A program made the translations under genes and the position numbers. Shown here piece by piece: positions 1 to 64,000 of a DNA stretch of 64,000 nucleotides. The stretch lies in contig NZ_CP101505.1 in assembly GCF_024362345.1 (NCBI RefSeq), positions 2,253,501-2,317,500 on the forward strand, given 5' to 3'. The stretch is from Polaribacter dokdonensis. Its GTDB lineage: Bacteria; Bacteroidota; Bacteroidia; Flavobacteriales; Flavobacteriaceae. The notes under the pieces were generated by a model that was given only the letters and a program-made list of their open reading frames with translations, was not told the origin of the DNA and made no database searches. Numbering within the stretch: the first letter of the stretch is position 1; each line of letters opens with the position of its first letter.

Positions 1-1
1 C

Positions 2-238
2 AATGGAATTGTTAAACTGAACAATATTTTACAAAAAACGCTTCTTAAATTATATTCTGGTAATGTGTATGCAACTACAAAAAACACAGATACTAAAATA
101 ATATCTAACCTTGGTAAGATAAATGTTGATGATGAATTGTATGAGAAATTATATGAAAATCAACCTACAATTAGTAATCGTAAACTAGAGATAATTACCA
201 TAAAAGGGAATATTTTTATTGCAAAAGAGGATTACTAA
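2..238 (+). CDS. C-terminal end of an unidentified protein (5' end outside window)
   Basis: An open frame runs in from the left edge and stops at TAA 236-238, leaving 78 codons of a C-terminal region. The peptide is rich in alternating hydrophobic and polar residues, with several short beta-strand-like stretches (for example KLEIITIKGNIFIAKEDY at the end), and has no membrane segment or signal in the visible part. It could be the end of an adhesin-like beta-repeat protein of the DUF2807/DUF4097 kind, but that is only a guess from texture. Coding is supported by the lack of stops and by A/T-rich third positions like those of the neighbours. The following gene begins 58 bp downstream on the same strand. 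Confidence 0.5.
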   Translation, partial: NGIVKLNNILQKTLLKLYSGNVYATTKNTDTKIISNLGKINVDDELYEKLYENQPTISNRKLEIITIKGNIFIAKEDY

Positions 239-296
239 AAACTTGATAGAGGTAATTTTAAAAATTATCTTAATTTAGTAGAAATCAATTTTACGT

Positions 297-674
297 ATGC
301 AAACTTTAGATTATATCATCATCGCTTTAAAAGTAATTGTTTCATTAAGTATTTTAAATGTTTGGCTAATTCAGCCTAAAAAGAACACAAAATGGAGAGG
401 TGGAGATGCAACAACAATTATAGAGGAATTTAACTGTTATGGCTTATCAAAAACAATATGCTATATCATAGGTTTTCTAAAAGTTAGTTTGGCAATTTTA
501 TTATTGGTTTCAATAAAATTTGAGGAATTAACCATAGTTTCAAGTTTAGGGCTAGCAACTTTATTATTAGGGTCAATTTTAATGCATCTTAAAATAAAAG
601 ACCCTTTATTTAAGTCTTTCCCAGCATTTCTATTTGTAGTTATGAATTTAATTATTGCCTACTTCTCTTACTAG
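297..674 (+). CDS. DoxX-like small membrane protein
   Basis: A 125-residue protein with about four hydrophobic segments (roughly residues 5-25, 55-73, 78-95 and 105-123), which is the size and topology of the DoxX-like family of small inner-membrane proteins. The family's function is poorly defined; members are often linked to redox or quinone-related processes. The segment after the third helix, MHLKIKDPLFKSFPAFLF, closely matches VRLKIKDNFIKSSPAFTF in the gene on the opposite strand, so the two are paralogues. The stop codon is part of a CTAG shared with that convergent gene. The ATG at 297 is the first in frame after the previous gene. Confidence 0.6.
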   Translation: MQTLDYIIIALKVIVSLSILNVWLIQPKKNTKWRGGDATTIIEEFNCYGLSKTICYIIGFLKVSLAILLLVSIKFEELTIVSSLGLATLLLGSILMHLKIKDPLFKSFPAFLFVVMNLIIAYFSY

Positions 675-1021
675 AAAAATTTATAAAAAGTTTTTAAAGC
701 GATAAATAAGTTGATCGCTGCAAACGTAAAAGCAGGTGAAGATTTTATAAAATTATCTTTAATTTTTAAACGAACTATAAAGCCAGCAAGCATTAACAAG
801 AACAATCCAGAAGAAGCCAACAATAACAATAACGGATTGTAATAATAACCAACTAACAGACCAATAGCACCCAGTATTTGTAAAACACCAATTAGTTTTC
901 TAAAATTAGGTAGTTTATATCTAATAAACTCTGCAATTATAAATGCTGATGTAAAACAAGTAATACCAAAGTAAAAAAAGCAAAGACTAGAAAAGAAAAC
1001 GAGTATTAAAAGTAGATTCAA
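671..1021 (-). CDS. DoxX-like small membrane protein (paralogue of the convergent neighbour)
   Basis: A 116-residue integral membrane protein with four predicted hydrophobic helices (about residues 3-25, 42-58, 62-82 and 95-112). Size, topology and the LKIKD...SPAF motif before the last helix place it in the DoxX-like family together with the convergent gene at 297-674. It ends inside the same CTAG palindrome (671-674) that ends its paralogue. No terminator is visible between the two genes, so the transcripts may overlap at their 3' ends. A molecular function cannot be read from the sequence. Confidence 0.6.
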   Translation of the reverse strand: MNLLLILVFFSSLCFFYFGITCFTSAFIIAEFIRYKLPNFRKLIGVLQILGAIGLLVGYYYNPLLLLLASSGLFLLMLAGFIVRLKIKDNFIKSSPAFTFAAINLFIALKTFYKFF

Positions 1022-1141
1022 AAGAAAGTTTTTTTAAAGATAAATTAAAATCATCTTAGATTTATAAATTTATGAAAAAGTTTAAAAAAGCTGAGTTATA
1101 GGTAGAAAATTTAATCTTTAATTTTTTCATAATAATATCAC

Positions 1142-1149
1142 TATTTTTG
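1142..1149 (+). promoter_or_regulatory. Bacteroidota -7 promoter element for lspA
   Basis: TATTTTTG matches the TAnnTTTG -7 element read by the Bacteroidota primary sigma factor. It lies 19 bp before the lspA ATG, giving a leader of roughly 15 nt. No clear TTG -33 element is visible at the expected spacing. Confidence 0.45.
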
Positions 1150-1168
1150 TGACTTTAAAATTAAAAAA

Positions 1169-1798
1169 ATGTCTAAAAAAGCGCTGGCTATTCTTACTAT
1201 TCTAATTGCAATTGTATTAGATCAAGTTATTAAAATCTATGTAAAAACTCATTTTATATTAGGTGAAGAGGTTTTAGTATTCGATTGGTTTAGAATACAC
1301 TTTGTAGAGAACAATGGTATGGCTATGGGTTTTGAGTTTGGAGGAAAAACAGGTAAACTTTTTCTAACTTTATTTAGAATTGTAGCTGTTGGTTTAATTA
1401 TTTATTGGTTAAGTAACAATATTAAAAGAAAGGTACATAATGCAGTAATAATAGGTATTTCTTTAATATTTTCAGGTGCTGTTGGTAATATTATAGATTC
1501 TGTTTTTTATGGTGTTATTTTCGATCATCCAAAACATAGTGTAGCTACTTTATTCCCAGAAACTACAGATGGTGAGTTCTTTTATGGTAAAGTTGTAGAT
1601 ATGTTTTACTTTCCTATTTGGGAAGGTATTTTACCAGATTGGATTCCTTTTGTTGGTGGAGAAATGTATACGTTTTTTCAATACATTTTTAATCCTGCAG
1701 ATTCTTACATAACTATTGGTGTAGCATTATTATTTATTTTTAGCAAGCAAGCATTTCCTAAAGAAGAGAAAAAAGAAACCAAGACTGTAGATGCCTAA
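1169..1798 (+). CDS. lspA: Lipoprotein signal peptidase (signal peptidase II)
   Basis: Inner-membrane aspartyl protease that removes the signal peptide from prolipoproteins after lipid attachment. The 209-residue protein has the family motifs in order: LDQVIK near residue 17, VENNGMAMG at 46-54, GNIID ending in Asp110, and FNPAD ending in Asp178; the two Asp residues are the catalytic pair. It is longer than the roughly 165-residue E. coli enzyme because of an insertion between the catalytic motifs (about 116-168), as is common in Bacteroidota. Four hydrophobic helices are visible. The many lipoproteins in this window (gldD, the DUF5689 protein and others) would be its substrates. Confidence 0.95.
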   Translation: MSKKALAILTILIAIVLDQVIKIYVKTHFILGEEVLVFDWFRIHFVENNGMAMGFEFGGKTGKLFLTLFRIVAVGLIIYWLSNNIKRKVHNAVIIGISLIFSGAVGNIIDSVFYGVIFDHPKHSVATLFPETTDGEFFYGKVVDMFYFPIWEGILPDWIPFVGGEMYTFFQYIFNPADSYITIGVALLFIFSKQAFPKEEKKETKTVDA

Positions 1799-1873
1799 AA
1801 TAGCGCTTTAATTTTCTTGTTGATTAGGTGTAAATAAAAGACCAAATGTGTCTGTTTAATTCTACATAAAAGT

Positions 1874-1881
1874 TATTTTTG
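1874..1881 (+). promoter_or_regulatory. -7 promoter element of uvrC, placed for a nearly leaderless mRNA
   Basis: TATTTTTG fits TAnnTTTG and ends only 3 bp before the uvrC ATG at 1885. Transcription from this element would start about at the start codon, so the mRNA would have almost no leader. The element lies just where a TTG start could otherwise be called at 1879, which argues for ATG 1885 as the real start. Confidence 0.5.
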
Positions 1882-1884
1882 TGT

Positions 1885-3690
1885 ATGAACACTTCTTTAG
1901 AGCTTCAAATTAAAACACTGCCTTCTTCTCCAGGAGTTTATCAATATTTTGATAAAGAAGAAAAACTGATTTATGTTGGTAAAGCCAAAAATTTAAAGAA
2001 ACGAGTATCTTCTTATTTTACAAAAACACATGATAGTGGAAAAACTAGAGTTTTAGTAAAAAACATTAACACAGTAAAACACATTGTTGTTAATACAGAA
2101 ACAGACGCACTTTTATTAGAAAATAACCTTATAAAAAAATACAAACCTAAGTACAATGTACTTTTAAAGGATGATAAAACCTATCCTTGGATTTGTATCA
2201 AAAAAGAACGTTTTCCAAGAGTTTTTATGACAAGAAGAGTTATTAAAGATGGCTCTGAATATTTTGGGCCTTATACTTCTGTTAGAACCATTAAAGCACT
2301 TTTAGAGCTCATAAAAGAATTATATACACTTAGAACTTGTAAGTACGATTTAAGTAGAGAAAAAATAAATACAGGTAAATATAAAGTCTGTTTAGAATAT
2401 CATTTAGGAAATTGTTTAGGACCTTGTGAAGCTTTAGAAACTGAACAGCATTACAATAATTCCATAAAAGAAATTCGAAACATTATTAAAGGTAATTTTA
2501 AAGAAAGCCTGGAAAGACTTAATGCTTTAATGATGGGTTTTGCAGAAAAAATGGAGTTTGAAAAAGCGCAGAGAATTAAAGAAAAGTTAGACAGACTAAG
2601 CAACTATCAAGCAAAAAGCACTATTGTAAATCCTTCTATTAATAATGTAGATGTATTTTCTATTATATCAGATAAAACCCATGGCTATGCCAATTTTATA
2701 AAGATTTCTAATGGATCTATTATACAATCTCATACCACAGAAATAAAGAAAAAATTAGAAGAGTCAGACAAAGAATTACTAGAACTTTTCATTTTCGAAA
2801 TCAGACAAAGATACAATTCAACTTCACCAGAAATTTATGTTCCTTTTCAAGTAAATATTGGTGAAGATGTTAAGGTTACTATACCAAAAGTAGGTGATAA
2901 AAAGAGAATTGTAGAACTGTCTGAAAGAAATGCCAAATACTATAAGTTAGAGCAGTTAAAACAGATTAAAATTGTAGATCCTGATAGGCATGTGAAAAGA
3001 ATTATGGCTCAAATGAAGGCAGATTTGCGTTTAAAAGAAGAGCCAAGACATATTGAGTGTTTTGATAATTCTAATATACAAGGTACAAATCCTGTTGCTG
3101 CATGTGTGGTTTTTAGAGATGGAAAACCAAGTAAAAAAGAATACAGACATTACAATATAAAAACCGTTGTTGGGCCAGATGATTTTGCTTCTATGGAAGA
3201 GGTTGTTTTTAGAAGATATAAACGATTGCTTACTGAAGGCGAATCTTTACCACAACTAATTATTGTTGATGGTGGAAAAGGACAATTATCGTCAGCCGTA
3301 AAAAGTTTAGAAATTTTAGGTTTACGTGGTAAAATTGCAATTATTGGTATTGCCAAACGTTTAGAAGAAATCTATTATCCAGATGACCCGATACCTTTAT
3401 ATCTAGATAAAAAATCTGAAACCTTAAAGATTACTCAGTTTTTAAGAAATGAGGCTCATAGATTTGGTATTACATTTCATAGAAATAAAAGAAGTAAAAG
3501 TGCCATTCAAAGTGAGTTAGAACAAATACCAGATGTTGGCAAACAAACTATTACAACTTTATTACGTAAATTTAAATCCGCAAAACGAGTAAAAGAAGCT
3601 AATATAGAAGAGCTAAAAGCGGTTATTGGTAATGCAAGAGCATTAAAAGTCTATAATTTTTACCATTCAAAAAAAGACAATGAAAAATAA
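1885..3690 (+). CDS. uvrC: Excinuclease ABC subunit C
   Basis: Nuclease subunit of UvrABC nucleotide excision repair; it cuts the damaged DNA strand on both sides of the lesion bound by UvrB. About 601 residues, the normal length. Domains in order: N-terminal GIY-YIG nuclease (PGVYQYFD and IYVGKAKNLKKRV in the first 45 residues), a Cys-rich stretch with LGNCLGPC near residue 170-180, a UVR motif around 195-230, the RNase H-like endonuclease domain (HIECFDNSNIQGTNPVAACVVF, then IVDGGKGQL), and a C-terminal helix-hairpin-helix (IPDVGKQTITTLLRKF). ATG 1885 is preferred over an upstream in-frame TTG. The 3' end overlaps the next gene by 11 bp. Confidence 0.95.
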   Translation: MNTSLELQIKTLPSSPGVYQYFDKEEKLIYVGKAKNLKKRVSSYFTKTHDSGKTRVLVKNINTVKHIVVNTETDALLLENNLIKKYKPKYNVLLKDDKTYPWICIKKERFPRVFMTRRVIKDGSEYFGPYTSVRTIKALLELIKELYTLRTCKYDLSREKINTGKYKVCLEYHLGNCLGPCEALETEQHYNNSIKEIRNIIKGNFKESLERLNALMMGFAEKMEFEKAQRIKEKLDRLSNYQAKSTIVNPSINNVDVFSIISDKTHGYANFIKISNGSIIQSHTTEIKKKLEESDKELLELFIFEIRQRYNSTSPEIYVPFQVNIGEDVKVTIPKVGDKKRIVELSERNAKYYKLEQLKQIKIVDPDRHVKRIMAQMKADLRLKEEPRHIECFDNSNIQGTNPVAACVVFRDGKPSKKEYRHYNIKTVVGPDDFASMEEVVFRRYKRLLTEGESLPQLIIVDGGKGQLSSAVKSLEILGLRGKIAIIGIAKRLEEIYYPDDPIPLYLDKKSETLKITQFLRNEAHRFGITFHRNKRSKSAIQSELEQIPDVGKQTITTLLRKFKSAKRVKEANIEELKAVIGNARALKVYNFYHSKKDNEK

Positions 3691-5875
3691 ACTTATTTTA
3701 ATTTTATTACTCCCTTGGTTTGTTTTCGCTCAGCAAACACAACCTAAAGTAGGTTTAGTTTTGAGTGGTGGAGGTGCAAAAGGTTTTGCACATATTGGTG
3801 TTTTAAAAGAAATAGATAAAGCTGGTATTCAGTTAGATTATATTGCAGGCACAAGTATGGGTGCTATTATTGGTGGCTTATATGCTGCTGGTTATTCTGC
3901 AGTTCAAATAGAAGATATTGTTGTAAATACAGATTTTATGACATTACTAAGAGATCAAATTCCTAGAAGTTCAGAAACGTTCTTCGAAAAAGAATATGGT
4001 GAAAAAACGGTTATAACTCTGCCTGTAAATAATGGTAAAATTGGTTTTCCTAGAGGTATTTCTAAAGGACAAAATGTATTAAATCTACTCTTAGAATTAT
4101 TTGATTCTTTAGATGGCAACCAAGATTTTTCTAAACTAGCAACACCATTTTTTTGTATTGCAACAGATGTAGAAAATGGTAACCCTATAGTTTTAGAAAG
4201 CGGTTCATTACCTATTGCATTAAGAGCAAGTGGTTCTTTTCCTTCATTATTAAACCCAGTAGAAGTAGGTGATAAACTTTTAGTTGATGGTGGAATTGCC
4301 AATAACTTTCCTGTAAGTATTATGAAAGATAAAGGAATAGATATTGTAATTGGTGTAGATGTAGAAGGCAAACTCTTTCAGAAAGAAAAAATTAATTCTG
4401 TTGTTGCTTTGCTAAATCAAATTGTTAGCTATCAAATGTATAATAAGTCTGATGAAGAAATTAAAAAATTAGACGTTTACATACACCCAGAAATTTACGA
4501 TTTCTCTGTAGTAGATTTTGAAAGAAAAGAAGAAATTTTAGAAAAAGGAGAACTTGCAGCTAAAAAATATACTAAAGTTTTTGAAGAAATTGCAGCCAAA
4601 CAAACTATTAAAAAGAAACGTACAGATATAGAAATAAATACCAGTAAAATGTTAATATCAGATATTGCATTAACGGGTAATAATAATTATACAAGGTCTT
4701 ATGTTTTAGGAAAATTAAACATTTTAGAAGGTGATAGTTTGTCTAGACAAGAAGTTACAAAGAGAATTCATTTACTTTCTGCAACTAGAAATTATAATAA
4801 AATTGAATATAATTTTATTAAAAAAGTAGACGGTTCTTATCTCTTAAATTTTAATTTAACAGAATCAAATGAGAAAGCCAATTTAAAATTAGGCGTGCAT
4901 TATGATTTTTTATATAAATCTGGAGTGTTAGCTAACTACAATCACAAGCGTCTTTTTGGTAAGAATGATATGCTTGCTGTAGATTTTATTTTAGGCGATA
5001 ATTTAAGATACGATTTAAATTATTTTGTAGATAATGGATTTTATATTAGTTACGGAATTAGATCTAGATACGATCATTTTAGAGCAAACTCGAAGTTTAA
5101 TTTAGTAATAACTGATGAATTTGATATAAATAATATAAATATTAAATATACAGATATAACCAATCAATTATACTTACAAACCACCTTTGGTAGAAAGTTT
5201 GCAATTGGTTTAGGTTTAGAACATAAGTATATAAAAATAAGTACAGAAACTATTGTTGTGAATAGTGGAGAAACTATTTTAGATAACAGTGAGTATCTTA
5301 ATGCATTTGGTTATATTAAGTTAGATACTTATGATCAAAAATATTTTGTTACTAAAGGATATTTTGCAGATTTAAGAGCAAAATGGTTTATCAATTCAAC
5401 AAACCATAATCAAAATTTTAAACGTTTTCTACAAACTAGAGGAACTTTAGGTTTTGCAACTACTTTTTTCGATAAACTTACATTTCAATTAACCAATGAA
5501 GCTGGTTTTACTTTTGATAACCCAGATTCTAGCATTTTTGATTTTTATCTTGGTGGATATAACCAAAACTATATCAACACTTTTACTCGATTTTATGGTT
5601 ATGATTTTGCAGAGCTTTCAGATCTTTCTTACGTAAAATCAGAACTAAATATTAGATATCGTTTTGCAGACAGACATTATGCAAATTTTATTGCCAATTA
5701 TGCAAGGTTAGATACCAATGTGTTTAAAGACATCGATTTGTTTACAGATATCAAATCTGGTTATGCAGTAGGGTATAGCTATAACAGTATTATTGGACCA
5801 ATTGAATTAAAATACGCTTGGTCTCCAGATACCAAACAGAATTTTTGGTTGTTTAATCTAGGTTTTTGGTTCTAA
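3680..5875 (+). CDS. Patatin-like phospholipase with outer-membrane barrel domain (type Vd autotransporter-like)
   Basis: A 731-residue exported protein with a signal peptide (about 1-17, ending VFAQ). The patatin domain follows: oxyanion loop SGGGAKGFAH near residue 30, nucleophile motif GTSMG near 58, and the catalytic Asp in VDGGIANNFPV near 200. About residues 310-380 look like a POTRA domain and about 400-731 like a BamA/D15-type beta-barrel ending in FWF. This is the arrangement of PlpD-type (type Vd) secreted lipases, so the lipase may be displayed at the cell surface. The gene starts inside the last 11 bp of uvrC and is probably translationally coupled to it. The substrate cannot be read from the sequence. 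Confidence 0.85.
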   Translation: MKNKLILILLLPWFVFAQQTQPKVGLVLSGGGAKGFAHIGVLKEIDKAGIQLDYIAGTSMGAIIGGLYAAGYSAVQIEDIVVNTDFMTLLRDQIPRSSETFFEKEYGEKTVITLPVNNGKIGFPRGISKGQNVLNLLLELFDSLDGNQDFSKLATPFFCIATDVENGNPIVLESGSLPIALRASGSFPSLLNPVEVGDKLLVDGGIANNFPVSIMKDKGIDIVIGVDVEGKLFQKEKINSVVALLNQIVSYQMYNKSDEEIKKLDVYIHPEIYDFSVVDFERKEEILEKGELAAKKYTKVFEEIAAKQTIKKKRTDIEINTSKMLISDIALTGNNNYTRSYVLGKLNILEGDSLSRQEVTKRIHLLSATRNYNKIEYNFIKKVDGSYLLNFNLTESNEKANLKLGVHYDFLYKSGVLANYNHKRLFGKNDMLAVDFILGDNLRYDLNYFVDNGFYISYGIRSRYDHFRANSKFNLVITDEFDINNINIKYTDITNQLYLQTTFGRKFAIGLGLEHKYIKISTETIVVNSGETILDNSEYLNAFGYIKLDTYDQKYFVTKGYFADLRAKWFINSTNHNQNFKRFLQTRGTLGFATTFFDKLTFQLTNEAGFTFDNPDSSIFDFYLGGYNQNYINTFTRFYGYDFAELSDLSYVKSELNIRYRFADRHYANFIANYARLDTNVFKDIDLFTDIKSGYAVGYSYNSIIGPIELKYAWSPDTKQNFWLFNLGFWF

Positions 5876-5878
5876 AAA

Positions 5879-8125
5879 TTAAACTTTAGTACTTAAATAG
5901 AACTCTTCATAAGTTTCCAATAAATTCATAAGGGCTTTCATTAAATCTTTTGTTTCTAAAAGAATACTAAAGTAAAGCGTTGTGTTTTTAGGACTTGTTT
6001 CATCTGTCCTGATTCTTGCAACTTGCTTTTCTATAGACAAGGAAACATTGCTTAATAATTCTCTTTTTTGAATTAATAAAGGATTTAAATCATCAAACTT
6101 ACGCTCCTTAAAAATAGTAGAAATTATACCTAAAATAGTACTTAACTCATTATTAATAAGCTTTAAATCTTTAATCTGACCTTTCTTTAAATTCTTATGA
6201 TTATTATTTACGTGCTTAAAACTTGCTCTAGAAATGTAACTTATAGATTGAGCAGCATCTTGTAAATAACCTAAAATTGAAATATAAAACTTACTTGCTT
6301 GTACAGAGGTTTCATCTAAAGATTTAATGAAATAGAAAACATTGTCTTTTAAGTCATCAATCTCATCATTTAATTTTTCTACATGCTTATCTGTTTTTCT
6401 AAGCTTATTTAAATCATGATTTGCCAAATCATTTACAACATGAGTATATAATTTATCAATTCTAGTTGCAACTTCAGAAACGTGTCCAGAACTTTCATCA
6501 ATAACGCCATTAATGGTAATTAACTCAGATCTTTCTATGTATGTTTTTCTTTTTATTTCTTGCGTCTTTTTTCTATGGGCTATAGAGTTTTTTGTAATTA
6601 AAGCTGCAACTGCCACTAGCAAAATAGGAATAAAAATAATATGTAAATGAATTAAATAAGCTACAATACCTGCAGCTACAAAAGCTACTAAAGCTGTTAA
6701 AAACCAACCACCAATTACATTTAAAACTCCTGCAACTCTATAAACTGCACTTTCACGACCCCAAGCTCTATCTGCCAAAGATGTGCCCATTGCTACCATA
6801 AATGTAACGTAGGTTGTAGATAAAGGTAATTTCATAGATGTTGCTATAGAAATTAAAACACTAGCCATAACTAGGTTTACAGATGCTCTTACCAAATCAA
6901 AGGCAGGCATTTCTATAGTTTTATCATTAGGTAATTTTACACTTGGTTTTTCAAATTTTGAGTTAATGAATGTTTTTGTTTTTTCAGGAAGTACATAATT
7001 AATACCAACGTTTACAAACATTGCAAAACGAACAACAACTCTTGAAACATTGTTGGGCTGAAATTTTTCATGACCTTCACCTTGTCTAGATAAGTTAATT
7101 CCTGTTTCAATAACAGATTTGGCTTTAGAAGAGGTCCATAAAGTAATAACCATTATTAAACCAGCCAACAATAATAGCCAAACATTAGACTTTACTTTTG
7201 CAGCTAAACTAGCCATAGAAAATACTTCTGCATCAACACCAGAAACACTCCATGTTTCGTAAGAATTTAGGGCAGCAATTGGCACTCCAATAAAGTTTAC
7301 TAAGTCATTACCAGCAAAAGCCATTGCTAAAGAAAATGTACCAATACCAATAATTAACACAAGAATATTTAGTTTAAATATTTTAGTTAATAAGTAAGAT
7401 AAAACCGTCCAAAGTATAAAGCTTATGGCAATAATACTTATGGTGTTACCTTCCATTACATGTGCAATATTTTCGTAAAAGTCAGTACCTTTTAATCCTT
7501 TTATTATGATAAAATAAGTAATTGCTGTAATTGCAAAACCACCAAACAAAGAATTAATATACGTAGGTCTGCTCGCAAAATTAAACGAGTAAATAAGTCT
7601 AGAAAAATACTGTACAATAGCACCCACACTAAATGCAACCACTACAGAAAGTAAAATTCCTAAAATAATGTCTGTTGCAGTATCATAATTAATGTATTTC
7701 CAAATAGAGGCAATTCCTTCAGCATCATTCTGAGATATTTTTATAAAAGCAATAACCACAGCAGAACCTAACAATTCAAACACAATAGAAACTGTTGTAG
7801 AGGTTGGCATCCCTAATGAATTAAAGAGATCCAATAATAGAATATCTGTAATCATTACTGCCATGAAAATAAACATCACATCCTGAAAAACAAACATGCT
7901 TGGGTTAAAAATTCCTTTTCTAGCAACCTCCATCATTCCACTAGATGAAACAGCACCAAAGAATACTCCAACACTGGCAATTATCATAATATTTCTTACA
8001 GAAATTGCTTTAGAACCAATAGCAGAATTTAAGAAGTTTACAGCATCATTACTAACACCTACTACTAAATCTACAATAGCTAAAGCTGCTAAAGCAACTA
8101 GCATTAACACATAAGGATCTCCCAT
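5879..8125 (-). CDS. PiT-family inorganic phosphate transporter with C-terminal PhoU-like region
   Basis: A 748-residue inner-membrane protein. The N-terminal two thirds contain the two PiT repeats: NDAVNFLNSAIGSKAI near residues 27-42 with MPTSTTVSIVFELLGS, and later FAGNDLVNFIGVPIAA with MKLPLSTTYVTFMVAMGTS. These motifs mark Na+- or H+-coupled low-affinity phosphate transporters. The last 220 residues or so are soluble, helical and heptad-rich, like the PhoU/PhoU-like regulatory domain that in other bacteria is a separate gene next to PiT. It is convergent with the patatin gene (3 bp gap) and divergent from the TonB receptor at 8396, with repeated operator-like sequences between them. Confidence 0.88.
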   Translation of the reverse strand: MGDPYVLMLVALAALAIVDLVVGVSNDAVNFLNSAIGSKAISVRNIMIIASVGVFFGAVSSSGMMEVARKGIFNPSMFVFQDVMFIFMAVMITDILLLDLFNSLGMPTSTTVSIVFELLGSAVVIAFIKISQNDAEGIASIWKYINYDTATDIILGILLSVVVAFSVGAIVQYFSRLIYSFNFASRPTYINSLFGGFAITAITYFIIIKGLKGTDFYENIAHVMEGNTISIIAISFILWTVLSYLLTKIFKLNILVLIIGIGTFSLAMAFAGNDLVNFIGVPIAALNSYETWSVSGVDAEVFSMASLAAKVKSNVWLLLLAGLIMVITLWTSSKAKSVIETGINLSRQGEGHEKFQPNNVSRVVVRFAMFVNVGINYVLPEKTKTFINSKFEKPSVKLPNDKTIEMPAFDLVRASVNLVMASVLISIATSMKLPLSTTYVTFMVAMGTSLADRAWGRESAVYRVAGVLNVIGGWFLTALVAFVAAGIVAYLIHLHIIFIPILLVAVAALITKNSIAHRKKTQEIKRKTYIERSELITINGVIDESSGHVSEVATRIDKLYTHVVNDLANHDLNKLRKTDKHVEKLNDEIDDLKDNVFYFIKSLDETSVQASKFYISILGYLQDAAQSISYISRASFKHVNNNHKNLKKGQIKDLKLINNELSTILGIISTIFKERKFDDLNPLLIQKRELLSNVSLSIEKQVARIRTDETSPKNTTLYFSILLETKDLMKALMNLLETYEEFYLSTKV

Positions 8126-8151
8126 TTTTGGCGATTATTTTTATATGGCAA

Positions 8152-8159
8152 CAAAGTTA
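8152..8159 (-). promoter_or_regulatory. -7 promoter element for the PiT transporter
   Basis: Read on the minus strand this is TAACTTTG, matching TAnnTTTG. It is 26 bp upstream of the transporter start codon. No clear TTG is present at the -33 position, which would fit a promoter that depends on an activator bound at the repeats just upstream (8180-8196). Confidence 0.45.
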
Positions 8160-8179
8160 AATACACAGCAAGTTGATAA

Positions 8180-8196
8180 TGTTATCTTAATGTTAT
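8180..8196 (-). promoter_or_regulatory. Pho-box-like direct repeats upstream of the PiT gene
   Basis: On the minus strand ATAACA occurs twice with exactly 11-bp spacing (8191-8196 and 8180-8185), just upstream of the -7 element of the phosphate transporter. Spacing of one helical turn between TTAACA-like half-sites is the hallmark of binding sites for PhoB/PhoP-type response regulators. The assignment to PhoB is inference. Confidence 0.35.
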
Positions 8197-8293
8197 GAAA
8201 TTTATGCCCAAATTACAGGGGTAAATTTATCATTTTTATTTGTAACACTAAGGTTTTAAGAGTTTTAAAAATAAATCAACATTAATTTCTTCA

Positions 8294-8343
8294 TTAACGT
8301 TTGCTTAACAGGTTTTTAACCCAACCATAATTTATTCCTAACA
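8294..8343 (+). promoter_or_regulatory. Tandem 11-bp-spaced TTAAC repeats (Pho-box-like) upstream of TonB receptor
   Basis: TTAAC starts at 8294, 8305 and 8316, exactly 11 bp apart, and CTAAC follows in phase at 8338. The array ends just upstream of the -33 region of the promoter whose -7 element is at 8365. B. subtilis PhoP boxes are TTAACA-like repeats with the same 11-bp period, and E. coli Pho boxes have the same period with another sequence. With the divergent phosphate transporter this suggests control by phosphate limitation. Confidence 0.45.
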
Positions 8344-8364
8344 ATCAATTTACAGATGTGGAGG

Positions 8365-8372
8365 TACTTTTG
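8365..8372 (+). promoter_or_regulatory. -7 promoter element of the TonB receptor/lipoprotein operon
   Basis: TACTTTTG matches TAnnTTTG and lies 24 bp before the ATG at 8396. There is no TTG at -33; the repeats at 8294-8343 lie there instead, as expected for an activator-dependent promoter. Confidence 0.5.
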
Positions 8373-8395
8373 CAACGAAAATTTATTTATAAGAA

Positions 8396-11197
8396 ATGAA
8401 GAAATTACTATTTATAACTTTACTATGTTTAAGCCAATTGATAAATGCTCAAGATAAGGGTACTTTAAAAGGTTTATTAACAGATAAAGAAACTAACAAT
8501 GAACCATTACCTTTTGCAAATGTGATAATTAAAGGTACTACCATAGGTACAACTACAGATTTTGATGGTAATTATACATTATCTGTTCCTGCAGGTAATC
8601 ATATTGTTGTTTTTAGTTTCTTAGGATATAAAGCAGTTGAAAAATCATTTACAATTGCTGCAAATGAAACAGTAACTATCAACCAGTTAATGTCTGCAGA
8701 AGAGGGTGTTGCTTTAGATGATGTTGTAATTAGAGCAACTACTAAAAAAGATAATGCAAATGCTTTACTATTAGAACAAAAGAAAGCCACAGTTATAAAA
8801 GAAAGTATTGGTTCTCAAGAATTAGCAAAGCAAGGTGTAAGTGATGCAGCTGGTGCTGTATCAAAAATATCTGGTGTTTCTAAACAAGAAGGTTCTAGTA
8901 ACGTATATGTTCGAGGTTTAGGAGATAGATATTTGAATACTACTATGAACGGTTTATCATTACCTTCTAATGATGTAAACAAAAAGAATATAGATTTAAA
9001 TTTATTTCAATCAGAAGTTATACAGAGTGTTTCTATTAGTAAAGCATATTCGCCAGAATTTTATGGAGATTTTGCTGCAGGTAATGTAAATATCGTGTCT
9101 AAAGAGTATAAAGGAGATGGCTTTTTTGATGTTTCTGTTGGTACAGGAGTAAATACTAGAGCTGCAGGTAAAGACTTTAAGAAAACAAAAGGCTCAGGTC
9201 ATGTTGGTTTTTTCAGAAGATATGAGCATAACCCATTTGCTCAGGTTTTATCTCATGGTATTGACCCTGAAAATGGAGGGGAGCCAATTAACTTAAATAT
9301 CGGTTTAAGTGGAGGTAAATCTTACGATCTTGGAGAAGAATCACGTTTAAGTTTATATGCAACAGCATCGTTTCAAAACGGTTATGAGTATAGAGAAGGA
9401 CCAGCAGTAGATTTTACAAATGTTTTTAAAGTAAGATACCCAACAGCTCAAGAATTTGAATACACTACAGCAACAACTGTAATGGGTAATGCACTTTATA
9501 AAATAAATGATAATCATCAATTAAAATACACATCTATGTTCTTAAACAGTTCATCAGATCAAGTAGGTTATTTTGGTGTAAATGGTTTAGGTGAAAACAG
9601 AGATGCTATTTTAGACACAGACCAAGGTTTCTTTCAATTAAACGTTCAGTTTAATCAAGATTTAATTTTTGTAAATCAACTTACAGGTGAGCATGATTTT
9701 TATAATGCTACAGATGAAGATCCAGAATTTAAATTAACTTGGGGAATTGGTTTTAACAACGTTTTCTCTCATGAACCAGATAGAAGAAGAATGAGTTTAG
9801 AGAATTATCAATATTCGTTAGATAATGATCCAACAACAAATGCATCTTTCTACAACAATATTGTGTTTGATAACCAAAGATACTTTCAAAAAATTATTGA
9901 TTCTGAATTTAATAGCAGACTTAATTTAGAACAAACTATTTCAGATAACTTTAGTTTAAACTATGGTTTTAGTGGTCGTAGAAAAACACGTGATTTTGAA
10001 AACATACGTTATGGGTACGATTTTTTAACACCTCATGTACAAGTTGCAGATCCAAGTAGAATTGATGATATAATTAACCTACAAAATTTTGGAGTTGTTT
10101 ATAATACAGAAGTTTTTAAAGCAATAGATCCAAGTTTTGGTACAACTAACCTACCAGGTTTGAATGAAAATACATATTCAGGAACACTTAATGTTTATGG
10201 TGCATCTATAAATGGTGTGGTTAATGTAAATGAAAAATTAACAGTAGTACCTGGTATTAGATTAGAATCTTTTCAGCAAGAAATTAGTTATGATGTAATT
10301 AACATCAACCCTAATGATCCTAAATTTAGAAAAGCAGAGGAAGTATTTTGGTTGCCTTCATTAAATGTAAAATACGCTTTAAACGATACTCAGAATTTAC
10401 GTTTCACTTTTAGTAAAACTGTTTCTGTACCAGAATTTAAAGAAGTAGCACCATTTGTTTACGAAGGTGTAACCCAGAGAATTGGTGGTAACCCAGATTT
10501 ATTAGATAACCCAACATTTTCAGATGTATTTAATATTGACTTAAAATACGAATGGTTTATCAATAGAGGAGAAGTATTGTCTTTAAGCGCTTTTGGTAAA
10601 CAAATTAATAATCCTGTAAACTTAGTAATTGCTAGTGATGCAACAGGTGTACAACGTTATTTTAGAACAGGAGACAAAGCAACTATTTTAGGTTTAGAGT
10701 TAGAGGCTAGAAAAAATTTAATTACAGATGAAGATGATAATGCACAACTTTCTGCAGGTTTCAACTTTACATACATGCATACAGAACAAGATTTATATGC
10801 AAATGTTAATGGACAATCTTTTTCAACTTCATTTAATAGAGCTACAGACCAATTACAAGGTGCGTCTCCAATTTTAGTAAATGCAAACTTAAACTATAGC
10901 CCAACAAAATGGGAAAACTACAAACCAACAGCAACACTAGTATTCTCTTATTTCGCAGATAGGATTGATGCTTTAGGCTCTGGACAAATTGGAAATATTG
11001 TGGAAAAATCTGTACCAACATTAGATTTCGTTTGGAAAAATAATATTGGCGAAAATATTGAAATCAACTTTAGTGCAAGCAATATTTTAGATCCTTCCAT
11101 AGAAAGAGTTAGAGAAGGTACACCTTTAGGAGATATTGTTTTATCTGGATATAAAAGAGGTAGCAACATCAGCTTAGGCTTCAATTATAAATTTTAA
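8396..11197 (+). CDS. TonB-dependent outer-membrane receptor, possibly phosphate-regulated
   Basis: A 933-residue outer-membrane active transporter powered by TonB. Signal peptide about 1-18 (ending INAQ); carboxypeptidase-regulatory-like domain about 22-105 (GLLTDKETNNEPLPFANVIIKG, with a FDGNYTLSVPAG motif); plug domain about 110-240 (GVSKQEGSSNVYVRGLGDRY); 22-strand barrel to the C-terminal Phe (LGFNYKF). The partner lipoprotein gene follows after 22 bp and must share the transcript. No SusD homologue is present, so this is not a classic glycan-uptake pair. The divergent PiT gene and Pho-box-like repeats in the promoter suggest import of a phosphorus compound; that is inference. Confidence 0.85.
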   Translation: MKKLLFITLLCLSQLINAQDKGTLKGLLTDKETNNEPLPFANVIIKGTTIGTTTDFDGNYTLSVPAGNHIVVFSFLGYKAVEKSFTIAANETVTINQLMSAEEGVALDDVVIRATTKKDNANALLLEQKKATVIKESIGSQELAKQGVSDAAGAVSKISGVSKQEGSSNVYVRGLGDRYLNTTMNGLSLPSNDVNKKNIDLNLFQSEVIQSVSISKAYSPEFYGDFAAGNVNIVSKEYKGDGFFDVSVGTGVNTRAAGKDFKKTKGSGHVGFFRRYEHNPFAQVLSHGIDPENGGEPINLNIGLSGGKSYDLGEESRLSLYATASFQNGYEYREGPAVDFTNVFKVRYPTAQEFEYTTATTVMGNALYKINDNHQLKYTSMFLNSSSDQVGYFGVNGLGENRDAILDTDQGFFQLNVQFNQDLIFVNQLTGEHDFYNATDEDPEFKLTWGIGFNNVFSHEPDRRRMSLENYQYSLDNDPTTNASFYNNIVFDNQRYFQKIIDSEFNSRLNLEQTISDNFSLNYGFSGRRKTRDFENIRYGYDFLTPHVQVADPSRIDDIINLQNFGVVYNTEVFKAIDPSFGTTNLPGLNENTYSGTLNVYGASINGVVNVNEKLTVVPGIRLESFQQEISYDVININPNDPKFRKAEEVFWLPSLNVKYALNDTQNLRFTFSKTVSVPEFKEVAPFVYEGVTQRIGGNPDLLDNPTFSDVFNIDLKYEWFINRGEVLSLSAFGKQINNPVNLVIASDATGVQRYFRTGDKATILGLELEARKNLITDEDDNAQLSAGFNFTYMHTEQDLYANVNGQSFSTSFNRATDQLQGASPILVNANLNYSPTKWENYKPTATLVFSYFADRIDALGSGQIGNIVEKSVPTLDFVWKNNIGENIEINFSASNILDPSIERVREGTPLGDIVLSGYKRGSNISLGFNYKF

Positions 11198-11219
11198 TCA
11201 AAAACTTAAACTTTAAAAA

Positions 11220-12401
11220 ATGAAAAACAAAATTTTATTAGCAATCGTTATTGCAGCAACTCTTTTCACTTCTTGTGGAGAAGATGGTACTTCAGACATC
11301 GTAATTAATCTTCCAGAAAATGGTGGAGGTAATTCTGGAAATCAAGGACAATTTGTAAGTTTATCTGGTAGTATAACTTCAGATTTAACCTTAGATAGTA
11401 CAAACGAGTATAAATTAACAGGACCAACAGTTATCGAAGATGGTGTTACTTTAACAATTCCTGCAGGAATGGTAATTGAAGCAGCAGCAACAGGAGCAGA
11501 TGTTTATTTAGCAGTAGCTCAAGGAGGTAAAATTATTGCAGAAGGTACTTCTTCTCAACCAATTATTTTTACTTCTGATGCAAATACACCAAATGCTGGT
11601 GATTGGGGTGGTTTAATTTTATTAGGTAAAGCACCAGTAAATTCAATTACAGGTAATGCAACAGCAACTTCAGAAATTGGAAACTTATCTTATGGTGGTT
11701 CTGTAGCTGATGATAATTCAGGAACTTTACGTTATGTAAGAGTTGAATATTCAGGAGGTAAAGCATCAGGTCAGTCAGAAAATAATGGTTTTTCTTTTTA
11801 TGGTGTAGGAAATGGAACTGTTGTAGAATACATTCAAATGTTTGAAGGTTCTGATGATGGAGTAGAGTTTTTTGGAGGTACAGTAAATGTTTCTTATCTA
11901 TCAGTAGTAAACTCTCAAGATGATTCAATTGACTGGACAGAAGGTTATACAGGTACTATTACAGATGCTTATGTAAAGCATGGTGTTAGTCATGATAAAG
12001 GTATAGAAGCAGATGGTTACAATACAGATGTAGGTAACAACTCTAACCCTTTATACTTTTCTAAGCCAACTGTTACTAACTTAACTATTGTAGGTTTAGG
12101 TTCAGGAACTGGTAACGAAGCTATTCGTTTAAGAGCTGGTACTCAAGGTATCTTTACTAATGTTAAATTAGATGGTTTTGCAGAAGGTTTTGATTTAGAT
12201 GGAGACCAAGGAGATAACCCAACAGGAGCTGGTGTTTTAAGTGGAGATTTAAATGTAAACTCTGTAATCTTTTCAGATGTAACAGTTAACATGAAAAACG
12301 ATACTGGTGAAACTTTTACAGAAGCAGATTTCTTAACTGTAGATGCAGGAGCAACAGGAACAGACTATGCAACTTGGGGTGCAGGTTGGACTAGATCTTG
12401 A
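11220..12401 (+). CDS. Surface lipoprotein with beta-helix-like domain, partner of the TonB receptor
   Basis: A 393-residue lipoprotein: signal peptide with lipobox TSC and Cys19, followed by GEDG, an acidic start that resembles the export signal sending Bacteroidota lipoproteins to the cell surface. The mature part is Gly/Thr/Asn/Asp-rich with many short beta-strands (DGVTLTIPAGMVIEA, GDWGGLILLGKAPV, GSDDGVEFFGGTV), typical of a right-handed parallel beta-helix. Proteins of this type are common next to TonB receptors in Flavobacteriaceae and are usually annotated as hypothetical. It lies 22 bp after the receptor and before a strong terminator. It is probably the surface binding component for the receptor's ligand. 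Confidence 0.7.
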   Translation: MKNKILLAIVIAATLFTSCGEDGTSDIVINLPENGGGNSGNQGQFVSLSGSITSDLTLDSTNEYKLTGPTVIEDGVTLTIPAGMVIEAAATGADVYLAVAQGGKIIAEGTSSQPIIFTSDANTPNAGDWGGLILLGKAPVNSITGNATATSEIGNLSYGGSVADDNSGTLRYVRVEYSGGKASGQSENNGFSFYGVGNGTVVEYIQMFEGSDDGVEFFGGTVNVSYLSVVNSQDDSIDWTEGYTGTITDAYVKHGVSHDKGIEADGYNTDVGNNSNPLYFSKPTVTNLTIVGLGSGTGNEAIRLRAGTQGIFTNVKLDGFAEGFDLDGDQGDNPTGAGVLSGDLNVNSVIFSDVTVNMKNDTGETFTEADFLTVDAGATGTDYATWGAGWTRS

Positions 12402-12420
12402 TCTTATACTCACATAATAA

Positions 12421-12451
12421 AAAAAAAGCAGGCCTATGGCCTGCTTTTTTT
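12421..12451. terminator. Bidirectional rho-independent terminator
   Basis: Stem GCAGGCC (12428-12434), loop TAT, GGCCTGC (12438-12444), with an A tract on the left and a T tract on the right. It serves the lipoprotein gene from the left and the convergent metal-binding lipoprotein gene from the right. Confidence 0.85.
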
Positions 12452-12470
12452 ATGTTTACGAGATTGTAAT

Positions 12471-12908
12471 TTATGCTTTTTTGTCTTTACAACAAGCCAT
12501 TTCACAATCTTCTTTACATTCCATTTTATTTTCACTCATTTCGCATTTCTCTTTACAATCTGCAGAACATTCGTGCTTTTTAGCAGAAGGCTCAGATTTG
12601 ATTGCAGAAGATTCTGAAGCTTTATATAATTCTCCTCCAGCAATTCCGTCTACAAATGCAATAAGCTCTTTTTTAGAAGTAGTATTTGCATCAAACTCTA
12701 TGTTTGCAATGCTATCTTTAAAAACAACTTTTGCCTCTAAAACACCTTCCTTTTTAGAGAGTTTAGATTGTATTGTTTTTGCACAACCAATTTCGCAGGT
12801 CATTCCAGAAATGGCTAAAGACACATTTTCTTTTTGAACTTCTTTGGCACATCCTATTAAAAGTAAACAAGCAAGTGCAATCGAATAAATTATTTTTTGA
12901 ACTTTCAT
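12471..12908 (-). CDS. Heavy-metal-associated (HMA) domain lipoprotein with Cys-rich tail
   Basis: A 145-residue lipoprotein: signal peptide with lipobox LIGC and Cys20, then an HMA-like ferredoxin fold at about residues 28-95. Its metal motif reads GMTCEIGC, so the two Cys are separated by three residues instead of the usual two (GMTCxxC). The C-terminal 35 residues carry eight more Cys plus His and acidic residues (HECSADCKEKCEM, then MECKEDCEMACC), like a small metallothionein. It probably binds a soft metal such as copper or zinc in the periplasm. No metal ATPase or efflux gene is next to it. A long frame on the opposite strand is judged to be its shadow. Confidence 0.75.
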   Translation of the reverse strand: MKVQKIIYSIALACLLLIGCAKEVQKENVSLAISGMTCEIGCAKTIQSKLSKKEGVLEAKVVFKDSIANIEFDANTTSKKELIAFVDGIAGGELYKASESSAIKSEPSAKKHECSADCKEKCEMSENKMECKEDCEMACCKDKKA

Positions 12909-12933
12909 TAGAATCTATTATTTAATTATTGCA

Positions 12934-12941
12934 CAAATTTA
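12934..12941 (-). promoter_or_regulatory. -7 promoter element of the HMA lipoprotein gene
   Basis: On the minus strand this reads TAAATTTG, matching TAnnTTTG, 25 bp upstream of the start codon. No TTG at the -33 spacing. Confidence 0.4.
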
Positions 12942-13002
12942 TCAATATTTAAAGTGGTATCTAAATAATTGTTAGACTTTTGTACAAAATTTAACCAAGC
13001 TT

Positions 13003-13875
13003 ATGAATAGTCAACAACAGAAATGGTTGTATCTTCTTTTATTATCATTTGTTTGGGGTAGCTCCTTTATCTTAATGAAAAAAGCGTTAATAGATTTAAC
13101 GCCTGTACAAGTTGGTGCTTTAAGAATGCTTATTGCTGGTGTGTTTTTACTTGCATTTGGCTTTAAAAGTTTAAAGCAAATTAAAAGAAAACATTATAAG
13201 TATATTGTTTACACAGCTTTATTGGGTACTTTTTTTCCTGTATTCTTATTTGCTTTTGCTGTAAATGGTATAGACAGTTCAATTGCCTCTATTCTAAATT
13301 CCTTAACACCATTTAATACTTTTATTTTTGGAGTTTTAGCTTTTGGTTTAAAATTTAAAAAAGAGCAATTACTAGGAATTGTTATAGGTTTAATAGGTAC
13401 AATTGTACTTATTGTTAAAGGTGCAGATTTAAACCCTAATCAGAATTATTGGTTTACGTTATTGGTAGTTATAGCCTCTATAGGGTATGCCTTGAATGTA
13501 AATTTGGTAAAAAAACATTTGAGTGATGTAAGCGCACTAAGTATTGTAACTGGTAATTTTTTGTTATTGGTAATACCTGCTTTTATAGTATTGTATTTTT
13601 CGGATTTTTTTGAGACAGTGGAATTTACGGATGCTAAAACAAGTGCTTTAGGTTATGTAGCAGTTTTGGCAATTTTTGGAACAGGAATAGCAAAAGTATT
13701 TTATAATAAAATGGTGCATTTGGCATCACCAATTTTTGCTTCTTCAGTAACTTATTTAATACCAATAGTGGCTGTTTTTTGGGGTATTTTAGATGGTGAA
13801 GAGTTAAGTGTTGTTCAGTTAATGGCAGGTTTAATTATTTTATTAGGCGTTTATTTATTAAACAGATCTAAATAA
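13003..13875 (+). CDS. EamA-family (DMT superfamily) transporter
   Basis: A 290-residue inner-membrane protein with ten hydrophobic helices in two EamA repeats: the first opens with LSFVWGSSFILMKKALIDLTPVQVGALR, the second with VVIASIGYALNVNLVKKHL. This is the drug/metabolite transporter fold (RhaT/YdcZ-like), usually metabolite or amino-acid exporters. It ends with LNRSK. The gene is monocistronic, with a terminator following that also serves the convergent protease operon. The substrate is unknown. Confidence 0.85.
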   Translation: MNSQQQKWLYLLLLSFVWGSSFILMKKALIDLTPVQVGALRMLIAGVFLLAFGFKSLKQIKRKHYKYIVYTALLGTFFPVFLFAFAVNGIDSSIASILNSLTPFNTFIFGVLAFGLKFKKEQLLGIVIGLIGTIVLIVKGADLNPNQNYWFTLLVVIASIGYALNVNLVKKHLSDVSALSIVTGNFLLLVIPAFIVLYFSDFFETVEFTDAKTSALGYVAVLAIFGTGIAKVFYNKMVHLASPIFASSVTYLIPIVAVFWGILDGEELSVVQLMAGLIILLGVYLLNRSK

Positions 13876-13881
13876 AAAAGA

Positions 13882-13907
13882 GCCAAAGTTGTAAACTTTG
13901 GCCCTTT
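13882..13907. terminator. Bidirectional rho-independent terminator
   Basis: Inverted repeat GCCAAAGTT (13882-13890), loop GTA, AACTTTGGC (13894-13902), flanked by A-rich and T-rich runs. It sits between the EamA gene and the convergent M16 protease operon. Confidence 0.8.
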
Positions 13908-13928
13908 AAAATATTGTATTAAAAAGAT

Positions 13929-15977
13929 TTATTCAAAATCAGCGTCTGTAACACCTTCATTTACTTTTATCTCTTTTACTTCAAAGTTTAAATCCATAGG
14001 TCCAGATTTAATACCTACTGAATAAGGAAATAAAACTCCGTTAACTGCTTTATAGTTACCAAATGTAGTTGGTACTTTTACTTCTTTACCATCTGGAGTT
14101 TTTACAGTTTTTACTTCTTTAGCTTTTAAGCCAGTTTTCATATCGTAGAAAACTTCAGTATCATTAAACTGCACTACATAATAGTTTACACCATCTATTG
14201 GTTCAATTCTATCTAAAGTACCTTTTTTGTATGCCATATCTGAAAATGGAACTAAGTTAGCTTTAGCTTCATCTATTTGAGCTTGTTGCATATCCATCTT
14301 CTGACCTCTTGCAGATTGATAACCAGTTTCACCATTAAAAACAGACTTTTGCATTACGTTACCCATAACAGCAATTTCTTGTAATGTTTTATTTGGTGCA
14401 GATGATTTCATTGTCATAACTAAAGGTGTACCTTGAATTGTAGCGTTAGAAACAATCATTGTAGTTTTAATAGCGTCTACTTTATCTTTACCTCCAATAG
14501 CTTCAATATATTTATCTACTACTGATTCAGCAGTCATACCTGCAGGAATAGGTAAAGTCATAGGTGGCTTTACAGTTGGGTTACCTTCTTTGTCAAAATA
14601 CTTAATTACATAATCTGTATTTTCTAAGTTCTTAAGAACATCAATACCTTTACCAGTAATTACAATTCTTGCTTGGTCTCCTCTAAAATATTTAATAGCT
14701 GCATTTTGTACATCATCTAATGTTACTGCTTTAATATTTTTAATGTAGTTTTCGTAAAAATCTTCTGGTAAGTTGTAACGCTCTATATTTAAAGCGAAAT
14801 TAGCTACTGTTCTTGGTTTTTGAACATCCATTACAAAACCTCCAATATATTCTTCTTTAGAGTTTTCTAATTCTTCTGCAGATACTTTTTTGTATCGCAT
14901 TTTATTAATTTCTTTTTGTAATTCTACAACAGAACTATCTGTTACCATGTTTCTAACACTTGCTGTAGCTCTAAAAGTACCTGCATATCTATTTTGTCTT
15001 AAGCTCGAGTAAGAACCATAAGTGTATCCTTTATCTTCTCTTAAGTTCATAAATAAACGAGCAGTACCTCCACCACCTAAAATGTTGTTTGCTAAAAGTG
15101 CTGCATAATAATCATCATCACCTAACGTTAAATCTACATTGTTAATAATTGCAATTTCTGATTGAACTGCATTATCCATGTTTACAAAGTTAATTTCAGT
15201 ATTTGCAACATTTTTAGCTTCTGGAATTTCGTAAGCTGGGATTTCTCCTTTTTGCCATCCAGAAAATAAATCTTTTACTAACGCCTTTGTTGCTTTAGGA
15301 TCTATATCTCCCTCAATTACTAAGTAAGCATTGTTAGGCTTATAGTAAGTATTGTAGTTGTTAATTACATCTTCTAAAGTAATTTTTTCAACACTTTCTT
15401 TTGATGTAAATTCTCCAAATGGATGATTTCTACCATAAGTTAAAACGTTTTCAACTCTTCTTGCTGCAGAAGTAACACTTTTTTCGTTAGACTTTAAGTT
15501 GTCTAAAGTTATTTGTACTTCTTTGTCAAACTCTTCTTTAGAAAATACTGGATTTTGCATTCCATCTGCCATTAATCCTAAGATCTCTGGAAAGTATTTT
15601 GTTAAAGATGAACCAAAAGCACCTGAACTAAAAAAGCTAATGTTAGCCCCGTAAAAATCTACTTTTTCGTTAAACTCATCTTTAGAGATAGACTTTGTTC
15701 CTCTACCTAATAAACTACCCATCATTCCAGAAACTCCTGCAATATCTCCTTCTAAATAAGGTTTATTGTCTATAGATAAGTTAGCAGAAACTCTTGGTAA
15801 TTTATGATTTTCTACCATAATTACTTTTAAGCCATTGTCTAAAGTAAATTTAATAGGCTTACCTAATTTTACTACAGGATCTGGCCCTGGTTTAGGCATT
15901 GTACTTCTATCTATTTGTGCATTAATAGCTACTGTTGTAAGAAATAGCGCTACTAATGATAATATTTTTGTCTTCAT
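13929..15977 (-). CDS. M16-family peptidase subunit lacking the zinc motif
   Basis: A 682-residue exported protein (signal peptide about 1-20, ending INAQ). The first 450 residues or so are an M16 (pitrilysin/insulinase-like) fold, but where the HxxEH zinc motif should be the sequence reads GVSGMMGSLLGRGT, so it is probably not catalytic. It keeps the GYTYGSYSSLRQN substrate-binding segment near residue 325. The last 210 residues or so form an extra beta-rich domain with GMTAESVVDKYIEAIGGKDKV. It is the second gene of a pair with the active M16 gene at 16014-17327 (36 bp gap). Such active/inactive pairs act as heterodimeric proteases in the periplasm. Confidence 0.85.
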   Translation of the reverse strand: MKTKILSLVALFLTTVAINAQIDRSTMPKPGPDPVVKLGKPIKFTLDNGLKVIMVENHKLPRVSANLSIDNKPYLEGDIAGVSGMMGSLLGRGTKSISKDEFNEKVDFYGANISFFSSGAFGSSLTKYFPEILGLMADGMQNPVFSKEEFDKEVQITLDNLKSNEKSVTSAARRVENVLTYGRNHPFGEFTSKESVEKITLEDVINNYNTYYKPNNAYLVIEGDIDPKATKALVKDLFSGWQKGEIPAYEIPEAKNVANTEINFVNMDNAVQSEIAIINNVDLTLGDDDYYAALLANNILGGGGTARLFMNLREDKGYTYGSYSSLRQNRYAGTFRATASVRNMVTDSSVVELQKEINKMRYKKVSAEELENSKEEYIGGFVMDVQKPRTVANFALNIERYNLPEDFYENYIKNIKAVTLDDVQNAAIKYFRGDQARIVITGKGIDVLKNLENTDYVIKYFDKEGNPTVKPPMTLPIPAGMTAESVVDKYIEAIGGKDKVDAIKTTMIVSNATIQGTPLVMTMKSSAPNKTLQEIAVMGNVMQKSVFNGETGYQSARGQKMDMQQAQIDEAKANLVPFSDMAYKKGTLDRIEPIDGVNYYVVQFNDTEVFYDMKTGLKAKEVKTVKTPDGKEVKVPTTFGNYKAVNGVLFPYSVGIKSGPMDLNFEVKEIKVNEGVTDADFE

Positions 15978-16013
15978 AATTTATATCTTATTTTTAAACG
16001 AACTTCGATGTTA

Positions 16014-17327
16014 TTATTTTGCTTCTGGTAAATATTCTAAAAGTAATCTTTGATTTGGGTTTAGATATTTTTTAGCAACATCTCTAATTTCTTCCCTAGT
16101 AATTGATCTAAAAATATCAATTTCTGTGTTGATTAAATTAGTGTCTCCATATAATACATTGTAACGTGCTAAAGAGTTAGCAATACCTTCTACACTTGAG
16201 TTAGAGTTTACAAAGTTGTTTTCGAATTGATTCTGTAATTTCTGAAAATCTTTTTCTGAAATTAATTCAGTTTGCATTTTTACAATTTCTGCATCAACTT
16301 CTGCAATAATATCTTTTAATTGAGTATCACCTTGTGGTAAACCATATAAAATATAGGTACCATAATCTTCTTGGCTTAAGTTAATTGCTCCAGCTTGTAA
16401 AGCCATTTTTTTATCATCTACCAATTTTTTGTAAAGAACAGAACTTCTACCAGTACTTAAATAAGAAGAGATCATGTCTAAAACTCTAGAGTCTCTAGTT
16501 TTCATAGATGGTGTTCTGTAAGCAGCCATAATTGCAGGTATTTGAATGTTTGCATCATAACCTTTAGCTGTCATTGCTTCAGTAATTGGGTCTTCTTTTG
16601 GAAAGTTTCTGGTAATTTCTTCTCCTCTAGGTATTGGACCAAAATAATCTTCAATCATTTTTTTAGCAGCAGCTTTATCAATATCACCAGCTACAACTAA
16701 AGTTGCATTGTTAGGTACATAGAATTTTTTATTGAATGCTAAGAACTCTTCTAAAGTTGCAGCATCTAAATCTTCCATTTTACCAATTGTAGTTCCTTTA
16801 TAAGGATGCTTTTTAAAGATGTTCTCTTTTACGTACTCTAAAAATTTAGAATATGGTTGATTATCTACTCTTAATCTTTTTTCTTCTTTTACTACTTCAT
16901 TCTGAGTATCTACACCATCTTGACCAATAATTGGGTGTAATAAACGCTCAGACTCCATCCATAAACCTAACTCTAATTTGTTAGAAGGAAAGATTTCATA
17001 ATAATATGTTCTGTCATCTGTAGTATTGGCATTATTTCTACCTCCATTAGAAGAAACCATTTTAAACCACTCACCTTTTTTAATGTTTTCAGTTCCTTCA
17101 AATAATAGATGTTCGAAGAAGTGAGCCATACCTGTTCTTCCTGGTTGCTCATCTTTTGCACCTACATGATACATTACAGACGTTACAACAACAGGAGCTG
17201 AAGAGTCTTGATGTAATATTACATGCATTCCATTACTTAAATCATACTCTTCAAATTCTACTTGCTGAGCGTTCATAGAAAACGCAAATAATACAGCAGA
17301 AGCAAGAGATAAAATACTTTTCTTCAT
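16014..17327 (-). CDS. M16-family zinc peptidase, catalytic subunit
   Basis: A 437-residue periplasmic metallopeptidase. Signal peptide about 1-20 (ending SMNAQ). The inverted zinc motif is His69-Phe-Phe-Glu72-His73 inside GMAHFFEHLLFEG, with the distal Glu in NEVVKEEKR around 145. Two M16 lobes follow. Single-lobe-pair proteases of about 440 residues work with an M16 partner without zinc ligands, and such a partner is encoded directly downstream. It is the first gene of the two-gene operon; its promoter is at 17417-17424. The substrate is unknown; peptide degradation in the periplasm is likely. Confidence 0.9.
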   Translation of the reverse strand: MKKSILSLASAVLFAFSMNAQQVEFEEYDLSNGMHVILHQDSSAPVVVTSVMYHVGAKDEQPGRTGMAHFFEHLLFEGTENIKKGEWFKMVSSNGGRNNANTTDDRTYYYEIFPSNKLELGLWMESERLLHPIIGQDGVDTQNEVVKEEKRLRVDNQPYSKFLEYVKENIFKKHPYKGTTIGKMEDLDAATLEEFLAFNKKFYVPNNATLVVAGDIDKAAAKKMIEDYFGPIPRGEEITRNFPKEDPITEAMTAKGYDANIQIPAIMAAYRTPSMKTRDSRVLDMISSYLSTGRSSVLYKKLVDDKKMALQAGAINLSQEDYGTYILYGLPQGDTQLKDIIAEVDAEIVKMQTELISEKDFQKLQNQFENNFVNSNSSVEGIANSLARYNVLYGDTNLINTEIDIFRSITREEIRDVAKKYLNPNQRLLLEYLPEAK

Positions 17328-17416
17328 TGATTTTTTTATTTAATTAATAATTTACATTTGGGTTTGACGCTTCATCTTACAAAATGTTACAGAAAATAAA
17401 GTTTTTTGTCAGTTCT

Positions 17417-17424
17417 CAAAAATA
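17417..17424 (-). promoter_or_regulatory. -7 promoter element of the M16 operon
   Basis: On the minus strand this reads TATTTTTG (TAnnTTTG). The -33 position has ATG instead of TTG. The leader would be about 85 nt. Confidence 0.4.
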
Positions 17425-17493
17425 ACAAAGGTTTGCCTAAAAACATAATGAAATTGAGCGTTTAATAATTTTTATTTTTAATATTTACCTTTA

Positions 17494-17523
17494 TTGCTGA
17501 TTTCTAAAATTTATGTATATTTG
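17494..17523 (+). promoter_or_regulatory. Promoter of rplU-rpmA (TTG-N19-TATATTTG)
   Basis: TTG at 17494-17496 and TATATTTG at 17516-17523, separated by exactly 19 bp, make a full-consensus Bacteroidota promoter. The next 12 bp (GCATCCGCATTT region) are identical to those after the HU promoter at 35054. The leader is about 55 nt. Confidence 0.8.
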
Positions 17524-17582
17524 CATCCGCATTTTCAGTAAGTTAAGTGCATTAATTAGTATAAATACGCAAAACAAATAGT

Positions 17583-18248
17583 ATGTACGCAATCGTAGAG
17601 ATAGCAGGGCAGCAGTTTAAAGTAGCAAAAGACCAAAAAGTATACGTTCATCGTTTACAAGGAGAAGAAGGATCAAAAGTAACTTTTGATAACGTTCTTT
17701 TACTTGATGATGCTGGTAACGTAACTCTAGGCGCCCCAGCTATAGAAGGAGCATCAGTAACAGCTCAAATTTTAAGTCACTTAAAAGGTGATAAAGTAAT
17801 CGTTTTCAAAAAGAAAAGAAGAAAAGGTTATAGAAAGAAAAATGGACACAGACAGTCTTTTAGCGAGATTCAAATTGAATCTATTGCAGCTTCAGGTACT
17901 AAGAAAACTGCTAAGAAAGCGGCTTCTAAGAAATCAGAAACTACTGCAGACGCTCCAAAGAAAGCCGCTCCTAAAAAAGCAACTAAAGCTAAAGCTGACG
18001 ATTTAAAGAAAATTGAAGGTGCAGGGCCAAAGGCTGCTGAAGCATTAGTAAATGCAGGTTTAGATACATTTGCTAAAGTAGCTAAAACAGATGCTGCTAA
18101 ATTAAGCGAAATTTTATCTGAAGCTAGCTCAAGATTATCTCATATTGTAACAGATACTTGGCCAAAGCAAGCTGGTTTAGCTGCAGAAGGTAAATGGGAT
18201 GAATTAAAAGAATTACAAGATAGATTAGATGGTGGTATTGAAAAATAA
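17583..18248 (+). CDS. rplU: 50S ribosomal protein L21 with C-terminal helix-hairpin-helix extension
   Basis: Residues 1-101 are a normal bacterial L21 ([20 protein letters not shown] at the start; [21 protein letters not shown] near 80-98). L21 binds 23S rRNA in the large subunit. After it come a Lys/Ala-rich linker (about 102-137) and a folded extension (about 138-221) with a helix-hairpin-helix-like motif [21 protein letters not shown]. Total 221 residues against about 103 in E. coli. Extensions of this kind occur on L21 in Bacteroidota; their role is not clear to me. It is first in an operon with rpmA, driven by a consensus promoter. Confidence 0.95.
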
Positions 18249-18286
18249 CCAACTAATTTAACTTTAACCTATAAAAACTCAAGAAA

Positions 18287-18547
18287 ATGGCACATAAAAA
18301 AGGTGTAGGTAGTTCGAAGAATGGTAGAGAATCAGAATCGAAACGTCTAGGTGTAAAAATTTTTGGAGGACAAGCTGCAATTGCAGGTAACATTATTGTT
18401 CGTCAAAGAGGAACAACTCACAATCCAGGTGAAAACGTTTACATGGGTAAAGATCATACTTTACATGCAAAAGTTGATGGAATTGTTGAATTTCAAAAGA
18501 AAAGAGATAACAGATCTTATGTATCTGTAACTCCATTTGAAGCTTAA
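18287..18547 (+). CDS. rpmA: 50S ribosomal protein L27
   Basis: An 86-residue ribosomal protein that reaches the peptidyl-transferase centre. The N-terminus [20 protein letters not shown] and the motif [21 protein letters not shown] are characteristic. It starts at Ala after Met, without the cleavable N-terminal extension seen in Firmicutes. It follows rplU by 38 bp, the usual order, and is followed by a strong terminator. Confidence 0.97.
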
Positions 18548-18570
18548 GAAATTTTCTTCAAAAGTAAAAA

Positions 18571-18603
18571 AGCTCAAACATTAATTTGTTTGAGCTTTTT
18601 TTA
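18571..18603 (+). terminator. Rho-independent terminator of rplU-rpmA
   Basis: AGCTCAAACA (18571-18580) pairs with TGTTTGAGCT (18587-18596), followed by a T run. Confidence 0.88.
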
Positions 18604-18662
18604 TTGCTTACATTTCCTTTCTAAAAGATTATCAATCAACTTTGTAGGAAAATGTATCATCT

Positions 18663-20570
18663 ATGAAACACCTCCTTTTTACCTTATTTCTATTTCTTGG
18701 TATTGCTGTAAATTCTCAAACTGCAAACAATTTTCAGAAAACTGAAAATTACATTATTCAGGAAAAATCAGATTCAGCTGTTTTTTACCTAAATAAGCTA
18801 AAAGATGGTAAAGAAAAAGCCTTTCTTAAAAAAATGATTTTAAGAGATTATATCTCTTATAAAGACTATTATCATTTTATAACCAGTTTAGCAAAAAGAG
18901 AGAATTTAGATTTTAATGCTGTTGCTAATTATATTAATAAGGAAGTTAAAACTCCAAAAATAAGCAAAGGGTTAGATAGAGATTTCTTTAATATTAAATG
19001 GATTTTAATAAGTAAACTTAGAAACGAGGTTCATTTAGAAGAAGCTAATGCAGAGCAAATAAAGTTAGAAAACTACGTAGCTAGATTTAAACAAACGAGT
19101 GATACTTATTTGTGGGCGCACACTAAAATGCAAACGCATCTTTTAGTTATGTTAGTTATAGAAAAGAACATTGAAGAAGGTGAAGCTTTAATTAATAAAA
19201 GTTTAAAAATTGCAAAAGAGTTAGAGGATATAGAGTTGCAAATTATATTTCTAAATCATTCAAAAGACTTTTTAATTTATCAAAATAAGTTAGAGAAATA
19301 TATTAGTACCTGTGAATATATTCTAGAATTAGAAGCTCAGTTAGAAGAGAGAAGCAGTTATTATTATGGTACTATTACAGATTTGGTTAATGCTTACATT
19401 TATAAAGGTGAAGATGATGAGAAGGTTCTTAAACTAATAGATGAATTAAATAATTCATATTCTAAAATCTATTCTTATATGCTTTATGCACAGCTCATGT
19501 CTACAGCAAAAAATAAGCCTGAGCTTAAAAACCTTATTCTAACCAAGTTTGAAGTAGATAATGTTTTAAACCTAGTAAGAAAATTAGAAAAATTAGGTAA
19601 AGATTTGAATCTAAATGAATATTATCATCTTATGAATAAAAGTTCTGATGCTTTAGCAGAACATGATTATTTTGAAGAAGCGTTGCAATATAAACACAAA
19701 GCTTTAGAAATAACCAGAGATATTTATTCAGAAGAACTAACAAAATCTCTTACTAAATACACAAATCAAAAAGCTTTAAAAATTAAAGAGGAAGAAATTA
19801 GTTCAGAAAAAGAACAAAGGCAATTGTACTTTCTTATAGCACTACTTTGTTTTGCTTTATTAATAATAACTTTTGTAGTTTTAAGAAAAAACAAAGATCA
19901 GTCTGATGAATTGACTCGTAAAAATAAATTGATTGAGAAATCACTAGAAGAAAAAGAGATTTTAATTAAAGAAATGCATCATCGAGTTAAGAATAATTTT
20001 CAAATTATTAATAGTTTGTTAGATCTTCAAACAGATGAGATTAAAGATGAAAAAGCATTACAGATTTTAGAAAAAGGTAGAGATAGAATAAAGTCTATGG
20101 CCTTAATTCATCAAAAATTATTTAGAAGTAAATCTGGGCTCATCAATTTTAATGAATTTGTAGATTTATTGGTAAAAGAACTCTCTTACTTGTATAAATT
20201 AAATGATCATGTAGAAGTAGAGGTAGATATAAAAGACATCTTTTTTGATATAGATACTGCAATACCTTTAGCACTAGTTTTAAATGAAATTATAACCAAC
20301 TCTTTTAAATACGCTTTTAAAACACAGAAAAATAACAAACTAACTATTATTCTAGACAAGCAAGACAAGCAACCCTATTTATTAACCATAAAAGACAATG
20401 GTGCTGGGTTTAAAAAAGAATTCAAGATTGAAGAAACTAAAAGTTCTGGCTTAAAATTAGTACAGAGATTGGTAAGACAATTGCATGGAAAATTAACTAT
20501 TATAAATAATGAAGGCGTAACTTTCGAAATTCAATTCCAAGATACAGAAACAAGAAAGGAGATAAACTAG
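18663..20570 (+). CDS. Membrane-bound sensor histidine kinase (HisKA_2 type)
   Basis: A 635-residue sensor kinase. Signal peptide about 1-19 (ending VNSQ), a periplasmic helical region of about 360 residues resembling TPR-like repeats, one transmembrane helix near 388-408 (LYFLIALLCFALLIITFVVL), a short coiled coil, then the kinase core. The phosphoacceptor box EMHHRVKNNFQIINSLLDLQ starts at residue 437, typical of the HisKA_2 family, and the HATPase domain has NEIITNSFKYAF and DNGAGF. The LytTR response regulator starts 6 bp downstream and is the obvious partner. The signal sensed cannot be deduced. Confidence 0.9.
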   Translation: MKHLLFTLFLFLGIAVNSQTANNFQKTENYIIQEKSDSAVFYLNKLKDGKEKAFLKKMILRDYISYKDYYHFITSLAKRENLDFNAVANYINKEVKTPKISKGLDRDFFNIKWILISKLRNEVHLEEANAEQIKLENYVARFKQTSDTYLWAHTKMQTHLLVMLVIEKNIEEGEALINKSLKIAKELEDIELQIIFLNHSKDFLIYQNKLEKYISTCEYILELEAQLEERSSYYYGTITDLVNAYIYKGEDDEKVLKLIDELNNSYSKIYSYMLYAQLMSTAKNKPELKNLILTKFEVDNVLNLVRKLEKLGKDLNLNEYYHLMNKSSDALAEHDYFEEALQYKHKALEITRDIYSEELTKSLTKYTNQKALKIKEEEISSEKEQRQLYFLIALLCFALLIITFVVLRKNKDQSDELTRKNKLIEKSLEEKEILIKEMHHRVKNNFQIINSLLDLQTDEIKDEKALQILEKGRDRIKSMALIHQKLFRSKSGLINFNEFVDLLVKELSYLYKLNDHVEVEVDIKDIFFDIDTAIPLALVLNEIITNSFKYAFKTQKNNKLTIILDKQDKQPYLLTIKDNGAGFKKEFKIEETKSSGLKLVQRLVRQLHGKLTIINNEGVTFEIQFQDTETRKEIN

Positions 20571-20575
20571 AATTT

Positions 20576-21280
20576 ATGGGGAAAATTAAGATTTTGGTGG
20601 TAGAAGATGAAATTATCATTGCAGATAATATTTGTAAAACCTTAGAAGATTTAAATTACAAAGTTTTTGAGCCAGTAATAAATTATTCTGAAGCCTTAGC
20701 TAGTATAGAAAACATCAAACCAGACATTTGCATTTTAGATATTCAGTTATCAGGAAAAAAAACAGGGATAGATTTAGCCAAGAAAATAAATTCAGAATAT
20801 AAGTTTCCAATTATTTTTTTAACGGCCAATGCAGATGCAGAAACATTAAACAAAGCAAAAGAAGTTTCTCCAAATGCATATTTGGTGAAGCCTTTTAGTA
20901 AAAATGAATTGTATACCTCTATTGAATTAGCCATATCTAATTATGCAAAAAAAGCACTAAAAGTAGATCAAAAAGCAGTTTTTGTTAAAGAAAAAGGAGG
21001 ATTTAGTAAAATAAAATTCGAAGATATTCTATTTATTAAAAGTGATCATGTGTATGTAGAAATAATGCTAACAAATCATAAAAAAATAATTTCAAGAATT
21101 AGTTTAAATGAAATTTCTGAGAAATTAAGTAGTTGTTTTCAAAGAATTCATAGAGGTTATATTATTAACTTACATTATTTAGATAAGGTAAAACAGGATG
21201 CTGTCTTGGTGTCTCATTATGAAATACCTATTGGTAAAAAATACAGAGAAGATTTAATGAAAACAATGAATTTATCTTAG
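20576..21280 (+). CDS. LytTR-family response regulator
   Basis: A 234-residue DNA-binding response regulator. Receiver domain about 3-120 with acidic pocket VVEDE, phosphoacceptor Asp in CILDIQLSGKKTG (near residue 55), Thr in FLTANAD and Lys in LVKPFS. LytTR DNA-binding domain about 140-232 (KIKFEDILFIKSDHVYVEI, FQRIHRGYIINL). It is paired with the HisKA_2 kinase in front (6 bp gap), so the two form a two-component system. LytTR regulators bind direct repeats upstream of target genes; no target can be named from this window. Confidence 0.92.
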   Translation: MGKIKILVVEDEIIIADNICKTLEDLNYKVFEPVINYSEALASIENIKPDICILDIQLSGKKTGIDLAKKINSEYKFPIIFLTANADAETLNKAKEVSPNAYLVKPFSKNELYTSIELAISNYAKKALKVDQKAVFVKEKGGFSKIKFEDILFIKSDHVYVEIMLTNHKKIISRISLNEISEKLSSCFQRIHRGYIINLHYLDKVKQDAVLVSHYEIPIGKKYREDLMKTMNLS

Positions 21281-21420
21281 AATTTTATCTTTTAGAACAT
21301 TATAACCGTGTTTAGAACATTTTTTTGTTGCAGAAATGTTAATTAGTTTAAATTTAACTCAAGTATAATTTCTATTTAATAATGTTGGGGGATATTATAA
21401 CTAATTAAATTATACATACT
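21281..21420. other. Non-coding stretch after the response regulator, content unclear
   Basis: 140 bp between the response-regulator stop and the terminator at 21421. It has no open frame of interest and no TAnnTTTG promoter that I can see. A GGGGGAT block and an AT-rich partial repeat (TATAACTAATTAAATTATAC) precede the terminator. It could be a long 3' UTR or a small RNA. Confidence 0.3.
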
Positions 21421-21449
21421 AAAGCTACTTGTAAGAGTAGCTTTTTTTT
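21421..21449 (+). terminator. Rho-independent terminator
   Basis: AGCTACT (21423-21429) pairs with AGTAGCT (21436-21442), preceded by AAA and followed by a T run of eight. It ends the two-component transcript or a transcript from the stretch before it. Confidence 0.82.
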
Positions 21450-21501
21450 ATGTAATAATTGTTACAAGACTACTTAGTACTATTTTGTACTTTTACGTCT
21501 T

Positions 21502-22734
21502 ATGAAATTATTATACAGCTTAGTAGTTTTTATTTCTAAATATATATTGAAATTTCTTTCCAAATTCAATACTAAGTTAAAACTTTTTGTTGATGGCAGA
21601 AAAGAAACCTTCTCTAAGATCTCAGTACTTAAAAATAAAAACACAATTTGGTTTCATGTAGCTTCATTAGGTGAATTTGAACAAGCAAGACCAATAATAG
21701 AACAATTAAAAATTTCGCATTCTTCATATAAAATTCTAGTTACATTTTTTTCTCCTTCTGGTTATGAAATAAGAAAAAATTATAAACTAGCAGATGTAAT
21801 TTGCTATCTACCTTTAGACTCTAAGAAAAATACCCAACAGTTTGTAGAAATCGTAAACCCTAAAATGGCCATTTTTGTAAAGTATGAGTTTTGGCCAAAC
21901 TTCTTATATGAATTAAAAGGTAAAAAAATTCCTACAATTTTGGTGTCAGGAATCTTAAGAAAAAATCAATTTTTCTTTAAAAGTTATGGTGGCTTTATGC
22001 GAAATTCATTACAAGCTTTTCATCACTTTTTTGTACAAAATGATAGTTCTAAAGAGTTGCTGGCATCTATCAATTTAGAAAATGTAACTGTAGCTGGTGA
22101 TACAAGATTTGATCGTGTTTCAAAAATTTTAGAACAAGACAATTCACTCGATTTTATCAATCAGTTTAAAGACAATAAATACACAGTAGTTGCAGGTAGT
22201 ACATGGCCTGAAGATGAAGAATTATTAATTAATTATATCAATAATGATTCTGCAGAAAACGAAAAATTTATAATTGCTCCACACAATATAAATGATGAAG
22301 CAATTCAAAAACTTAAAAAGTCAATTGCTAAAAAAACAGTACTTTTTTCTAATAAAGCCAATACAGATTTAAGAGAACATCAAGTTTTTATTATTGACAC
22401 CATTGGTATTTTAACCAAAATTTATGCAGCAGCAGATTTGGCTTATGTTGGTGGAGGTTTAAAAACAGGTTTGCATAATATTTTAGAACCTGCAACTTTC
22501 GGAATTCCTGTAATTATTGGTCATAAATTTGACAAGTTTAAAGAAGCTGTAGATTTGGTTGAAATTGGTGGTTGTATTTCTATCCAAAATCAAAAAGAAT
22601 TTACACAAAACTTAATACATTTAAGAGATGATAAAAATGATAGAACCTTAGCAGGTACTATTAACAAAAAGTATATTGAAGATAATTTAGGAGCAACAGA
22701 ACAAATTATAAACTATTTAAATACACATTTATAA
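21502..22734 (+). CDS. waaA: 3-deoxy-D-manno-octulosonic acid (Kdo) transferase
   Basis: A 410-residue membrane-associated glycosyltransferase that adds Kdo to lipid IVA in lipopolysaccharide inner-core synthesis. N-terminal Glycos_transf_N domain with IWFHVASLGEFEQARPII (residues about 50-67; the Glu of ASxGE is catalytic), then VKYEFWPNFLYELK and VVAGSTWPEDEELL. The C-terminal half has DLAYVGGGLKTGLHNILEPATFGIPVI, the CMP-Kdo-binding region of the GT30 family. Length is normal. The next gene starts directly at the stop codon, so transcription probably continues into the sulfur-transport and molybdenum cofactor genes. Confidence 0.93.
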   Translation: MKLLYSLVVFISKYILKFLSKFNTKLKLFVDGRKETFSKISVLKNKNTIWFHVASLGEFEQARPIIEQLKISHSSYKILVTFFSPSGYEIRKNYKLADVICYLPLDSKKNTQQFVEIVNPKMAIFVKYEFWPNFLYELKGKKIPTILVSGILRKNQFFFKSYGGFMRNSLQAFHHFFVQNDSSKELLASINLENVTVAGDTRFDRVSKILEQDNSLDFINQFKDNKYTVVAGSTWPEDEELLINYINNDSAENEKFIIAPHNINDEAIQKLKKSIAKKTVLFSNKANTDLREHQVFIIDTIGILTKIYAAADLAYVGGGLKTGLHNILEPATFGIPVIIGHKFDKFKEAVDLVEIGGCISIQNQKEFTQNLIHLRDDKNDRTLAGTINKKYIEDNLGATEQIINYLNTHL

Positions 22735-23292
22735 ATGGATTTTCTATTACAACCTTGGCCTTGGTTTATTGGTGGGCCATTAATAGCGTTATCACTATTT
22801 CTTTATTTTTATTTTGGGCAAAATTTTGGGGCATCAACCAATTTTGAAACATTGTGTACAATGGCTGGTGCAGGTAAAGTGTCAGACTATTTTAAGAAAG
22901 ACTGGAAACAGCGAGATTTTGCATTATTATTTGTGGTAGGTTTAATTATTGGTGGTTTTATATCAGCTAATTTCTTAGTGCCAAATCCAACAATAGATTT
23001 AAACCCTACAACTGTTCAAGAGCTAACAGATTTAGGTTTTGCCAATGTTGGTGAAAGTTATTTTCCTGCAGAAATTTTTAGTGATGATATTGTGTTCTCT
23101 TTAAAAGGCTTTGTGATTTTAATACTTTCTGGAGTGTTAATTGGTTTTGGAACACGTTATGCAGGTGGTTGTACTTCTGGTCATGCAATTACAGGTTTAA
23201 GTAGTTTACAATTACCTTCTTTATTGGCTGTAATTGGCTTTTTTATAGGTGGTATCATAGCAACATGGTTTATAATTCCAATACTTTTTTAG
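22735..23292 (+). CDS. YeeE/YedE-family sulfur transporter, first half
   Basis: A 185-residue inner-membrane protein with four or five helices. The motif TRYAGGCTSGHAITGLSSL near residues 140-158 is the Cys-containing pore motif of the YeeE/YedE (TsuA-like) family, known to carry thiosulfate in some bacteria. Here the transporter is split over two adjacent genes, each about half the usual length. It starts immediately after the waaA stop and is followed at once by the second half. The extended N-terminal region has WFIGGPLIALSLFLYFYFGQNFGAST, also seen in family members. Confidence 0.85.
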   Translation: MDFLLQPWPWFIGGPLIALSLFLYFYFGQNFGASTNFETLCTMAGAGKVSDYFKKDWKQRDFALLFVVGLIIGGFISANFLVPNPTIDLNPTTVQELTDLGFANVGESYFPAEIFSDDIVFSLKGFVILILSGVLIGFGTRYAGGCTSGHAITGLSSLQLPSLLAVIGFFIGGIIATWFIIPILF

Positions 23293-23709
23293 ATGATGAA
23301 GAATATTAAATTTTTACTCTTAGGAATTTTCTTTGCAATTGTTTTAAGCAAATCTCAAGCAATTTCTTGGTATCGTTTTTACGAAATGTTTAAATTTCAA
23401 TCATTTCATATGTTTGGAATTATTGGAGGTGCAGTTGTAATTTCTGCTATAATTATGCAACTTTTCAAAAGCGGAAAAATAAAAGATATTAATGGTAACA
23501 AAATTGTACCCAAACCAAAAAAGAAAGGTGTTATAAGTACCGTTTTTGGAGGAACATTATTTGGTTTAGGTTGGGGTATTTCTGGTGCTTGTGCAGCACC
23601 TGTATTTGTAATTTTAGGTTTCAAATTTTTACCAGCTTTAATTATTTTATTAGGTGCATTAATAGGTGCATTTATCTATGGTTTAATCGCTAAAAAACTA
23701 CCTAATTAA
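23293..23709 (+). CDS. YeeE/YedE-family sulfur transporter, second half
   Basis: A 138-residue inner-membrane protein with four helices. The motif FGLGWGISGACAAPVFVILG near residues 92-111 carries the conserved Cys of the second YeeE repeat. Together with the gene in front (no gap) it gives one full YeeE/YedE unit. It lies directly before moaA without a gap. Sulfur supply is relevant to molybdopterin synthesis, so co-transcription makes sense, though thiosulfate as substrate is only inferred from the family. Confidence 0.85.
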   Translation: MMKNIKFLLLGIFFAIVLSKSQAISWYRFYEMFKFQSFHMFGIIGGAVVISAIIMQLFKSGKIKDINGNKIVPKPKKKGVISTVFGGTLFGLGWGISGACAAPVFVILGFKFLPALIILLGALIGAFIYGLIAKKLPN

Positions 23710-24702
23710 ATGAGTAAATTGGTAGATAATTTTGGTAGACAAATGGATTATGTACGATTGGCAGTTACTGATCGTTGTAATTTGCGTTGCCAATATTGTA
23801 TGCCTGCTCATGGTATAGATATTGTACCAAGACAAGAACTACTCACTTTTAAAGAAATGTATCGTTTAATTCGTGTTTTAACAGAATTGGGCGTAAATAA
23901 AGTACGTTTAACAGGTGGTGAGCCTTTTGTACGTAAAGATTTTGTGGGGTTTTTAGAAATGCTGTCTTATAATGATTTGTTAGATGCCATAAATATTACT
24001 ACAAATGGCGCACTAATTTCTCATCATATTGATAAAATTCAAAAGTTAGAAAAGGTAAAAAACATCAATTTAAGTATAGATAGTTTAAATCGTGAAAAGT
24101 TTGCCAAAATTACACGTAGAGATGTGTTTCCTGAAGTTTACAAAACGCTTGAATTACTAGAGCAAAGTAGCCTGAACCTTAAACTAAATGTTGTTGTTCA
24201 GTCTGGTTTTAATACAGATGAAATTATCGATTTTGTAAAACTAACAAAAGATAAAAATATTGCAGTTCGTTTTATAGAAGAAATGCCTTTTAATGGAAAA
24301 GGACAGAGAGACATGAAAGAAAATTGGACCTTCAATAAAATTTTAAATGAAGTAAAAAAAGAGTTCTCTGTGGATGAAATTAAGTCAGAAAAATCGTCTA
24401 CATCTAGAAATTATAAAATAGATAATCATTTAGGAACTTTCGGAATTATACCTGCCTTTACAAGAACTATTTGTAATGATTGTAACAGAATTAGAATCAC
24501 ATCTACAGGTACTTTTAAAAATTGTTTGTTTGATGATGGTGTTTTTAATCTACGCGATTTTATAAGAAAAGGTGCTTCTAATGACGATTTAAAAGAATTG
24601 TTTTTATCTTTAGTAAAAGACAAACCAGAAAATGGTTTTATAGCAGAAGCAAACCGTAAAAAAGGAAATGTTTCCGAGAGTATGAGTACAATTGGAGGGT
24701 AG
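23710..24702 (+). CDS. moaA: GTP 3',8-cyclase (molybdenum cofactor biosynthesis protein A)
   Basis: Radical SAM enzyme that converts GTP to 3',8-cyclo-H2GTP, the first step of molybdopterin synthesis. 330 residues. The N-terminal cluster motif CNLRCQYC is at residues 23-30, followed by RLTGGEP. The C-terminal second [4Fe-4S] site is in CNDCNRIRITSTGTFKNC, and the protein ends in the conserved Gly-Gly (STIGG). moaC, the partner for the next step, is three genes downstream in the same operon. Confidence 0.97.
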   Translation: MSKLVDNFGRQMDYVRLAVTDRCNLRCQYCMPAHGIDIVPRQELLTFKEMYRLIRVLTELGVNKVRLTGGEPFVRKDFVGFLEMLSYNDLLDAINITTNGALISHHIDKIQKLEKVKNINLSIDSLNREKFAKITRRDVFPEVYKTLELLEQSSLNLKLNVVVQSGFNTDEIIDFVKLTKDKNIAVRFIEEMPFNGKGQRDMKENWTFNKILNEVKKEFSVDEIKSEKSSTSRNYKIDNHLGTFGIIPAFTRTICNDCNRIRITSTGTFKNCLFDDGVFNLRDFIRKGASNDDLKELFLSLVKDKPENGFIAEANRKKGNVSESMSTIGG

Positions 24703-24704
24703 TT

Positions 24705-24878
24705 ATGGTTTATAGTTTTTCGTTCATAATTGGGGGACTAATTTTAATGCTTGTTGTACTTAATTTCAAAAAAACGGATAGAAATATTTTTGAGGAGATT
24801 AAATCTATGGAAGGAATTTTTGCTGCTATTTTAGCTATTATAATTGGAATTGTTACATTGTTTATCGGTTGGAAATAA
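24705..24878 (+). CDS. 57-residue two-helix membrane protein in the moa operon
   Basis: ATG 24705 starts 2 bp after the moaA stop and the frame ends at TAA 24876-24878. The product has two hydrophobic helices (about residues 4-19, FSFIIGGLILMLVVL, and 38-55, IFAAILAIIIGIVTLFIG) separated by a charged loop with KKTDRNIFEEIKSME. Tight spacing to moaA and to the gene after it supports real translation. I do not recognise the family. It may be a small membrane subunit or anchor. Confidence 0.5.
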   Translation: MVYSFSFIIGGLILMLVVLNFKKTDRNIFEEIKSMEGIFAAILAIIIGIVTLFIGWK

Positions 24879-24905
24879 TTCAAATTTTTATTGGCAAAAA
24901 GAGAT

Positions 24906-25454
24906 ATGAATAACAAAAAAGTGCAATACACAAAAAAAGAATTTAAAATTGATTTAACCTGGAAGCAAAGAATTTCATCTATGTTTTTTACAACTATTAT
25001 TTATGGAGCAGTTTTGTTTCTATTTGATAGGAATCAAAACATAAACTCAATAATTTTCCAAGCAATCTTTTTTGGTGTTTTGTTTGTTTTGATATTTCCA
25101 TGGGCTATGAAAAAAATACTAGGTAAAAGAGTAAGTAATATTGTACCTGAGTTATTAGATGATGAAGAAATAGAAGAAGAGATTTTTGCAAACTTATTTA
25201 GAGGTGTAGAAGGTGTTGGAGGTAAAATATTTTTAACCAATCAGCGATTAATTTTCAAAAGTCATTCCTTTAATTTTCAAAAAGGCCAAACCAATCTTGA
25301 GTATTCAATTATAAGTTCAGTGCAAAAAAGAAAAACTGCAAAATTGATAGATAATGGAATTAAAATAATTACAAAACAAAATACTGAATTTGATTTTGTA
25401 GTTAATGATAGAGATAATGTATTAGTTAAAATTCAGAATAAATTGAATTTATGA
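24906..25454 (+). CDS. GRAM-domain membrane protein
   Basis: About 182 residues from ATG 24906 (an in-frame TTG at 24891 would add five). Two hydrophobic segments lie near residues 25-40 and 48-67. The C-terminal part (about 90-182) contains GGKIFLTNQRLIFKSHSFNFQKGQ and a following beta-rich region, which matches the GRAM/PH-like fold. GRAM domains bind lipids or proteins at membranes. It overlaps the moeA start by 4 bp (ATGA), so it is translationally coupled to a cofactor gene, but no role in that pathway is known to me. Confidence 0.65.
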   Translation: MNNKKVQYTKKEFKIDLTWKQRISSMFFTTIIYGAVLFLFDRNQNINSIIFQAIFFGVLFVLIFPWAMKKILGKRVSNIVPELLDDEEIEEEIFANLFRGVEGVGGKIFLTNQRLIFKSHSFNFQKGQTNLEYSIISSVQKRKTAKLIDNGIKIITKQNTEFDFVVNDRDNVLVKIQNKLNL

Positions 25455-26638
25455 TTTCAGTAAAAGAAGCAAAAAATATTATTTTAAACACTACTCAAGA
25501 TTTTGGTGTAGAAGAAGTTCCGTTTATAAAATCTGTAGGTAGAATTTTAAAAGAAGAGATTTTTGCAGATAGAGATTTTCCTCCATTTAACAGAGTTTCT
25601 ATGGATGGAATTTGCATAGATTTCAATCCATTTAAAAACGGACAAAGAACTTTTAAAATAGAAGGTATTCAAGCTGCAGGAAGTGAGCAAATCAGACTTC
25701 AAAATTCAGAAAATTGCATGGAAGTAATGACAGGTGCAGTTTTGCCAGAAAACGCAAATACTGTAATTCGTTATGAAGATGTAACTATCAACAACGGAAT
25801 TGCAACTATTAATATTGATGCTATAAACAAAAGCCAAAACATTCATCAGAAAGGAAAAGATGGTAAAGTTGGCGATGTTTTAATATCAGAGAACAAAATT
25901 ATTTCTGCTGCAGAGATTGGTGTTTTAGCAACAGTTGGTAAGTCAATGGTAAAAGTTGCAAAGCAACCTAAAGTAATGATTATTTCTACAGGAGATGAAT
26001 TGGTTGGAGTAGATGAAAACCCTTTAGCACATCAAATTAGAAGAAGTAATGTATTTACGTTAGTTTCTTTGCTAGAAAGTCTAAAAATAGCTTCAGAAAC
26101 AGCACACCTTACAGATGACAAGGCCATACTTAAACAAAAGATTAAAACGTTTATCGAAAACTATGATGTTTTGCTGTTTAGTGGAGCTGTAAGTAAAGGT
26201 AAATTTGATTTTTTACCAGAAGTTTTTGAAGAATTGGGTGTAGAAAAACTATTTCATAAAGTGGCTCAAAGACCAGGAAAACCATTTTTCTACGGAAAAA
26301 CTGCCAACTGCAATTTATTCGGATTTCCTGGAAATCCAATTTCAACGTTTGTAAATTGTTTGGCGTATTTTTATCCTTGGTATTACAAATCTGTTGGTTT
26401 AGAAATCGAGGAAGAAACAGCCATTTTAACTAAAGATGTTAACTTTAAACCAAATTTAGAATACTTTTTACAAGTAAAATTAAGTGATAAATTCGGTCAT
26501 ACTTTAGCAACTCCAATTACTGGAAATGGTTCTGGAGATTTAGCAAGTTTAGTACATGCAGATGCTTTTATTCATTTACCAAATGATAAAACTGAATTTA
26601 AAACCGGAGAAAACTATCCAATTATAAGATATAGATAA
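25451..26638 (+). CDS. moeA: Molybdopterin molybdenumtransferase
   Basis: Cytoplasmic enzyme that inserts molybdate into adenylated molybdopterin. 395 residues with the MoeA domains: N-terminal FADRDFPPFNRVSMDG near residues 36-51, MTGAVLPENANTVIRYED near 96-113, the MoCF-binding domain with IISTGDELV near 177-185 and FSGAVSKGKFDF near 240-251, then FGFPGNPISTFV. The C-terminal domain IV is present (GHTLATPITGNGSGDLASL). It overlaps the previous gene by 4 bp and moaC by 1 bp. Confidence 0.95.
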   Translation: MISVKEAKNIILNTTQDFGVEEVPFIKSVGRILKEEIFADRDFPPFNRVSMDGICIDFNPFKNGQRTFKIEGIQAAGSEQIRLQNSENCMEVMTGAVLPENANTVIRYEDVTINNGIATINIDAINKSQNIHQKGKDGKVGDVLISENKIISAAEIGVLATVGKSMVKVAKQPKVMIISTGDELVGVDENPLAHQIRRSNVFTLVSLLESLKIASETAHLTDDKAILKQKIKTFIENYDVLLFSGAVSKGKFDFLPEVFEELGVEKLFHKVAQRPGKPFFYGKTANCNLFGFPGNPISTFVNCLAYFYPWYYKSVGLEIEEETAILTKDVNFKPNLEYFLQVKLSDKFGHTLATPITGNGSGDLASLVHADAFIHLPNDKTEFKTGENYPIIRYR

Positions 26639-27114
26639 TGAGTGATTTTAGTCATCTAAATAATAAAAATAATCCTAAAATGGTAAATGTTTCTGACAAG
26701 AAAATTACCAAAAGAACAGCCATTGCAAAAGCAACTATGTTTTTAGGAAAAGAGGTTATTGCTCATTTTACAAACGATGAGTTAATCACTAAAAAAGGGC
26801 CTGTTTTTCAAACCGCAATTATTGCAGGAATTCAAGGTGTTAAAAAGACATCAGATTTAATTCCTATGTGTCATCCATTATTAATAAATGGTGTAGATAT
26901 TGATATTCATACTACAGATGAAGAACATCTAGAAGTACTTTGTAAAGTAATGATTACTGGCAAAACAGGTGTAGAAATGGAGGCTTTAACTGGAGCAAAT
27001 ATTACTTGTTTAACAATATATGACATGTGTAAAAGTATCAGTCAAAAAATGGTAATTAAAGAAGTGAAATTAATGGAAAAAACTGGCGGAAAATCTGATA
27101 TTAAAAATGACTAA
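26638..27114 (+). CDS. moaC: Cyclic pyranopterin monophosphate synthase
   Basis: Cytoplasmic enzyme that makes cyclic pyranopterin monophosphate from the MoaA product. 158 residues, normal length. Motifs: MVNVSDKKITKRTA near residue 16, KKGPVFQTAIIAGIQGVKKT, the active-site segment LIPMCHPLLI and VEMEALTGANITCLTIYDMCKS. The stop of moeA overlaps its start (TAATG), and it overlaps the next gene by 8 bp. Confidence 0.97.
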   Translation: MSDFSHLNNKNNPKMVNVSDKKITKRTAIAKATMFLGKEVIAHFTNDELITKKGPVFQTAIIAGIQGVKKTSDLIPMCHPLLINGVDIDIHTTDEEHLEVLCKVMITGKTGVEMEALTGANITCLTIYDMCKSISQKMVIKEVKLMEKTGGKSDIKND

Positions 27115-28213
27115 AAAACACAGCAAACATACAAATTTGGTAAGAAGAGATAATGATATTTATGCACCCAATGAAATTGCAATTTTAGGTGCAAAATGTG
27201 ATATTATTTCAGATATCGTTTCTAAAGTTGCTAAAAAATTATCTAATCATAAATTGGCTTATTTTGATGCTTCTCATGCTAAAGATTTAGCAAAAAACAA
27301 ATTATCAGAATATGTTTTTCATCATGAAGGAAATTTACAAATCACAACTTCTGGAACTATAAATAAATACCAACAGCGTTTAGATTTTGCACAGTTTGAT
27401 TATGTTTTTATAAATGGGAATCATTATCAAGGAGCAAAGCAAATTTTAATTTTAGACGAAGCTAAAGAAGCATCAGTATTAAAAAGATTAGATCAACTAG
27501 ATAACATTCAATTTATTATAAAACTGAACTCAGAAACCGAGTTTTTTGATTTTTTAGTGGAGAAATATCCAAATATTAAAAACAAACGTTGTTACCCTTT
27601 AAATGATATTGATGCAATTTCTAATCACATCAATAATTTAATTCAAGAGAAAATTGCGCCTGTAAAAGGTTTGGTTTTAGTTGGTGGTAAAAGTACAAGA
27701 ATGGGGTCTGATAAATCTGAACTTAATTATTCTGGAAAACCACAAAAAGAAGTTGCTAAAGAACTCTTAGAAGAACATAATTTAAAAACTTTTTATTCCG
27801 TTCAAAAAGCAGATAACGATTATGAAATTGCAGACAAATTTTTAAATCTTGGTCCTTTTGGGGGCATTTGTTCTGCCTTTCAAAAAGATCCAAATTCTGC
27901 TTGGTTTGTTTTAGCTACAGATGTGCCTTTTGTGAACAATGAAATTATTCAGTTGGTTTTAAAGCACAGAAATCCATCTAAAGTTGCAACAGCAATAAAG
28001 GGTAAAAACAAGGAATTTGTAGAACCTTTAATTACAATTTACGAGCCAAAATCCTATCCTATTTTATTACAATATTTAGCTCAAGGTTATTCTTGTCCAC
28101 GTAAAATGTTGATTAATTCTGATGTAGAGATTGTAGAAATAGAGGATGATTTTATCAGAAATATAAATACACCTGAAGAATTTAGAGCGGCTAAAGAAGA
28201 GATTAGTTCGTAA
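27107..28213 (+). CDS. mobA: Molybdenum cofactor guanylyltransferase with degenerate MobB-like N-terminal domain
   Basis: A 368-residue protein. Residues about 188-368 are a MobA-type nucleotidyltransferase with GLVLVGGKSTRMGSDKSEL near 192-210, LGPFGGI and LATDVPFV; it joins GMP to the molybdenum cofactor to give the MGD form. Residues about 20-185 resemble MobB in layout (IAILGAKCDIISDIVSKVAKKL, then FDYVFINGNHYQGAKQILI), but the P-loop GxxGxGKT/S is lost. So this is a MobB-MobA fusion whose MobB half probably no longer binds GTP. It overlaps moaC by 8 bp and is immediately followed by moeB. The need for MGD suggests DMSO-reductase-family enzymes elsewhere in the genome. Confidence 0.85.
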   Translation: MTKKHSKHTNLVRRDNDIYAPNEIAILGAKCDIISDIVSKVAKKLSNHKLAYFDASHAKDLAKNKLSEYVFHHEGNLQITTSGTINKYQQRLDFAQFDYVFINGNHYQGAKQILILDEAKEASVLKRLDQLDNIQFIIKLNSETEFFDFLVEKYPNIKNKRCYPLNDIDAISNHINNLIQEKIAPVKGLVLVGGKSTRMGSDKSELNYSGKPQKEVAKELLEEHNLKTFYSVQKADNDYEIADKFLNLGPFGGICSAFQKDPNSAWFVLATDVPFVNNEIIQLVLKHRNPSKVATAIKGKNKEFVEPLITIYEPKSYPILLQYLAQGYSCPRKMLINSDVEIVEIEDDFIRNINTPEEFRAAKEEISS

Positions 28214-29290
28214 ATGAAATTAGATAAAAACCACCTTTTTAAACGTCAAATTACTTTATCAGAAATAGGTGAAGTTGGGCAACAAAAACTGCAAAACGCT
28301 TCTGTTTTGGTAGTGGGTTGTGGAGGTTTAGGTAGCCCAATTGCAGTGTATTTGGCTTCAAGTGGTGTTGGTAAAATCCATTTAGTAGATTTTGATACGG
28401 TTGATATTTCTAATTTACACAGACAGGTTTTTTATACCTTAAAAGATGTAGAAAAACCAAAAGCAGCTACTTTACGTAATTTTATACAAGAAAGAGCGCC
28501 TTTTACAAAGGTTGAAATTACCAATAAAGCTATTACAAAAGATAACGTTTCTGAGTTGATAGATAGTGTAGATATAATAGTTGATGCAACAGATTCTTTG
28601 CCAACTAAATATTTGTTGAATGATGCTTGTGTTGTTAAACAAAAACCTTTGGTGTATGGTTCTCTGTATAAATTTGATGGTTATGTAGCTACTTTTAATT
28701 TGTTGCAAAAAGATGGAAGTTATTCAGCAAATTTAAGAGATGCATTTCCTGAAATGGCTACAGATATTCCTAATTGTGAAGAAGCAGGTACCTTAAATGC
28801 TATTGTTGGATTAATTGCTACAGCTCAAGTAAATGAGGTTTTAAAAATTATTACAGGTGTTGGAAAACCGTTAACGAATGAATTATTAATATATAATTCT
28901 TTACAAAACACACAGTTAAAAATGAAGTTGAAATCTATTTTTAATAAAGAAAAAATCACTAAAATTTTTAAGGTTCAGACCTATGTAGATGCAGCTTGTG
29001 CAAATCAAAATCCTGATTGGCAAATTTCTCCAGAAACTTTAAAATCAAAATTGGGTGATGAAGACTTAGAGATAATTGCAGTGTTAAACAATTTAAAATT
29101 GCCTTTCAAAGTCAATCAAACCATACATATCAATACATTTGATGCAGAAAAAATAACTGTAGATTTTAATAAAACCTATGTGATGGTTTGTCAAAGAGGT
29201 TTAAATAGTTACAGAGCTACAGAAAGATTAAAGAAAAAATACCCTGATTTAAAAGTGCTAAATTTAACTGGCGGAATTTCTAGTTATTAA
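28214..29290 (+). CDS. moeB: Molybdopterin-synthase adenylyltransferase with rhodanese domain
   Basis: E1-like enzyme that adenylates the C-terminus of MoaD (or ThiS). 358 residues. Residues 1-240 are the ThiF/MoeB/HesA fold: RQITLSEIGEVGQQKLQ, nucleotide loop VVGCGGLGSPIAVYLASSGVG, VDFDTVDISNLHRQVF and NCEEAGTLNAIVG. Residues about 255-358 form a rhodanese-like domain with the Cys loop VCQRGLNS and a C-terminal LTGGISSY, implying sulfur transfer to the adenylated carrier. It starts directly at the mobA stop. No moaD or moaE is in the window. Confidence 0.92.
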   Translation: MKLDKNHLFKRQITLSEIGEVGQQKLQNASVLVVGCGGLGSPIAVYLASSGVGKIHLVDFDTVDISNLHRQVFYTLKDVEKPKAATLRNFIQERAPFTKVEITNKAITKDNVSELIDSVDIIVDATDSLPTKYLLNDACVVKQKPLVYGSLYKFDGYVATFNLLQKDGSYSANLRDAFPEMATDIPNCEEAGTLNAIVGLIATAQVNEVLKIITGVGKPLTNELLIYNSLQNTQLKMKLKSIFNKEKITKIFKVQTYVDAACANQNPDWQISPETLKSKLGDEDLEIIAVLNNLKLPFKVNQTIHINTFDAEKITVDFNKTYVMVCQRGLNSYRATERLKKKYPDLKVLNLTGGISSY

Positions 29291-29776
29291 ATGATAAAAA
29301 ATAAAACTGGCATTGTTAAAATTGTATCAGGCAAAAGACCTTGGTATGAAAGAGTTTTGGCATCTGTTTTCTTTGCAGCTGGGTTTTATTTGTTATTTCT
29401 ATTCTATAAAAATATAAATGTAACTTTTACAGAAGACTATTATATAAGTAGTTTTAAGGTTTTGTCATCTTTAATATTTGTTTTTAGTTTAGGAATTAAA
29501 TACTCATATACAGTTAATCATCACTTTGACTTTGATTTAAAAAAGTATAGAAAGTTTGTTTCTGTTGGCCCTTTTGGTTTTGGTAAATGGCAAAATCTAA
29601 AAAGCTTAAATAGAGTTTCAACGTTTGTTAATCGTCAAGGAAATTGTGAAGTTAATATTTGGGATGTAAAAAATAATAAATACAGAATAGCATATTTTTA
29701 CAAAATTGAAGACGCAGTTTTTTATGGCAGAGATTTAGCTGAAAAATTAGAAATTAAATTTTTAGAAAGAAGTTAA
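29291..29776 (+). CDS. Unknown two-helix membrane protein in the moa operon
   Basis: A 161-residue protein beginning right after moeB. Two hydrophobic helices at about residues 23-41 (VLASVFFAAGFYLLFLFY) and 55-72 (FKVLSSLIFVFSLGIKYSY) are followed by a soluble, beta-rich part of about 85 residues with FDFDLKKYRKFVSVGPFGFGKWQNL. I do not recognise the family. The second half resembles in texture PH-like membrane-associated domains. It lies between the cofactor genes and the MutS-like gene, in the same direction with 0-3 bp gaps. Confidence 0.55.
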   Translation: MIKNKTGIVKIVSGKRPWYERVLASVFFAAGFYLLFLFYKNINVTFTEDYYISSFKVLSSLIFVFSLGIKYSYTVNHHFDFDLKKYRKFVSVGPFGFGKWQNLKSLNRVSTFVNRQGNCEVNIWDVKNNKYRIAYFYKIEDAVFYGRDLAEKLEIKFLERS

Positions 29777-29778
29777 AA

Positions 29779-31548
29779 ATGCAAAAACCTATAGAAATTT
29801 ACAATCAGCAAAAAACTGAATTAGAGTACAAAGCAAATGGACTCAAAAAGAAACTTATTAATTTAGGTATTTTTCGGTTTGTAGTTTTTTTAATTACAGG
29901 GGTTTTGGTGTACTTAACTTCTACTGAATATCCTTTGGTTTTTATAATCGTTATTTTAGGTGTTTCTCTTTTTTCTATTTTGGTGATGAAATACCTTAAC
30001 ATAAAAAGAGAAAAAGCAATTATAGACAAAAAAATAGAGCTGAATTCAATAGAAATTGATGTTTTAAATCGCAAGTTTCATCACTTAGAAACTGGTAAAG
30101 AATTTGAAGATGTAACTCATTTTTATAGTAATGATATTGATTTATTTGGCAAAGGTTCTTTCTTTCAATATGTAAACAGAACAACAACTTTAGATGGTAA
30201 AAAAGAATTCGCAAACTTACTTACATCAAATTCTATTGAAACTGTTACAGACAAGCAAGATGCCATTAATGAGTTGGCTGATAAATTAAAATGGAGACAA
30301 CATTTTTCTGCTTTGGCTAGTTTGTTTGCAGTAAAAGATACTTCAAAAACTATAATAAGTTGGGTTACAAATTATACTGCTGTTTTTGCTGCATATTTAG
30401 CAAAAATACAAGTTGGGTTTTCTGTAGTTTCTTTGGTTTTAATTGGCTTAATTTCTTTAGGTTTTTTATCATTTACTTACTTAACAGCATGGTTTTTTAT
30501 AGGGTTATTTATTACTAGCAGATTTTTAAAGAAAACCAATAAATTATATTTAGATTCAGGTAAGGCAAAAGAAACTTTTAAGCAATATCATTTGTTGTTA
30601 AATGAAATTGAAAGCGAAACTTTTGTAGCTAAAAACTTAGTTGATAATCAAGCTATAATTGAATCAGAAAATAAAAAAGCTTCGACTATTTTTAAAGAAT
30701 TTTCTAAAATTCTAGATGCTTTTGATAATAGAAACAACATCATTATTGCTGTACTTGGTAATGGTCTTTTTTTGTGGGATATTCTAAATGCTTGTAAGGT
30801 TGAAAAATGGATTGATAAGTACAAACACACTGTAGAAAATTGGTTTAAGGTGGTTGCTTATTTTGATGCTAGGAATTCATTAGCTAATTTTAAATTCAAT
30901 CATCCAACTTTTGTGTTTCCAGAAATTACATCAAAAAAGGAAGTAATGAAAGCCACCAATTTAGGACATCCATTATTAAAGGCTGATAACAGAATTGATA
31001 ATAATTTTAATATTGATGATGCTCAGTTTTTTATTGTAACTGGGGCAAATATGGCTGGAAAAAGTACGTTTTTAAGAACTGTTTCTTTAGCCATTGTTAT
31101 GGCTAATTGTGGCTTGCCTGTTTGTGCAGAACGTTTTAGATATCACCCTATAAAATTGATAACTAGTATGCGTACTTCAGACTCTTTAACAGATGACGAA
31201 TCTTATTTTTACTCAGAATTAAAACGTTTAAAATTTATTATTGATCAAATTAAAACAGAGAAATATTTTATCATTTTAGATGAAATACTAAAGGGAACAA
31301 ATAGTAAGGATAAAGCTACAGGTTCTAAAAAGTTTGTCGAAAAATTATCAAAATCAAAATCAACAGGAATTATTGCTACTCATGATGTGAGTTTGTGTGA
31401 ATTAGAGAATGAGTTTTCAGCAATTAAAAATTATTATTTTGATGCTGAAATTATCAATAACGAACTGCACTTTGATTACACCTTAAAAAACGGAATTTGC
31501 AAAAATATGAATGCTTCTTTTCTTCTAGAAAAAATGAAGATTGTTTAG
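29779..31548 (+). CDS. Membrane-anchored MutS-like ATPase
   Basis: A 589-residue protein with a C-terminal MutS ATPase core: Walker A TGANMAGKSTFLRTV near residue 420, the SLTDDESYFYSELKRL signature segment, Walker B FIILDEILKGTNSKDK, and ATHDVSLCELE. The N-terminal MutS mismatch-recognition and connector domains are absent. Instead there are hydrophobic helices at about 28-75 and 210-255. It is therefore not a standard mismatch-repair MutS; such membrane MutS homologues are found in Bacteroidota with unknown function. The gene ends in a 4-bp overlap (TTAG) with the convergent gldD. Confidence 0.85.
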   Translation: MQKPIEIYNQQKTELEYKANGLKKKLINLGIFRFVVFLITGVLVYLTSTEYPLVFIIVILGVSLFSILVMKYLNIKREKAIIDKKIELNSIEIDVLNRKFHHLETGKEFEDVTHFYSNDIDLFGKGSFFQYVNRTTTLDGKKEFANLLTSNSIETVTDKQDAINELADKLKWRQHFSALASLFAVKDTSKTIISWVTNYTAVFAAYLAKIQVGFSVVSLVLIGLISLGFLSFTYLTAWFFIGLFITSRFLKKTNKLYLDSGKAKETFKQYHLLLNEIESETFVAKNLVDNQAIIESENKKASTIFKEFSKILDAFDNRNNIIIAVLGNGLFLWDILNACKVEKWIDKYKHTVENWFKVVAYFDARNSLANFKFNHPTFVFPEITSKKEVMKATNLGHPLLKADNRIDNNFNIDDAQFFIVTGANMAGKSTFLRTVSLAIVMANCGLPVCAERFRYHPIKLITSMRTSDSLTDDESYFYSELKRLKFIIDQIKTEKYFIILDEILKGTNSKDKATGSKKFVEKLSKSKSTGIIATHDVSLCELENEFSAIKNYYFDAEIINNELHFDYTLKNGICKNMNASFLLEKMKIV

Positions 31549-32111
31549 TTTTTCCACTCTAAACTTTCCATCAGTTTTAAAATATCTTCTTTAATATATG
31601 CAACTGCTGGTAAAATAGAATCGTAGTTTGGCTTTGCATAAAAATATAAAGAGCCTTTTATGAAGTTATCTGTGCTGTCTGTGGCATGAAATTGTAAGTG
31701 AGAAGCTGCATTTCCTGTAATTTCATATAAACTTCCATAAACGCTGTTTTCATCATTTACAAAATCTCTTGGAATTATCTGCTCCGCTTTTACAGCATGT
31801 TTAAAAACTAACTTTTCTGCTTCAGTTAAGAGTTCTGCCAAGTTATTTTCTACAGGTCTGTAGGTAATATCTATAGATGCTTTTAAATTTGGGTATTTTA
31901 TTTTTAACCAATTGTTTTTCTCGTTGATGATAATGCTTTGTGTAGGAATTTTAAATTGGTAAGGGCGCTTAACAGTAAGTTCTTTATATTGATTCTTTGG
32001 GTATTCTAAACTTAAATAACCTTTAGGTTTTGGTAATACATCATCTTTACAAGATGTGGTTATTGCTAAACTTAAAATTACTAATAAATAGCCTAAAAAC
32101 CGATTATACAT
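31545..32111 (-). CDS. gldD: Gliding motility lipoprotein GldD
   Basis: A 188-residue lipoprotein required for gliding and type IX secretion function in Flavobacterium. Signal peptide with lipobox TTSC (Cys21) followed by KDD. The mature part has PKPKGYLSLEYPKNQYKEL near residues 27-45, YPNLKASIDITYRPVENNL, and a C-terminal segment SLYFYAKPNYDSILPAVAYIKEDI, the family pattern. It is downstream of gldE with an 8-bp overlap, the conserved gldE-gldD order, in the mutY-ssb-gldE-gldD block that is typical of Bacteroidota. Confidence 0.92.
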   Translation of the reverse strand: MYNRFLGYLLVILSLAITTSCKDDVLPKPKGYLSLEYPKNQYKELTVKRPYQFKIPTQSIIINEKNNWLKIKYPNLKASIDITYRPVENNLAELLTEAEKLVFKHAVKAEQIIPRDFVNDENSVYGSLYEITGNAASHLQFHATDSTDNFIKGSLYFYAKPNYDSILPAVAYIKEDILKLMESLEWKN

Positions 32112-33432
32112 TTCTTGTTGCTTTAACTTGTTTTATGCGTTTTTTATCTAACGCTTCAATGGTAAACGTATAATTCTTAAAGTTTATTTTCTCTCCTTTT
32201 TTAGGAAACTTTCCAGAAATTTCTAAAATAAAACCAGCCAGTGTTTCACTTTCACCTTTTTCTTCTTCAAAAATTTCTTCATCTTCATCATCTAAAACTT
32301 TACAAAAATCTTTAATGGTGGTTTTGCCTTCGAATATGTAATTGTTTTCATCTATTTTAGAATATTGCAGGTCATCATCATCAAACTCATCATTAATATC
32401 ACCAACAATTTCTTCTATAACGTCTTCTAAGGTTACTAAACCACTAGTTCCTCCATATTCATCTACCACAATTGCCAAATGATTTTTTCGGTCTCTAAAA
32501 TCGTCTAACAAATCATCTAACTTTTTGTTTTCTGGCACAAAAAAAGCTTCTCTAAGTAAGGATTGCCATTTAAAATTCTTCTTGTTTAAATGTGCCAATA
32601 AATCTTTGGCATATAAAACACCAATAATGTTATCTATATTTTCTTTATAAACAGGATTTCTAGAATAGCCATTTTCGAGAATTTTACTTAGAACAACTTC
32701 ATAATCTTCATCATCAGAAAGCGCAAAAATATCTATTCTTGGTTTCATAATTTGCACAGTTTCTGTGTTACCAAAATTTACGATTCCTTCTAAAATTTTC
32801 TGTTCATCTTTAGTTGTTGCTCCTTCAGAAGTTAGCTCTAGAGCTTGTGATAATGTTTCTACAGAAAAGTTAGAATTTTTATTTCCTAATTTTTTTTCTA
32901 TAAATTTTGTTAAGGATATTAAAGGCAGTGTAAAAGGTGTTAAAATTACATTTACAACGTGTATAAATTTAGACATGTTTTTAGAAAAACGAAGCGCATT
33001 TCTAGATGCATATACTTTTGGTAATACCTCTCCAAACAATAAAATTAAAAAGGTAACAAGAACAATTTCTATTAAAAAGCGAATAGGAACTACAAATAAA
33101 TATAAGTTAAGTTCATAATCAAAATTACCAAAAAGAGTTTCTGCCAAAGATGCAAATAACAACACAATAAGAATATTGATAAAGTTATTGGTTATTAAAA
33201 TGGTTGCTAATAGTTTTCTAGGTCTTTCTAATAGAGTAACAATAATGTTGGTTTCTTTGCTTTCGTTAGAGAGTTCATTTAAATCGGTTTGCGAAAGTGA
33301 GAAAAAAGCAACTTCAGTACCAGATATTAATGCAGAGCTAATTAAAAGAAAAATAAGAGCAATTGCATTTATGCCTGTTATAAAATCAATTGATGAAAGT
33401 AGTAATATTAATGGTTCAGGATCTGGATCCAA
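32104..33432 (-). CDS. gldE: Gliding motility-associated protein GldE (CNNM/CBS-domain membrane protein)
   Basis: A 442-residue inner-membrane protein. The N-terminal DUF21/CNNM region (about 15-190) has three or four helices with ALISGTEVAFFSLSQTDL and RPRKLLATILITNNFINI. Two CBS domains follow (about 215-340; IMKPRIDIFALSDDED, HLAIVVDEYGGTSGLVTLEDVIEEIVGDI) and a CorC_HlyC transporter-associated domain (about 350-435). The family resembles CorC/HlyC-like proteins linked to metal-ion transport. In Flavobacterium GldE supports gliding together with GldD. It lies 19 bp downstream of ssb. Confidence 0.92.
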   Translation of the reverse strand: MDPDPEPLILLLSSIDFITGINAIALIFLLISSALISGTEVAFFSLSQTDLNELSNESKETNIIVTLLERPRKLLATILITNNFINILIVLLFASLAETLFGNFDYELNLYLFVVPIRFLIEIVLVTFLILLFGEVLPKVYASRNALRFSKNMSKFIHVVNVILTPFTLPLISLTKFIEKKLGNKNSNFSVETLSQALELTSEGATTKDEQKILEGIVNFGNTETVQIMKPRIDIFALSDDEDYEVVLSKILENGYSRNPVYKENIDNIIGVLYAKDLLAHLNKKNFKWQSLLREAFFVPENKKLDDLLDDFRDRKNHLAIVVDEYGGTSGLVTLEDVIEEIVGDINDEFDDDDLQYSKIDENNYIFEGKTTIKDFCKVLDDEDEEIFEEEKGESETLAGFILEISGKFPKKGEKINFKNYTFTIEALDKKRIKQVKATRNV

Positions 33433-33451
33433 TTGTATGGTTTTTGATTAA

Positions 33452-33886
33452 TTAAAATGGTAAATCGTCATTTTCTTCTTCAGCAACAGTGTTTTTAGCA
33501 GGAGCTGCTGGTGGTTCAGTTTGCTGTATGGTATTAGATGGTTCTGCATTTCTTTTAGTAGAAAGCATTGTCATTTCGTTTACTTGAACTTCTGTAGAGT
33601 AACGTTTTACTCCATCTTGTTCCCATTGTCTGTTTTTTAATTTACCTTCTACGTAAACTTTATCACCTTTAGTTAAATACTTTTCGCAAACTTTTGCAAG
33701 GCCATTTCTAACCACAATATTATGCCAATCTGTATTTGTAATTTTTTCTCCTGTTTGCTTGTTGGTATAACTTTCTGAAGTGGCAATAGGAAAACGACCT
33801 ACACAATTTTGATCATCAAAATAATGCATCTTTACTTCATCACCTAAATTCCCTATTAATATAACTTTGTTAATTGTACCTGCCAT
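33452..33886 (-). CDS. ssb: Single-stranded DNA-binding protein
   Basis: A 144-residue SSB: OB-fold in the first 110 residues (NKVILIGNLGDEVKMHYF, TDWHNIVVRNGLAKVCEKYLTKGDKVYVEGKL), a short Pro/Ala/Gln-rich linker, and the conserved acidic tip DDLPF that binds repair and replication partners. It has its own promoter between mutY and ssb and is followed by gldE. Length is normal, with a shorter linker than E. coli SSB. Confidence 0.95.
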   Translation of the reverse strand: MAGTINKVILIGNLGDEVKMHYFDDQNCVGRFPIATSESYTNKQTGEKITNTDWHNIVVRNGLAKVCEKYLTKGDKVYVEGKLKNRQWEQDGVKRYSTEVQVNEMTMLSTKRNAEPSNTIQQTEPPAAPAKNTVAEEENDDLPF

Positions 33887-33905
33887 AGCTTGTTTGTTTC
33901 TTACT

Positions 33906-33913
33906 CAAATGTA
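33906..33913 (-). promoter_or_regulatory. -7 promoter element of ssb-gldE-gldD
   Basis: On the minus strand this reads TACATTTG (TAnnTTTG), 20 bp upstream of the ssb ATG and just after the mutY stop. It implies that ssb can be transcribed apart from mutY. No TTG at the -33 spacing. Confidence 0.5.
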
Positions 33914-33926
33914 CTAAAAAAAATGA

Positions 33927-34970
33927 TTATTTTTTGGGTTTATACGCTTCAAGAAAATTAGCAATTAAAACTGGTACAGGAAAATTTTCGATTTCATTCC
34001 ATAATATATCTGCAGCTTTTTGTTCGTCTGTTTCAATTACCCAAAACTGAGTATACAAATGCTGATGAGATAGTTTATGAACAATATCCTTTTTATTAAA
34101 TAAGGAGATTGATACATCATTTTGGAAAAGTGTATTGAAATCTTCTGATGCTATTAATTCTTCTTTATTAAGAATCTTATTACTTTCAATTAATGGAAAT
34201 TGATACAAACCCTGCCAAATACCTTTCCCTTTTCTTTCTGATAAAATCGTTTTATTTTCCTTTGTTTTTATTACAAGATAATTAAAGTAGCGTTTTTTAA
34301 CTTTTATCTTTTTTTCTTTTACAGGTAAAACATCGATTAAATTCTTCTGCAGAGCCACACAACTTTCAGAAAATGGGCAGAACATGCAAAGAGGTTTTTT
34401 TGGTTTACATTGTATGGCACCAAAATCCATAATACCTTGGTTAAATGTACCAGGTTGCGTTTTATCTATTAAACTTTGTGCTAATTCTTTAAATTCTTTG
34501 ATTCCCTTAGATGAATTAATTGGGGTGTCAATTCCAAAATATCTAGAAAGTACTCTATAAACATTTCCATCTACAACAGCTGTAGGTTCATTAAATGCTA
34601 TAGATGCTATTGCAGATGCTGTATAATCACCAACTCCTTTTAGTTTTATAATATCTTTATATGTAGTAGGAAATTGCCCTCCATTTTCAAAAGCTATTTG
34701 TTTTGCAGAAAAATGTAAATTTCTGGCTCTGGAGTAATAACCTAAACCTTGCCACATTTTTAAAACGGTACTTTCATCTGCTTTTGCAAGATCAAAAACG
34801 GTAGGAAAATTGCTTGTAAATTTCAAGTAATAGTCTAAACCTTGAGCAACTCTTGTCTGCTGTAACATAATTTCTGATAACCAAATAAAATATGGATTTT
34901 TAGTTTTACGCCAAGGTAAATCTCTTTTGTTTTGTAAGTACCAGTAAATTAAAGTGTTAGAAAATTTCAT
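33927..34970 (-). CDS. mutY: A/G-specific adenine glycosylase
   Basis: Base-excision repair glycosylase that removes adenine opposite 8-oxoguanine. About 347 residues from the ATG at 34970 (an upstream in-frame ATG at 34991 would add seven and is less likely, since homologues start near FSNTLIYWYLQNKRDLPWR). Motifs: LSEIMLQQTRV near residue 38, helix-hairpin-helix LKGVGDYTASAIASIAF with catalytic Asp in VVDGNVYRVLSR, iron-sulfur cluster Cys pattern C-x6-C-x2-C-x5-C (CKPKKPLCMFCPFSESC), and a C-terminal NUDIX-like domain. It begins the conserved mutY-ssb-gldE-gldD block, divergent from the HU gene. Confidence 0.94.
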   Translation of the reverse strand: MKFSNTLIYWYLQNKRDLPWRKTKNPYFIWLSEIMLQQTRVAQGLDYYLKFTSNFPTVFDLAKADESTVLKMWQGLGYYSRARNLHFSAKQIAFENGGQFPTTYKDIIKLKGVGDYTASAIASIAFNEPTAVVDGNVYRVLSRYFGIDTPINSSKGIKEFKELAQSLIDKTQPGTFNQGIMDFGAIQCKPKKPLCMFCPFSESCVALQKNLIDVLPVKEKKIKVKKRYFNYLVIKTKENKTILSERKGKGIWQGLYQFPLIESNKILNKEELIASEDFNTLFQNDVSISLFNKKDIVHKLSHQHLYTQFWVIETDEQKAADILWNEIENFPVPVLIANFLEAYKPKK

Positions 34971-35053
34971 TTTTAAAAAATAGATTTGCAATATTACATT
35001 TTAAAATTCACATAAATTTAAGTCTTTAAGTTTTCGGAATTGATTAATTATCA

Positions 35054-35061
35054 TATATTTG
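35054..35061 (+). promoter_or_regulatory. -7 promoter element of the HU gene
   Basis: TATATTTG matches TAnnTTTG. The 20 bases from 35054 to 35073 are identical to 17516-17535 at the rplU promoter. The -33 position reads TTT instead of TTG. The leader is about 45 nt. Confidence 0.6.
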
Positions 35062-35111
35062 CATCCGCATTTTTGAAACAAAATAATTAAGAATATAGTA
35101 AAAATAGAAAC

Positions 35112-35402
35112 ATGACGAAAGCAGATATCGTATCAAAAATTTCAGATAAATCAGGAATCGAAAAAACAGATGTTTTAGCAACAGTTGAAGCATTCATGAC
35201 TGAAGTTAAGGATGCATTAGAAAATGGTGATAATGTTTATTTAAGAGGTTTTGGTAGTTTTATTATCAAAACAAGAGCAGAAAAAACTGGTAGAAATATT
35301 TCAAAGAATACTACTATTAAGATTCCAGCTCATAATATTCCAGCTTTTAAACCAGCTAAAACTTTTACAGAAGGTGTAAAAAATAAAGTAGCTGTTAAAT
35401 AA
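35112..35402 (+). CDS. hup: HU-family DNA-binding protein
   Basis: A 96-residue histone-like protein of the HU/IHF family that bends and compacts DNA. MTKADIVSKISDKSGIEKTDVLATVEAFMTEVKDAL forms the helical body; GDNVYLRGFGSFIIKTRAEKTGRNISKNTTIKIPAHNIPAFKPAKTF is the typical beta-arm region. It lies upstream of mutY in divergent orientation, as in other Flavobacteriaceae. It is followed after 47 bp by a very small basic gene before the first terminator. Confidence 0.95.
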   Translation: MTKADIVSKISDKSGIEKTDVLATVEAFMTEVKDALENGDNVYLRGFGSFIIKTRAEKTGRNISKNTTIKIPAHNIPAFKPAKTFTEGVKNKVAVK

Positions 35403-35449
35403 CAAAGTATTAATCTAAACCGTTAAAGGTTTGCAAAACACTAGAATTT

Positions 35450-35539
35450 ATGCCAAGTGGTAAAAAAAGAAAGAGAGCAAAAATCTCTACGCACAAAAGA
35501 AAGAAAAGAGCTAGAGCTAATAGACACAAGAAAAAGTAA
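35450..35539 (+). CDS. 29-residue very basic protein, candidate small ribosomal protein (AURKAIP1/COX24-like)
   Basis: ATG 35450 to TAA 35537-35539. The product, MPSGKKRKRAKISTHKRKKR followed by ARANRHKKK, is about 60 percent Lys/Arg/His and has the periodic basic layout of the mitochondrial mS38 (AURKAIP1/COX24) C-terminus and of the actinobacterial small-subunit protein bS22. The frame sits between hup and a terminator that begins inside its stop codon region, so it is the last gene of the hup transcript. Its location near genes for nucleic-acid binding and RNA processing fits an RNA-binding role. The ribosomal assignment is inference from composition and pattern. Confidence 0.6.
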   Translation: MPSGKKRKRAKISTHKRKKRARANRHKKK

Positions 35540-35556
35540 GCGTTTGCTTACTTTTT
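35531..35556 (+). terminator. Rho-independent terminator of hup and the small basic gene
   Basis: AAGTAAGC (35534-35541), loop GTTT, GCTTACTT (35546-35553), then T-rich sequence. The left arm overlaps the stop codon of the small basic gene. Confidence 0.75.
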
Positions 35557-35599
35557 CGTTTATTGTTTAGCGAAAAAAAATTACAAGTTCATTGACATC

Positions 35600-35670
35600 G
35601 AGGTTACACAAACCTCAAATGGTATTATAAATACCTGACAATATTAATCCATCTGCACATTATTGTGCAG
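35600..35670 (+). promoter_or_regulatory. Three consecutive hairpins in the RNase G leader
   Basis: Three perfect stems follow each other before the start codon at 35689: GAGGTT/AACCTC (35600-35616), GGTATT/AATACC (35621-35635) and CTGCAC/GTGCAG (35653-35670). RNase E in E. coli controls its own mRNA through leader hairpins, and this leader could do the same for the RNase G homologue. Confidence 0.5.
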
Positions 35671-35688
35671 TGTTAAAACCAGTTCAGT

Positions 35689-37239
35689 ATGAAAACAGAA
35701 TTAATAATTCGTAGTAATTCATCTGATATTGATTTTGCCTTATTAAGAGATGGAAAACTTATTGAATTAAATAATGAAACAACTGATAACAAGTTCTCTG
35801 TTGGCGATATTTTTTTGGCCAAAATAGGAAAGGTGTTAACAGGTTTAAACGCTTCGTTTGTAAATGTTGGCTATCCAAAAGATGGTTTTTTACATTATCA
35901 TGATTTAGGAGCGCAAGTAAACTCATTAAACTCATTCATTAAGAAAGTAAGCACAGGTAGGTATAAAGAATTCACTTTAAAAAACTTTCGAAAGGAAGAA
36001 GACATCAACAAAGACGGTAGTATTAAAGATGTACTAAAAACAGGGCAAAACCTGTTAGTACAAATTGTAAAAGAACCAATTTCTACAAAAGGACCCAGAT
36101 TAAGTTCTGAATTGTCTATTGCAGGTAGATTTTTGGTCTTAGTTCCTTTTTCTAATAGAGTATCTGTATCTCAAAAAATTGAAGATCCTAAGGAAAAAGA
36201 ACGTTTAAAAAGATTAGCGAAAAGCATTAAACCAAAAGGGTTTGGTGTTATTTTAAGAACTGTTGCAGAAGGTAAAAAAGTAGCAGAATTAGATAAAGAT
36301 TTGCAAAATTCTTTAGATCGCTGGAAAACAATGTGTAAGAGAATACCTAACACAAACACTCCAACTAAAATTTTGAGCGAACTAAATAGAGCATCATCTA
36401 TTCTAAGAGATGTTATGAATGAATCCTTCACAAATATTGTAACAAATGATGAAACTTTGAAAGTAGAAATAAAAGAATATTTACAGGAAATTTATCCTGA
36501 AAAGGAAAAAATTGTAAAGCTTCATAAATCTACAGTTCCAATTTTTGAAAAATATGGAATAGAAAGACAAATAAAGACATCGTTTGGAAAAACAGTTTCT
36601 ATGAGCAAAGGTGCCTATTTAGTTATAGAGCATACAGAAGCTTTACACGTTATTGATGTTAATAGCGGAAACAGATCTAACAAAGCAGGTTCTCAAGAAG
36701 ATACAGCATTAGAAGTAAACTTAATTTCTGCCACAGAAATTGCACGTCAATTACAATTGCGTGATATGGGTGGTATTATAGTAGTTGACTTTATTGATAT
36801 GCATAAAGCTGAAAATAGAAATAAACTATTTCAGCATCTGAAAGAGCAAATGGCTTTAGATAGAACTAAACACAAAATTTTACCACCAACTAAATTTGGG
36901 TTAGTGCAAATTACAAGACAAAGGGTTAGACCTGAGTTAAGTATAAAAACTACCGAGCCAAATCCGAATAAAGATGGTCAAGTAGAAGCTCCTATTGTTT
37001 TATTAGATAAAATAGAGGCTGATTTAGAAAAATTCATTTCTAAATTAGAGCGCAGCAAATCAACCAATAAAAAGATTCAATTACATATTCATCCTTTTAT
37101 TGCTGCTTATTTAACTAAAGGAGTAAATTCAGTACGTTTTAAGTGGTACTTAAAACACAAAAAGTGGATTACAATTATACCTAGAGACGCTTACACATAT
37201 TTATATTATAAGTTTACTTCCGTAAAAGAAGAAGCTTAA
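35689..37239 (+). CDS. rng: Ribonuclease E/G family endoribonuclease (RNase G type)
   Basis: A 516-residue endoribonuclease that processes rRNA precursors and decays mRNA. N-terminal S1 RNA-binding domain (about 38-130, DIFLAKIGKVLTGLNASFVNVGYPKDGFLH), catalytic DNase I-like domain with metal ligands in HVIDVNSGNRSNK near residue 325 and VVDFIDMH near 365, and the C-terminal RNase H-like part ending near VRFKWYLKHKKW. It lacks the long scaffold tail of RNase E, so it is RNase G-sized. The CPxC zinc-link motif of E. coli RNase E is not present. Leader hairpins precede it and a strong terminator follows. Confidence 0.93.
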   Translation: MKTELIIRSNSSDIDFALLRDGKLIELNNETTDNKFSVGDIFLAKIGKVLTGLNASFVNVGYPKDGFLHYHDLGAQVNSLNSFIKKVSTGRYKEFTLKNFRKEEDINKDGSIKDVLKTGQNLLVQIVKEPISTKGPRLSSELSIAGRFLVLVPFSNRVSVSQKIEDPKEKERLKRLAKSIKPKGFGVILRTVAEGKKVAELDKDLQNSLDRWKTMCKRIPNTNTPTKILSELNRASSILRDVMNESFTNIVTNDETLKVEIKEYLQEIYPEKEKIVKLHKSTVPIFEKYGIERQIKTSFGKTVSMSKGAYLVIEHTEALHVIDVNSGNRSNKAGSQEDTALEVNLISATEIARQLQLRDMGGIIVVDFIDMHKAENRNKLFQHLKEQMALDRTKHKILPPTKFGLVQITRQRVRPELSIKTTEPNPNKDGQVEAPIVLLDKIEADLEKFISKLERSKSTNKKIQLHIHPFIAAYLTKGVNSVRFKWYLKHKKWITIIPRDAYTYLYYKFTSVKEEA

Positions 37240-37266
37240 AATATAATAAGGCAATAATTTTTTATC

Positions 37267-37300
37267 AAAAAACCCGCAACTTTTTAGTTGCGGGTTTTTC
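37267..37300. terminator. Bidirectional rho-independent terminator
   Basis: AAAACCCGCAACT pairs with AGTTGCGGGTTTTT around a short T-rich loop. It separates rng from the convergent nuclease/phosphatase gene. Confidence 0.9.
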
Positions 37301-37318
37301 TATTTAATAAAACTAATG

Positions 37319-38374
37319 TTATTGTTTCTCTTTAATCAAATACATGTAAACAGGATAATGATCTGAATACCCACCTGTATAACCTCCGTAAGAAAAACTT
37401 CTAAATGGGTAGCCCTTAAACTGTCCTTTTCTGTTGGTTAAAAAACGCTTATTAAAAATCATGGCTTTAAACATTTTATAATCAGAAAAATCTTTTTTGC
37501 CCTTATCTAATAAAGGTGATGAGATTAAAATCATATCAAATAAATTTATATTGTCTCTATACCCTAATGTATTAAAACCTCTTCTATGTAAATCTTCATA
37601 TGGGTTGTAAAAATCTAAATCACCAACCTCACTTTTATCACTTTTCGTCTTTAAAACTTCTTTAAAGCTTGAGTTTGTTGGGTCGTCATTAAAATCGCCC
37701 ATAGTTATAATTTTAGCATTTGGCTCTTTCTCTCTTATCTGAGCAATAATTTTTGTGTTTTGATAAGCGGCTTTTTCACGTAAAGGTCTGCTTTTTGCTT
37801 CTCCACCACTTCTAGAAGGCCAATGATTTACAATAACATGAATCAATTCATCATCTAAATATCCAGAAACTAATAATTGATCTCTAGTATATACTTTGTA
37901 TCCATTTCTATAAATGTTAGGGTTAAAGGCCTCATGATGTACAGGTTTAAAATATCTTTTTTGATAGAGTAAAGCAACATCAATTCCACGTTTGTCTGGA
38001 GAATCATAATGTATGATTCCATACCCTTTCTTGGCTAGGTTTTTAGATTTTACTAAATCTTCTAAAACGCTCAAATTTTCAACTTCAGATACACCTATTA
38101 ATGCAGGAGATGTATTTGCTTTATCCTCACCAATCTGCTTAATAACGCTACCTAGCTTATCAATTTTATCCCAATACACTTTTGATCTATTCGATTTTAG
38201 CTCCATCATTGGGCTAGCTTCATCATTAATAGTAGTATCGTTAATAGTATCGAATAGGTTTTCTAAGTTGTAGAAAGCAATAGTTCTAATATTGTATTGT
38301 TTACCTTTTTTTTGAGCTTGTGCAGTAAAAGCTACCATAAAAAGTAGCATTAAAAAAGATAGTGTATTTTTCAT
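37319..38374 (-). CDS. Exported endonuclease/exonuclease/phosphatase family protein
   Basis: A 351-residue protein with a signal peptide (about 1-20, ending FTAQAQ). It has the DNase I-like fold motifs in order: IAFYNLENLFD near residue 32, IGVSEVENLSVLEDLV, LVSGYLDDELIHVIVNHWPSRSGGEAKSRPLRE, KIITMGDFNDDPTNSSFKEVL and a final YSDHYPVYMYL. The conserved Glu, Asp, Asn and His residues are present, so it is probably active on nucleic acids or phosphoesters outside the cytoplasm. It is divergent from a TonB receptor and DUF5689 lipoprotein, suggesting degradation plus uptake of nucleic-acid or phosphate compounds. Confidence 0.85.
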   Translation of the reverse strand: MKNTLSFLMLLFMVAFTAQAQKKGKQYNIRTIAFYNLENLFDTINDTTINDEASPMMELKSNRSKVYWDKIDKLGSVIKQIGEDKANTSPALIGVSEVENLSVLEDLVKSKNLAKKGYGIIHYDSPDKRGIDVALLYQKRYFKPVHHEAFNPNIYRNGYKVYTRDQLLVSGYLDDELIHVIVNHWPSRSGGEAKSRPLREKAAYQNTKIIAQIREKEPNAKIITMGDFNDDPTNSSFKEVLKTKSDKSEVGDLDFYNPYEDLHRRGFNTLGYRDNINLFDMILISSPLLDKGKKDFSDYKMFKAMIFNKRFLTNRKGQFKGYPFRSFSYGGYTGGYSDHYPVYMYLIKEKQ

Positions 38375-38426
38375 TTCTTTAAGTTTTTTGCAATATTATA
38401 AAACAAATTGGATGCCAAAAATTATA

Positions 38427-38445
38427 TAATGTTATTTTAACATTA
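38427..38445. promoter_or_regulatory. Perfect 19-bp inverted repeat between nuclease and TonB receptor genes
   Basis: TAATGTTA (38427-38434), TTT, TAACATTA (38438-38445). It lies in the 141-bp divergent region, ending 18 bp before the -7 element of the TonB gene, about where an activator or repressor would bind. It is probably an operator for one or both genes. Confidence 0.5.
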
Positions 38446-38463
38446 GGGTTTCTTAAAATATGT

Positions 38464-38471
38464 TAATTTTG
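38464..38471 (+). promoter_or_regulatory. -7 promoter element of the TonB receptor/DUF5689 operon
   Basis: TAATTTTG matches TAnnTTTG, about 45 bp before the ATG at 38516. There is no TTG at the -33 position; the perfect inverted repeat ends close to it. Confidence 0.5.
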
Positions 38472-38515
38472 CGCCAAATTAATATTTAATATTATTTAAA
38501 TTTAAAAAAAAATTT

Positions 38516-41269
38516 ATGAAACAAACTGTTTTAACAGTATTAATGTTTTGCTGCTTTATTATTGGGTTGCAGGCACAAAATACTGTAAAAGGAATTGTTG
38601 TTGATGGCGATTCTGAAAAACCTTTAAAAGATGTTTCTGTTACTGTAAGCAAAAACAGTGCTTACGTTGTAAAAACTAACCAAAATGGTGTTTTTACTTT
38701 AGAAAAACTAAGTAATGGTAGCTACATCTTACAAATTAAATTAGAGGGTTATGAAGCTCAAAATTTTCCTGTTGAACTTTCTGGTAACTCTATTGATTTA
38801 GGAACAATTTTATTATATAAAGATTTTTCTATAGATCAAGATTTAAGTCTTATTACAATTACAGACGATGAATTAAATGATGATGCAAGTGCAGCAGATA
38901 ATATTGCTGGTTTATTGCAAGCAACTAGAGATATTTATTTAAGAACGGCTGCTTTTGAATTCAGTTCTTCTTTCTTTAGAATTAAAGGTTTAGATTCTGG
39001 TAATGGTAAAGTGCTTATTAACGGAATTGAAATGAACAAGTTGTATGATGGAAGAGCTCAATGGAGCAATTGGGGTGGTTTAAATGACGTTTTAAGAAAT
39101 CAAGAATTTAGTAATGGATTATCACCATCTAACTATACATTTGGTGGTGTTTTAGGTTCTACAAATATAGATACAAGAGCATCTGAGCAAAGAGCAGGTA
39201 CTCGTATTTCTTACTCTTCATCTAACAGAAGTTATGTGCACAGAGTTATGGCTACACATTCTACAGGAACTTTAGAAGGTGGTTGGTCTATGACTTTTTC
39301 TGGGAGTAGAAGAAGTGGTTTAGAAGGTTTTAATGAAGGTACAACTTACAATGCTTATTCATTATTTGCTTCTATAGAAAAGAAAATAAACGATAATCAC
39401 AGTTTGAATTTCACATCAATCTTTACACCAAACAGAAGAGGTAAATCATCTCCAAATACACAAGAGGTATTTGATTTAAAGGGGATTAAATACAATGATT
39501 ATTGGGGATATTTAAACGATAGAAAAGTAAACTCAAGAATTAAAGAAGTAGAAGAGCCAATCATTATGCTAAACCATTATTGGGACATGAATGATAAAAC
39601 TTCGCTACAAACAAACATTGCTTATCAGTTTGGAAAAATTGGTAACAGTCGTTTAGATTTTAATGGAGGTGCAAACCCTAGTCCTACTTACTATCAATAT
39701 TTACCAAGTTTCTTTGAAAGAAATGATGATTTAGAAGGCGCTTATGAAGCAAGAGAGCGTTTTCAAAACGATGGTCAATTAGATTGGAATAGAATTTTTG
39801 ATGCAAATATTACAAATAGAGCAGCTGGTTTAAACAATGCCTATGTTTTGTATGAGGATAGAAATGATGATAAACAACTAACAGTTAACTCAATTTTAAA
39901 TTCAGAATTAACAGATAATATCACTCTAAATGCAAAGTTAGAATACAAAAGATTACGTTCTCATAGTTTTGCAGAGGTTATAGATTTGTTGGGAGGTACA
40001 GGTTATTTAGACATAAATCCTTTCGCAGATACTATGGATGCTATGCAAAATAACTTATTAGACCCTAATAGAATTGTAGGTGTTGGAGATACATTTAGAT
40101 ACAACTACAAACTAAATTCTGATGTAATTGGCGCTTTTACACAAGCACAATTTAAATACAATAAAGTAGATTTTTATGGAGCAGTAAATGTTACAAGAAC
40201 TACACATCAAAGAGAAGGTTTATATCAAAATGGGCGTTTTGTAAACAACTCATTAGGTTTATCTGATAAGATAGATTTTACAAACTATGGTTTAAAAGCT
40301 GGTGCAACTTACAAGATTACTGGTCGTCATTTAATTGATGCTAATGTTGCCTACATGACACAGGCACCTACTATTAGAAACTCTTTTTCTAACTCAAGAG
40401 AAAACAATACAATTGTAGAAGATTTACAGAGCGAAAAAGTTTTCTCTACAGACTTAAGTTACATTGTTAGAAGTCCAATTATTACATCAAGGTTAACTGC
40501 ATATTATACAAATGTACAAGATGCAACTGAAATTTCTTTTTACTTCGCAGATGGTGTTGGAGGAGATAATACAGCTTTTGTACAAGAGGTTTTATCTGGT
40601 ATAGAAAGAAATCATATAGGTTTAGAATTAGGTATAGAAGCACAAGTTACTTCAACTATTAAATTAAAAGGTGCAGCTTCAATTGGGCAATTTACTTATG
40701 GTAATAATCCAGATTTATACTTAACATCAGATGTTGCAGACAATGGAGGTTTTGATAGCAACTTTAGATCTAAAAACTACGTAGCTTTATTAGAAAACTA
40801 CAAATTAGCTTCAGGACCACAAAACGCATACTCTGTAGGTTTTGAGTATAGAGACCCAGATTATTGGTGGATTGGAGCAACAACCAACTTCTTTACAAAT
40901 ACATATGTAGATGTAGCACCATTAACAAGATCTGCCAATTTCTATGAAGATGCAGATGGCTTACCATTTAGCGATTACGATCCAGAATTAGCAAGAGAAT
41001 TATTACAACAAGAAAAGTTTGATGACTATATGGTTGTAAACTTAATTGGAGGTAAATCTTGGAAAATAGGAGATAAGTTTGTTAGTGTTTTTGCAACAGT
41101 AAATAACTTATTTGGAGAAGAATACAAATCAGGTGGATTTGAGCAAGGAAGAAACGCAAACTTCAGACAATTAAGAGATGATAAAGCGTTAGATACTCCA
41201 GTTTTTGGAAACAAATATTGGTATGGTAGAGGTACAACGTACTTTTTAAATGTGAACTTAAGATTTTAA
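38516..41269 (+). CDS. TonB-dependent outer-membrane receptor
   Basis: A 917-residue outer-membrane transporter: signal peptide about 1-20 (ending GLQAQ), carboxypeptidase-regulatory-like domain about 22-105 (GIVVDGDSEKPLKDVSVTVSKN, LSNGSYILQIKLEGYEAQNF), plug domain about 120-235 (RIKGLDSGNGKVLINGIEMNKLYDGRAQWSNWGG), then the barrel ending in FLNVNLRF. The product of the next gene, a DUF5689 lipoprotein, starts at the TAATG overlap or 21 bp later, so both are co-translated. The divergent gene encodes an exported nuclease/phosphatase. Import of nucleic-acid breakdown products is a reasonable guess, not shown. Confidence 0.85.
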   Translation: MKQTVLTVLMFCCFIIGLQAQNTVKGIVVDGDSEKPLKDVSVTVSKNSAYVVKTNQNGVFTLEKLSNGSYILQIKLEGYEAQNFPVELSGNSIDLGTILLYKDFSIDQDLSLITITDDELNDDASAADNIAGLLQATRDIYLRTAAFEFSSSFFRIKGLDSGNGKVLINGIEMNKLYDGRAQWSNWGGLNDVLRNQEFSNGLSPSNYTFGGVLGSTNIDTRASEQRAGTRISYSSSNRSYVHRVMATHSTGTLEGGWSMTFSGSRRSGLEGFNEGTTYNAYSLFASIEKKINDNHSLNFTSIFTPNRRGKSSPNTQEVFDLKGIKYNDYWGYLNDRKVNSRIKEVEEPIIMLNHYWDMNDKTSLQTNIAYQFGKIGNSRLDFNGGANPSPTYYQYLPSFFERNDDLEGAYEARERFQNDGQLDWNRIFDANITNRAAGLNNAYVLYEDRNDDKQLTVNSILNSELTDNITLNAKLEYKRLRSHSFAEVIDLLGGTGYLDINPFADTMDAMQNNLLDPNRIVGVGDTFRYNYKLNSDVIGAFTQAQFKYNKVDFYGAVNVTRTTHQREGLYQNGRFVNNSLGLSDKIDFTNYGLKAGATYKITGRHLIDANVAYMTQAPTIRNSFSNSRENNTIVEDLQSEKVFSTDLSYIVRSPIITSRLTAYYTNVQDATEISFYFADGVGGDNTAFVQEVLSGIERNHIGLELGIEAQVTSTIKLKGAASIGQFTYGNNPDLYLTSDVADNGGFDSNFRSKNYVALLENYKLASGPQNAYSVGFEYRDPDYWWIGATTNFFTNTYVDVAPLTRSANFYEDADGLPFSDYDPELARELLQQEKFDDYMVVNLIGGKSWKIGDKFVSVFATVNNLFGEEYKSGGFEQGRNANFRQLRDDKALDTPVFGNKYWYGRGTTYFLNVNLRF

Positions 41270-41289
41270 TGATATTAAATAAATTAATT

Positions 41290-42711
41290 ATGAAAACAAA
41301 TAAAACAATCATCTTATTATTAGCTTTAGTTGCTAGTATATCTTTTACTTCTTGTGTAGAGGATGGAGATTTTACTGTACCTCAAAGCATAGGAGCAGAA
41401 GAAAATGCAGCAGTTGAAACAATAGAAGCAGAACTTGCAGACCCAAATAGCGGTTTAACAGAAATTTCTATTGCTAATTTAGCAGGCTTAGTTGTTAATG
41501 GGCAAGCAACAGAAATTACATCTAACATTGTTGTAAAAGGTTATGTAACATCATCAGATGAAACAGGTAATTTTTACAAAGAGTTTTTTATTCAAGACAA
41601 ACCAGAAAATCCTACAGCTGCAATTAAAGTAGCTTTAGAGTTGGTAGATTCTTACAACAAATTTAATATTGGTAGAGAAGTTTACGTAAGATTAAATGGT
41701 TTATATGTTGGTGAAGTTCGTTCTGGAGATGGAGTTGCTACAATTGGTGGTGATAAAAACGATGATGGTGATGAAGTAGAAAATTTATCTTTAAACCAAT
41801 TAGACACTCAATTATTTAGATCATCTAATACAGAAACTATTGTACCATTAAGTGTTAAGTTCTCAGAAATTAATGATAGTCATATTGGTATGTTTATTCA
41901 GGTTGATAATGCACAGTTTCCAACTACTTTAGCTGGTAAAACATATGTAGATGCTAATGATCAATTTGATACTCAAAGAACATTACAAAGTTGTGATGGT
42001 TTTGGTTTTACAACCTTTATTTTAGAAACTTCTGCTTTTGCAAGCTTTAAATTCGCAACATTACCAGCAGGTGGTGGTTCTATTGCAGGTGTAGTCTCTA
42101 AAACTTTTAATGGTAGTGATTTAGTATTAGCTTTAAATAGCAATGCAGATGTTGATATGTCTGGTTCAAGATGTACACCTTTAGATATTAATGATTTTAG
42201 CGTAATTGTAGAAGAAGATTTCGATTCAGGTGTAGACAACTCTACATTTAACTTTCCAGGTTGGACTAACTTCGCAGAAGAAGGAAGTGAATTATGGACA
42301 GAGCAAGTTTTTAGTGGAAATGGTTATGCAGAGTTTAGTTCTTTTAGATCTGGAGATGATGTAAATATTGCTTGGTTAATTTCACCAAGTATTGATATGG
42401 ATGCACAAACTAATGAGTTTTTAAACTTTCAAGTAGCACAACATCACTTAGATTCTGTAGACAATACTTTAGAGTTATTTGTTTCTACTGATTATGATGG
42501 TTCTAATGTTGCAGCTGCAACTTGGCAGCCAGTTTCTGCAAATTTACCTGTACCAAGTGATTCTTGGTACGCATTTAAAGATTCTGGTTTAGTAGATTTA
42601 TCTACATATACAGGTACACTTTATGTTGGATTTAAAGTAACAGGTTCAGGTAATGACGATACTTTAGATGGAGCATACATGATAGATGATTTTAAAGTTT
42701 TAGCACAATAA
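41290..42711 (+). CDS. DUF5689-type lipoprotein, partner of the TonB receptor
   Basis: About 473 residues from ATG 41290; an in-frame ATG at 41269 overlapping the receptor stop would put seven extra residues before the MKTNKTIILLL signal. Lipobox TSC then VEDGDF, an acidic start suggesting surface export. Residues about 50-290 fit DUF5689, an OB-like domain (TSNIVVKGYVTSSDETGNFYKEFFIQDKPENPTAAIKVAL); residues about 300-473 look like a jelly-roll, choice-of-anchor/cleaved-adhesin type domain (NFPGWTNFAEEGSELWTEQVF, SPSIDMDAQTNEFLNFQVAQ). Probably the surface-exposed ligand binder for the receptor. Confidence 0.75.
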   Translation: MKTNKTIILLLALVASISFTSCVEDGDFTVPQSIGAEENAAVETIEAELADPNSGLTEISIANLAGLVVNGQATEITSNIVVKGYVTSSDETGNFYKEFFIQDKPENPTAAIKVALELVDSYNKFNIGREVYVRLNGLYVGEVRSGDGVATIGGDKNDDGDEVENLSLNQLDTQLFRSSNTETIVPLSVKFSEINDSHIGMFIQVDNAQFPTTLAGKTYVDANDQFDTQRTLQSCDGFGFTTFILETSAFASFKFATLPAGGGSIAGVVSKTFNGSDLVLALNSNADVDMSGSRCTPLDINDFSVIVEEDFDSGVDNSTFNFPGWTNFAEEGSELWTEQVFSGNGYAEFSSFRSGDDVNIAWLISPSIDMDAQTNEFLNFQVAQHHLDSVDNTLELFVSTDYDGSNVAAATWQPVSANLPVPSDSWYAFKDSGLVDLSTYTGTLYVGFKVTGSGNDDTLDGAYMIDDFKVLAQ

Positions 42712-42733
42712 GCTTACTTTTTTAAATAAATAT

Positions 42734-42767
42734 AAAACCAGTAAAGTTTTCTTTACTGGTTTTTTTA
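42734..42767 (+). terminator. Rho-independent terminator
   Basis: ACCAGTAAAG (42737-42746), loop TTTT, CTTTACTGGT (42751-42760), followed by a T run. It ends the TonB/DUF5689 transcript just before mce. Confidence 0.88.
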
Positions 42768-42777
42768 TTTTTACACT

Positions 42778-43179
42778 ATGAATAAGATAGAACACATAGG
42801 TATTGCAGTTAAAGATTTAGAAAAATCAAATAAAGTATTTGCCTCACTTTTTGGTGAAGAACATTATAAAGTAGAAGAAGTCTTATCAGAAGGTGTTAAA
42901 ACCTCTTTCTTTAAAAATGGTCCTAATAAAATTGAGCTTTTAGAAGCTACAAATCCAGAAAGCCCAATTGCAAAATTTATTGCAAAAAAAGGTGAAGGTA
43001 TTCATCATATTGCATTTGCAGTAGATGATATTTTAAGTGAAATTAAGCGCTTAAAAGAAGAAGGGTTTATCGTTTTAAATGAAGAGCCAAAAAAGGGTGC
43101 AGACAATAAATTAGTGGCCTTTTTGCATCCTAAATCTACAAATGGAGTACTAATAGAATTGTGTCAAGAAATCAAATAG
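42778..43179 (+). CDS. mce: Methylmalonyl-CoA epimerase
   Basis: A 133-residue VOC-fold enzyme that interconverts (2R)- and (2S)-methylmalonyl-CoA in propionate metabolism. Metal-binding residues are visible in IEHIGIAVKDLEKS (His), GEGIHHIAFAVDDI (His) and VLIELCQ (Glu). Length is normal. The methylmalonyl-CoA mutase genes are not in the window. The gene is a short distance upstream of ftsX but has no evident functional link with it. Confidence 0.92.
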   Translation: MNKIEHIGIAVKDLEKSNKVFASLFGEEHYKVEEVLSEGVKTSFFKNGPNKIELLEATNPESPIAKFIAKKGEGIHHIAFAVDDILSEIKRLKEEGFIVLNEEPKKGADNKLVAFLHPKSTNGVLIELCQEIK

Positions 43180-43252
43180 TTAAAATACTGCAAACTCTTC
43201 TTAACAACTGATTTCTAATTATTATCTTGCAAACGATTAAACCTTAAAATCA

Positions 43253-44131
43253 ATGTCCAAAAAATTTGATTCTTATCAAAAAAGACGCTTACAATCTTCT
43301 TACATTTCTGTTGTAATTAGTATTGCTTTGGTGCTATTTATGGTGGGTATTTTAAGTTTAATTGTTTTAAAAAGCACTAAAGTTGCTAACTATGTAAAAG
43401 AGAAAGTTGCCATTACTCTTTTTATAAAAGATAACGTTACTCAAAAACAGATTAAAACTTTTAGAGAATCTTTACTAGAAGAAGAATTTACTAAAAAGGC
43501 TATTTATACAAGTAAAGCACAAGCTGCAAAAAGATTTAGTGAGCAAATAGGAGAGGATTTTTTAGAATTTCTAGGAGAAAATCCACTAAAAAATGGTGTA
43601 GATATTTACTTAAAAGCAGATTATGTTACACCAGAAAAAGTAGCAGAATTAGAACAAAGATTTCAAAAAAATGCTTTTGTAGCGGATGTTTCTTATGATA
43701 AACCACTAATAAATCTACTGACAAAAAATATAAAACGAATTAGTTTTTGGTTATTAGTTTTAAGTAGCTTTTTTGCCTTGGTTGCAATGATATTAATCAA
43801 CAGCTCAATACGTTTATCAATCTATTCAAAAAGGTTTAATATTAAAACCATGCAAATGGTTGGAGCTACTAAAAGCTTTATTAGAAGACCATTTATTTTC
43901 AGAAGTTTAAAATTAGGTTTATTGGGTGCACTAATTGCATTAATGGGTATTGCAGTTATTATTTACTATTTAGATAAGTATATACCAGCCATAAATTTTT
44001 TAGAAGATTATATTACTTTAGGCTATATTTCTGGCATCGTAATTATATCTTCTCTGATTATTACTTGGATCAGTACATTCCTTGCAACACAACGTTTTTT
44101 AAATTTGCAAACAGACGAATTATATTATTAA
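43253..44131 (+). CDS. ftsX: Cell division ABC transporter permease-like protein FtsX
   Basis: A 292-residue inner-membrane protein: N-terminal cytoplasmic part, TM1 near 20-42, extracellular domain about 50-165 (VAITLFIKDNVTQKQIKTFRESL), then three helices about 175-285, the FtsX topology. With FtsE it activates peptidoglycan hydrolases at division. FtsE is not adjacent. It is the first gene of a conserved Bacteroidota block ftsX-DUF3098-uppP-truB with gaps of only a few base pairs. Confidence 0.93.
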   Translation: MSKKFDSYQKRRLQSSYISVVISIALVLFMVGILSLIVLKSTKVANYVKEKVAITLFIKDNVTQKQIKTFRESLLEEEFTKKAIYTSKAQAAKRFSEQIGEDFLEFLGENPLKNGVDIYLKADYVTPEKVAELEQRFQKNAFVADVSYDKPLINLLTKNIKRISFWLLVLSSFFALVAMILINSSIRLSIYSKRFNIKTMQMVGATKSFIRRPFIFRSLKLGLLGALIALMGIAVIIYYLDKYIPAINFLEDYITLGYISGIVIISSLIITWISTFLATQRFLNLQTDELYY

Positions 44132-44135
44132 TATT

Positions 44136-44378
44136 ATGAAAAATAAAGTAAAGCAAAAGCCAGAATTTTTATTTGGTAAACGAAATTATATCATAATGCT
44201 TATAGGTATTGTGTTTATTACTGCAGGTTTTATTTTTATGTCTGGTGGAGGTAGTGATGATCCAAATGTGTTTAATGAAGAAATCTACAATTGGCAGAGA
44301 ATTCGTTTAGCACCAACTTTAGTAATTATAGGATTAGCAATAGAGATTTACGCAATTTTAGCAGATCCTAAAAAATAA
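44136..44378 (+). CDS. DUF3098 membrane protein
   Basis: An 80-residue protein with two helices (about 18-36 and 58-75). The start MKNKVKQKPEFLFGKRNYIIMLIGIV and the middle MSGGGSDDPNVFNEEIYNWQRIRLAP are typical of DUF3098, a small Bacteroidota family that almost always lies between ftsX and uppP. The function is unknown; the position points to cell-envelope assembly. Gaps to its neighbours are 4 and 3 bp. Confidence 0.85.
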   Translation: MKNKVKQKPEFLFGKRNYIIMLIGIVFITAGFIFMSGGGSDDPNVFNEEIYNWQRIRLAPTLVIIGLAIEIYAILADPKK

Positions 44379-44381
44379 ATT

Positions 44382-45179
44382 ATGGATATTTTAGAAGCTA
44401 TAGTTCTTGGTGTAATTCAGGGTTTAACAGAATTTTTACCAGTTTCTTCTAGTGGTCATTTAGAGTTAGCAAAAGCTATTTTAGGTGATACTTCTGTGCC
44501 AGAAGAAAGTTTAACTTTTACTGTTGTTTTACACTTTGCAACAGCATTAAGCACCTTGGTAATTTTTAGAAAAGAAGTTGCAGAAATCTTAAAAGGATTA
44601 TTTCAATTCAAATGGAATGACCAAACAAAATTCTCATTAAAAATTATAATTTCTATGTTGCCAGCAGTTGTTGTTGGTTTGTTGTTCGAAGAGCAACTAG
44701 AGGCCTTTTTTGGAGGTAAAATATTGTTAGTGGGTGTAATGCTATTAGTTACAGCAATACTTTTATTATTAGCAGATAAAGCCAAAAACACCGATAAAGA
44801 AGTATCCTTTACAAACTCTGTAATTATTGGTATTTCGCAAGCTATTGCAATGTTACCAGGTATTTCTAGATCTGGTGCAACTATTTCAACATCAGTTTTA
44901 TTAGGTATTGATAGAACAAAAGCTGCACGTTTTTCTTTTTTAATGGTTGTACCTTTAATATTTGGTAAAATAGGTAAAGACGTTTTAAGTGGCGATTTAA
45001 ATTTTCAATCTTCAGAAATGTTACCTATAATTGCAGGTTTTATAGCAGCGTTTTTAGCAGGAATTTTAGCTTGTAAATGGATGATTGCTTTAGTCAAAAA
45101 AAGCAAATTATCTTACTTTTCTTTATACTGTGCAATTGTAGGTTTTATAGCTATAGGTTACGCTTTATTTTTGGCATAA
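44382..45179 (+). CDS. uppP: Undecaprenyl-diphosphatase
   Basis: A 265-residue inner-membrane phosphatase (BacA type) that recycles undecaprenyl diphosphate for cell-wall synthesis; also linked to bacitracin resistance. Motifs: GVIQGLTEFLPVSSSGHLEL near residues 10-29 and AMLPGISRSGATISTSVLLGI near 155-175, the two active-site signatures. About eight helices. It lies in the ftsX-DUF3098-uppP-truB block. Confidence 0.96.
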   Translation: MDILEAIVLGVIQGLTEFLPVSSSGHLELAKAILGDTSVPEESLTFTVVLHFATALSTLVIFRKEVAEILKGLFQFKWNDQTKFSLKIIISMLPAVVVGLLFEEQLEAFFGGKILLVGVMLLVTAILLLLADKAKNTDKEVSFTNSVIIGISQAIAMLPGISRSGATISTSVLLGIDRTKAARFSFLMVVPLIFGKIGKDVLSGDLNFQSSEMLPIIAGFIAAFLAGILACKWMIALVKKSKLSYFSLYCAIVGFIAIGYALFLA

Positions 45180-45191
45180 ACTCAGTATTTG

Positions 45192-45884
45192 ATGACAGAA
45201 GAAGATTTTAAAAATGGACAAGTTTTACTGATTGATAAACCATTAACTTGGACCTCTTTTCAGGCTGTAAATAAAATACGTTGGCACATAAAACAGCGTT
45301 TTAACCTTAAAAAAATAAAAGTAGGTCATGCAGGTACTTTAGATCCTTTAGCTACTGGCTTATTAATCATTTGTACAGGTAAACAAACCAAAGAAATAAA
45401 TACTTATCAAGGTCAAATTAAAGAATATACAGGAACTTTTACCTTGGGTGCAACTACACCAAGTTATGATTTAGAAACAGAGGTAAATGAAACGTTTTCT
45501 ATAGATCATATCACAGAAGATTTATTAAATCAAACCACCCAAAAATTTATTGGTGATATTGATCAGAAACCACCTATTTTTTCTGCTATTAAAAAGGATG
45601 GTAAACGTTTATATGAATTAGCTAGAAAAGGTGAAACCACTGAAATAAAATCGAGAACAGTTACTGTTTCTGAATTTGAAATTACAAAAATAGCTTTACC
45701 AAATGTTGAGTTTAGAGTAGTTTGTTCTAAAGGAACTTACATAAGATCATTGGCGTATGATTTTGGAAAGGCTTTAGATTCTGGAGCGCATTTATCAGTT
45801 TTAAGAAGAACCAAAATTGGAGATTTTTCTGTAGATAATGCAGAATCTATTGAAGGTTTTATTGAAAATTTAAAAGCTGAGTAG
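45192..45884 (+). CDS. truB: tRNA pseudouridine(55) synthase
   Basis: A 230-residue enzyme that makes pseudouridine at position 55 in the T-arm of tRNAs. The catalytic Asp is in VGHAGTLDPLATGLLIICTG near residues 43-62, followed by KEYTGTFTLG, KPPIFSAIKKDGKRLYELARKG and CSKGTYIRSLAYDFG. The short C-terminus without a PUA domain is usual for Bacteroidota. ATG 45192 is chosen over the TTG at 45189. It follows uppP after 12 bp. Confidence 0.95.
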   Translation: MTEEDFKNGQVLLIDKPLTWTSFQAVNKIRWHIKQRFNLKKIKVGHAGTLDPLATGLLIICTGKQTKEINTYQGQIKEYTGTFTLGATTPSYDLETEVNETFSIDHITEDLLNQTTQKFIGDIDQKPPIFSAIKKDGKRLYELARKGETTEIKSRTVTVSEFEITKIALPNVEFRVVCSKGTYIRSLAYDFGKALDSGAHLSVLRRTKIGDFSVDNAESIEGFIENLKAE

Positions 45885-45921
45885 TTTTGTAAAATTGATT
45901 TAATTTTTAGGATTGATTTCT

Positions 45922-47202
45922 TTAAACTTTAGAGGTGCTTTTGTAAACGAATTCAACTAAAAAGCTGAGTGCAATTATACTTAGTGCACTAAAAACACCA
46001 ATTTTGTTTTCTGCAAACTGCTGTAATAACAAGGTTGCAAAAGCAATAGCACAAATTATTGCTGCAAAAAGGTGAATAAACTTATTCGACTTTAGGGTCT
46101 TGTATTTTTTGTAGCCAATATAATTTACAATAGTAAAAATTAATAAAAAGCCAGAACTACCTGCAGTAGAAATACTCTCTAAATCAATAGTATTTACAAG
46201 AGCTATAGCTAAAATTGCTGTAATTAAAAAGCCAACTGGTTTTCCCCAAAGTGAATTACTGAAGTATTTTGGGAGCTCATCATCTTTAGCAATATCAAAG
46301 TTTACTCTTCCACTACCTAAAACAGTAGCATTAATAGCAGAAAAGGTAGATATCATGGCTGTTATTGTTATGATGGTAAACCCTATTTTTCCTAAAGTAG
46401 GTTCTGCTGCTTTGGCTAAAACATATTCCTCTGCACTTGCAATAGTATCAAAAGGCAGAGCTCCAATGGTTACTATAGCAATGAGTATATACAGAATTAC
46501 TACAAACCCAACAGCACCAAAATATGCTTTTTCTGTGTTTTTCTCTTTATTTTGTAAATCTGAAATAGAATTGGCAATCAACTCAAAACCTTCATAGGCA
46601 ACAAAAATAACCATACCTCCAGAAAGTAATAGAATTGGAGCTTCCCAGTTTTCTGGAGTAAGTTGATTTAGATTTTCTGAATTTTGGTATATTCCATAAA
46701 AACCTACTGCAATAAAAGCAATTAGAATAATAAGTTTTACAACAACAGAAACAGATTCTATTCTGCTAACTAGTTTAATACTCAGATAATTTATAAGAAG
46801 GGCTAACACAATTATGGCTGTTTGAAAGATTTTAATATCAACTTCATTATTACTAGTTATGGATATAAGTTCTGCACTGTAAGCACCAAAAGCAGAAGCG
46901 TACAAGGCCAGCATTACTATATAACTAATCCAAAGTAAGTTGTTAATTCCACCTGCAAATATTCCATTTCCAAACTGATGATGCACAAAACGAACTGTAC
47001 CTCCATTTTCTGGATATTTTTTAGAGAGCTTGGCATAAGAATAAGCAGTTAGCAAAGCTATAATCCCTGCAAACAAAAAAGCAATTGGTGTACCTCCTTT
47101 TGCTAAAGATACTGCTAAACCAAGAACAGCGAATATACCACCACCAACCATGCCTCCAATACCAATAAAAATGGCATCTTTTAGATCTATTTTAGCACTC
47201 AT
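45922..47202 (-). CDS. APC-superfamily amino-acid permease
   Basis: A 426-residue inner-membrane protein with about twelve helices. The N-terminus DAIFIGIGGMVGGGIFAVLGLAVSLAKGG is the unwound TM1 motif of APC (LeuT-fold) transporters, and YSYAKLSKKYPENGGTVRFVHHQFG is the conserved loop after TM2. The later FVAYEGFELIANSISDLQ is the TM6 segment. Substrate is probably an amino acid. It is on the strand opposite truB, with a terminator between it and the sigma factor gene upstream. Confidence 0.88.
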   Translation of the reverse strand: MSAKIDLKDAIFIGIGGMVGGGIFAVLGLAVSLAKGGTPIAFLFAGIIALLTAYSYAKLSKKYPENGGTVRFVHHQFGNGIFAGGINNLLWISYIVMLALYASAFGAYSAELISITSNNEVDIKIFQTAIIVLALLINYLSIKLVSRIESVSVVVKLIILIAFIAVGFYGIYQNSENLNQLTPENWEAPILLLSGGMVIFVAYEGFELIANSISDLQNKEKNTEKAYFGAVGFVVILYILIAIVTIGALPFDTIASAEEYVLAKAAEPTLGKIGFTIITITAMISTFSAINATVLGSGRVNFDIAKDDELPKYFSNSLWGKPVGFLITAILAIALVNTIDLESISTAGSSGFLLIFTIVNYIGYKKYKTLKSNKFIHLFAAIICAIAFATLLLQQFAENKIGVFSALSIIALSFLVEFVYKSTSKV

Positions 47203-47321
47203 ACTTTGTGTGTTATAATTTGTTGTATATCTTTCTGTGCAATTTAATAATTTATAACTTAAAGTTAGAGTAAATTATTTAGGATAATGTTCTTAATTCT
47301 TGCCTATTATTCAATATAAAA

Positions 47322-47359
47322 ATGCTAAAACGTATAAAAATATATATACATTTTAGCAT
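47322..47359 (-). terminator. Rho-independent terminator of the sigma factor gene
   Basis: ATGCTAAAA (47322-47330) pairs with TTTTAGCAT (47351-47359), extended inside by GTATA/TATAC. Read on the minus strand it is followed by a T-rich tract. It lies after the sigma-factor stop at 47387. Confidence 0.65.
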
Positions 47360-47386
47360 CCTAAACTTTATGAGTAAACTTTTATT

Positions 47387-48250
47387 TTAGCCTAAATAAT
47401 AACGTAAAACTTCTGTTCTAGATTTGTTTTGTAAACGTCTTATTGCCCTTTGTTTTACTTGTCTTACACGTTCTCTGGTTAAATCGAAAGTTTCACCAAT
47501 TTCTGAAAGACTAGAAGCTGTGTGATTTCCTAAACCAAAAAACATTTTTATAACTTTAGCTTCTTTATGAGAAAGGGTTTCTAAAGCTCTATTTATTTCA
47601 ATATCTAAAGATTGTTTCATTAAATTTCTATCTGGTCTTGGTGATTCATCTGATTTTAGGACATTGTAAAGATTAGAATCTTCACCTTCTCTAAAAGGTG
47701 CATCCATAGAAACATGTTTACCAGAATTTCTCATAGATTGGGACACATTTCTAACTGTGGTATCTAATTCATTTGCAATTTCTACATAAGTAGGAATTCT
47801 CTCATTTCTTTGTTCCAATTTAGAATACACTTTGTTTATTTTGCTGATGCTTCCAATTTTATTTAATGGTAAACGCACAATTCTAGATTGTTCTGCTAAA
47901 GATTGCATTATTGATTGCCTAATCCACCAAACTGCATAAGATATAAACTTAAAACCTCTAGTTTCATCAAAGCGTTTTGCTGCTTTTACTAAACCTAAAT
48001 TACCTTCATTAATTAAATCTGATAATTTTAAACCTTGATTTTGATATTGTTTTGCTACAGAAACAACAAATCGTAAGTTAGCTTTTACCAATTTATCTAG
48101 AGCTCTTTGATCACCAGCTTTAATTTTTAATGCTAATTCTACTTCTTCATCAGCAGTTATTAAATCTATTTTTCCAATCTCTTGAAAATATTTTTCTAAT
48201 GATTTGGTATCTCTGTTGGTTACTTGCTTTACAATTTTTAGTTGTCTCAT
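47387..48250 (-). CDS. rpoD: Primary sigma factor (RpoD/SigA, Bacteroidota type)
   Basis: A 287-residue sigma-70 factor with region 1.2 ([30 protein letters not shown]), region 2 ([53 protein letters not shown]), region 3 ([16 protein letters not shown]) and region 4 ([28 protein letters not shown]). It has no acidic N-terminal region 1.1 and is much shorter than E. coli sigma-70, as is usual for the Bacteroidota housekeeping factor that reads TTG-N19-TAnnTTTG. So it should direct the promoters marked in this window. A 63-residue gene lies 24 bp upstream. Confidence 0.93.
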
Positions 48251-48274
48251 ATATAGTTTTTAATTTTTAAGTTC

Positions 48275-48466
48275 TTAAATAAATAAATTACAATCTCCAC
48301 AGTCTTTCACTTCTCCATAATACGTTTCTCTATATTTATGTAGGGTTTTAACAGGAAAACCTAATACATGTTTTTTTATATAGATTACTTTAGAGTTTAA
48401 AATACCCATTGCAGATGAGTAATATTTTTCTTGTTTTGTACTTCGTTTTATTTCAATAATTTTCAT
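48275..48466 (-). CDS. 63-residue basic protein with C-terminal CxxC, upstream of the primary sigma gene
   Basis: From ATG 48466 (an in-frame upstream start at 48502 would add twelve hydrophobic residues unlike the rest). The product is basic, contains KYYSSAMGILNSKVIYIKKHVLGFPVKTLHKYRETYYGE and ends in DCGDCNLFI, a CxxC near the C-terminus that might bind a metal. It is 24 bp upstream of the sigma-factor gene on the same strand, so co-transcription is likely. I do not know a function for it. Confidence 0.6.
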   Translation of the reverse strand: MKIIEIKRSTKQEKYYSSAMGILNSKVIYIKKHVLGFPVKTLHKYRETYYGEVKDCGDCNLFI

Positions 48467-48546
48467 AACAGTAATGATTAGAACGCAAAAAATTGCGCTC
48501 ATTTATTAATAAGTAATACATAATAATTTACCAGTTAGCAGAAAAG

Positions 48547-48627
48547 CTAGAAGGCAGAGGAATAAAATGGTACAGCAGCTTTATAAGTTGAAGAAATAAA
48601 ATACTGTTTGTACGCTTTAATTTTCAT
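48547..48627 (-). CDS. Candidate 26-residue leader peptide of the sigma-factor transcript
   Basis: A short frame MKIKAYKQYFISSTYKAAVP then FYSSAF, with its ATG only 6 bp after a -7 element TAATTTTG (48634-48641 on the minus strand), so translation would start about at the mRNA 5' end. Its start and YSSA end loosely resemble the start of the next 63-residue gene (MKIIEIKRS...YYSSA). It may be a leader peptide or a chance frame. The rest of the 320-bp region 48503-48822 shows only AT-rich sequence and the promoter of the divergent lipoprotein. Confidence 0.3.
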   Translation of the reverse strand: MKIKAYKQYFISSTYKAAVPFYSSAF

Positions 48628-48633
48628 AGATCT

Positions 48634-48641
48634 CAAAATTA
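48634..48641 (-). promoter_or_regulatory. Candidate -7 promoter element for the sigma-factor operon
   Basis: On the minus strand this reads TAATTTTG (TAnnTTTG), followed at once by the 26-residue frame. It is the best promoter candidate for the 63-residue gene and rpoD. No TTG -33 is visible. Confidence 0.4.
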
Positions 48642-48784
48642 CAAAAAATAAGCCGTTTTTGCTAAAAAATGAGCTTTTTTCTTCATTTTTGACCAAAAAC
48701 GACTAAAAAACGATTATTTTTTTAAATTTATTAATCGAGTTAAAAATGCAATGGTTTGGGTTAATTAAAACTATAATGAGAGCG

Positions 48785-48792
48785 TACATTTG
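48785..48792 (+). promoter_or_regulatory. -7 promoter element of the acidic lipoprotein gene
   Basis: TACATTTG matches TAnnTTTG, 30 bp before the ATG at 48823. The nearest TTG (48756) is too far upstream for a standard -33. Confidence 0.45.
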
Positions 48793-48822
48793 TAACCTAA
48801 TTAAATAGTAAACGAAAAGATT

Positions 48823-49290
48823 ATGAAAACGATAAAAAGATTTACAGCAATTTTAGCCATGGCTTCTATAGTACTTGTGGCTTGTGATGCTAAGAAAGAA
48901 AAAGAATACAATTTAGATTTAAATGATGGTACATCAGTATTTTATAACTCTAATGACGAGGATGCTTTAAGAATTAATGGGTGGACATCTTTTAATGCAA
49001 CAAACGAAACTTTAAAAGGTTTACAAGAAACAGATTTTGATTTGCCAATGACTAGTTTAGAAAACTTAAATGACCCAATTGCAAATTTGTCTAATTCTAT
49101 ACCAACATCATTAAAAACAGAAGAGGTTATAGAAGATATAGAAGATGTGCAAGAAGAATATACAAAACTGATTAATGAAAAGAATGAACCTTTAGATAAC
49201 GTTAAGCAGAACATGGAAGAACTTGTAGAAAAGTTCGATGATTTAAGAGAAGAATTGAATGAAACAGTAGAAGATTATATTACTAAGTAG
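48823..49290 (+). CDS. Small acidic lipoprotein with C-terminal coiled coil, unknown function
   Basis: A 155-residue protein with a lipoprotein signal peptide (lipobox LVAC, Cys21, then DAKKEKE). The mature chain is strongly acidic. The last 55 residues (VIEDIEDVQEEYTKLINEKNEPL and VKQNMEELVEKFDDLREELNETV) form a heptad-rich alpha-helical coiled coil. No known domain is visible. It is a single gene with its own promoter and a perfect bidirectional terminator after it. Confidence 0.7.
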   Translation: MKTIKRFTAILAMASIVLVACDAKKEKEYNLDLNDGTSVFYNSNDEDALRINGWTSFNATNETLKGLQETDFDLPMTSLENLNDPIANLSNSIPTSLKTEEVIEDIEDVQEEYTKLINEKNEPLDNVKQNMEELVEKFDDLREELNETVEDYITK

Positions 49291-49310
49291 TAACATATAA
49301 AGTGAAATTA

Positions 49311-49340
49311 AAAAGGGAAGTTGTACAACTTCCCTTTTTT
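49311..49340. terminator. Perfect bidirectional terminator
   Basis: GGGAAGTTGTACAACTTCCC (49315-49334) is a perfect 20-base palindrome, flanked by AAAA on the left and TTTTTT on the right. It ends the lipoprotein gene and the convergent TonB receptor gene. Confidence 0.9.
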
Positions 49341-49344
49341 TATG

Positions 49345-51696
49345 CTAAAATCTTAAAGTAGCACCTATTAAAAAGTTTCTAGTAGCTTGTGGGTAATACC
49401 CTGCACCATCTACTGTAGTTACAGTTCCTGGAACAGAAAAATCATCATCATATGTATAGTAATAACCTCTATCTACATATTCAGTATCAAAAATATTATT
49501 CACTAAAGCTGTTAAGGTAATTGAATCGAATATTTTATTTGGTGTAATTGTATACACAATATTAATATCGCTTGTAAAGTAGCTTTCTAAAACATCGTTA
49601 GTAGATATTGCACTACTTAAATTACTTAAAAATTGTTCACCTACATATTTAGATAACAAACTTAACTGTAATTTCTCTGTTGGATTATAGATAAACATAT
49701 TACCTACAATTACATTTGGAGAAAAAGAGATATCTGTATTTCCTAATAATTCAGGAGTAGTATTACCATCTCTAGTTACAAAAAAGTCTCTGTTTTTATT
49801 GGTACTAAAGGCTGCATTTGGTTTCCAAGAAAATTTATCAGTAAAACGAATGTCTGCATCTATTTCTAAACCTAATCTATAACTACTTCCAGATGTTTCT
49901 CTTACTGGAGCTCCTACATCATCTAAAGCACCAGTTAAAACTAACTGATTCTTGTAATCCATATAATAGATGTTGGTGTTTAGTTTTACTTTACCATTGT
50001 TTAAACGCCAACCTAATTCTAAATCATTTAAAGTTTCTGGAGTAGAAACTCCGTTTTCAAAATCATTTCTGTTTGGTTCTCTATTTGCAACTGCAAAAGA
50101 AGCATATAAATTATTATTGGCATTTAAATTATAGGTTAAACCAAATTTAGGATTGAAAAAATCAAAATTAGCATCTACGTTTATAGGGTCTCTATCTGAA
50201 GTTAAACCTTGTGTTCTATAAGACACAAAACGCCCTTGTAAATCTGCATAACCAGATAATTTTTTTGAGATATAAAAGTTTGCTTTTGCAAATAATGAAA
50301 AATCATTTTTTGTAGCATCAGAAAAATAATAGCGATCTCTAATTTCTGTATTTGGTGCTAAATCAGAACCCCAAATAACTTCTCCAAAATGATCTCCTGT
50401 ATAATTAGAGTATGAAATTCCTGTAATTAAATTAATCTTTTCTGTTTTATAATTGGTATTAAAGTTAGCTACGTAAAAATTGTTATCTAACCAACGTCTT
50501 ACAATAACATCACTACCATCTACTATTAAATTATTAAAATCTGCAGCAGATTCTCCAGGTTTATATTGTTCAAAAAATCCAGAACCTTTAGTGTAGTTTA
50601 AACCTAAAGTAGTGCTCCATTTATCATTTAATTGCTCATTCCAATGCAATTGATAATGGTTTTGTCCATAATCGTCTACTTCATTTTCATAAGTATATGG
50701 GTTTTGTCTTCTGTCTTGTTCTAATTGAGTAGCATCTAATCCAAACCAAGATTGGTAGGTTCTTTCTTCTCCACCAAAAGTAATTGCTTTTATAAGTGTA
50801 TTTTCATCAGAATAACTTCCTTGTAAATAGTAAGATTTTAAATCTGTAAATGCTCTATCTACATATCCATCAGAATAAATATCAGACAAACGACCTGCAA
50901 TCTCTATGTGATCGTTTATTTTACCAGTACTAAATTTTACAGTGTGTTTACGAGTACCAAAAGAGCCAAAAGAATTCGAAATTTCTCCATAAGCTTCTTC
51001 AGAAACAGCATCTGTTAAAATGTTTAAACTTGCACCAAAAGCACCTGAACCATTGGTTGATGTACCAACTCCTCTTTGCAATTGCAAGTTCTCTGTAGAA
51101 GATGCAAAATCTCCTAAATTCACCCAAAAAGTTCCATGACTTTCAGCATCATTATAAGGTATTCCATTTACAGTTACATTAATTCTTTCTCCATTAGAAC
51201 CACGTACATTCATGTAAGTATAACCTATACCTGCACCTGCATCTGATGATGAAATTACAGATGGTAAATAGTTTAGTAAGATAGGTATGTCTTGCCCCAA
51301 ATTACGTTTTGCAATTTCTTTCTTAGATAGGTTAGAGAATGTAACAGGAATGTCTGCATTAACCCTTACTGCATTTACTAGAACTTCATCTAGAACAGTG
51401 TCTTCATTCTGTAATGTAAAATCTGCAGTTACATTTTGATTTAGAATAACAATTCCTTGTAAAAAACTCTTGTAACCCAAATAAGTAACTTGAATAAAAT
51501 GTTCTCCTTTTGGCAAATTTAAAAGGTAGGTACCATCTGCTTTTGTAGTGGTACCTCTTTTTAGATTTTTTGCATAAACAGTTGCATTTGCTAAAGGTTC
51601 ATTGTTTTGGTCTACAACTTTCCCTGTAAGTTGGTAGGACTGTGCGTTTACAAGTATACTTGCAAACAAGAATAAAAAAATGATAGTTTTTTTCAT
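49345..51696 (-). CDS. TonB-dependent outer-membrane receptor for thiamine (TPP-riboswitch controlled)
   Basis: A 783-residue outer-membrane transporter: signal peptide about 1-18 (ending LVNAQ), carboxypeptidase-like domain about 20-100 (LTGKVVDQNNEPLANATVYAKNLKRGTTTKADGTYLLNLPKG), plug about 110-225 with NVRGSNGERINVTVNGIPYND, and barrel ending in NFLIGATLRF. A TPP riboswitch lies in its leader, so it is made when thiamine diphosphate is scarce; this matches known thiamine receptors of Bacteroidota. It is transcribed alone and ends at the palindromic terminator. Confidence 0.88.
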   Translation of the reverse strand: MKKTIIFLFLFASILVNAQSYQLTGKVVDQNNEPLANATVYAKNLKRGTTTKADGTYLLNLPKGEHFIQVTYLGYKSFLQGIVILNQNVTADFTLQNEDTVLDEVLVNAVRVNADIPVTFSNLSKKEIAKRNLGQDIPILLNYLPSVISSSDAGAGIGYTYMNVRGSNGERINVTVNGIPYNDAESHGTFWVNLGDFASSTENLQLQRGVGTSTNGSGAFGASLNILTDAVSEEAYGEISNSFGSFGTRKHTVKFSTGKINDHIEIAGRLSDIYSDGYVDRAFTDLKSYYLQGSYSDENTLIKAITFGGEERTYQSWFGLDATQLEQDRRQNPYTYENEVDDYGQNHYQLHWNEQLNDKWSTTLGLNYTKGSGFFEQYKPGESAADFNNLIVDGSDVIVRRWLDNNFYVANFNTNYKTEKINLITGISYSNYTGDHFGEVIWGSDLAPNTEIRDRYYFSDATKNDFSLFAKANFYISKKLSGYADLQGRFVSYRTQGLTSDRDPINVDANFDFFNPKFGLTYNLNANNNLYASFAVANREPNRNDFENGVSTPETLNDLELGWRLNNGKVKLNTNIYYMDYKNQLVLTGALDDVGAPVRETSGSSYRLGLEIDADIRFTDKFSWKPNAAFSTNKNRDFFVTRDGNTTPELLGNTDISFSPNVIVGNMFIYNPTEKLQLSLLSKYVGEQFLSNLSSAISTNDVLESYFTSDINIVYTITPNKIFDSITLTALVNNIFDTEYVDRGYYYTYDDDFSVPGTVTTVDGAGYYPQATRNFLIGATLRF

Positions 51697-51782
51697 TTTA
51701 AAAAATTTAAAACGAATAAAAAGAGGTAATTATTCTTGTAATTAATAGTGAATAATTATTTCGTCATTAAAAAATGACTTTG

Positions 51783-51866
51783 TTAAACATCCCTAAACAG
51801 CATTACCTGTTCTAGGTTCATTGGGTATGATCTCAGCTTTTTACAGCACCCCTTTTGAGAACGCTG
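51783..51866 (-). promoter_or_regulatory. TPP (THI-element) riboswitch upstream of the TonB receptor
   Basis: On the minus strand the aptamer core is in order: GGGGTGC (51846-51852), then GCTGAGATCATACCC with the invariant CTGAGA and the ACCC that pairs with GGGT, GAACCT, then ACAGGTAATGC and AGGGA. These are the conserved pyrimidine- and pyrophosphate-binding parts of the TPP riboswitch. It ends about 87 nt before the receptor start codon. It predicts repression by thiamine diphosphate. Confidence 0.93.
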
Positions 51867-51976
51867 CAAAATTAAGTGCTAAAAATATAATATGAAATAT
51901 AAAATTGCTTTTTTTTCTATTTGTATATGGTGTACAAAATTGCGTAATAAAGCACATGATTGCTATTTGTATTAAA

Positions 51977-51984
51977 TAAATTTG
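51977..51984 (+). promoter_or_regulatory. -7 promoter element of the D15-like gene
   Basis: TAAATTTG matches TAnnTTTG, 69 bp before the ATG at 52054. No clear TTG at -33. Between this element and the riboswitch (51867-51976) I see only AT-rich sequence. Confidence 0.4.
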
Positions 51985-52053
51985 TTATGCAATTAAAAGT
52001 GTTTTGTTTAAGCTTAATTTTAAACAATTTTCTTTTACTTAATACACCAACCA

Positions 52054-53229
52054 ATGAAATTATATAAAAAAATAGTGCTATTTATTTGTTTTCTAGCACT
52101 AAGCATTCCTGCTCAATCACAGGAAAAAGAAAACGAAAGTGGCATAGATAAGTTTGTAGAATATTTTACATTTTATCCTAATAGAAAGAAAGTTGCACAA
52201 GATTCAACTTTATACTTATCAAAAATTATTACAGCACCTATTATAAGTTATTCACCAGAAACCAGCCTTGGTTTTGGAGTAGGAGCAAAGTATTTATTTA
52301 AATTTAAAGGAAGTGGAGAAGAAACAAGAACCTCTAATATGCCTGTTTCTTTGCTTTATACACTAAACAGTCAATTCTTTATTTTTTCTGGATTTGAGAT
52401 ATTTACCAATCAGGAAAAATGGGTAATTTCTGGTAATATATTATTTCAAAACTATCCTAGATTATATTATGGAATAGGACAAAACACACCAGAAGAGAAT
52501 GAAGAAATTTACGATACCTATCAATTTTTATTTGAACCAATTTTATTAAAACAAGCTTTTACACGTTACTTATTTTTGGGTGGTGGAGTTAGGTATAACA
52601 AAATTTATGATACAAAAATAGAAGAAAATGGTTTGTTAGCTACAACTCAACCATCAGGTTTTAATGGTTCTACTTCTGTTGGTTTTGAGCTTGCAGCTTT
52701 GTATGACAGTAGAGATAACATTTTAAATGCCTCTAAAGGATGGTACATGGAGTTAACCAAAGGTTATTATGGAACTGCTTTGGGAGGAACGCATCAATTT
52801 GAATTAACTCGTTTTGATTTGCGTCATTACATGAAAATTTCTAGCAAAAATGATGATGTTTTAGCTTTTCAAGCCATTGGTCATTTTGCTAATGGAGATG
52901 CTTCTTTATCTGAATTGGCACTTTTTGGAAACGAAGAAATGATGCGTGGTTATATAGAAGGTAGATACATAGAAGAAAATTTATTGGCAGCTCAAGTAGA
53001 GTATAGAAAAACGTTTAAAGATAGTAGATTTGGTATGGTTGCTTTTTTAGGAGCAGGAGATGTTTTTAATAAATCTAAAGATTTAAGTTTAAGTGATTTA
53101 AAATTAAACTATGGGGTTGGTTTACGATTTATGTTAGATAAGAAAGAAAAATTAAATATTAGATTCGATTTTGGATCTGGTAACAATACAGATGGAAACT
53201 TTTACGTAAATATTGCTGAAGCTTATTAG
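52054..53229 (+). CDS. BamA/TamA-family (surface antigen D15-like) outer-membrane protein
   Basis: A 391-residue exported protein with a signal peptide (about 1-22, ending IPAQSQ). The remainder is a beta-barrel of the D15/Omp85 type: KIITAPIISYSPETSLGFGVGAKYLFKF near the start and GWYMELTKGYYGTALGG, EEMMRGYIEGRYIEENLLAAQVEYRK and YGVGLRFMLDKKEKLNIRFDFG towards the end. No POTRA domain is visible, so it is not a BamA assembly factor itself. It is convergent with arfB. Function unknown. Confidence 0.75.
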   Translation: MKLYKKIVLFICFLALSIPAQSQEKENESGIDKFVEYFTFYPNRKKVAQDSTLYLSKIITAPIISYSPETSLGFGVGAKYLFKFKGSGEETRTSNMPVSLLYTLNSQFFIFSGFEIFTNQEKWVISGNILFQNYPRLYYGIGQNTPEENEEIYDTYQFLFEPILLKQAFTRYLFLGGGVRYNKIYDTKIEENGLLATTQPSGFNGSTSVGFELAALYDSRDNILNASKGWYMELTKGYYGTALGGTHQFELTRFDLRHYMKISSKNDDVLAFQAIGHFANGDASLSELALFGNEEMMRGYIEGRYIEENLLAAQVEYRKTFKDSRFGMVAFLGAGDVFNKSKDLSLSDLKLNYGVGLRFMLDKKEKLNIRFDFGSGNNTDGNFYVNIAEAY

Positions 53230-53239
53230 GCTTTAGGTA

Positions 53240-53644
53240 TTAATCTAATCTCGGTTTTTTACGCAAAGCCTTTTTTAGAGAATTACGTTTATTTTTCTCA
53301 ACATTTTTTAAAATTGAAGATCTACTTGGTTTAGTAGGTCTTCTTTTTTTAGGTTTAATTAAACTTGTTTTCAGCAACCCTAAAAAACGTTTTATAGCTA
53401 ACTCCTTATTCTTATGTTGAGATCTGGTTTCTTCACAAAATATAATGAGTTGATGTTCTTTGGTTAATTTAGAAGCCAATTTTTCTTTCAGTGTTTCCTT
53501 TTCTTTATCAGATAATGCAAGCGAGTTTTCTAAATCAAATGTAAGTTCTATTTTAGATGAGGTTTTATTTACATGCTGACCACCTGCACCAGAACTTCTA
53601 ATTGCTTTAAACTTTAGTTCTTTTATAATTTCTGATGAATGCAT
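53240..53644 (-). CDS. arfB: Alternative ribosome-rescue factor / peptidyl-tRNA hydrolase ArfB
   Basis: A 134-residue protein with the release-factor GGQ motif in SSGAGGQHVNKTSSKIEL near residues 17-34, and a basic C-terminal tail (KKRRPTKPSRSSILKNVEKNKR...) that enters the mRNA channel of stalled ribosomes. It frees nascent chains from ribosomes that have no stop codon. The size matches ArfB/YaeJ. It follows the kinase gene after 5 bp. Confidence 0.93.
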   Translation of the reverse strand: MHSSEIIKELKFKAIRSSGAGGQHVNKTSSKIELTFDLENSLALSDKEKETLKEKLASKLTKEHQLIIFCEETRSQHKNKELAIKRFLGLLKTSLIKPKKRRPTKPSRSSILKNVEKNKRNSLKKALRKKPRLD

Positions 53645-53649
53645 TACTA

Positions 53650-54252
53650 CTAGTTGTTGATGTTTTTAGAAAAAGAATGTAAATTCTCTTTTACAGCAAT
53701 AATATTATCAATTGCTTGTGTCGCTTTTTTAAGTCGTGTTTCTTTATCGCCTTTTAATAAAATATACTTACAATTATGTTCTTTTAGCGCTTTTTCAAAA
53801 GCATTGAACATTTCTAGCCTTTGTTCTGGTCTGTCTCTTAAATCGTCTTCTTCCCAAGGTGTATCTATGTAGGTTAACAGGTATAAATCATATTTATTAG
53901 TTTTTGCAGCTTCGTCTAAATTTTCATCAACAAAACCACCATAAAATTCTTGAGAATACACTTTTGTTTCTAATAAATCTGTATCACAAATTAAAACTTT
54001 ATCTGCTTTTTTAGCAAGTTTGTTTTCCAACTTCATTTGCCCAATTGCAATAGGTAATAAGTCTTTTGCTTCACAGGTTTTACGTTCGTTATTCCATTTT
54101 TTTTGGAGGTATTCACGTGCAAATTCGGGTGCCCAAACTGTGTTATAGTAGCGAGCTAAATGTTTAGAAAGGGTTGTTTTTCCTGTAGATTCAGGGCCAA
54201 ATAAAACAATCTTTACAATGTTAATGGGTTTTTGTTTAAGCTTTTCTTCCAT
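53650..54252 (-). CDS. NadR-type P-loop kinase
   Basis: A 200-residue ATPase with Walker A FGPESTGKTTLSKHLA near residues 17-32, EFAREYL near 42, and a Walker B-like LICDTDLLETKVYS near 88. This pattern is that of the C-terminal kinase domain of NadR, a ribosylnicotinamide kinase (AAA_28 family). It overlaps the pnuC gene by 40 bp, and no later in-frame Met fits before the P-loop. PnuC plus this kinase makes a complete import-and-trap system for nicotinamide riboside. A different vitamin is possible. Confidence 0.8.
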   Translation of the reverse strand: MEEKLKQKPINIVKIVLFGPESTGKTTLSKHLARYYNTVWAPEFAREYLQKKWNNERKTCEAKDLLPIAIGQMKLENKLAKKADKVLICDTDLLETKVYSQEFYGGFVDENLDEAAKTNKYDLYLLTYIDTPWEEDDLRDRPEQRLEMFNAFEKALKEHNCKYILLKGDKETRLKKATQAIDNIIAVKENLHSFSKNINN

Positions 54253-54845
54253 GCTAAATAGCCAAATATGGCAATAAATGTAAATCCTAAATATTGAAAG
54301 CTGGTAAAGGTAAAACCTTTATAGAAGTATAAAGGTATAGAAATAATGTCTCCAATAATCCAAAAAATCCAATTTTCTATTTTTCGTTTTGCCATCAACC
54401 ACATACCTACAAAGAAAATGGCTGTTGTAAAAGTATCAACATAAGCCACCCAAGAAGTCCATTTATCAAAATTTGTGTAAACTAAATAAACAAATATAAG
54501 TGTACCTAAAAAGATAAAAATAGAAGTTGTTTTTTCTTTTTTACTGGTTCTAGAAATTGGAGTAACATGTGTTTCATCAACTTTGCTTGTCCAAATATAC
54601 CAACCGTAAATACTCATTATAAAATAGTAGGCATTAATCATCATGTCACCTAAAAGTTCCCACTTTAAAAGCAGATATACGAAAATAACTGTGCTAACCA
54701 TTCCTGTTGGGAATACCCAAATTTTATTTTGTTTAGAGAACCAAACAGATAAAAATCCAAAGATTACTGCAATAATCTCTAGAGTTGTATCTAAGGTTGA
54801 ATAGCCTTTGTACTGGCCAAAAAGGAAATCGAAAATATCTGACAT
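54213..54845 (-). CDS. pnuC: PnuC-family vitamin transporter (likely nicotinamide riboside)
   Basis: A 210-residue inner-membrane protein with seven or so helices. ALIVAVIFGFLSVWFSKQNKIWVFP-like TM1-2, MINAYYFIMSIYGWYIW near residue 70-86, and NWIFWIIGDIISIPLYFYKGF near 155-175 are family motifs. PnuC proteins are facilitators that rely on a kinase to trap the substrate; the kinase gene overlaps its 3' end. A TPP-riboswitch receptor is close by, but no riboswitch is in front of this gene, so nicotinamide riboside is the better guess. Confidence 0.85.
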   Translation of the reverse strand: MSDIFDFLFGQYKGYSTLDTTLEIIAVIFGFLSVWFSKQNKIWVFPTGMVSTVIFVYLLLKWELLGDMMINAYYFIMSIYGWYIWTSKVDETHVTPISRTSKKEKTTSIFIFLGTLIFVYLVYTNFDKWTSWVAYVDTFTTAIFFVGMWLMAKRKIENWIFWIIGDIISIPLYFYKGFTFTSFQYLGFTFIAIFGYLAWKKSLNKNPLTL

Positions 54846-54876
54846 TTGAAATTATTAGATCAATTAATTGGGTAAG

Positions 54877-55503
54877 TTAGCATGCGTAAACACAAGTAAA
54901 CCCTTCAAATTCTAAAAAAGAGACATCATAAGAGGCTACATCACCATTAAAACGAATTTCACCTGTTGTTTTTGCGTTGTCAAATTTAAAATCAGCTACG
55001 TAAATATGGTGTAAAAAAAGCAACTTCTTTTTACCATAAATTTTATACAGACTTTCTTTTGCACCCCAAACAATGGTTAATTTTCGAATTAAGGCATCAT
55101 CGTTTGCAATGGTTTTATACTCTTCAAAAGGAGTGAATTTATGCGCAATTTTTAAGATTTTATCTCGTTGTTTTTCAATGTCAATACCCACCTCTTTTTC
55201 GCTAGAATAAATAATTGCAGTAAAATTGAAAGAATGTGTAATAGAAATAAAATTATCATCTGCTAAATGAGGTTTCCCAAATTCGTCATAAATTAGGTCT
55301 GAATCTGTTAAATCTACCTCTTTTAACAAATGCCTAATTGATAAAAAACCTTTTTGATGTAACTCAGATTTCATAGAATTTAACCTAGCTTCGTTTTTAT
55401 CGGTTAAAGAAATTTTTGCTTTTAGTGTTTCTAAACTTTCTTCTATCTTCCAAATGAAGACTTTAGTGGTTGGTGAAACTATTATAGTTTTGTAAAGAGG
55501 CAT
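54877..55503 (-). CDS. 4'-phosphopantetheinyl transferase
   Basis: About 208 residues from ATG 55503 (MPLYKTIIVSPTTK); the longer frame from 55563 would overlap the ahcY promoter region. The family motifs are GIDIEKQRD near residue 100 (Mg-binding Asp) and WGAKESLYKIYGKKKL near 150 (Glu). It transfers phosphopantetheine from CoA to acyl or peptidyl carrier proteins, Sfp/EntD-like. It is 31 bp ahead of pnuC on the same strand and divergent from ahcY. Confidence 0.88.
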   Translation of the reverse strand: MPLYKTIIVSPTTKVFIWKIEESLETLKAKISLTDKNEARLNSMKSELHQKGFLSIRHLLKEVDLTDSDLIYDEFGKPHLADDNFISITHSFNFTAIIYSSEKEVGIDIEKQRDKILKIAHKFTPFEEYKTIANDDALIRKLTIVWGAKESLYKIYGKKKLLFLHHIYVADFKFDNAKTTGEIRFNGDVASYDVSFLEFEGFTCVYAC

Positions 55504-55524
55504 AGGTTTTAGAAAATGATGTTG

Positions 55525-55532
55525 TATCTTTG
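55525..55532 (+). promoter_or_regulatory. -7 promoter element of ahcY
   Basis: TATCTTTG matches TAnnTTTG, 34 bp before the ATG at 55567. No TTG at the -33 spacing. Confidence 0.5.
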
Positions 55533-55566
55533 CAATCGATAAAATTAGACAATAAATATACATAAT

Positions 55567-56874
55567 ATGAGCACAAATACAGCATACGTACCTTTTAAAG
55601 TTAAAGATATTTCTTTAGCTGATTGGGGTAGAAAAGAAATAGAATTGGCAGAAGCAGAAATGCCAGGTTTAATGAGTTTAAGAGAAGAGTATGGAGATTC
55701 TCAGCCCTTAAAAGGAGCTAGAATTGCAGGTTGTTTACATATGACAATTCAAACTGCTGTTTTAATAGAAACTCTACAAGCTTTGGGTGCAGAAGTTACT
55801 TGGAGTTCTTGTAATATTTTCTCTACACAAGATCAAGCTGCAGCTGCAATTGCTGCAACAGGTACACCAGTTTATGCTTGGAAAGGAATGAACGAAGAAG
55901 AATTTGATTGGTGTATAGAACAAACATTATTTTTTGGTGAAGATAAAAAGCCACTAAATATGATATTAGATGATGGAGGAGATTTAACCAACATGGTTTT
56001 AGATAGATATCCAGAGTTAGCAGAAGGTATTAATGGTTTATCAGAAGAAACTACTACAGGAGTTCATAGACTTTATGAAAGAGTAAAAAACGGAACTTTA
56101 CCAATGCCAGCTATCAACATTAACGATTCTGTAACCAAGTCTAAATTTGATAACAAATATGGTTGTAAAGAATCTGCAGTAGATGCAATTCGTAGAGCAA
56201 CAGATATTATGTTAGCAGGTAAAAGAGTTGTAGTTTGTGGTTATGGAGATGTTGGTAAAGGTACAGCTGCTTCTTTTAAAGGTGCTGGTTCTATTGTAAC
56301 TGTAACAGAGATTGACCCAATTTGTGCTTTACAAGCAGCAATGGATGGATTTGAAGTTAAGAAATTAGAAACTGTTGTTGCAAATGCAGATATTGTAATT
56401 ACAACTACTGGTAATAAAGGTATTGTAAGAGGTGAGCATTTTGAAGCAATGAAAGACAAAGTTATTGTATGTAACATTGGTCATTTTGATAATGAAATTG
56501 ATGTACCTTACTTGAACAACAATAGCGAAAAAGTAGAAATTAAGCCACAGGTTGATAAATACAACATTAATGGTAAAGATATTATTCTTCTTGCAGAAGG
56601 ACGTTTAGTAAACTTAGGTTGTGCAACTGGGCATCCAAGTTTTGTAATGTCTAATTCATTTACAAATCAAACTTTAGCGCAAATAGAACTTTGGAACAAT
56701 GCAGATGCTTATGAAAATAAAGTATACATGTTACCAAAACACTTAGATGAAAAAGTAGCAAAATTACACTTAGCTAAAATTGGTGTTGAGTTAACAGAGT
56801 TAAGCAAAGATCAAGCAGATTATATTGGTGTTACTCAAGAAGGGCCATATAAACCTGAACATTACAGATACTAA
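55567..56874 (+). CDS. ahcY: Adenosylhomocysteinase
   Basis: Cytoplasmic enzyme that splits S-adenosylhomocysteine into adenosine and homocysteine, clearing the product of methyltransferases. 435 residues, full length: [65 protein letters not shown] loop [28 protein letters not shown]-like ITTTGNKGI, and the C-terminal [10 protein letters not shown]. Its last 194 bp are repeated at 59722-59915 with two silent changes and a different stop codon. The functional copy's 3' end is thus one of two alleles in the chromosome. Confidence 0.97.
56681..56874. repeat. Direct repeat, left copy (3' end of ahcY)
   Basis: The 194 bp from within codon 372 to the ahcY stop recur at 59722-59915, exactly 3,041 bp to the right. 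Only three differences are visible: AAC/AAT, GAG/GAA (both silent) and TAA/TAG at the stop. The repeats bracket the leucine-rich-repeat gene. Confidence 0.95.
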
Positions 56875-56894
56875 AAAGATTCTTCTTTAAAAAT

Positions 56895-56924
56895 AAAAAA
56901 CCTCTCATATTGAGAGGTTTTTTT
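56895..56924. terminator. Bidirectional terminator between ahcY and the LRR gene
   Basis: CCTCTCA (56901-56907), loop TAT, TGAGAGG (56911-56917), with A and T runs on the sides. It lies in the inserted segment, not in the original ahcY 3' flank. Confidence 0.85.
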
Positions 56925-59691
56925 ATTCTTTAATAAAACGCATCGATTTTTTCAATTTATCAGCTTTAAAGTTAATTAAGTAAACTCCCTTGCTTAAATT
57001 GTTTACGGGAATTCTAGTTTTGTTGGTGTTTTTTGAAAAGTTTATTTTTTTTAATAAGCTTCCTTTTAAATCATAAATTTCAATAATATTAAAAGGTTTA
57101 TTACTGTCAACGTTTATAAAATCTGTTGTTGGTTTTGGAAACAACTTTATGCTAGCATTAAAATAGTATTCATCAATTTTTGCAGGGGATTCAATTATTG
57201 TTTTAGCTGTGTTGGTTACAATTTCTGGATTATAATCAAAATAAATTTCAGCAAAATTTTCAAGAGTATCTCCTACATTTAGATTTGGTAACGTTTTAAT
57301 TTTAAAAGCAACATATCCATCATTATTTTCATCGTAAAAAGGTAAATTTATACCTTCAAAAATAAATTCAACTTTATTTATATTTTGTATTCTTGTTTTT
57401 AAGGCATGGCTATAATCATAAACATCTAAAGTAGCAATGTCAAATTTTTCAGTATCAATAACATCTTTAACTACTACATTAATAGCACTTGCTGTGCCTA
57501 AATTTTCGAAACGAATTAAGTAATGTATATATTCGCCAATAATTTCTGGTGTTGCAAAATCGCCTTGTAAACAAGTCTTATCATTTGGGTCGTATGAATT
57601 TACAACCTCCTGATTTAAGTTAAATAAATTATTAATTTCTACTTCTTCATTTTCTGTTGGGTTTATTGCAGCTTGATACGTTAGAATATCTCCACTGTTT
57701 AACGAAGGTGTTTCTGTTGGAGAATTTAAATTCATTGTAAAAAGAATTTCTCTTTTTTCTGTAGGTTCTAAATCTTGATAGTCCCAATTCAATTGCCCTA
57801 TGTTTTGCGAAGTCATGCTCATGTTCGATGAAACAAAATCGAGCACGTTATCATTATAGGTAAGGTTAATATTTCCTGAAATTGGTGTAGTCCCAACATT
57901 TTTGTAGATTATTTTATAGTCTGCATCAAAACCTGGTCTTGCTTCATCAATAGGTATTATGTTAATTTCTACATCATTAAAATCTCCTTTAGAATTAATA
58001 CAAATATTTTGCACATGAGGAGATGTAGTATCTGGAAAATTAACAGTGAATGAATCTATAGAAGATGAATAATAGTTAGGATTAAGTAATTGCGGTTCAA
58101 CTGTGTATTCTCCTTCTGGCAAGTGAACTTCATAAGTGCCATCTGCATTAACAGAATAAAAATCACTATCTCCAGTTTTGTAAGTGATTTTTAATTTTAA
58201 ATCACTAAAATTTATACTGTTTGTATCACAACTATTGCCAATATTATTTATTTTAACATTACCTTTTAAGGTATAATATTCTCCACCAGGAGTAAAACTA
58301 CAGTAAGGATTAACTGTTATACCTGAACTTTTAAACATGCTAATTTCTCTTGAGAAATTGTCTGTACAGACATATTTTAAAGTTTGTTCTCTTCCATCAT
58401 AATTCCACCATCCTAATTTACTATATGTTTGGCCATAGTTATTCTGTTCAACCTCCTGAAATCCATTTTTTATGAATAATGTTTCTAAAAGATTATTATG
58501 TATTTCTGTAAATCGTAAATTGTAATTTTTTGATAAATCTAATGTTTTCAATAGGTTATCAGTACAATAAAATAGAACGACTTCTTTTAGTTCGCTTACA
58601 TTTAATTCTGTTAATTTATTAACACTACAATTTAAATAAGATACTTCTTTCGAGTTAGATAAATCTATTGTAGAAATTTCATTATTATTAACCAATAAAA
58701 CAGCAAGTTTAGGATTTTGAGTAAGATCTATCTGTGTTAAGTTATTATAGGAAGTATCTAAACGTTCTAGACTGCCTAACCCAGTCAAGTTTATTTCAGT
58801 AATCTTATTTGATTTAAAGTTTAAGTTTGATATTTGTTTTGAATTAGATAAATCTAATGTAGAAATTTGATTGTTATTAATATATAAAACAGCAAGTTTA
58901 GGATTTTGAGTCAAATCTATTTCTGTCAAATTATTACTACTAAGAATTAATTCATTTAGATTAGGCATATTACTAACATCAAAGTCGGTAAGATTTGCAC
59001 CAGAATAATTTAATTTTGTTAGACCTATAACATTTGGTATTTCTATTATAGTATCAAAGTTATTATAACCAATATCTAATATTTCTATATCTACTAAATT
59101 TGAAATCTCTAATTTCTCAAGATTGTTAAAATTACAATTAAGACTAATAATTTTAGAGTTGTTTGTTAAGTCTAATTCTATAAGTTCGTTATTTGAACAA
59201 CCTAGTATCTCCAAATTTGTAAGATTAGTTAAATCTAATTCTATAAGTTCGTTAAGTGAACAATCTAGTATTTCTAAATTTGTAAGATTAGTTAAATCTA
59301 AATGAGTTAGTTTGTTTTCGCTACAATAAAGTGTTTTTAAATTATAACTTTCTGGCAATTTCAGTTCTTTCAGTTCACTGGCATAATTAGTATCCAAATA
59401 TTCCAAATTTACTAATTCAGTAAGGTCTAAACTTTCAATATAATTTGAGTGAATGATTAATTTTGTAAGATTTTTAAAGAAAGAAATACCTACTAAACTT
59501 GTAATATCTTTGAAATAAAAATCTAGTTCTGTTATTGCTATTGCCTCAGAAACTTCTATCTCTCCATCATTATTGGTGTCTACACCAATATCTAGTAACG
59601 CAGTTTTAAAATTTGCATCTGGTATATCTATTACTTGACTTTGTATAGTAATAGAAAAAAATGCTATTAATAAAGGGAGTATCTTTTTCAT
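56923..59691 (-). CDS. Secreted leucine-rich-repeat protein with type IX sorting domain
   Basis: A 922-residue exported protein: signal peptide about 1-18 (ending IQSQ); about eighteen leucine-rich repeats of about 21 residues (roughly 30-400, e.g. LTNLEILDCSLNELIELDLT, LTKLNYSGANLTDFDVSNMP); a Cys-containing linker; a beta-sandwich region about 465-620; a DUF7619/DUF11-like domain about 690-830 (YDPNDKTCLQGDFATPEIIGEYIHYLIRFENLG); and a C-terminal T9SS type A sorting domain about 845-922 (ending SMRFIKE). So it is probably secreted by the type IX system and attached to the surface. It is the only gene between the two copies of the ahcY 3' end, suggesting recent arrival. Confidence 0.88.
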   Translation of the reverse strand: MKKILPLLIAFFSITIQSQVIDIPDANFKTALLDIGVDTNNDGEIEVSEAIAITELDFYFKDITSLVGISFFKNLTKLIIHSNYIESLDLTELVNLEYLDTNYASELKELKLPESYNLKTLYCSENKLTHLDLTNLTNLEILDCSLNELIELDLTNLTNLEILGCSNNELIELDLTNNSKIISLNCNFNNLEKLEISNLVDIEILDIGYNNFDTIIEIPNVIGLTKLNYSGANLTDFDVSNMPNLNELILSSNNLTEIDLTQNPKLAVLYINNNQISTLDLSNSKQISNLNFKSNKITEINLTGLGSLERLDTSYNNLTQIDLTQNPKLAVLLVNNNEISTIDLSNSKEVSYLNCSVNKLTELNVSELKEVVLFYCTDNLLKTLDLSKNYNLRFTEIHNNLLETLFIKNGFQEVEQNNYGQTYSKLGWWNYDGREQTLKYVCTDNFSREISMFKSSGITVNPYCSFTPGGEYYTLKGNVKINNIGNSCDTNSINFSDLKLKITYKTGDSDFYSVNADGTYEVHLPEGEYTVEPQLLNPNYYSSSIDSFTVNFPDTTSPHVQNICINSKGDFNDVEINIIPIDEARPGFDADYKIIYKNVGTTPISGNINLTYNDNVLDFVSSNMSMTSQNIGQLNWDYQDLEPTEKREILFTMNLNSPTETPSLNSGDILTYQAAINPTENEEVEINNLFNLNQEVVNSYDPNDKTCLQGDFATPEIIGEYIHYLIRFENLGTASAINVVVKDVIDTEKFDIATLDVYDYSHALKTRIQNINKVEFIFEGINLPFYDENNDGYVAFKIKTLPNLNVGDTLENFAEIYFDYNPEIVTNTAKTIIESPAKIDEYYFNASIKLFPKPTTDFINVDSNKPFNIIEIYDLKGSLLKKINFSKNTNKTRIPVNNLSKGVYLINFKADKLKKSMRFIKE

Positions 59692-59718
59692 AAGTAAATA
59701 TAAAAATTATTTTTTACT

Positions 59719-59726
59719 CAAAAATA
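59719..59726 (-). promoter_or_regulatory. -7 promoter element of the LRR gene, built over the insertion junction
   Basis: On the minus strand this reads TATTTTTG (TAnnTTTG), 28 bp upstream of the LRR start. Its TA end lies inside the ahcY-derived repeat (starting at 59722) and its TTTG end in unique sequence. So the promoter exists only because of the fusion. The -33 position has no TTG. Confidence 0.45.
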
Positions 59727-59915
59727 GAACTTTGGAATAATGCAGATGCTTATGAAAATAAAGTATACATGTTACCAAAACACTTAGATGAAAAAGTAGC
59801 AAAATTACACTTAGCTAAAATTGGTGTTGAGTTAACAGAATTAAGCAAAGATCAAGCAGATTATATTGGTGTTACTCAAGAAGGGCCATATAAACCTGAA
59901 CATTACAGATACTAG
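59722..59915 (+). pseudogene. Displaced 3' fragment of ahcY (right direct repeat)
   Basis: Colinear with the last 194 bp of ahcY, including the final [10 protein letters not shown] codons, with two silent differences and TAG in place of TAA. It has no start and no upstream part, so it cannot make the enzyme. Its own terminator follows at 59950. The silent-only differences indicate that the two alleles diverged while both were under selection, so the copy came from another lineage rather than from simple local duplication. Confidence 0.9.
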
Positions 59916-59949
59916 TCTACATATAATACTAGGAAATTAATAAAATTAA

Positions 59950-59981
59950 GGTTCTTTCAAGAAATTGAGAGAACCTTTTTT
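59950..59981 (+). terminator. Terminator after the ahcY fragment (probably the original ahcY terminator)
   Basis: An 11-bp stem GGTTCTTTCAA (59950-59960) / TTGAGAGAACC (59965-59975), loop GAAA, followed by a T run. The remaining 59982-60124 has no gene and no clear -7 element; it is AT-rich leader of the next gene. Confidence 0.8.
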
Positions 59982-60124
59982 ATTTAATGAGCTGACATTG
60001 AATGGATAGTAATTTTATTTAAATTTAATCTAAATAAACTTTGTAATTTACTTTTCTGTGATTATTTTCGCACTCTATTTATAATGATTCTAAATGAACG
60101 GATTTATAAAGAATTAAAATTTTG

Positions 60125-61291
60125 ATGAAATCCGATAATAATAAAGAGTATTATCACATGAGTAAAAAGAAATACAGTATAAAGAAATTTATAAACGATG
60201 TTCATCTTTGGTTAGGTTTAGCAAGTGGAATTATTTTGTTTCTAGTATGTTTAAGTGGAACAGTTTTAGCTTTTGAGCATGAGATTAAAGATGCTTTTTC
60301 AGCAAAGTTTCAGATTCAGAAAAAAAATCAGAAATTAGATGTAGATGATTTAGTATCTGTGTTAACAGAAAATAATCAGGGAGTAGTTTCAAGTGTAAAA
60401 ATACCTGCTGATGATTTAAAACCTTATAGTTTTCGAGTTAAAAAAGATCCTAAACAAAGAAGAGGTTTTACAGTTTTAGTAAATCCTTATACAGCAGAAA
60501 TTAAAAAAGTAGAAAAATCTAGCGCAGATGCTTTTTTAACTACTATGTTTAGATTACACAGATGGTTGTTGTTAGATACCAAAATAGGCAGGCCTATTGT
60601 TGGTGTAGCTACTATTATCTTCTTCTTTTTGGCAATTTCTGGTATTGTTTTATGGTTTCCTAAAAAGCTAAAGTGGAAAAACGTAAAACAAGGTTTAAAA
60701 ATTAAAACCAAAGCAAAATGGAAAAGAGTTAATTACGATTTACACAATACTCTAGGTTTTTATGCAAGTATATTTTTAATTATAATGTGTATTACAGGTT
60801 TGTGTTGGTCATTTACAAGCTACAGAACTGGTTTGGGTAATTTAATTGGCGCTAAAATATTTAATAGAAGTGCACCAAAGTTTAATGCAAAGAATCTTAA
60901 AGAAAGTAAAATTATAACATATACTCAAGCTTTGTCAATTGCAAACAAAACTTTAAACTATGAAGGTGATGTTTCTATAGGTTTCCCAACAAAAAAGAAT
61001 AATTATTTTAGCATTAGTAAAACAAACAAAAATAATTGGTCTCCTGTAACTTCAGATAGATTATACTTAAGTCTTTCTGGTGATATTTTAGAAGTACAAT
61101 ACTTTAAAGACAAACCATTAAACGTACAATTTGCATCGCTTATTAAACCAATTCATACAGGAGAAATTTTCGGAACTTTTTCTAAAATAATTTACTTTTT
61201 AGCCTGTTTAATTGCCACAAGTTTACCAGTTACAGGTACTATTATTTGGCTGAATAAATTAAAGAAAAAGAAGAAGAAAAAACGAGTATAG
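60125..61291 (+). CDS. PepSY-associated transmembrane protein
   Basis: About 388 residues from ATG 60125; ATG 60158 (MSKKKYSIKKF) is an equally good start and matches typical family N-termini. Four helices: about 35-55 (WLGLASGIILFLVCLSGTVLAF), 155-180, 210-230 and 355-378. The NDVHLWLGL opening, the RLHRWLLLD motif near 140, and the NYDLHNTLGFYAS segment are those of the PepSY-TM (iron-regulated membrane protein) family, often linked to siderophore use or ferric reduction. The SLC13 transporter follows 69 bp later. Confidence 0.82.
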   Translation: MKSDNNKEYYHMSKKKYSIKKFINDVHLWLGLASGIILFLVCLSGTVLAFEHEIKDAFSAKFQIQKKNQKLDVDDLVSVLTENNQGVVSSVKIPADDLKPYSFRVKKDPKQRRGFTVLVNPYTAEIKKVEKSSADAFLTTMFRLHRWLLLDTKIGRPIVGVATIIFFFLAISGIVLWFPKKLKWKNVKQGLKIKTKAKWKRVNYDLHNTLGFYASIFLIIMCITGLCWSFTSYRTGLGNLIGAKIFNRSAPKFNAKNLKESKIITYTQALSIANKTLNYEGDVSIGFPTKKNNYFSISKTNKNNWSPVTSDRLYLSLSGDILEVQYFKDKPLNVQFASLIKPIHTGEIFGTFSKIIYFLACLIATSLPVTGTIIWLNKLKKKKKKKRV

Positions 61292-61360
61292 GTTGTGGTT
61301 CATTAGAAAAAGTATTTTGCAAAATCTTTTTACTATTTTGCAGCTACTTAAGAAAACTAC

Positions 61361-62791
61361 ATGAAAATTACACAAAAAATAGGTTTATTTCTAGGGCCTA
61401 TTTTGTTTTTGCTACTGCAAATTTTGCCAATAACTATGGTTTCAGCCAAAGCAGATGCTGTTATTGCAGTTGCAATTTGGATGGTTATTTGGTGGATTAC
61501 AGAGAGTGTTCATATTGCAGTAACAGCCTTACTACCTTTAATTCTTTTCCCCTTGCTAAAAGTAATGCCAATTGCAGATGTTGGCGCCAATTATGGTAGT
61601 CCAATAATATTTCTATTTTTTGGAGGTTTTGTTTTGGCTTTGGCTTTAGAGAAAGTTAATCTACATAAACGAATTGCACTGAACATTGTAAAATTAACAG
61701 GTACAACATCAGAAAAAGTAGTGTTGGGTTTTATGCTAGCAACTGCATTTATGAGTATGTGGATTAGTAATACAGCATCTACTGTAGTAATGTTACCCAT
61801 AGCAATTTCTGTAATTCGTTTATTAATAAATGATGAAGATGGTTTTACCAAAGGCGATAAAAACTTTGCTTTAAGTATTATGCTTGGTATTGCATTTGCT
61901 GCAAATGCAGGTGGCATTGCCACTGTTATTGGTACTCCTCCAAATTCGGTTTTAATTGGGTTGTTAGAAAATCAGTACAACATTCAAATTTCATTTATAA
62001 GATGGATGAGTTTTGGCTTACCCTTTTCTATAATTATGATAGCTGCTGTGTATGTTGTTTTGGTAAAATGGATGTTTCCCTGTAAAGAAATCAAGTTTAC
62101 AGCATCAGCCAATGTTATTGATGATGAAATTAAAAAATTAGGTAAAATTTCATCCGAAGAAAAAAGAGTGCTAACCATATTTGGAATAACCGTTTTTCTA
62201 TGGATTACAAGAACAATTATCAATGCAATATTTCCTGAATTAAAACTATCAGATACCATTATTAGTTTAATAGCAGCTGTTGCTTTATTCGCAATTCCTA
62301 TGAACTTTAAAAGAGGTAATTTTGTTTTAGAATGGAATGATACCAGCAAATTAGCTTGGGGAATTCTATTACTTTTTGGAGGTGGTTTAGCATTAGCAAA
62401 AGGTATGGCTGCTAGTGGTTTAGTAGCTGTTATTACAGATGCAATTGCAGCTGGTAATTTTAATATTTTACTAACAGCCTCTCTTTTAATACTACTAATG
62501 CTGTTTATGACAGAACTTATGAGTAATGTAGCTCTTGTTGCAGTTTTAGCGCCTGTGGTTGCTGGTATTGCAATAGGTTTAAATATACCAATGTTAAATT
62601 TATTAATACCTGTAACAATGGCTAGTAGTTGTGCATTTATGTTACCAATGGCTACACCACCAAATGCAATTGTATTTGCAAGTGGTTATGTTAAAGTAAA
62701 GCAAATGGTAAAAGCAGGAGTTGTACTAAACACAATTGCTGTATTGTTACTCATATTTTACTATCAGTTTATAATTCCTTTATTCTTTTAA
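61361..62791 (+). CDS. SLC13/DASS-family sodium:dicarboxylate (or sulfate) symporter
   Basis: A 476-residue inner-membrane protein with about twelve helices. The two hairpin SNT motifs of the DASS family are present: FMSMWISNTASTVVMLPIAISV near residues 130-152 and TELMSNVALVAVLAPVVAGIA near 385-405. It also has NAGGIATVIGTPPNSVLIGL near 183-203 and MATPPNAIVFASGYVK near 430. Likely substrates are C4-dicarboxylates such as succinate. It is probably co-transcribed with the PepSY gene. A 155-bp gap leads to the lyase gene. Confidence 0.9.
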   Translation: MKITQKIGLFLGPILFLLLQILPITMVSAKADAVIAVAIWMVIWWITESVHIAVTALLPLILFPLLKVMPIADVGANYGSPIIFLFFGGFVLALALEKVNLHKRIALNIVKLTGTTSEKVVLGFMLATAFMSMWISNTASTVVMLPIAISVIRLLINDEDGFTKGDKNFALSIMLGIAFAANAGGIATVIGTPPNSVLIGLLENQYNIQISFIRWMSFGLPFSIIMIAAVYVVLVKWMFPCKEIKFTASANVIDDEIKKLGKISSEEKRVLTIFGITVFLWITRTIINAIFPELKLSDTIISLIAAVALFAIPMNFKRGNFVLEWNDTSKLAWGILLLFGGGLALAKGMAASGLVAVITDAIAAGNFNILLTASLLILLMLFMTELMSNVALVAVLAPVVAGIAIGLNIPMLNLLIPVTMASSCAFMLPMATPPNAIVFASGYVKVKQMVKAGVVLNTIAVLLLIFYYQFIIPLFF

Positions 62792-62883
62792 AAAACCAGT
62801 GCTATGTTGTGCTAATTGATAACTTTTTACTTAAGAATTACTTTTATATAAAAAGTATTAAATCCATTTACATATCTCATTAC

Positions 62884-62913
62884 TTGCATACTACAAAATA
62901 AATATTATATTTG
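62884..62913 (+). promoter_or_regulatory. Promoter of the lyase gene (TTG-N19-TATATTTG)
   Basis: TTG at 62884-62886 and TATATTTG at 62906-62913 are separated by exactly 19 bp, a full-consensus Bacteroidota promoter. Leader about 30 nt. Confidence 0.8.
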
Positions 62914-62935
62914 GTAAACCAAACTGGTCAACCAA
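62911..62935. promoter_or_regulatory. Two tandem TGGTNNACCA operator-like palindromes over the lyase transcription start
   Basis: TTGGTAAACCAA (62911-62922) and TGGTCAACCA (62925-62934), centres 13 bp apart, cover the end of the -7 element and the likely transcription start. TGGTNNACCA-type sites are bound by FadR-subfamily GntR repressors, which often control alginate-use genes. This suggests a repressor blocking the promoter; the regulator identity is inference. Confidence 0.55.
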
Positions 62936-62947
62936 TTTATTTTATTT

Positions 62948-64000
62948 ATGAAACAGTTCTTTAAAATCTTCATTATATTTTTAGTGATTACTTCTTGTGA
63001 TGAGAAAAAATCTAATATTATAGTTAGTTCAACTTCAGAATTAACAGATGCACTTAGCAAAGCTGTAAAAGGTGATAATATTGTTCTTAAAAACGGAACA
63101 TATAAAGACGTAAACATAAAGTTTGTTGGAGAAGGAACAGAAGATGCCCCTATAACTTTAAGTGCAGAAACTGCAGGAGAAGTTTTTATAGAAGGAGAAT
63201 CTAGCCTGGAATTAAGTGGAAATTATTTGCAAGTAAGTGGTTTGTTTTTTAGAAATGGACATTCACCAAAAAAGAATGTAATCGCTTTCAGAACGAGTCC
63301 TAAAGATGTTGCAAATCATAGCTCAGTTACAAACTGTGTAATTCTAGATTTTAATAATTTAGAAAGAGACAAAGACAATCTTTGGGTTCAATTTTATGGT
63401 AAACACAATGAGTTAAGCAATTGTTATTTAGCAGGTAAAACCAATGGAGGACCAACTGTTAGAGTAGATTTAAAAGGAAATCAAAGTATAAGAAACTATC
63501 ATAAAATAGTAAATAATCATTTTGGACCAAGACCTAGAAAAGGTGGTGCAAGAGGAGAAACTATTCAGTTAGGTAGTAGTTTTACATCAATGTCACCTAG
63601 TAATACAACCATTGCAAATAATCTGTTTGAAGAATGTAATGGAGAGGTTGAAATTATATCAAGCAAGACCAACTTTAATATCATTAAAAATAATGTGTTC
63701 TATAAAAGTGAAGGTTCTGTAGTTACAAGACATGGAAATTATGTGTCTGTAGATGGTAATTATTTTATTGGTGATGGAGAAAATGAAAATTATGGAGGAA
63801 TTCGAATTATAAACACAGGTCATTGGGTAACCAACAACCTTTTCTACAAGATTAAAGGAAAGAATTTTAGAAGTCCGATTGCAATAATGAACGGAATTCC
63901 AAAATCTCCTTTAAACAGATACAACCAAGTAACAGACGTAGTTGTTGCTTATAATACATTTGTAGATTCAGATTCACCTTTTCAATTTGGAGTTGGTACT
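62948..64000 (+). CDS. Polysaccharide lyase family 6-like (alginate lyase/chondroitinase B) lipoprotein, 3' end outside window
   Basis: 351 codons are visible before the right edge. Lipoprotein signal with TSC (Cys17) then DEKKS. The mature part is a right-handed beta-helix of the PL6/chondroitinase-B type: ALSKAVKGDNIVLKNGTYKDV near residue 35-55, LSGNYLQVSGLFFRNG near 90-105, and the catalytic-region segments KTNGGPTVRVDLKG, RKGGARGETIQLGSS and NGEVEIISSKTNFNIIKNNVF with the Lys and Arg that act in PL6 enzymes. It probably starts an alginate-degradation locus beyond the window. It has a consensus promoter with operator-like repeats. Confidence 0.85.
   Translation, partial: MKQFFKIFIIFLVITSCDEKKSNIIVSSTSELTDALSKAVKGDNIVLKNGTYKDVNIKFVGEGTEDAPITLSAETAGEVFIEGESSLELSGNYLQVSGLFFRNGHSPKKNVIAFRTSPKDVANHSSVTNCVILDFNNLERDKDNLWVQFYGKHNELSNCYLAGKTNGGPTVRVDLKGNQSIRNYHKIVNNHFGPRPRKGGARGETIQLGSSFTSMSPSNTTIANNLFEECNGEVEIISSKTNFNIIKNNVFYKSEGSVVTRHGNYVSVDGNYFIGDGENENYGGIRIINTGHWVTNNLFYKIKGKNFRSPIAIMNGIPKSPLNRYNQVTDVVVAYNTFVDSDSPFQFGVGT

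What the first reader, a model, noticed from the sequence alone, without database searches (positions are those of the whole stretch)
56681..59915. A single-gene insertion flanked by two copies of the ahcY 3' end
The last 194 bp of ahcY are present twice as direct repeats, 3,041 bp apart, and the only gene between them is a secreted leucine-rich-repeat protein. The copies differ at three bases: two silent codon changes and TAA versus TAG. This is the pattern of an element that lands at the 3' end of a housekeeping gene and supplies a replacement end, as integrating islands do at tRNA genes, but here the cargo is one surface protein and no integrase is seen. The right copy keeps its own terminator. 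It may be a route by which Flavobacteriaceae swap surface proteins.
Basis: partly seen in the sequence, partly recalled or inferred. Interest (0 to 1): 0.82.

Follow-up and report, generated by a model that had tools for sequence, protein, structure and literature searches.

The report
Gene inserted with duplicated ahcY end
A single surface-protein gene has been added right behind a housekeeping enzyme gene by an event that also copied the end of that enzyme gene, leaving it whole; a few related bacteria show the same kind of insertion with other genes, so it looks like an enzyme-free way of gaining genes, of a type already described for restriction genes in another bacterium.

Summary
The last 194 bp of ahcY occur twice (56681-56874, 59722-59915; two silent changes plus TAA/TAG). 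The only sizeable gene between is a 922-aa leucine-rich-repeat protein with a type IX secretion tail. The nearest relative by ahcY (G056) is an empty site, and its downstream sequence matches what follows the RIGHT copy; so the left copy's downstream plus the LRR gene are the addition. Other cases at the same gene end carry other cargo: G002 (455-bp repeat, one T9SS type A gene), G054 (decayed copy, one T9SS type B gene), G364 (100-bp repeat, three genes) and, by inference across two contigs, G082 (polysaccharide-type gene). The pattern also occurs at comM in G034 and G085. The duplicated part of ahcY differs in length (about 59 to 289 bp), no integrase or transposase was found, and 4 of 155 genus genomes carry an extra ahcY end. 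Best reading: additive 'insertion with long target duplication', probably one-sided homologous plus one-sided illegitimate recombination of incoming DNA. Known kind (R-M genes of Helicobacter pylori); cargo and host group new as far as I searched.

The parts
55567..56874 (+). ahcY (S-adenosylhomocysteine hydrolase), 435 aa, intact, TAA stop
56681..56874 (+). Left copy of the ahcY 3' end, part of the intact gene; followed by non-native sequence
   Evidence: the sequence after it does not match the empty site (local score 50; best of 200 shuffles of the right-hand sequence 76)
56895..56923 (.). Terminator hairpin between convergent ahcY and the LRR gene (AAAAAACCTCTC...GAGAGGTTTTTT); similar hairpins follow ahcY in G098, G034, G057, G082, G024 and, imperfectly, G364
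   Evidence: similar hairpins also lie elsewhere in this genome
56923..59691 (-). Cargo: 922-aa leucine-rich-repeat protein with DUF7619 and a T9SS type A sorting domain
   Evidence: 35 of 166 genus genomes (own included) hold a relative at E <= 1e-30 (5 candidates scored per genome where printed) and the nearest outside this genome is 45% identical
59692..59721 (.). Short spacer between the LRR start codon and the right copy; a TAnnTTTG-like box on the minus strand (59719-59726) spans the junction
   Evidence: read from the sequence; consensus recalled, function not tested
59722..59915 (+). Right copy: ahcY 3'-end fragment without the rest of the gene, TAG stop, joined to the native downstream region
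   Evidence: downstream matches G056 (local score 155; best of 200 shuffles 76)
59948..59977 (+). Native ahcY terminator (AAGGTTCTTTC...GAGAGAACCTT), similar to the one after ahcY in G056
60125..61291 (+). Native downstream neighbour: PepSY-type membrane protein (name from general knowledge)
   Evidence: directly downstream of ahcY (about 245 bp) in G056
61361..62791 (+). Native downstream neighbour: DASS-type transporter (name from general knowledge)
   Evidence: present downstream of ahcY in 18 of 77 flanks and 4 of 18 further ones

Best explanation
An additive insertion with long target duplication and no enzyme of its own. Incoming DNA carrying the LRR gene was joined to the chromosome at the ahcY 3' end, so that the last 194 bp of ahcY now lie on both sides. 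The left copy completes the working ahcY; the right copy is a leftover that keeps the native terminator and neighbours. Shown: the duplication, the empty site, the polarity (right side native), other cargo with other repeat lengths at the same gene end, and no integrase or transposase gene between the copies. Inferred: the route, most likely uptake of DNA that also carried an ahcY end, integrated by homologous recombination within ahcY on one side and by illegitimate joining just upstream of the LRR gene on the other (homology-facilitated illegitimate recombination), or the equivalent single crossover of a circularised fragment. Ends of conserved genes are tolerant sites because the duplicated end leaves the gene whole. 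The repeats could let the insert be lost again by RecA recombination (not shown).
For: Repeat and single cargo gene. Empty site G056 with matching native downstream. Second single-gene case, G002: 455-bp repeat, 94%, T9SS type A protein of 1588 aa, then DASS. Third, G054: decayed ahcY tail (E 5.4e-4 in 809,809 bases of 94 flanks; best reversed-tail hit 0.26) behind a single T9SS type B gene. G364: 100-bp repeat, three genes. G082: 59-bp tail plus the same terminator before DASS on another contig. Same pattern at comM: G034 (322 bp, 94.7%, both convergent genes kept whole; G019 shows the uninterrupted stretch at 75%) and G085 (103 bp, 97%). Variable duplication length argues against a site-specific enzyme. 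In the window and G364 the repeat stops at the stop codon or one base past it, as expected if two alleles with unrelated downstream DNA recombined within the gene. No relative covering 80% of the cargo in the plasmid and phage records and none confirmed in the viral contigs. The mechanism type exists: one-sided homologous integration of linear DNA (PMC3240628, abstract start in a listing); a pneumococcal additive insertion giving a very small tandem duplication (PMC3784515, passages).
Against: The two copies in the window (99%) and in G002 (94.7%) are each other's nearest relatives among 96 distinct ahcY sequences; other species reach at most 91% and 89%. (G364's copies, 93% alike, also are, but its own genus is not in that set, so this says little.) A donor from another species is therefore not seen: the donor was very close, or the copies were homogenised, or the duplicate is self-made. 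No donor locus with ahcY directly followed by this LRR gene was found; in G100 the nearest LRR relative lies further on, after DASS. Competence of this strain is not shown (ComEC family present, but the same search finds it in 10 of 14 control genomes, E. coli among them). In G002, G082 and G034 the repeat runs past the stop codon, which a plain target duplication explains as well. Most flanks differ in what follows ahcY without any visible ahcY-end repeat, so most gene turnover here left no such trace or used another route.
Confidence: 0.6

Rival explanations
1. True target duplication of the recipient's own ahcY end: unrelated DNA bridges two staggered positions (for example on two sister chromosomes), so the stretch between them is kept twice. 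No donor ahcY is involved.
For: Copies are mutual nearest relatives in the window and G002; repeats run past the stop codon in G002, G082 and G034.
Against: In the window and G364 the repeat ends at the stop codon or one base past it, an unlikely spot for a random break; the left copy is followed by an ahcY-style terminator also seen behind ahcY in other genomes; in G085 the leftover copy is nearer to other species (97.1% to G077) than the working copy is (94.2%), a hint for two alleles over 103 bp only.
Confidence: 0.25
2. Integrase-driven small island whose attachment site is the ahcY 3' end, now without its integrase.
For: Same anatomy as islands at gene 3' ends: replacement end on one side, leftover end on the other.
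Against: No integrase between the repeats or among the cargo proteins typed; the 5' limit of the duplication differs in each measurable case; the same event type occurs at the 5' end of comM in G085.
Confidence: 0.05
3. Old tandem duplication of ahcY and its neighbourhood, with later deletion of most of the second copy.
For: G002 and G034 repeats include downstream DNA.
Against: In the window the left copy is followed at once by non-native DNA; it needs several steps and recurs with different cargo; no full second ahcY downstream of the first was seen in the flanks examined.
Confidence: 0.07
4. Assembly artefact.
For: No reads available to me.
Against: One-contig genome; copies differ at three bases and have different flanks; the repeat is short; independent genomes show the same event type.
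Confidence: 0.03

Closest known systems
Insertion with long target duplication (Nobusato et al. 2000, not read; described in PMC1643837, passages; mentioned in PMC3031569 and PMC3154945, passages)
   Same: Comparison of two genomes shows a gene insertion together with a long duplication of the target
   Different: Described as frequently associated with restriction-modification genes in Helicobacter pylori; here T9SS surface-protein and other genes in a Flavobacteriaceae genus, repeatedly at the ahcY 3' end
Homology-facilitated illegitimate recombination (PMC3240628 abstract start in a listing; proposed for Vibrio effector modules in PMC5361080, passages)
   Same: One homologous anchor, one illegitimate junction, gain of a gene without an integrase, leftovers of old sequence downstream
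   Different: Not demonstrated here; the Vibrio model displaces the old effector, while here no loss is seen and the end of the anchor gene is duplicated
Pneumococcal additive insertion with a very small tandem duplication (clone R3022, PMC3784515, passages)
   Same: Transformation product with extra DNA next to a very small tandem duplication
   Different: Laboratory selection with a marked homologous donor
Islands and prophages at tRNA or protein-gene 3' ends (recalled, not looked up)
   Same: Replacement gene end supplied by the element, leftover end at the far side
   Different: Integrase and fixed core site are missing here
Minimal mobile elements of Neisseria (recalled; the term was only counted in a listing)
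   Same: Different genes exchanged between the same two conserved neighbours without an integrase
   Different: No direct duplication is part of that description as I recall it

Membership tests
Insertion with long target duplication | Long direct duplication of target sequence at both sides of the insert | tested here: met
   194 bp in the window; 455, 100, 322 and 103 bp in G002, G364, G034 and G085
Insertion with long target duplication | Related genome with a single target copy and no insert | tested here: met
   G056 for the window; for G034 an uninterrupted stretch in G019 at 75%; not tested separately for the other cases
Insertion with long target duplication | No known transposase or integrase in the insert | tested here: met
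   Window insert: one gene of real size, LRR/T9SS. Main cargo of G002, G054 and G364 typed. The small genes in G034 and G085 were not run against a library, and the G082 insert was seen only in part
Insertion with long target duplication | Cargo is a restriction-modification system (a frequent association in the original report, not a definition) | tested here: not met
Homology-facilitated illegitimate recombination | One homologous anchor and one illegitimate junction | tested here: inconclusive
   Anatomy fits; no clear overlap beyond a short A-run at the window junction (by eye); donor unknown
Homology-facilitated illegitimate recombination | Uptake of linear DNA by transformation or conjugation | not testable with these tools
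   ComEC family present, not specific
Integrase-driven genomic island at a gene 3' end | Integrase gene in the element | tested here: not met
Integrase-driven genomic island at a gene 3' end | Constant core at the 5' edge of the duplication | tested here: not met
   Duplicated ahcY part is 194, 289, 99 and about 59 bp long, stop codon included
Insertion sequence or composite transposon | Terminal inverted repeats, transposase, short target duplication of fixed length | tested here: not met
   No inverted pair of at least 20 nt flanks the insert among the 25 of 27 shown (shorter ends not searched); no transposase; duplication is long and variable

The most novel reading that the evidence does not exclude
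The 3' ends of conserved housekeeping genes, ahcY above all, act as recurrent, enzyme-free landing pads in this genus. Gene-sized units that carry a copy of the gene end move in and out by the host's own recombination. The duplicated end is both the anchor for entry and the switch for loss, so single secreted-protein genes are swapped without harming the anchor gene.
Probability: 0.15. Interest if true: 0.75.

Novelty: new variant of a known kind. Interest (0 to 1): 0.5.

Why it matters
Genomes of this group differ in secreted and surface proteins, and how single genes arrive is often unmarked. A repeat-marked insertion that keeps its anchor gene intact leaves a readable trace, with a rough age scale from the divergence of the two copies (99% in the window, 94% in G002, nearly erased in G054). 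If general, it offers a simple genome-wide scan for recent one-gene gains and a test of whether natural transformation drives them.

Tried and rejected
Intergenic repeats downstream of ahcY in G012 (115 bp), G085 (45 bp), G025 (34 bp), G100 (27 bp) and G028 (117 bp) look on reading like dispersed repeats, terminators or tandem paralogues and were not counted as cases.

Genus tail scan: 9 of 155 positive genomes show two tail matches. G015, G018 and G146 are weak hits inside unrelated long ORFs on other contigs. G057 has two longer copies on different contigs (4% contamination). G104 has its ahcY split over two contig ends, unresolved. That leaves G000, G002, G054 and G082. Family scan: 4 of 376 positive genomes with two matches; G368 and G505 are second, apparently full-length genes, leaving G000 and G364.

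Control gene end (ribonuclease G-like, name from general knowledge): 159 of 166 genus genomes positive, 4 with more than one match. G119's first two matches overlap and look like one frame-split gene, its third is weak and on another contig; G084's second is at a contig start; G027 has a weak 37% hit with three stops 8.9 kb away; G144's is weak and on another contig. None is a clear neighbouring fragment. The difference from ahcY (4 of 155) is suggestive only.

Promoter scan: 23 sites against a shuffle mean of 24.8, no enrichment. Donor search in named genomes: 8 loci, 34-42% identical. In the protein database the best hit after the entry marked as the window's own is 83% identical, on a 7,574-base metagenome contig whose context I could not read (metagenome scans capped at 0). 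No structure prediction was run: the fold does not bear on the question.

Literature: (ahcY, duplicat, 3 end, insertion, Flavobacteri) returned 0 papers; (Flavobacteri, type IX secretion, horizontal gene transfer, direct repeat, insertion) returned 4, none of which by title or abstract start describes this; (Polaribacter, natural transformation) returned 6, none of which by title describes it. The library lacks most subscription papers, so 'not in print' is not claimed. Nobusato 2000 and Furuta 2010 were not read.

Full report
What is there. The window (G000:C1:2253501-2317500, one contig of 3,087,453 bases) holds ahcY at 55567-56874 (+). Its last 194 bp recur at 59722-59915 on the same strand, 3,041 bp further on. 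The differences are two silent changes and the last stop-codon base. Between the copies lies one sizeable gene, 56923-59691 (-), 922 aa, with LRR_4, DUF7619 and a T9SS type A tail.

Chance and artefact. In 372,820 bp of this genome (the window plus 20 stretches around T9SS genes, chosen from the 39 TIGR04183 hits), with pairs inside one ORF left out, only this pair and one 44-bp intergenic pair pass the repeat criteria. Different copies, different flanks and independent cases elsewhere speak against misassembly; reads were not available.

Polarity and empty site. G056 (91% over the 575-bp ahcY query) has ahcY, about 245 bp, then the PepSY-type gene and DASS. Its downstream sequence aligns with the right-copy downstream (local score 155; best of 200 shuffles of that sequence 76) but not with the left-copy downstream (50). 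So the right side is native, and the left copy's downstream plus the LRR gene are the addition. G098, the second-best ahcY match, has DASS 71 bp after ahcY and no insert.

Other cases at ahcY. I examined 95 downstream flanks of ahcY (77, 18 more; one from another genus; G104's has no downstream sequence). G002 has a 455-bp repeat (94%) that includes the last 289 bp of ahcY and runs about 164 bp past its stop, around one 1588-aa T9SS type A protein, then DASS. G054 has one 800-aa T9SS type B gene (minus strand, as in the window) and behind it a decayed ahcY tail of 32 residues that ends exactly at the C-terminus. In the pooled flanks (94 flanks, 809,809 bases) this tail has E 5.4e-4; the best reversed-tail hit has 0.26. 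G364, another genus, has a 100-bp repeat (93%) around an AraC-type regulator and two beta-propeller proteins. G082 has a 59-bp ahcY tail with ahcY's own terminator directly before DASS on contig C84, while its intact ahcY on C33 is followed by a Wzz/tyrosine-kinase-type gene; that one insert joins the two contigs is inferred.

How common. In the genus scan, 155 of 166 genomes show the tail; nine have two matches and, after checking, four a true extra partial copy. In the family scan 376 of 397 are positive; G000 and G364 have one. A control gene end gave 159 of 166 positive and no clear neighbouring fragment. This hints at a hotspot but does not prove it. Against a large role: DASS, the native neighbour in G056, was found in only 18 of the 77 flanks and 4 of the 18 further ones, so the region turns over widely, mostly without a visible ahcY-end repeat.

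Not only ahcY. A repeat scan of 127 loci (1,573,831 bases; ahcY-region, LRR or T9SS loci, so not a random sample; at least 50 bp and 80%) printed 22 pairs. Five are gene ends with a displaced fragment: ahcY in the window, G002 and G364, and comM (yifB type, name from general knowledge) in G034 and G085; the scan does not detect the G054 and G082 cases, and the other 17 pairs are intergenic or within paralogues. In G034 the repeat (322 bp, 94.7%) covers the ends of two convergent genes, each of which stays whole on its own side; G019 has the same stretch uninterrupted at 75%. In G085 the 5' end of comM is duplicated (103 bp, 97%) around two small genes. This matches 'insertion with long target duplication' as a general event type.

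Mechanism. A site-specific recombinase is unlikely: none is encoded between the copies, and the duplicated ahcY part differs in length from case to case. In the window and in G364 the repeat stops at the stop codon or one base past it, as expected if recombination occurred between two ahcY alleles whose downstream regions are unrelated. The left terminator is of a kind found directly behind ahcY in G098 and, less exactly in one case, five other genomes, six of the 95 printed or tested, although similar hairpins occur elsewhere in this genome. Against a foreign donor, the two copies are mutual nearest relatives in the window and G002 among 96 distinct sequences; G364 cannot be judged because its genus is not in that set. 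Hence a very close donor, later homogenisation, or a self-derived duplication remain open. I favour one-sided homologous plus one-sided illegitimate recombination of incoming DNA, with self-duplication as the main rival.

Cargo. Of 166 genus genomes, 35 (own included) hold a relative of the LRR protein at E <= 1e-30; the best outside this genome, 45% identical, lies in G100 downstream of ahcY, after DASS. In the plasmid records 18 and in the phage records 15 show partial matches, none covering 80% of the query; the viral-contig scan confirmed no relative. Three of the five ahcY inserts are a single T9SS gene; the number is small and the cases were found after the fact.

Known or new. The CGAT paper (PMC1643837, passages) describes the same pattern in Helicobacter pylori, citing Nobusato et al. 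2000, which I did not read; PMC3031569 and PMC3154945 mention it (passages). One-sided homologous integration is described in PMC3240628 (abstract start in a listing) and proposed for Vibrio in PMC5361080 (passages); PMC3784515 reports a small additive duplication after transformation (passages). Searches showed no listing of this for Flavobacteriaceae or T9SS genes. I therefore file it as a new variant of a known kind: same event type, new cargo class, new host group as far as I searched, and a recurrent target gene.

Noticed in passing
L165 (G034) 2277-2598 and 3944-4265: 322-bp direct repeat (94.7%) covering the convergent ends of comM and a UmuC-like gene (names from general knowledge), flanking about 1.35 kb of small genes; both genes remain whole.
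   Followed up: partly
L186 (G085) 2388-2490 and 3531-3633: 103-bp direct repeat (97%) of the comM 5' end flanking two small genes: the same event type at a gene start.
   Followed up: partly
ahcY downstream region in several relatives (e.g. L075, L079, L080, L081): A comM/yifB-like gene, recalled as linked to natural transformation, lies a few kb downstream of ahcY.
   Followed up: no
L077 (G012) 2648-2762 and 3521-3635: 115-bp intergenic repeat (95.7%) flanking a small two-gene unit with a PIN/VapC-like protein (by eye), just downstream of ahcY.
   Followed up: partly
window 59719-59726 (-): A TAnnTTTG-like box, the recalled Bacteroidetes promoter element, spans the junction upstream of the LRR gene and may have been formed or kept by the join.
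   Followed up: no
G000:C1:1129257-1141622: Three T9SS tails with starts 6,069 bp apart in long open frames, suggesting tandem copies of a large secreted protein gene.
   Followed up: no
L134 (G100): A 664-aa gene between ahcY and DASS, and the closest LRR relative directly after DASS: the neighbourhood as a whole seems to gain genes.
   Followed up: partly
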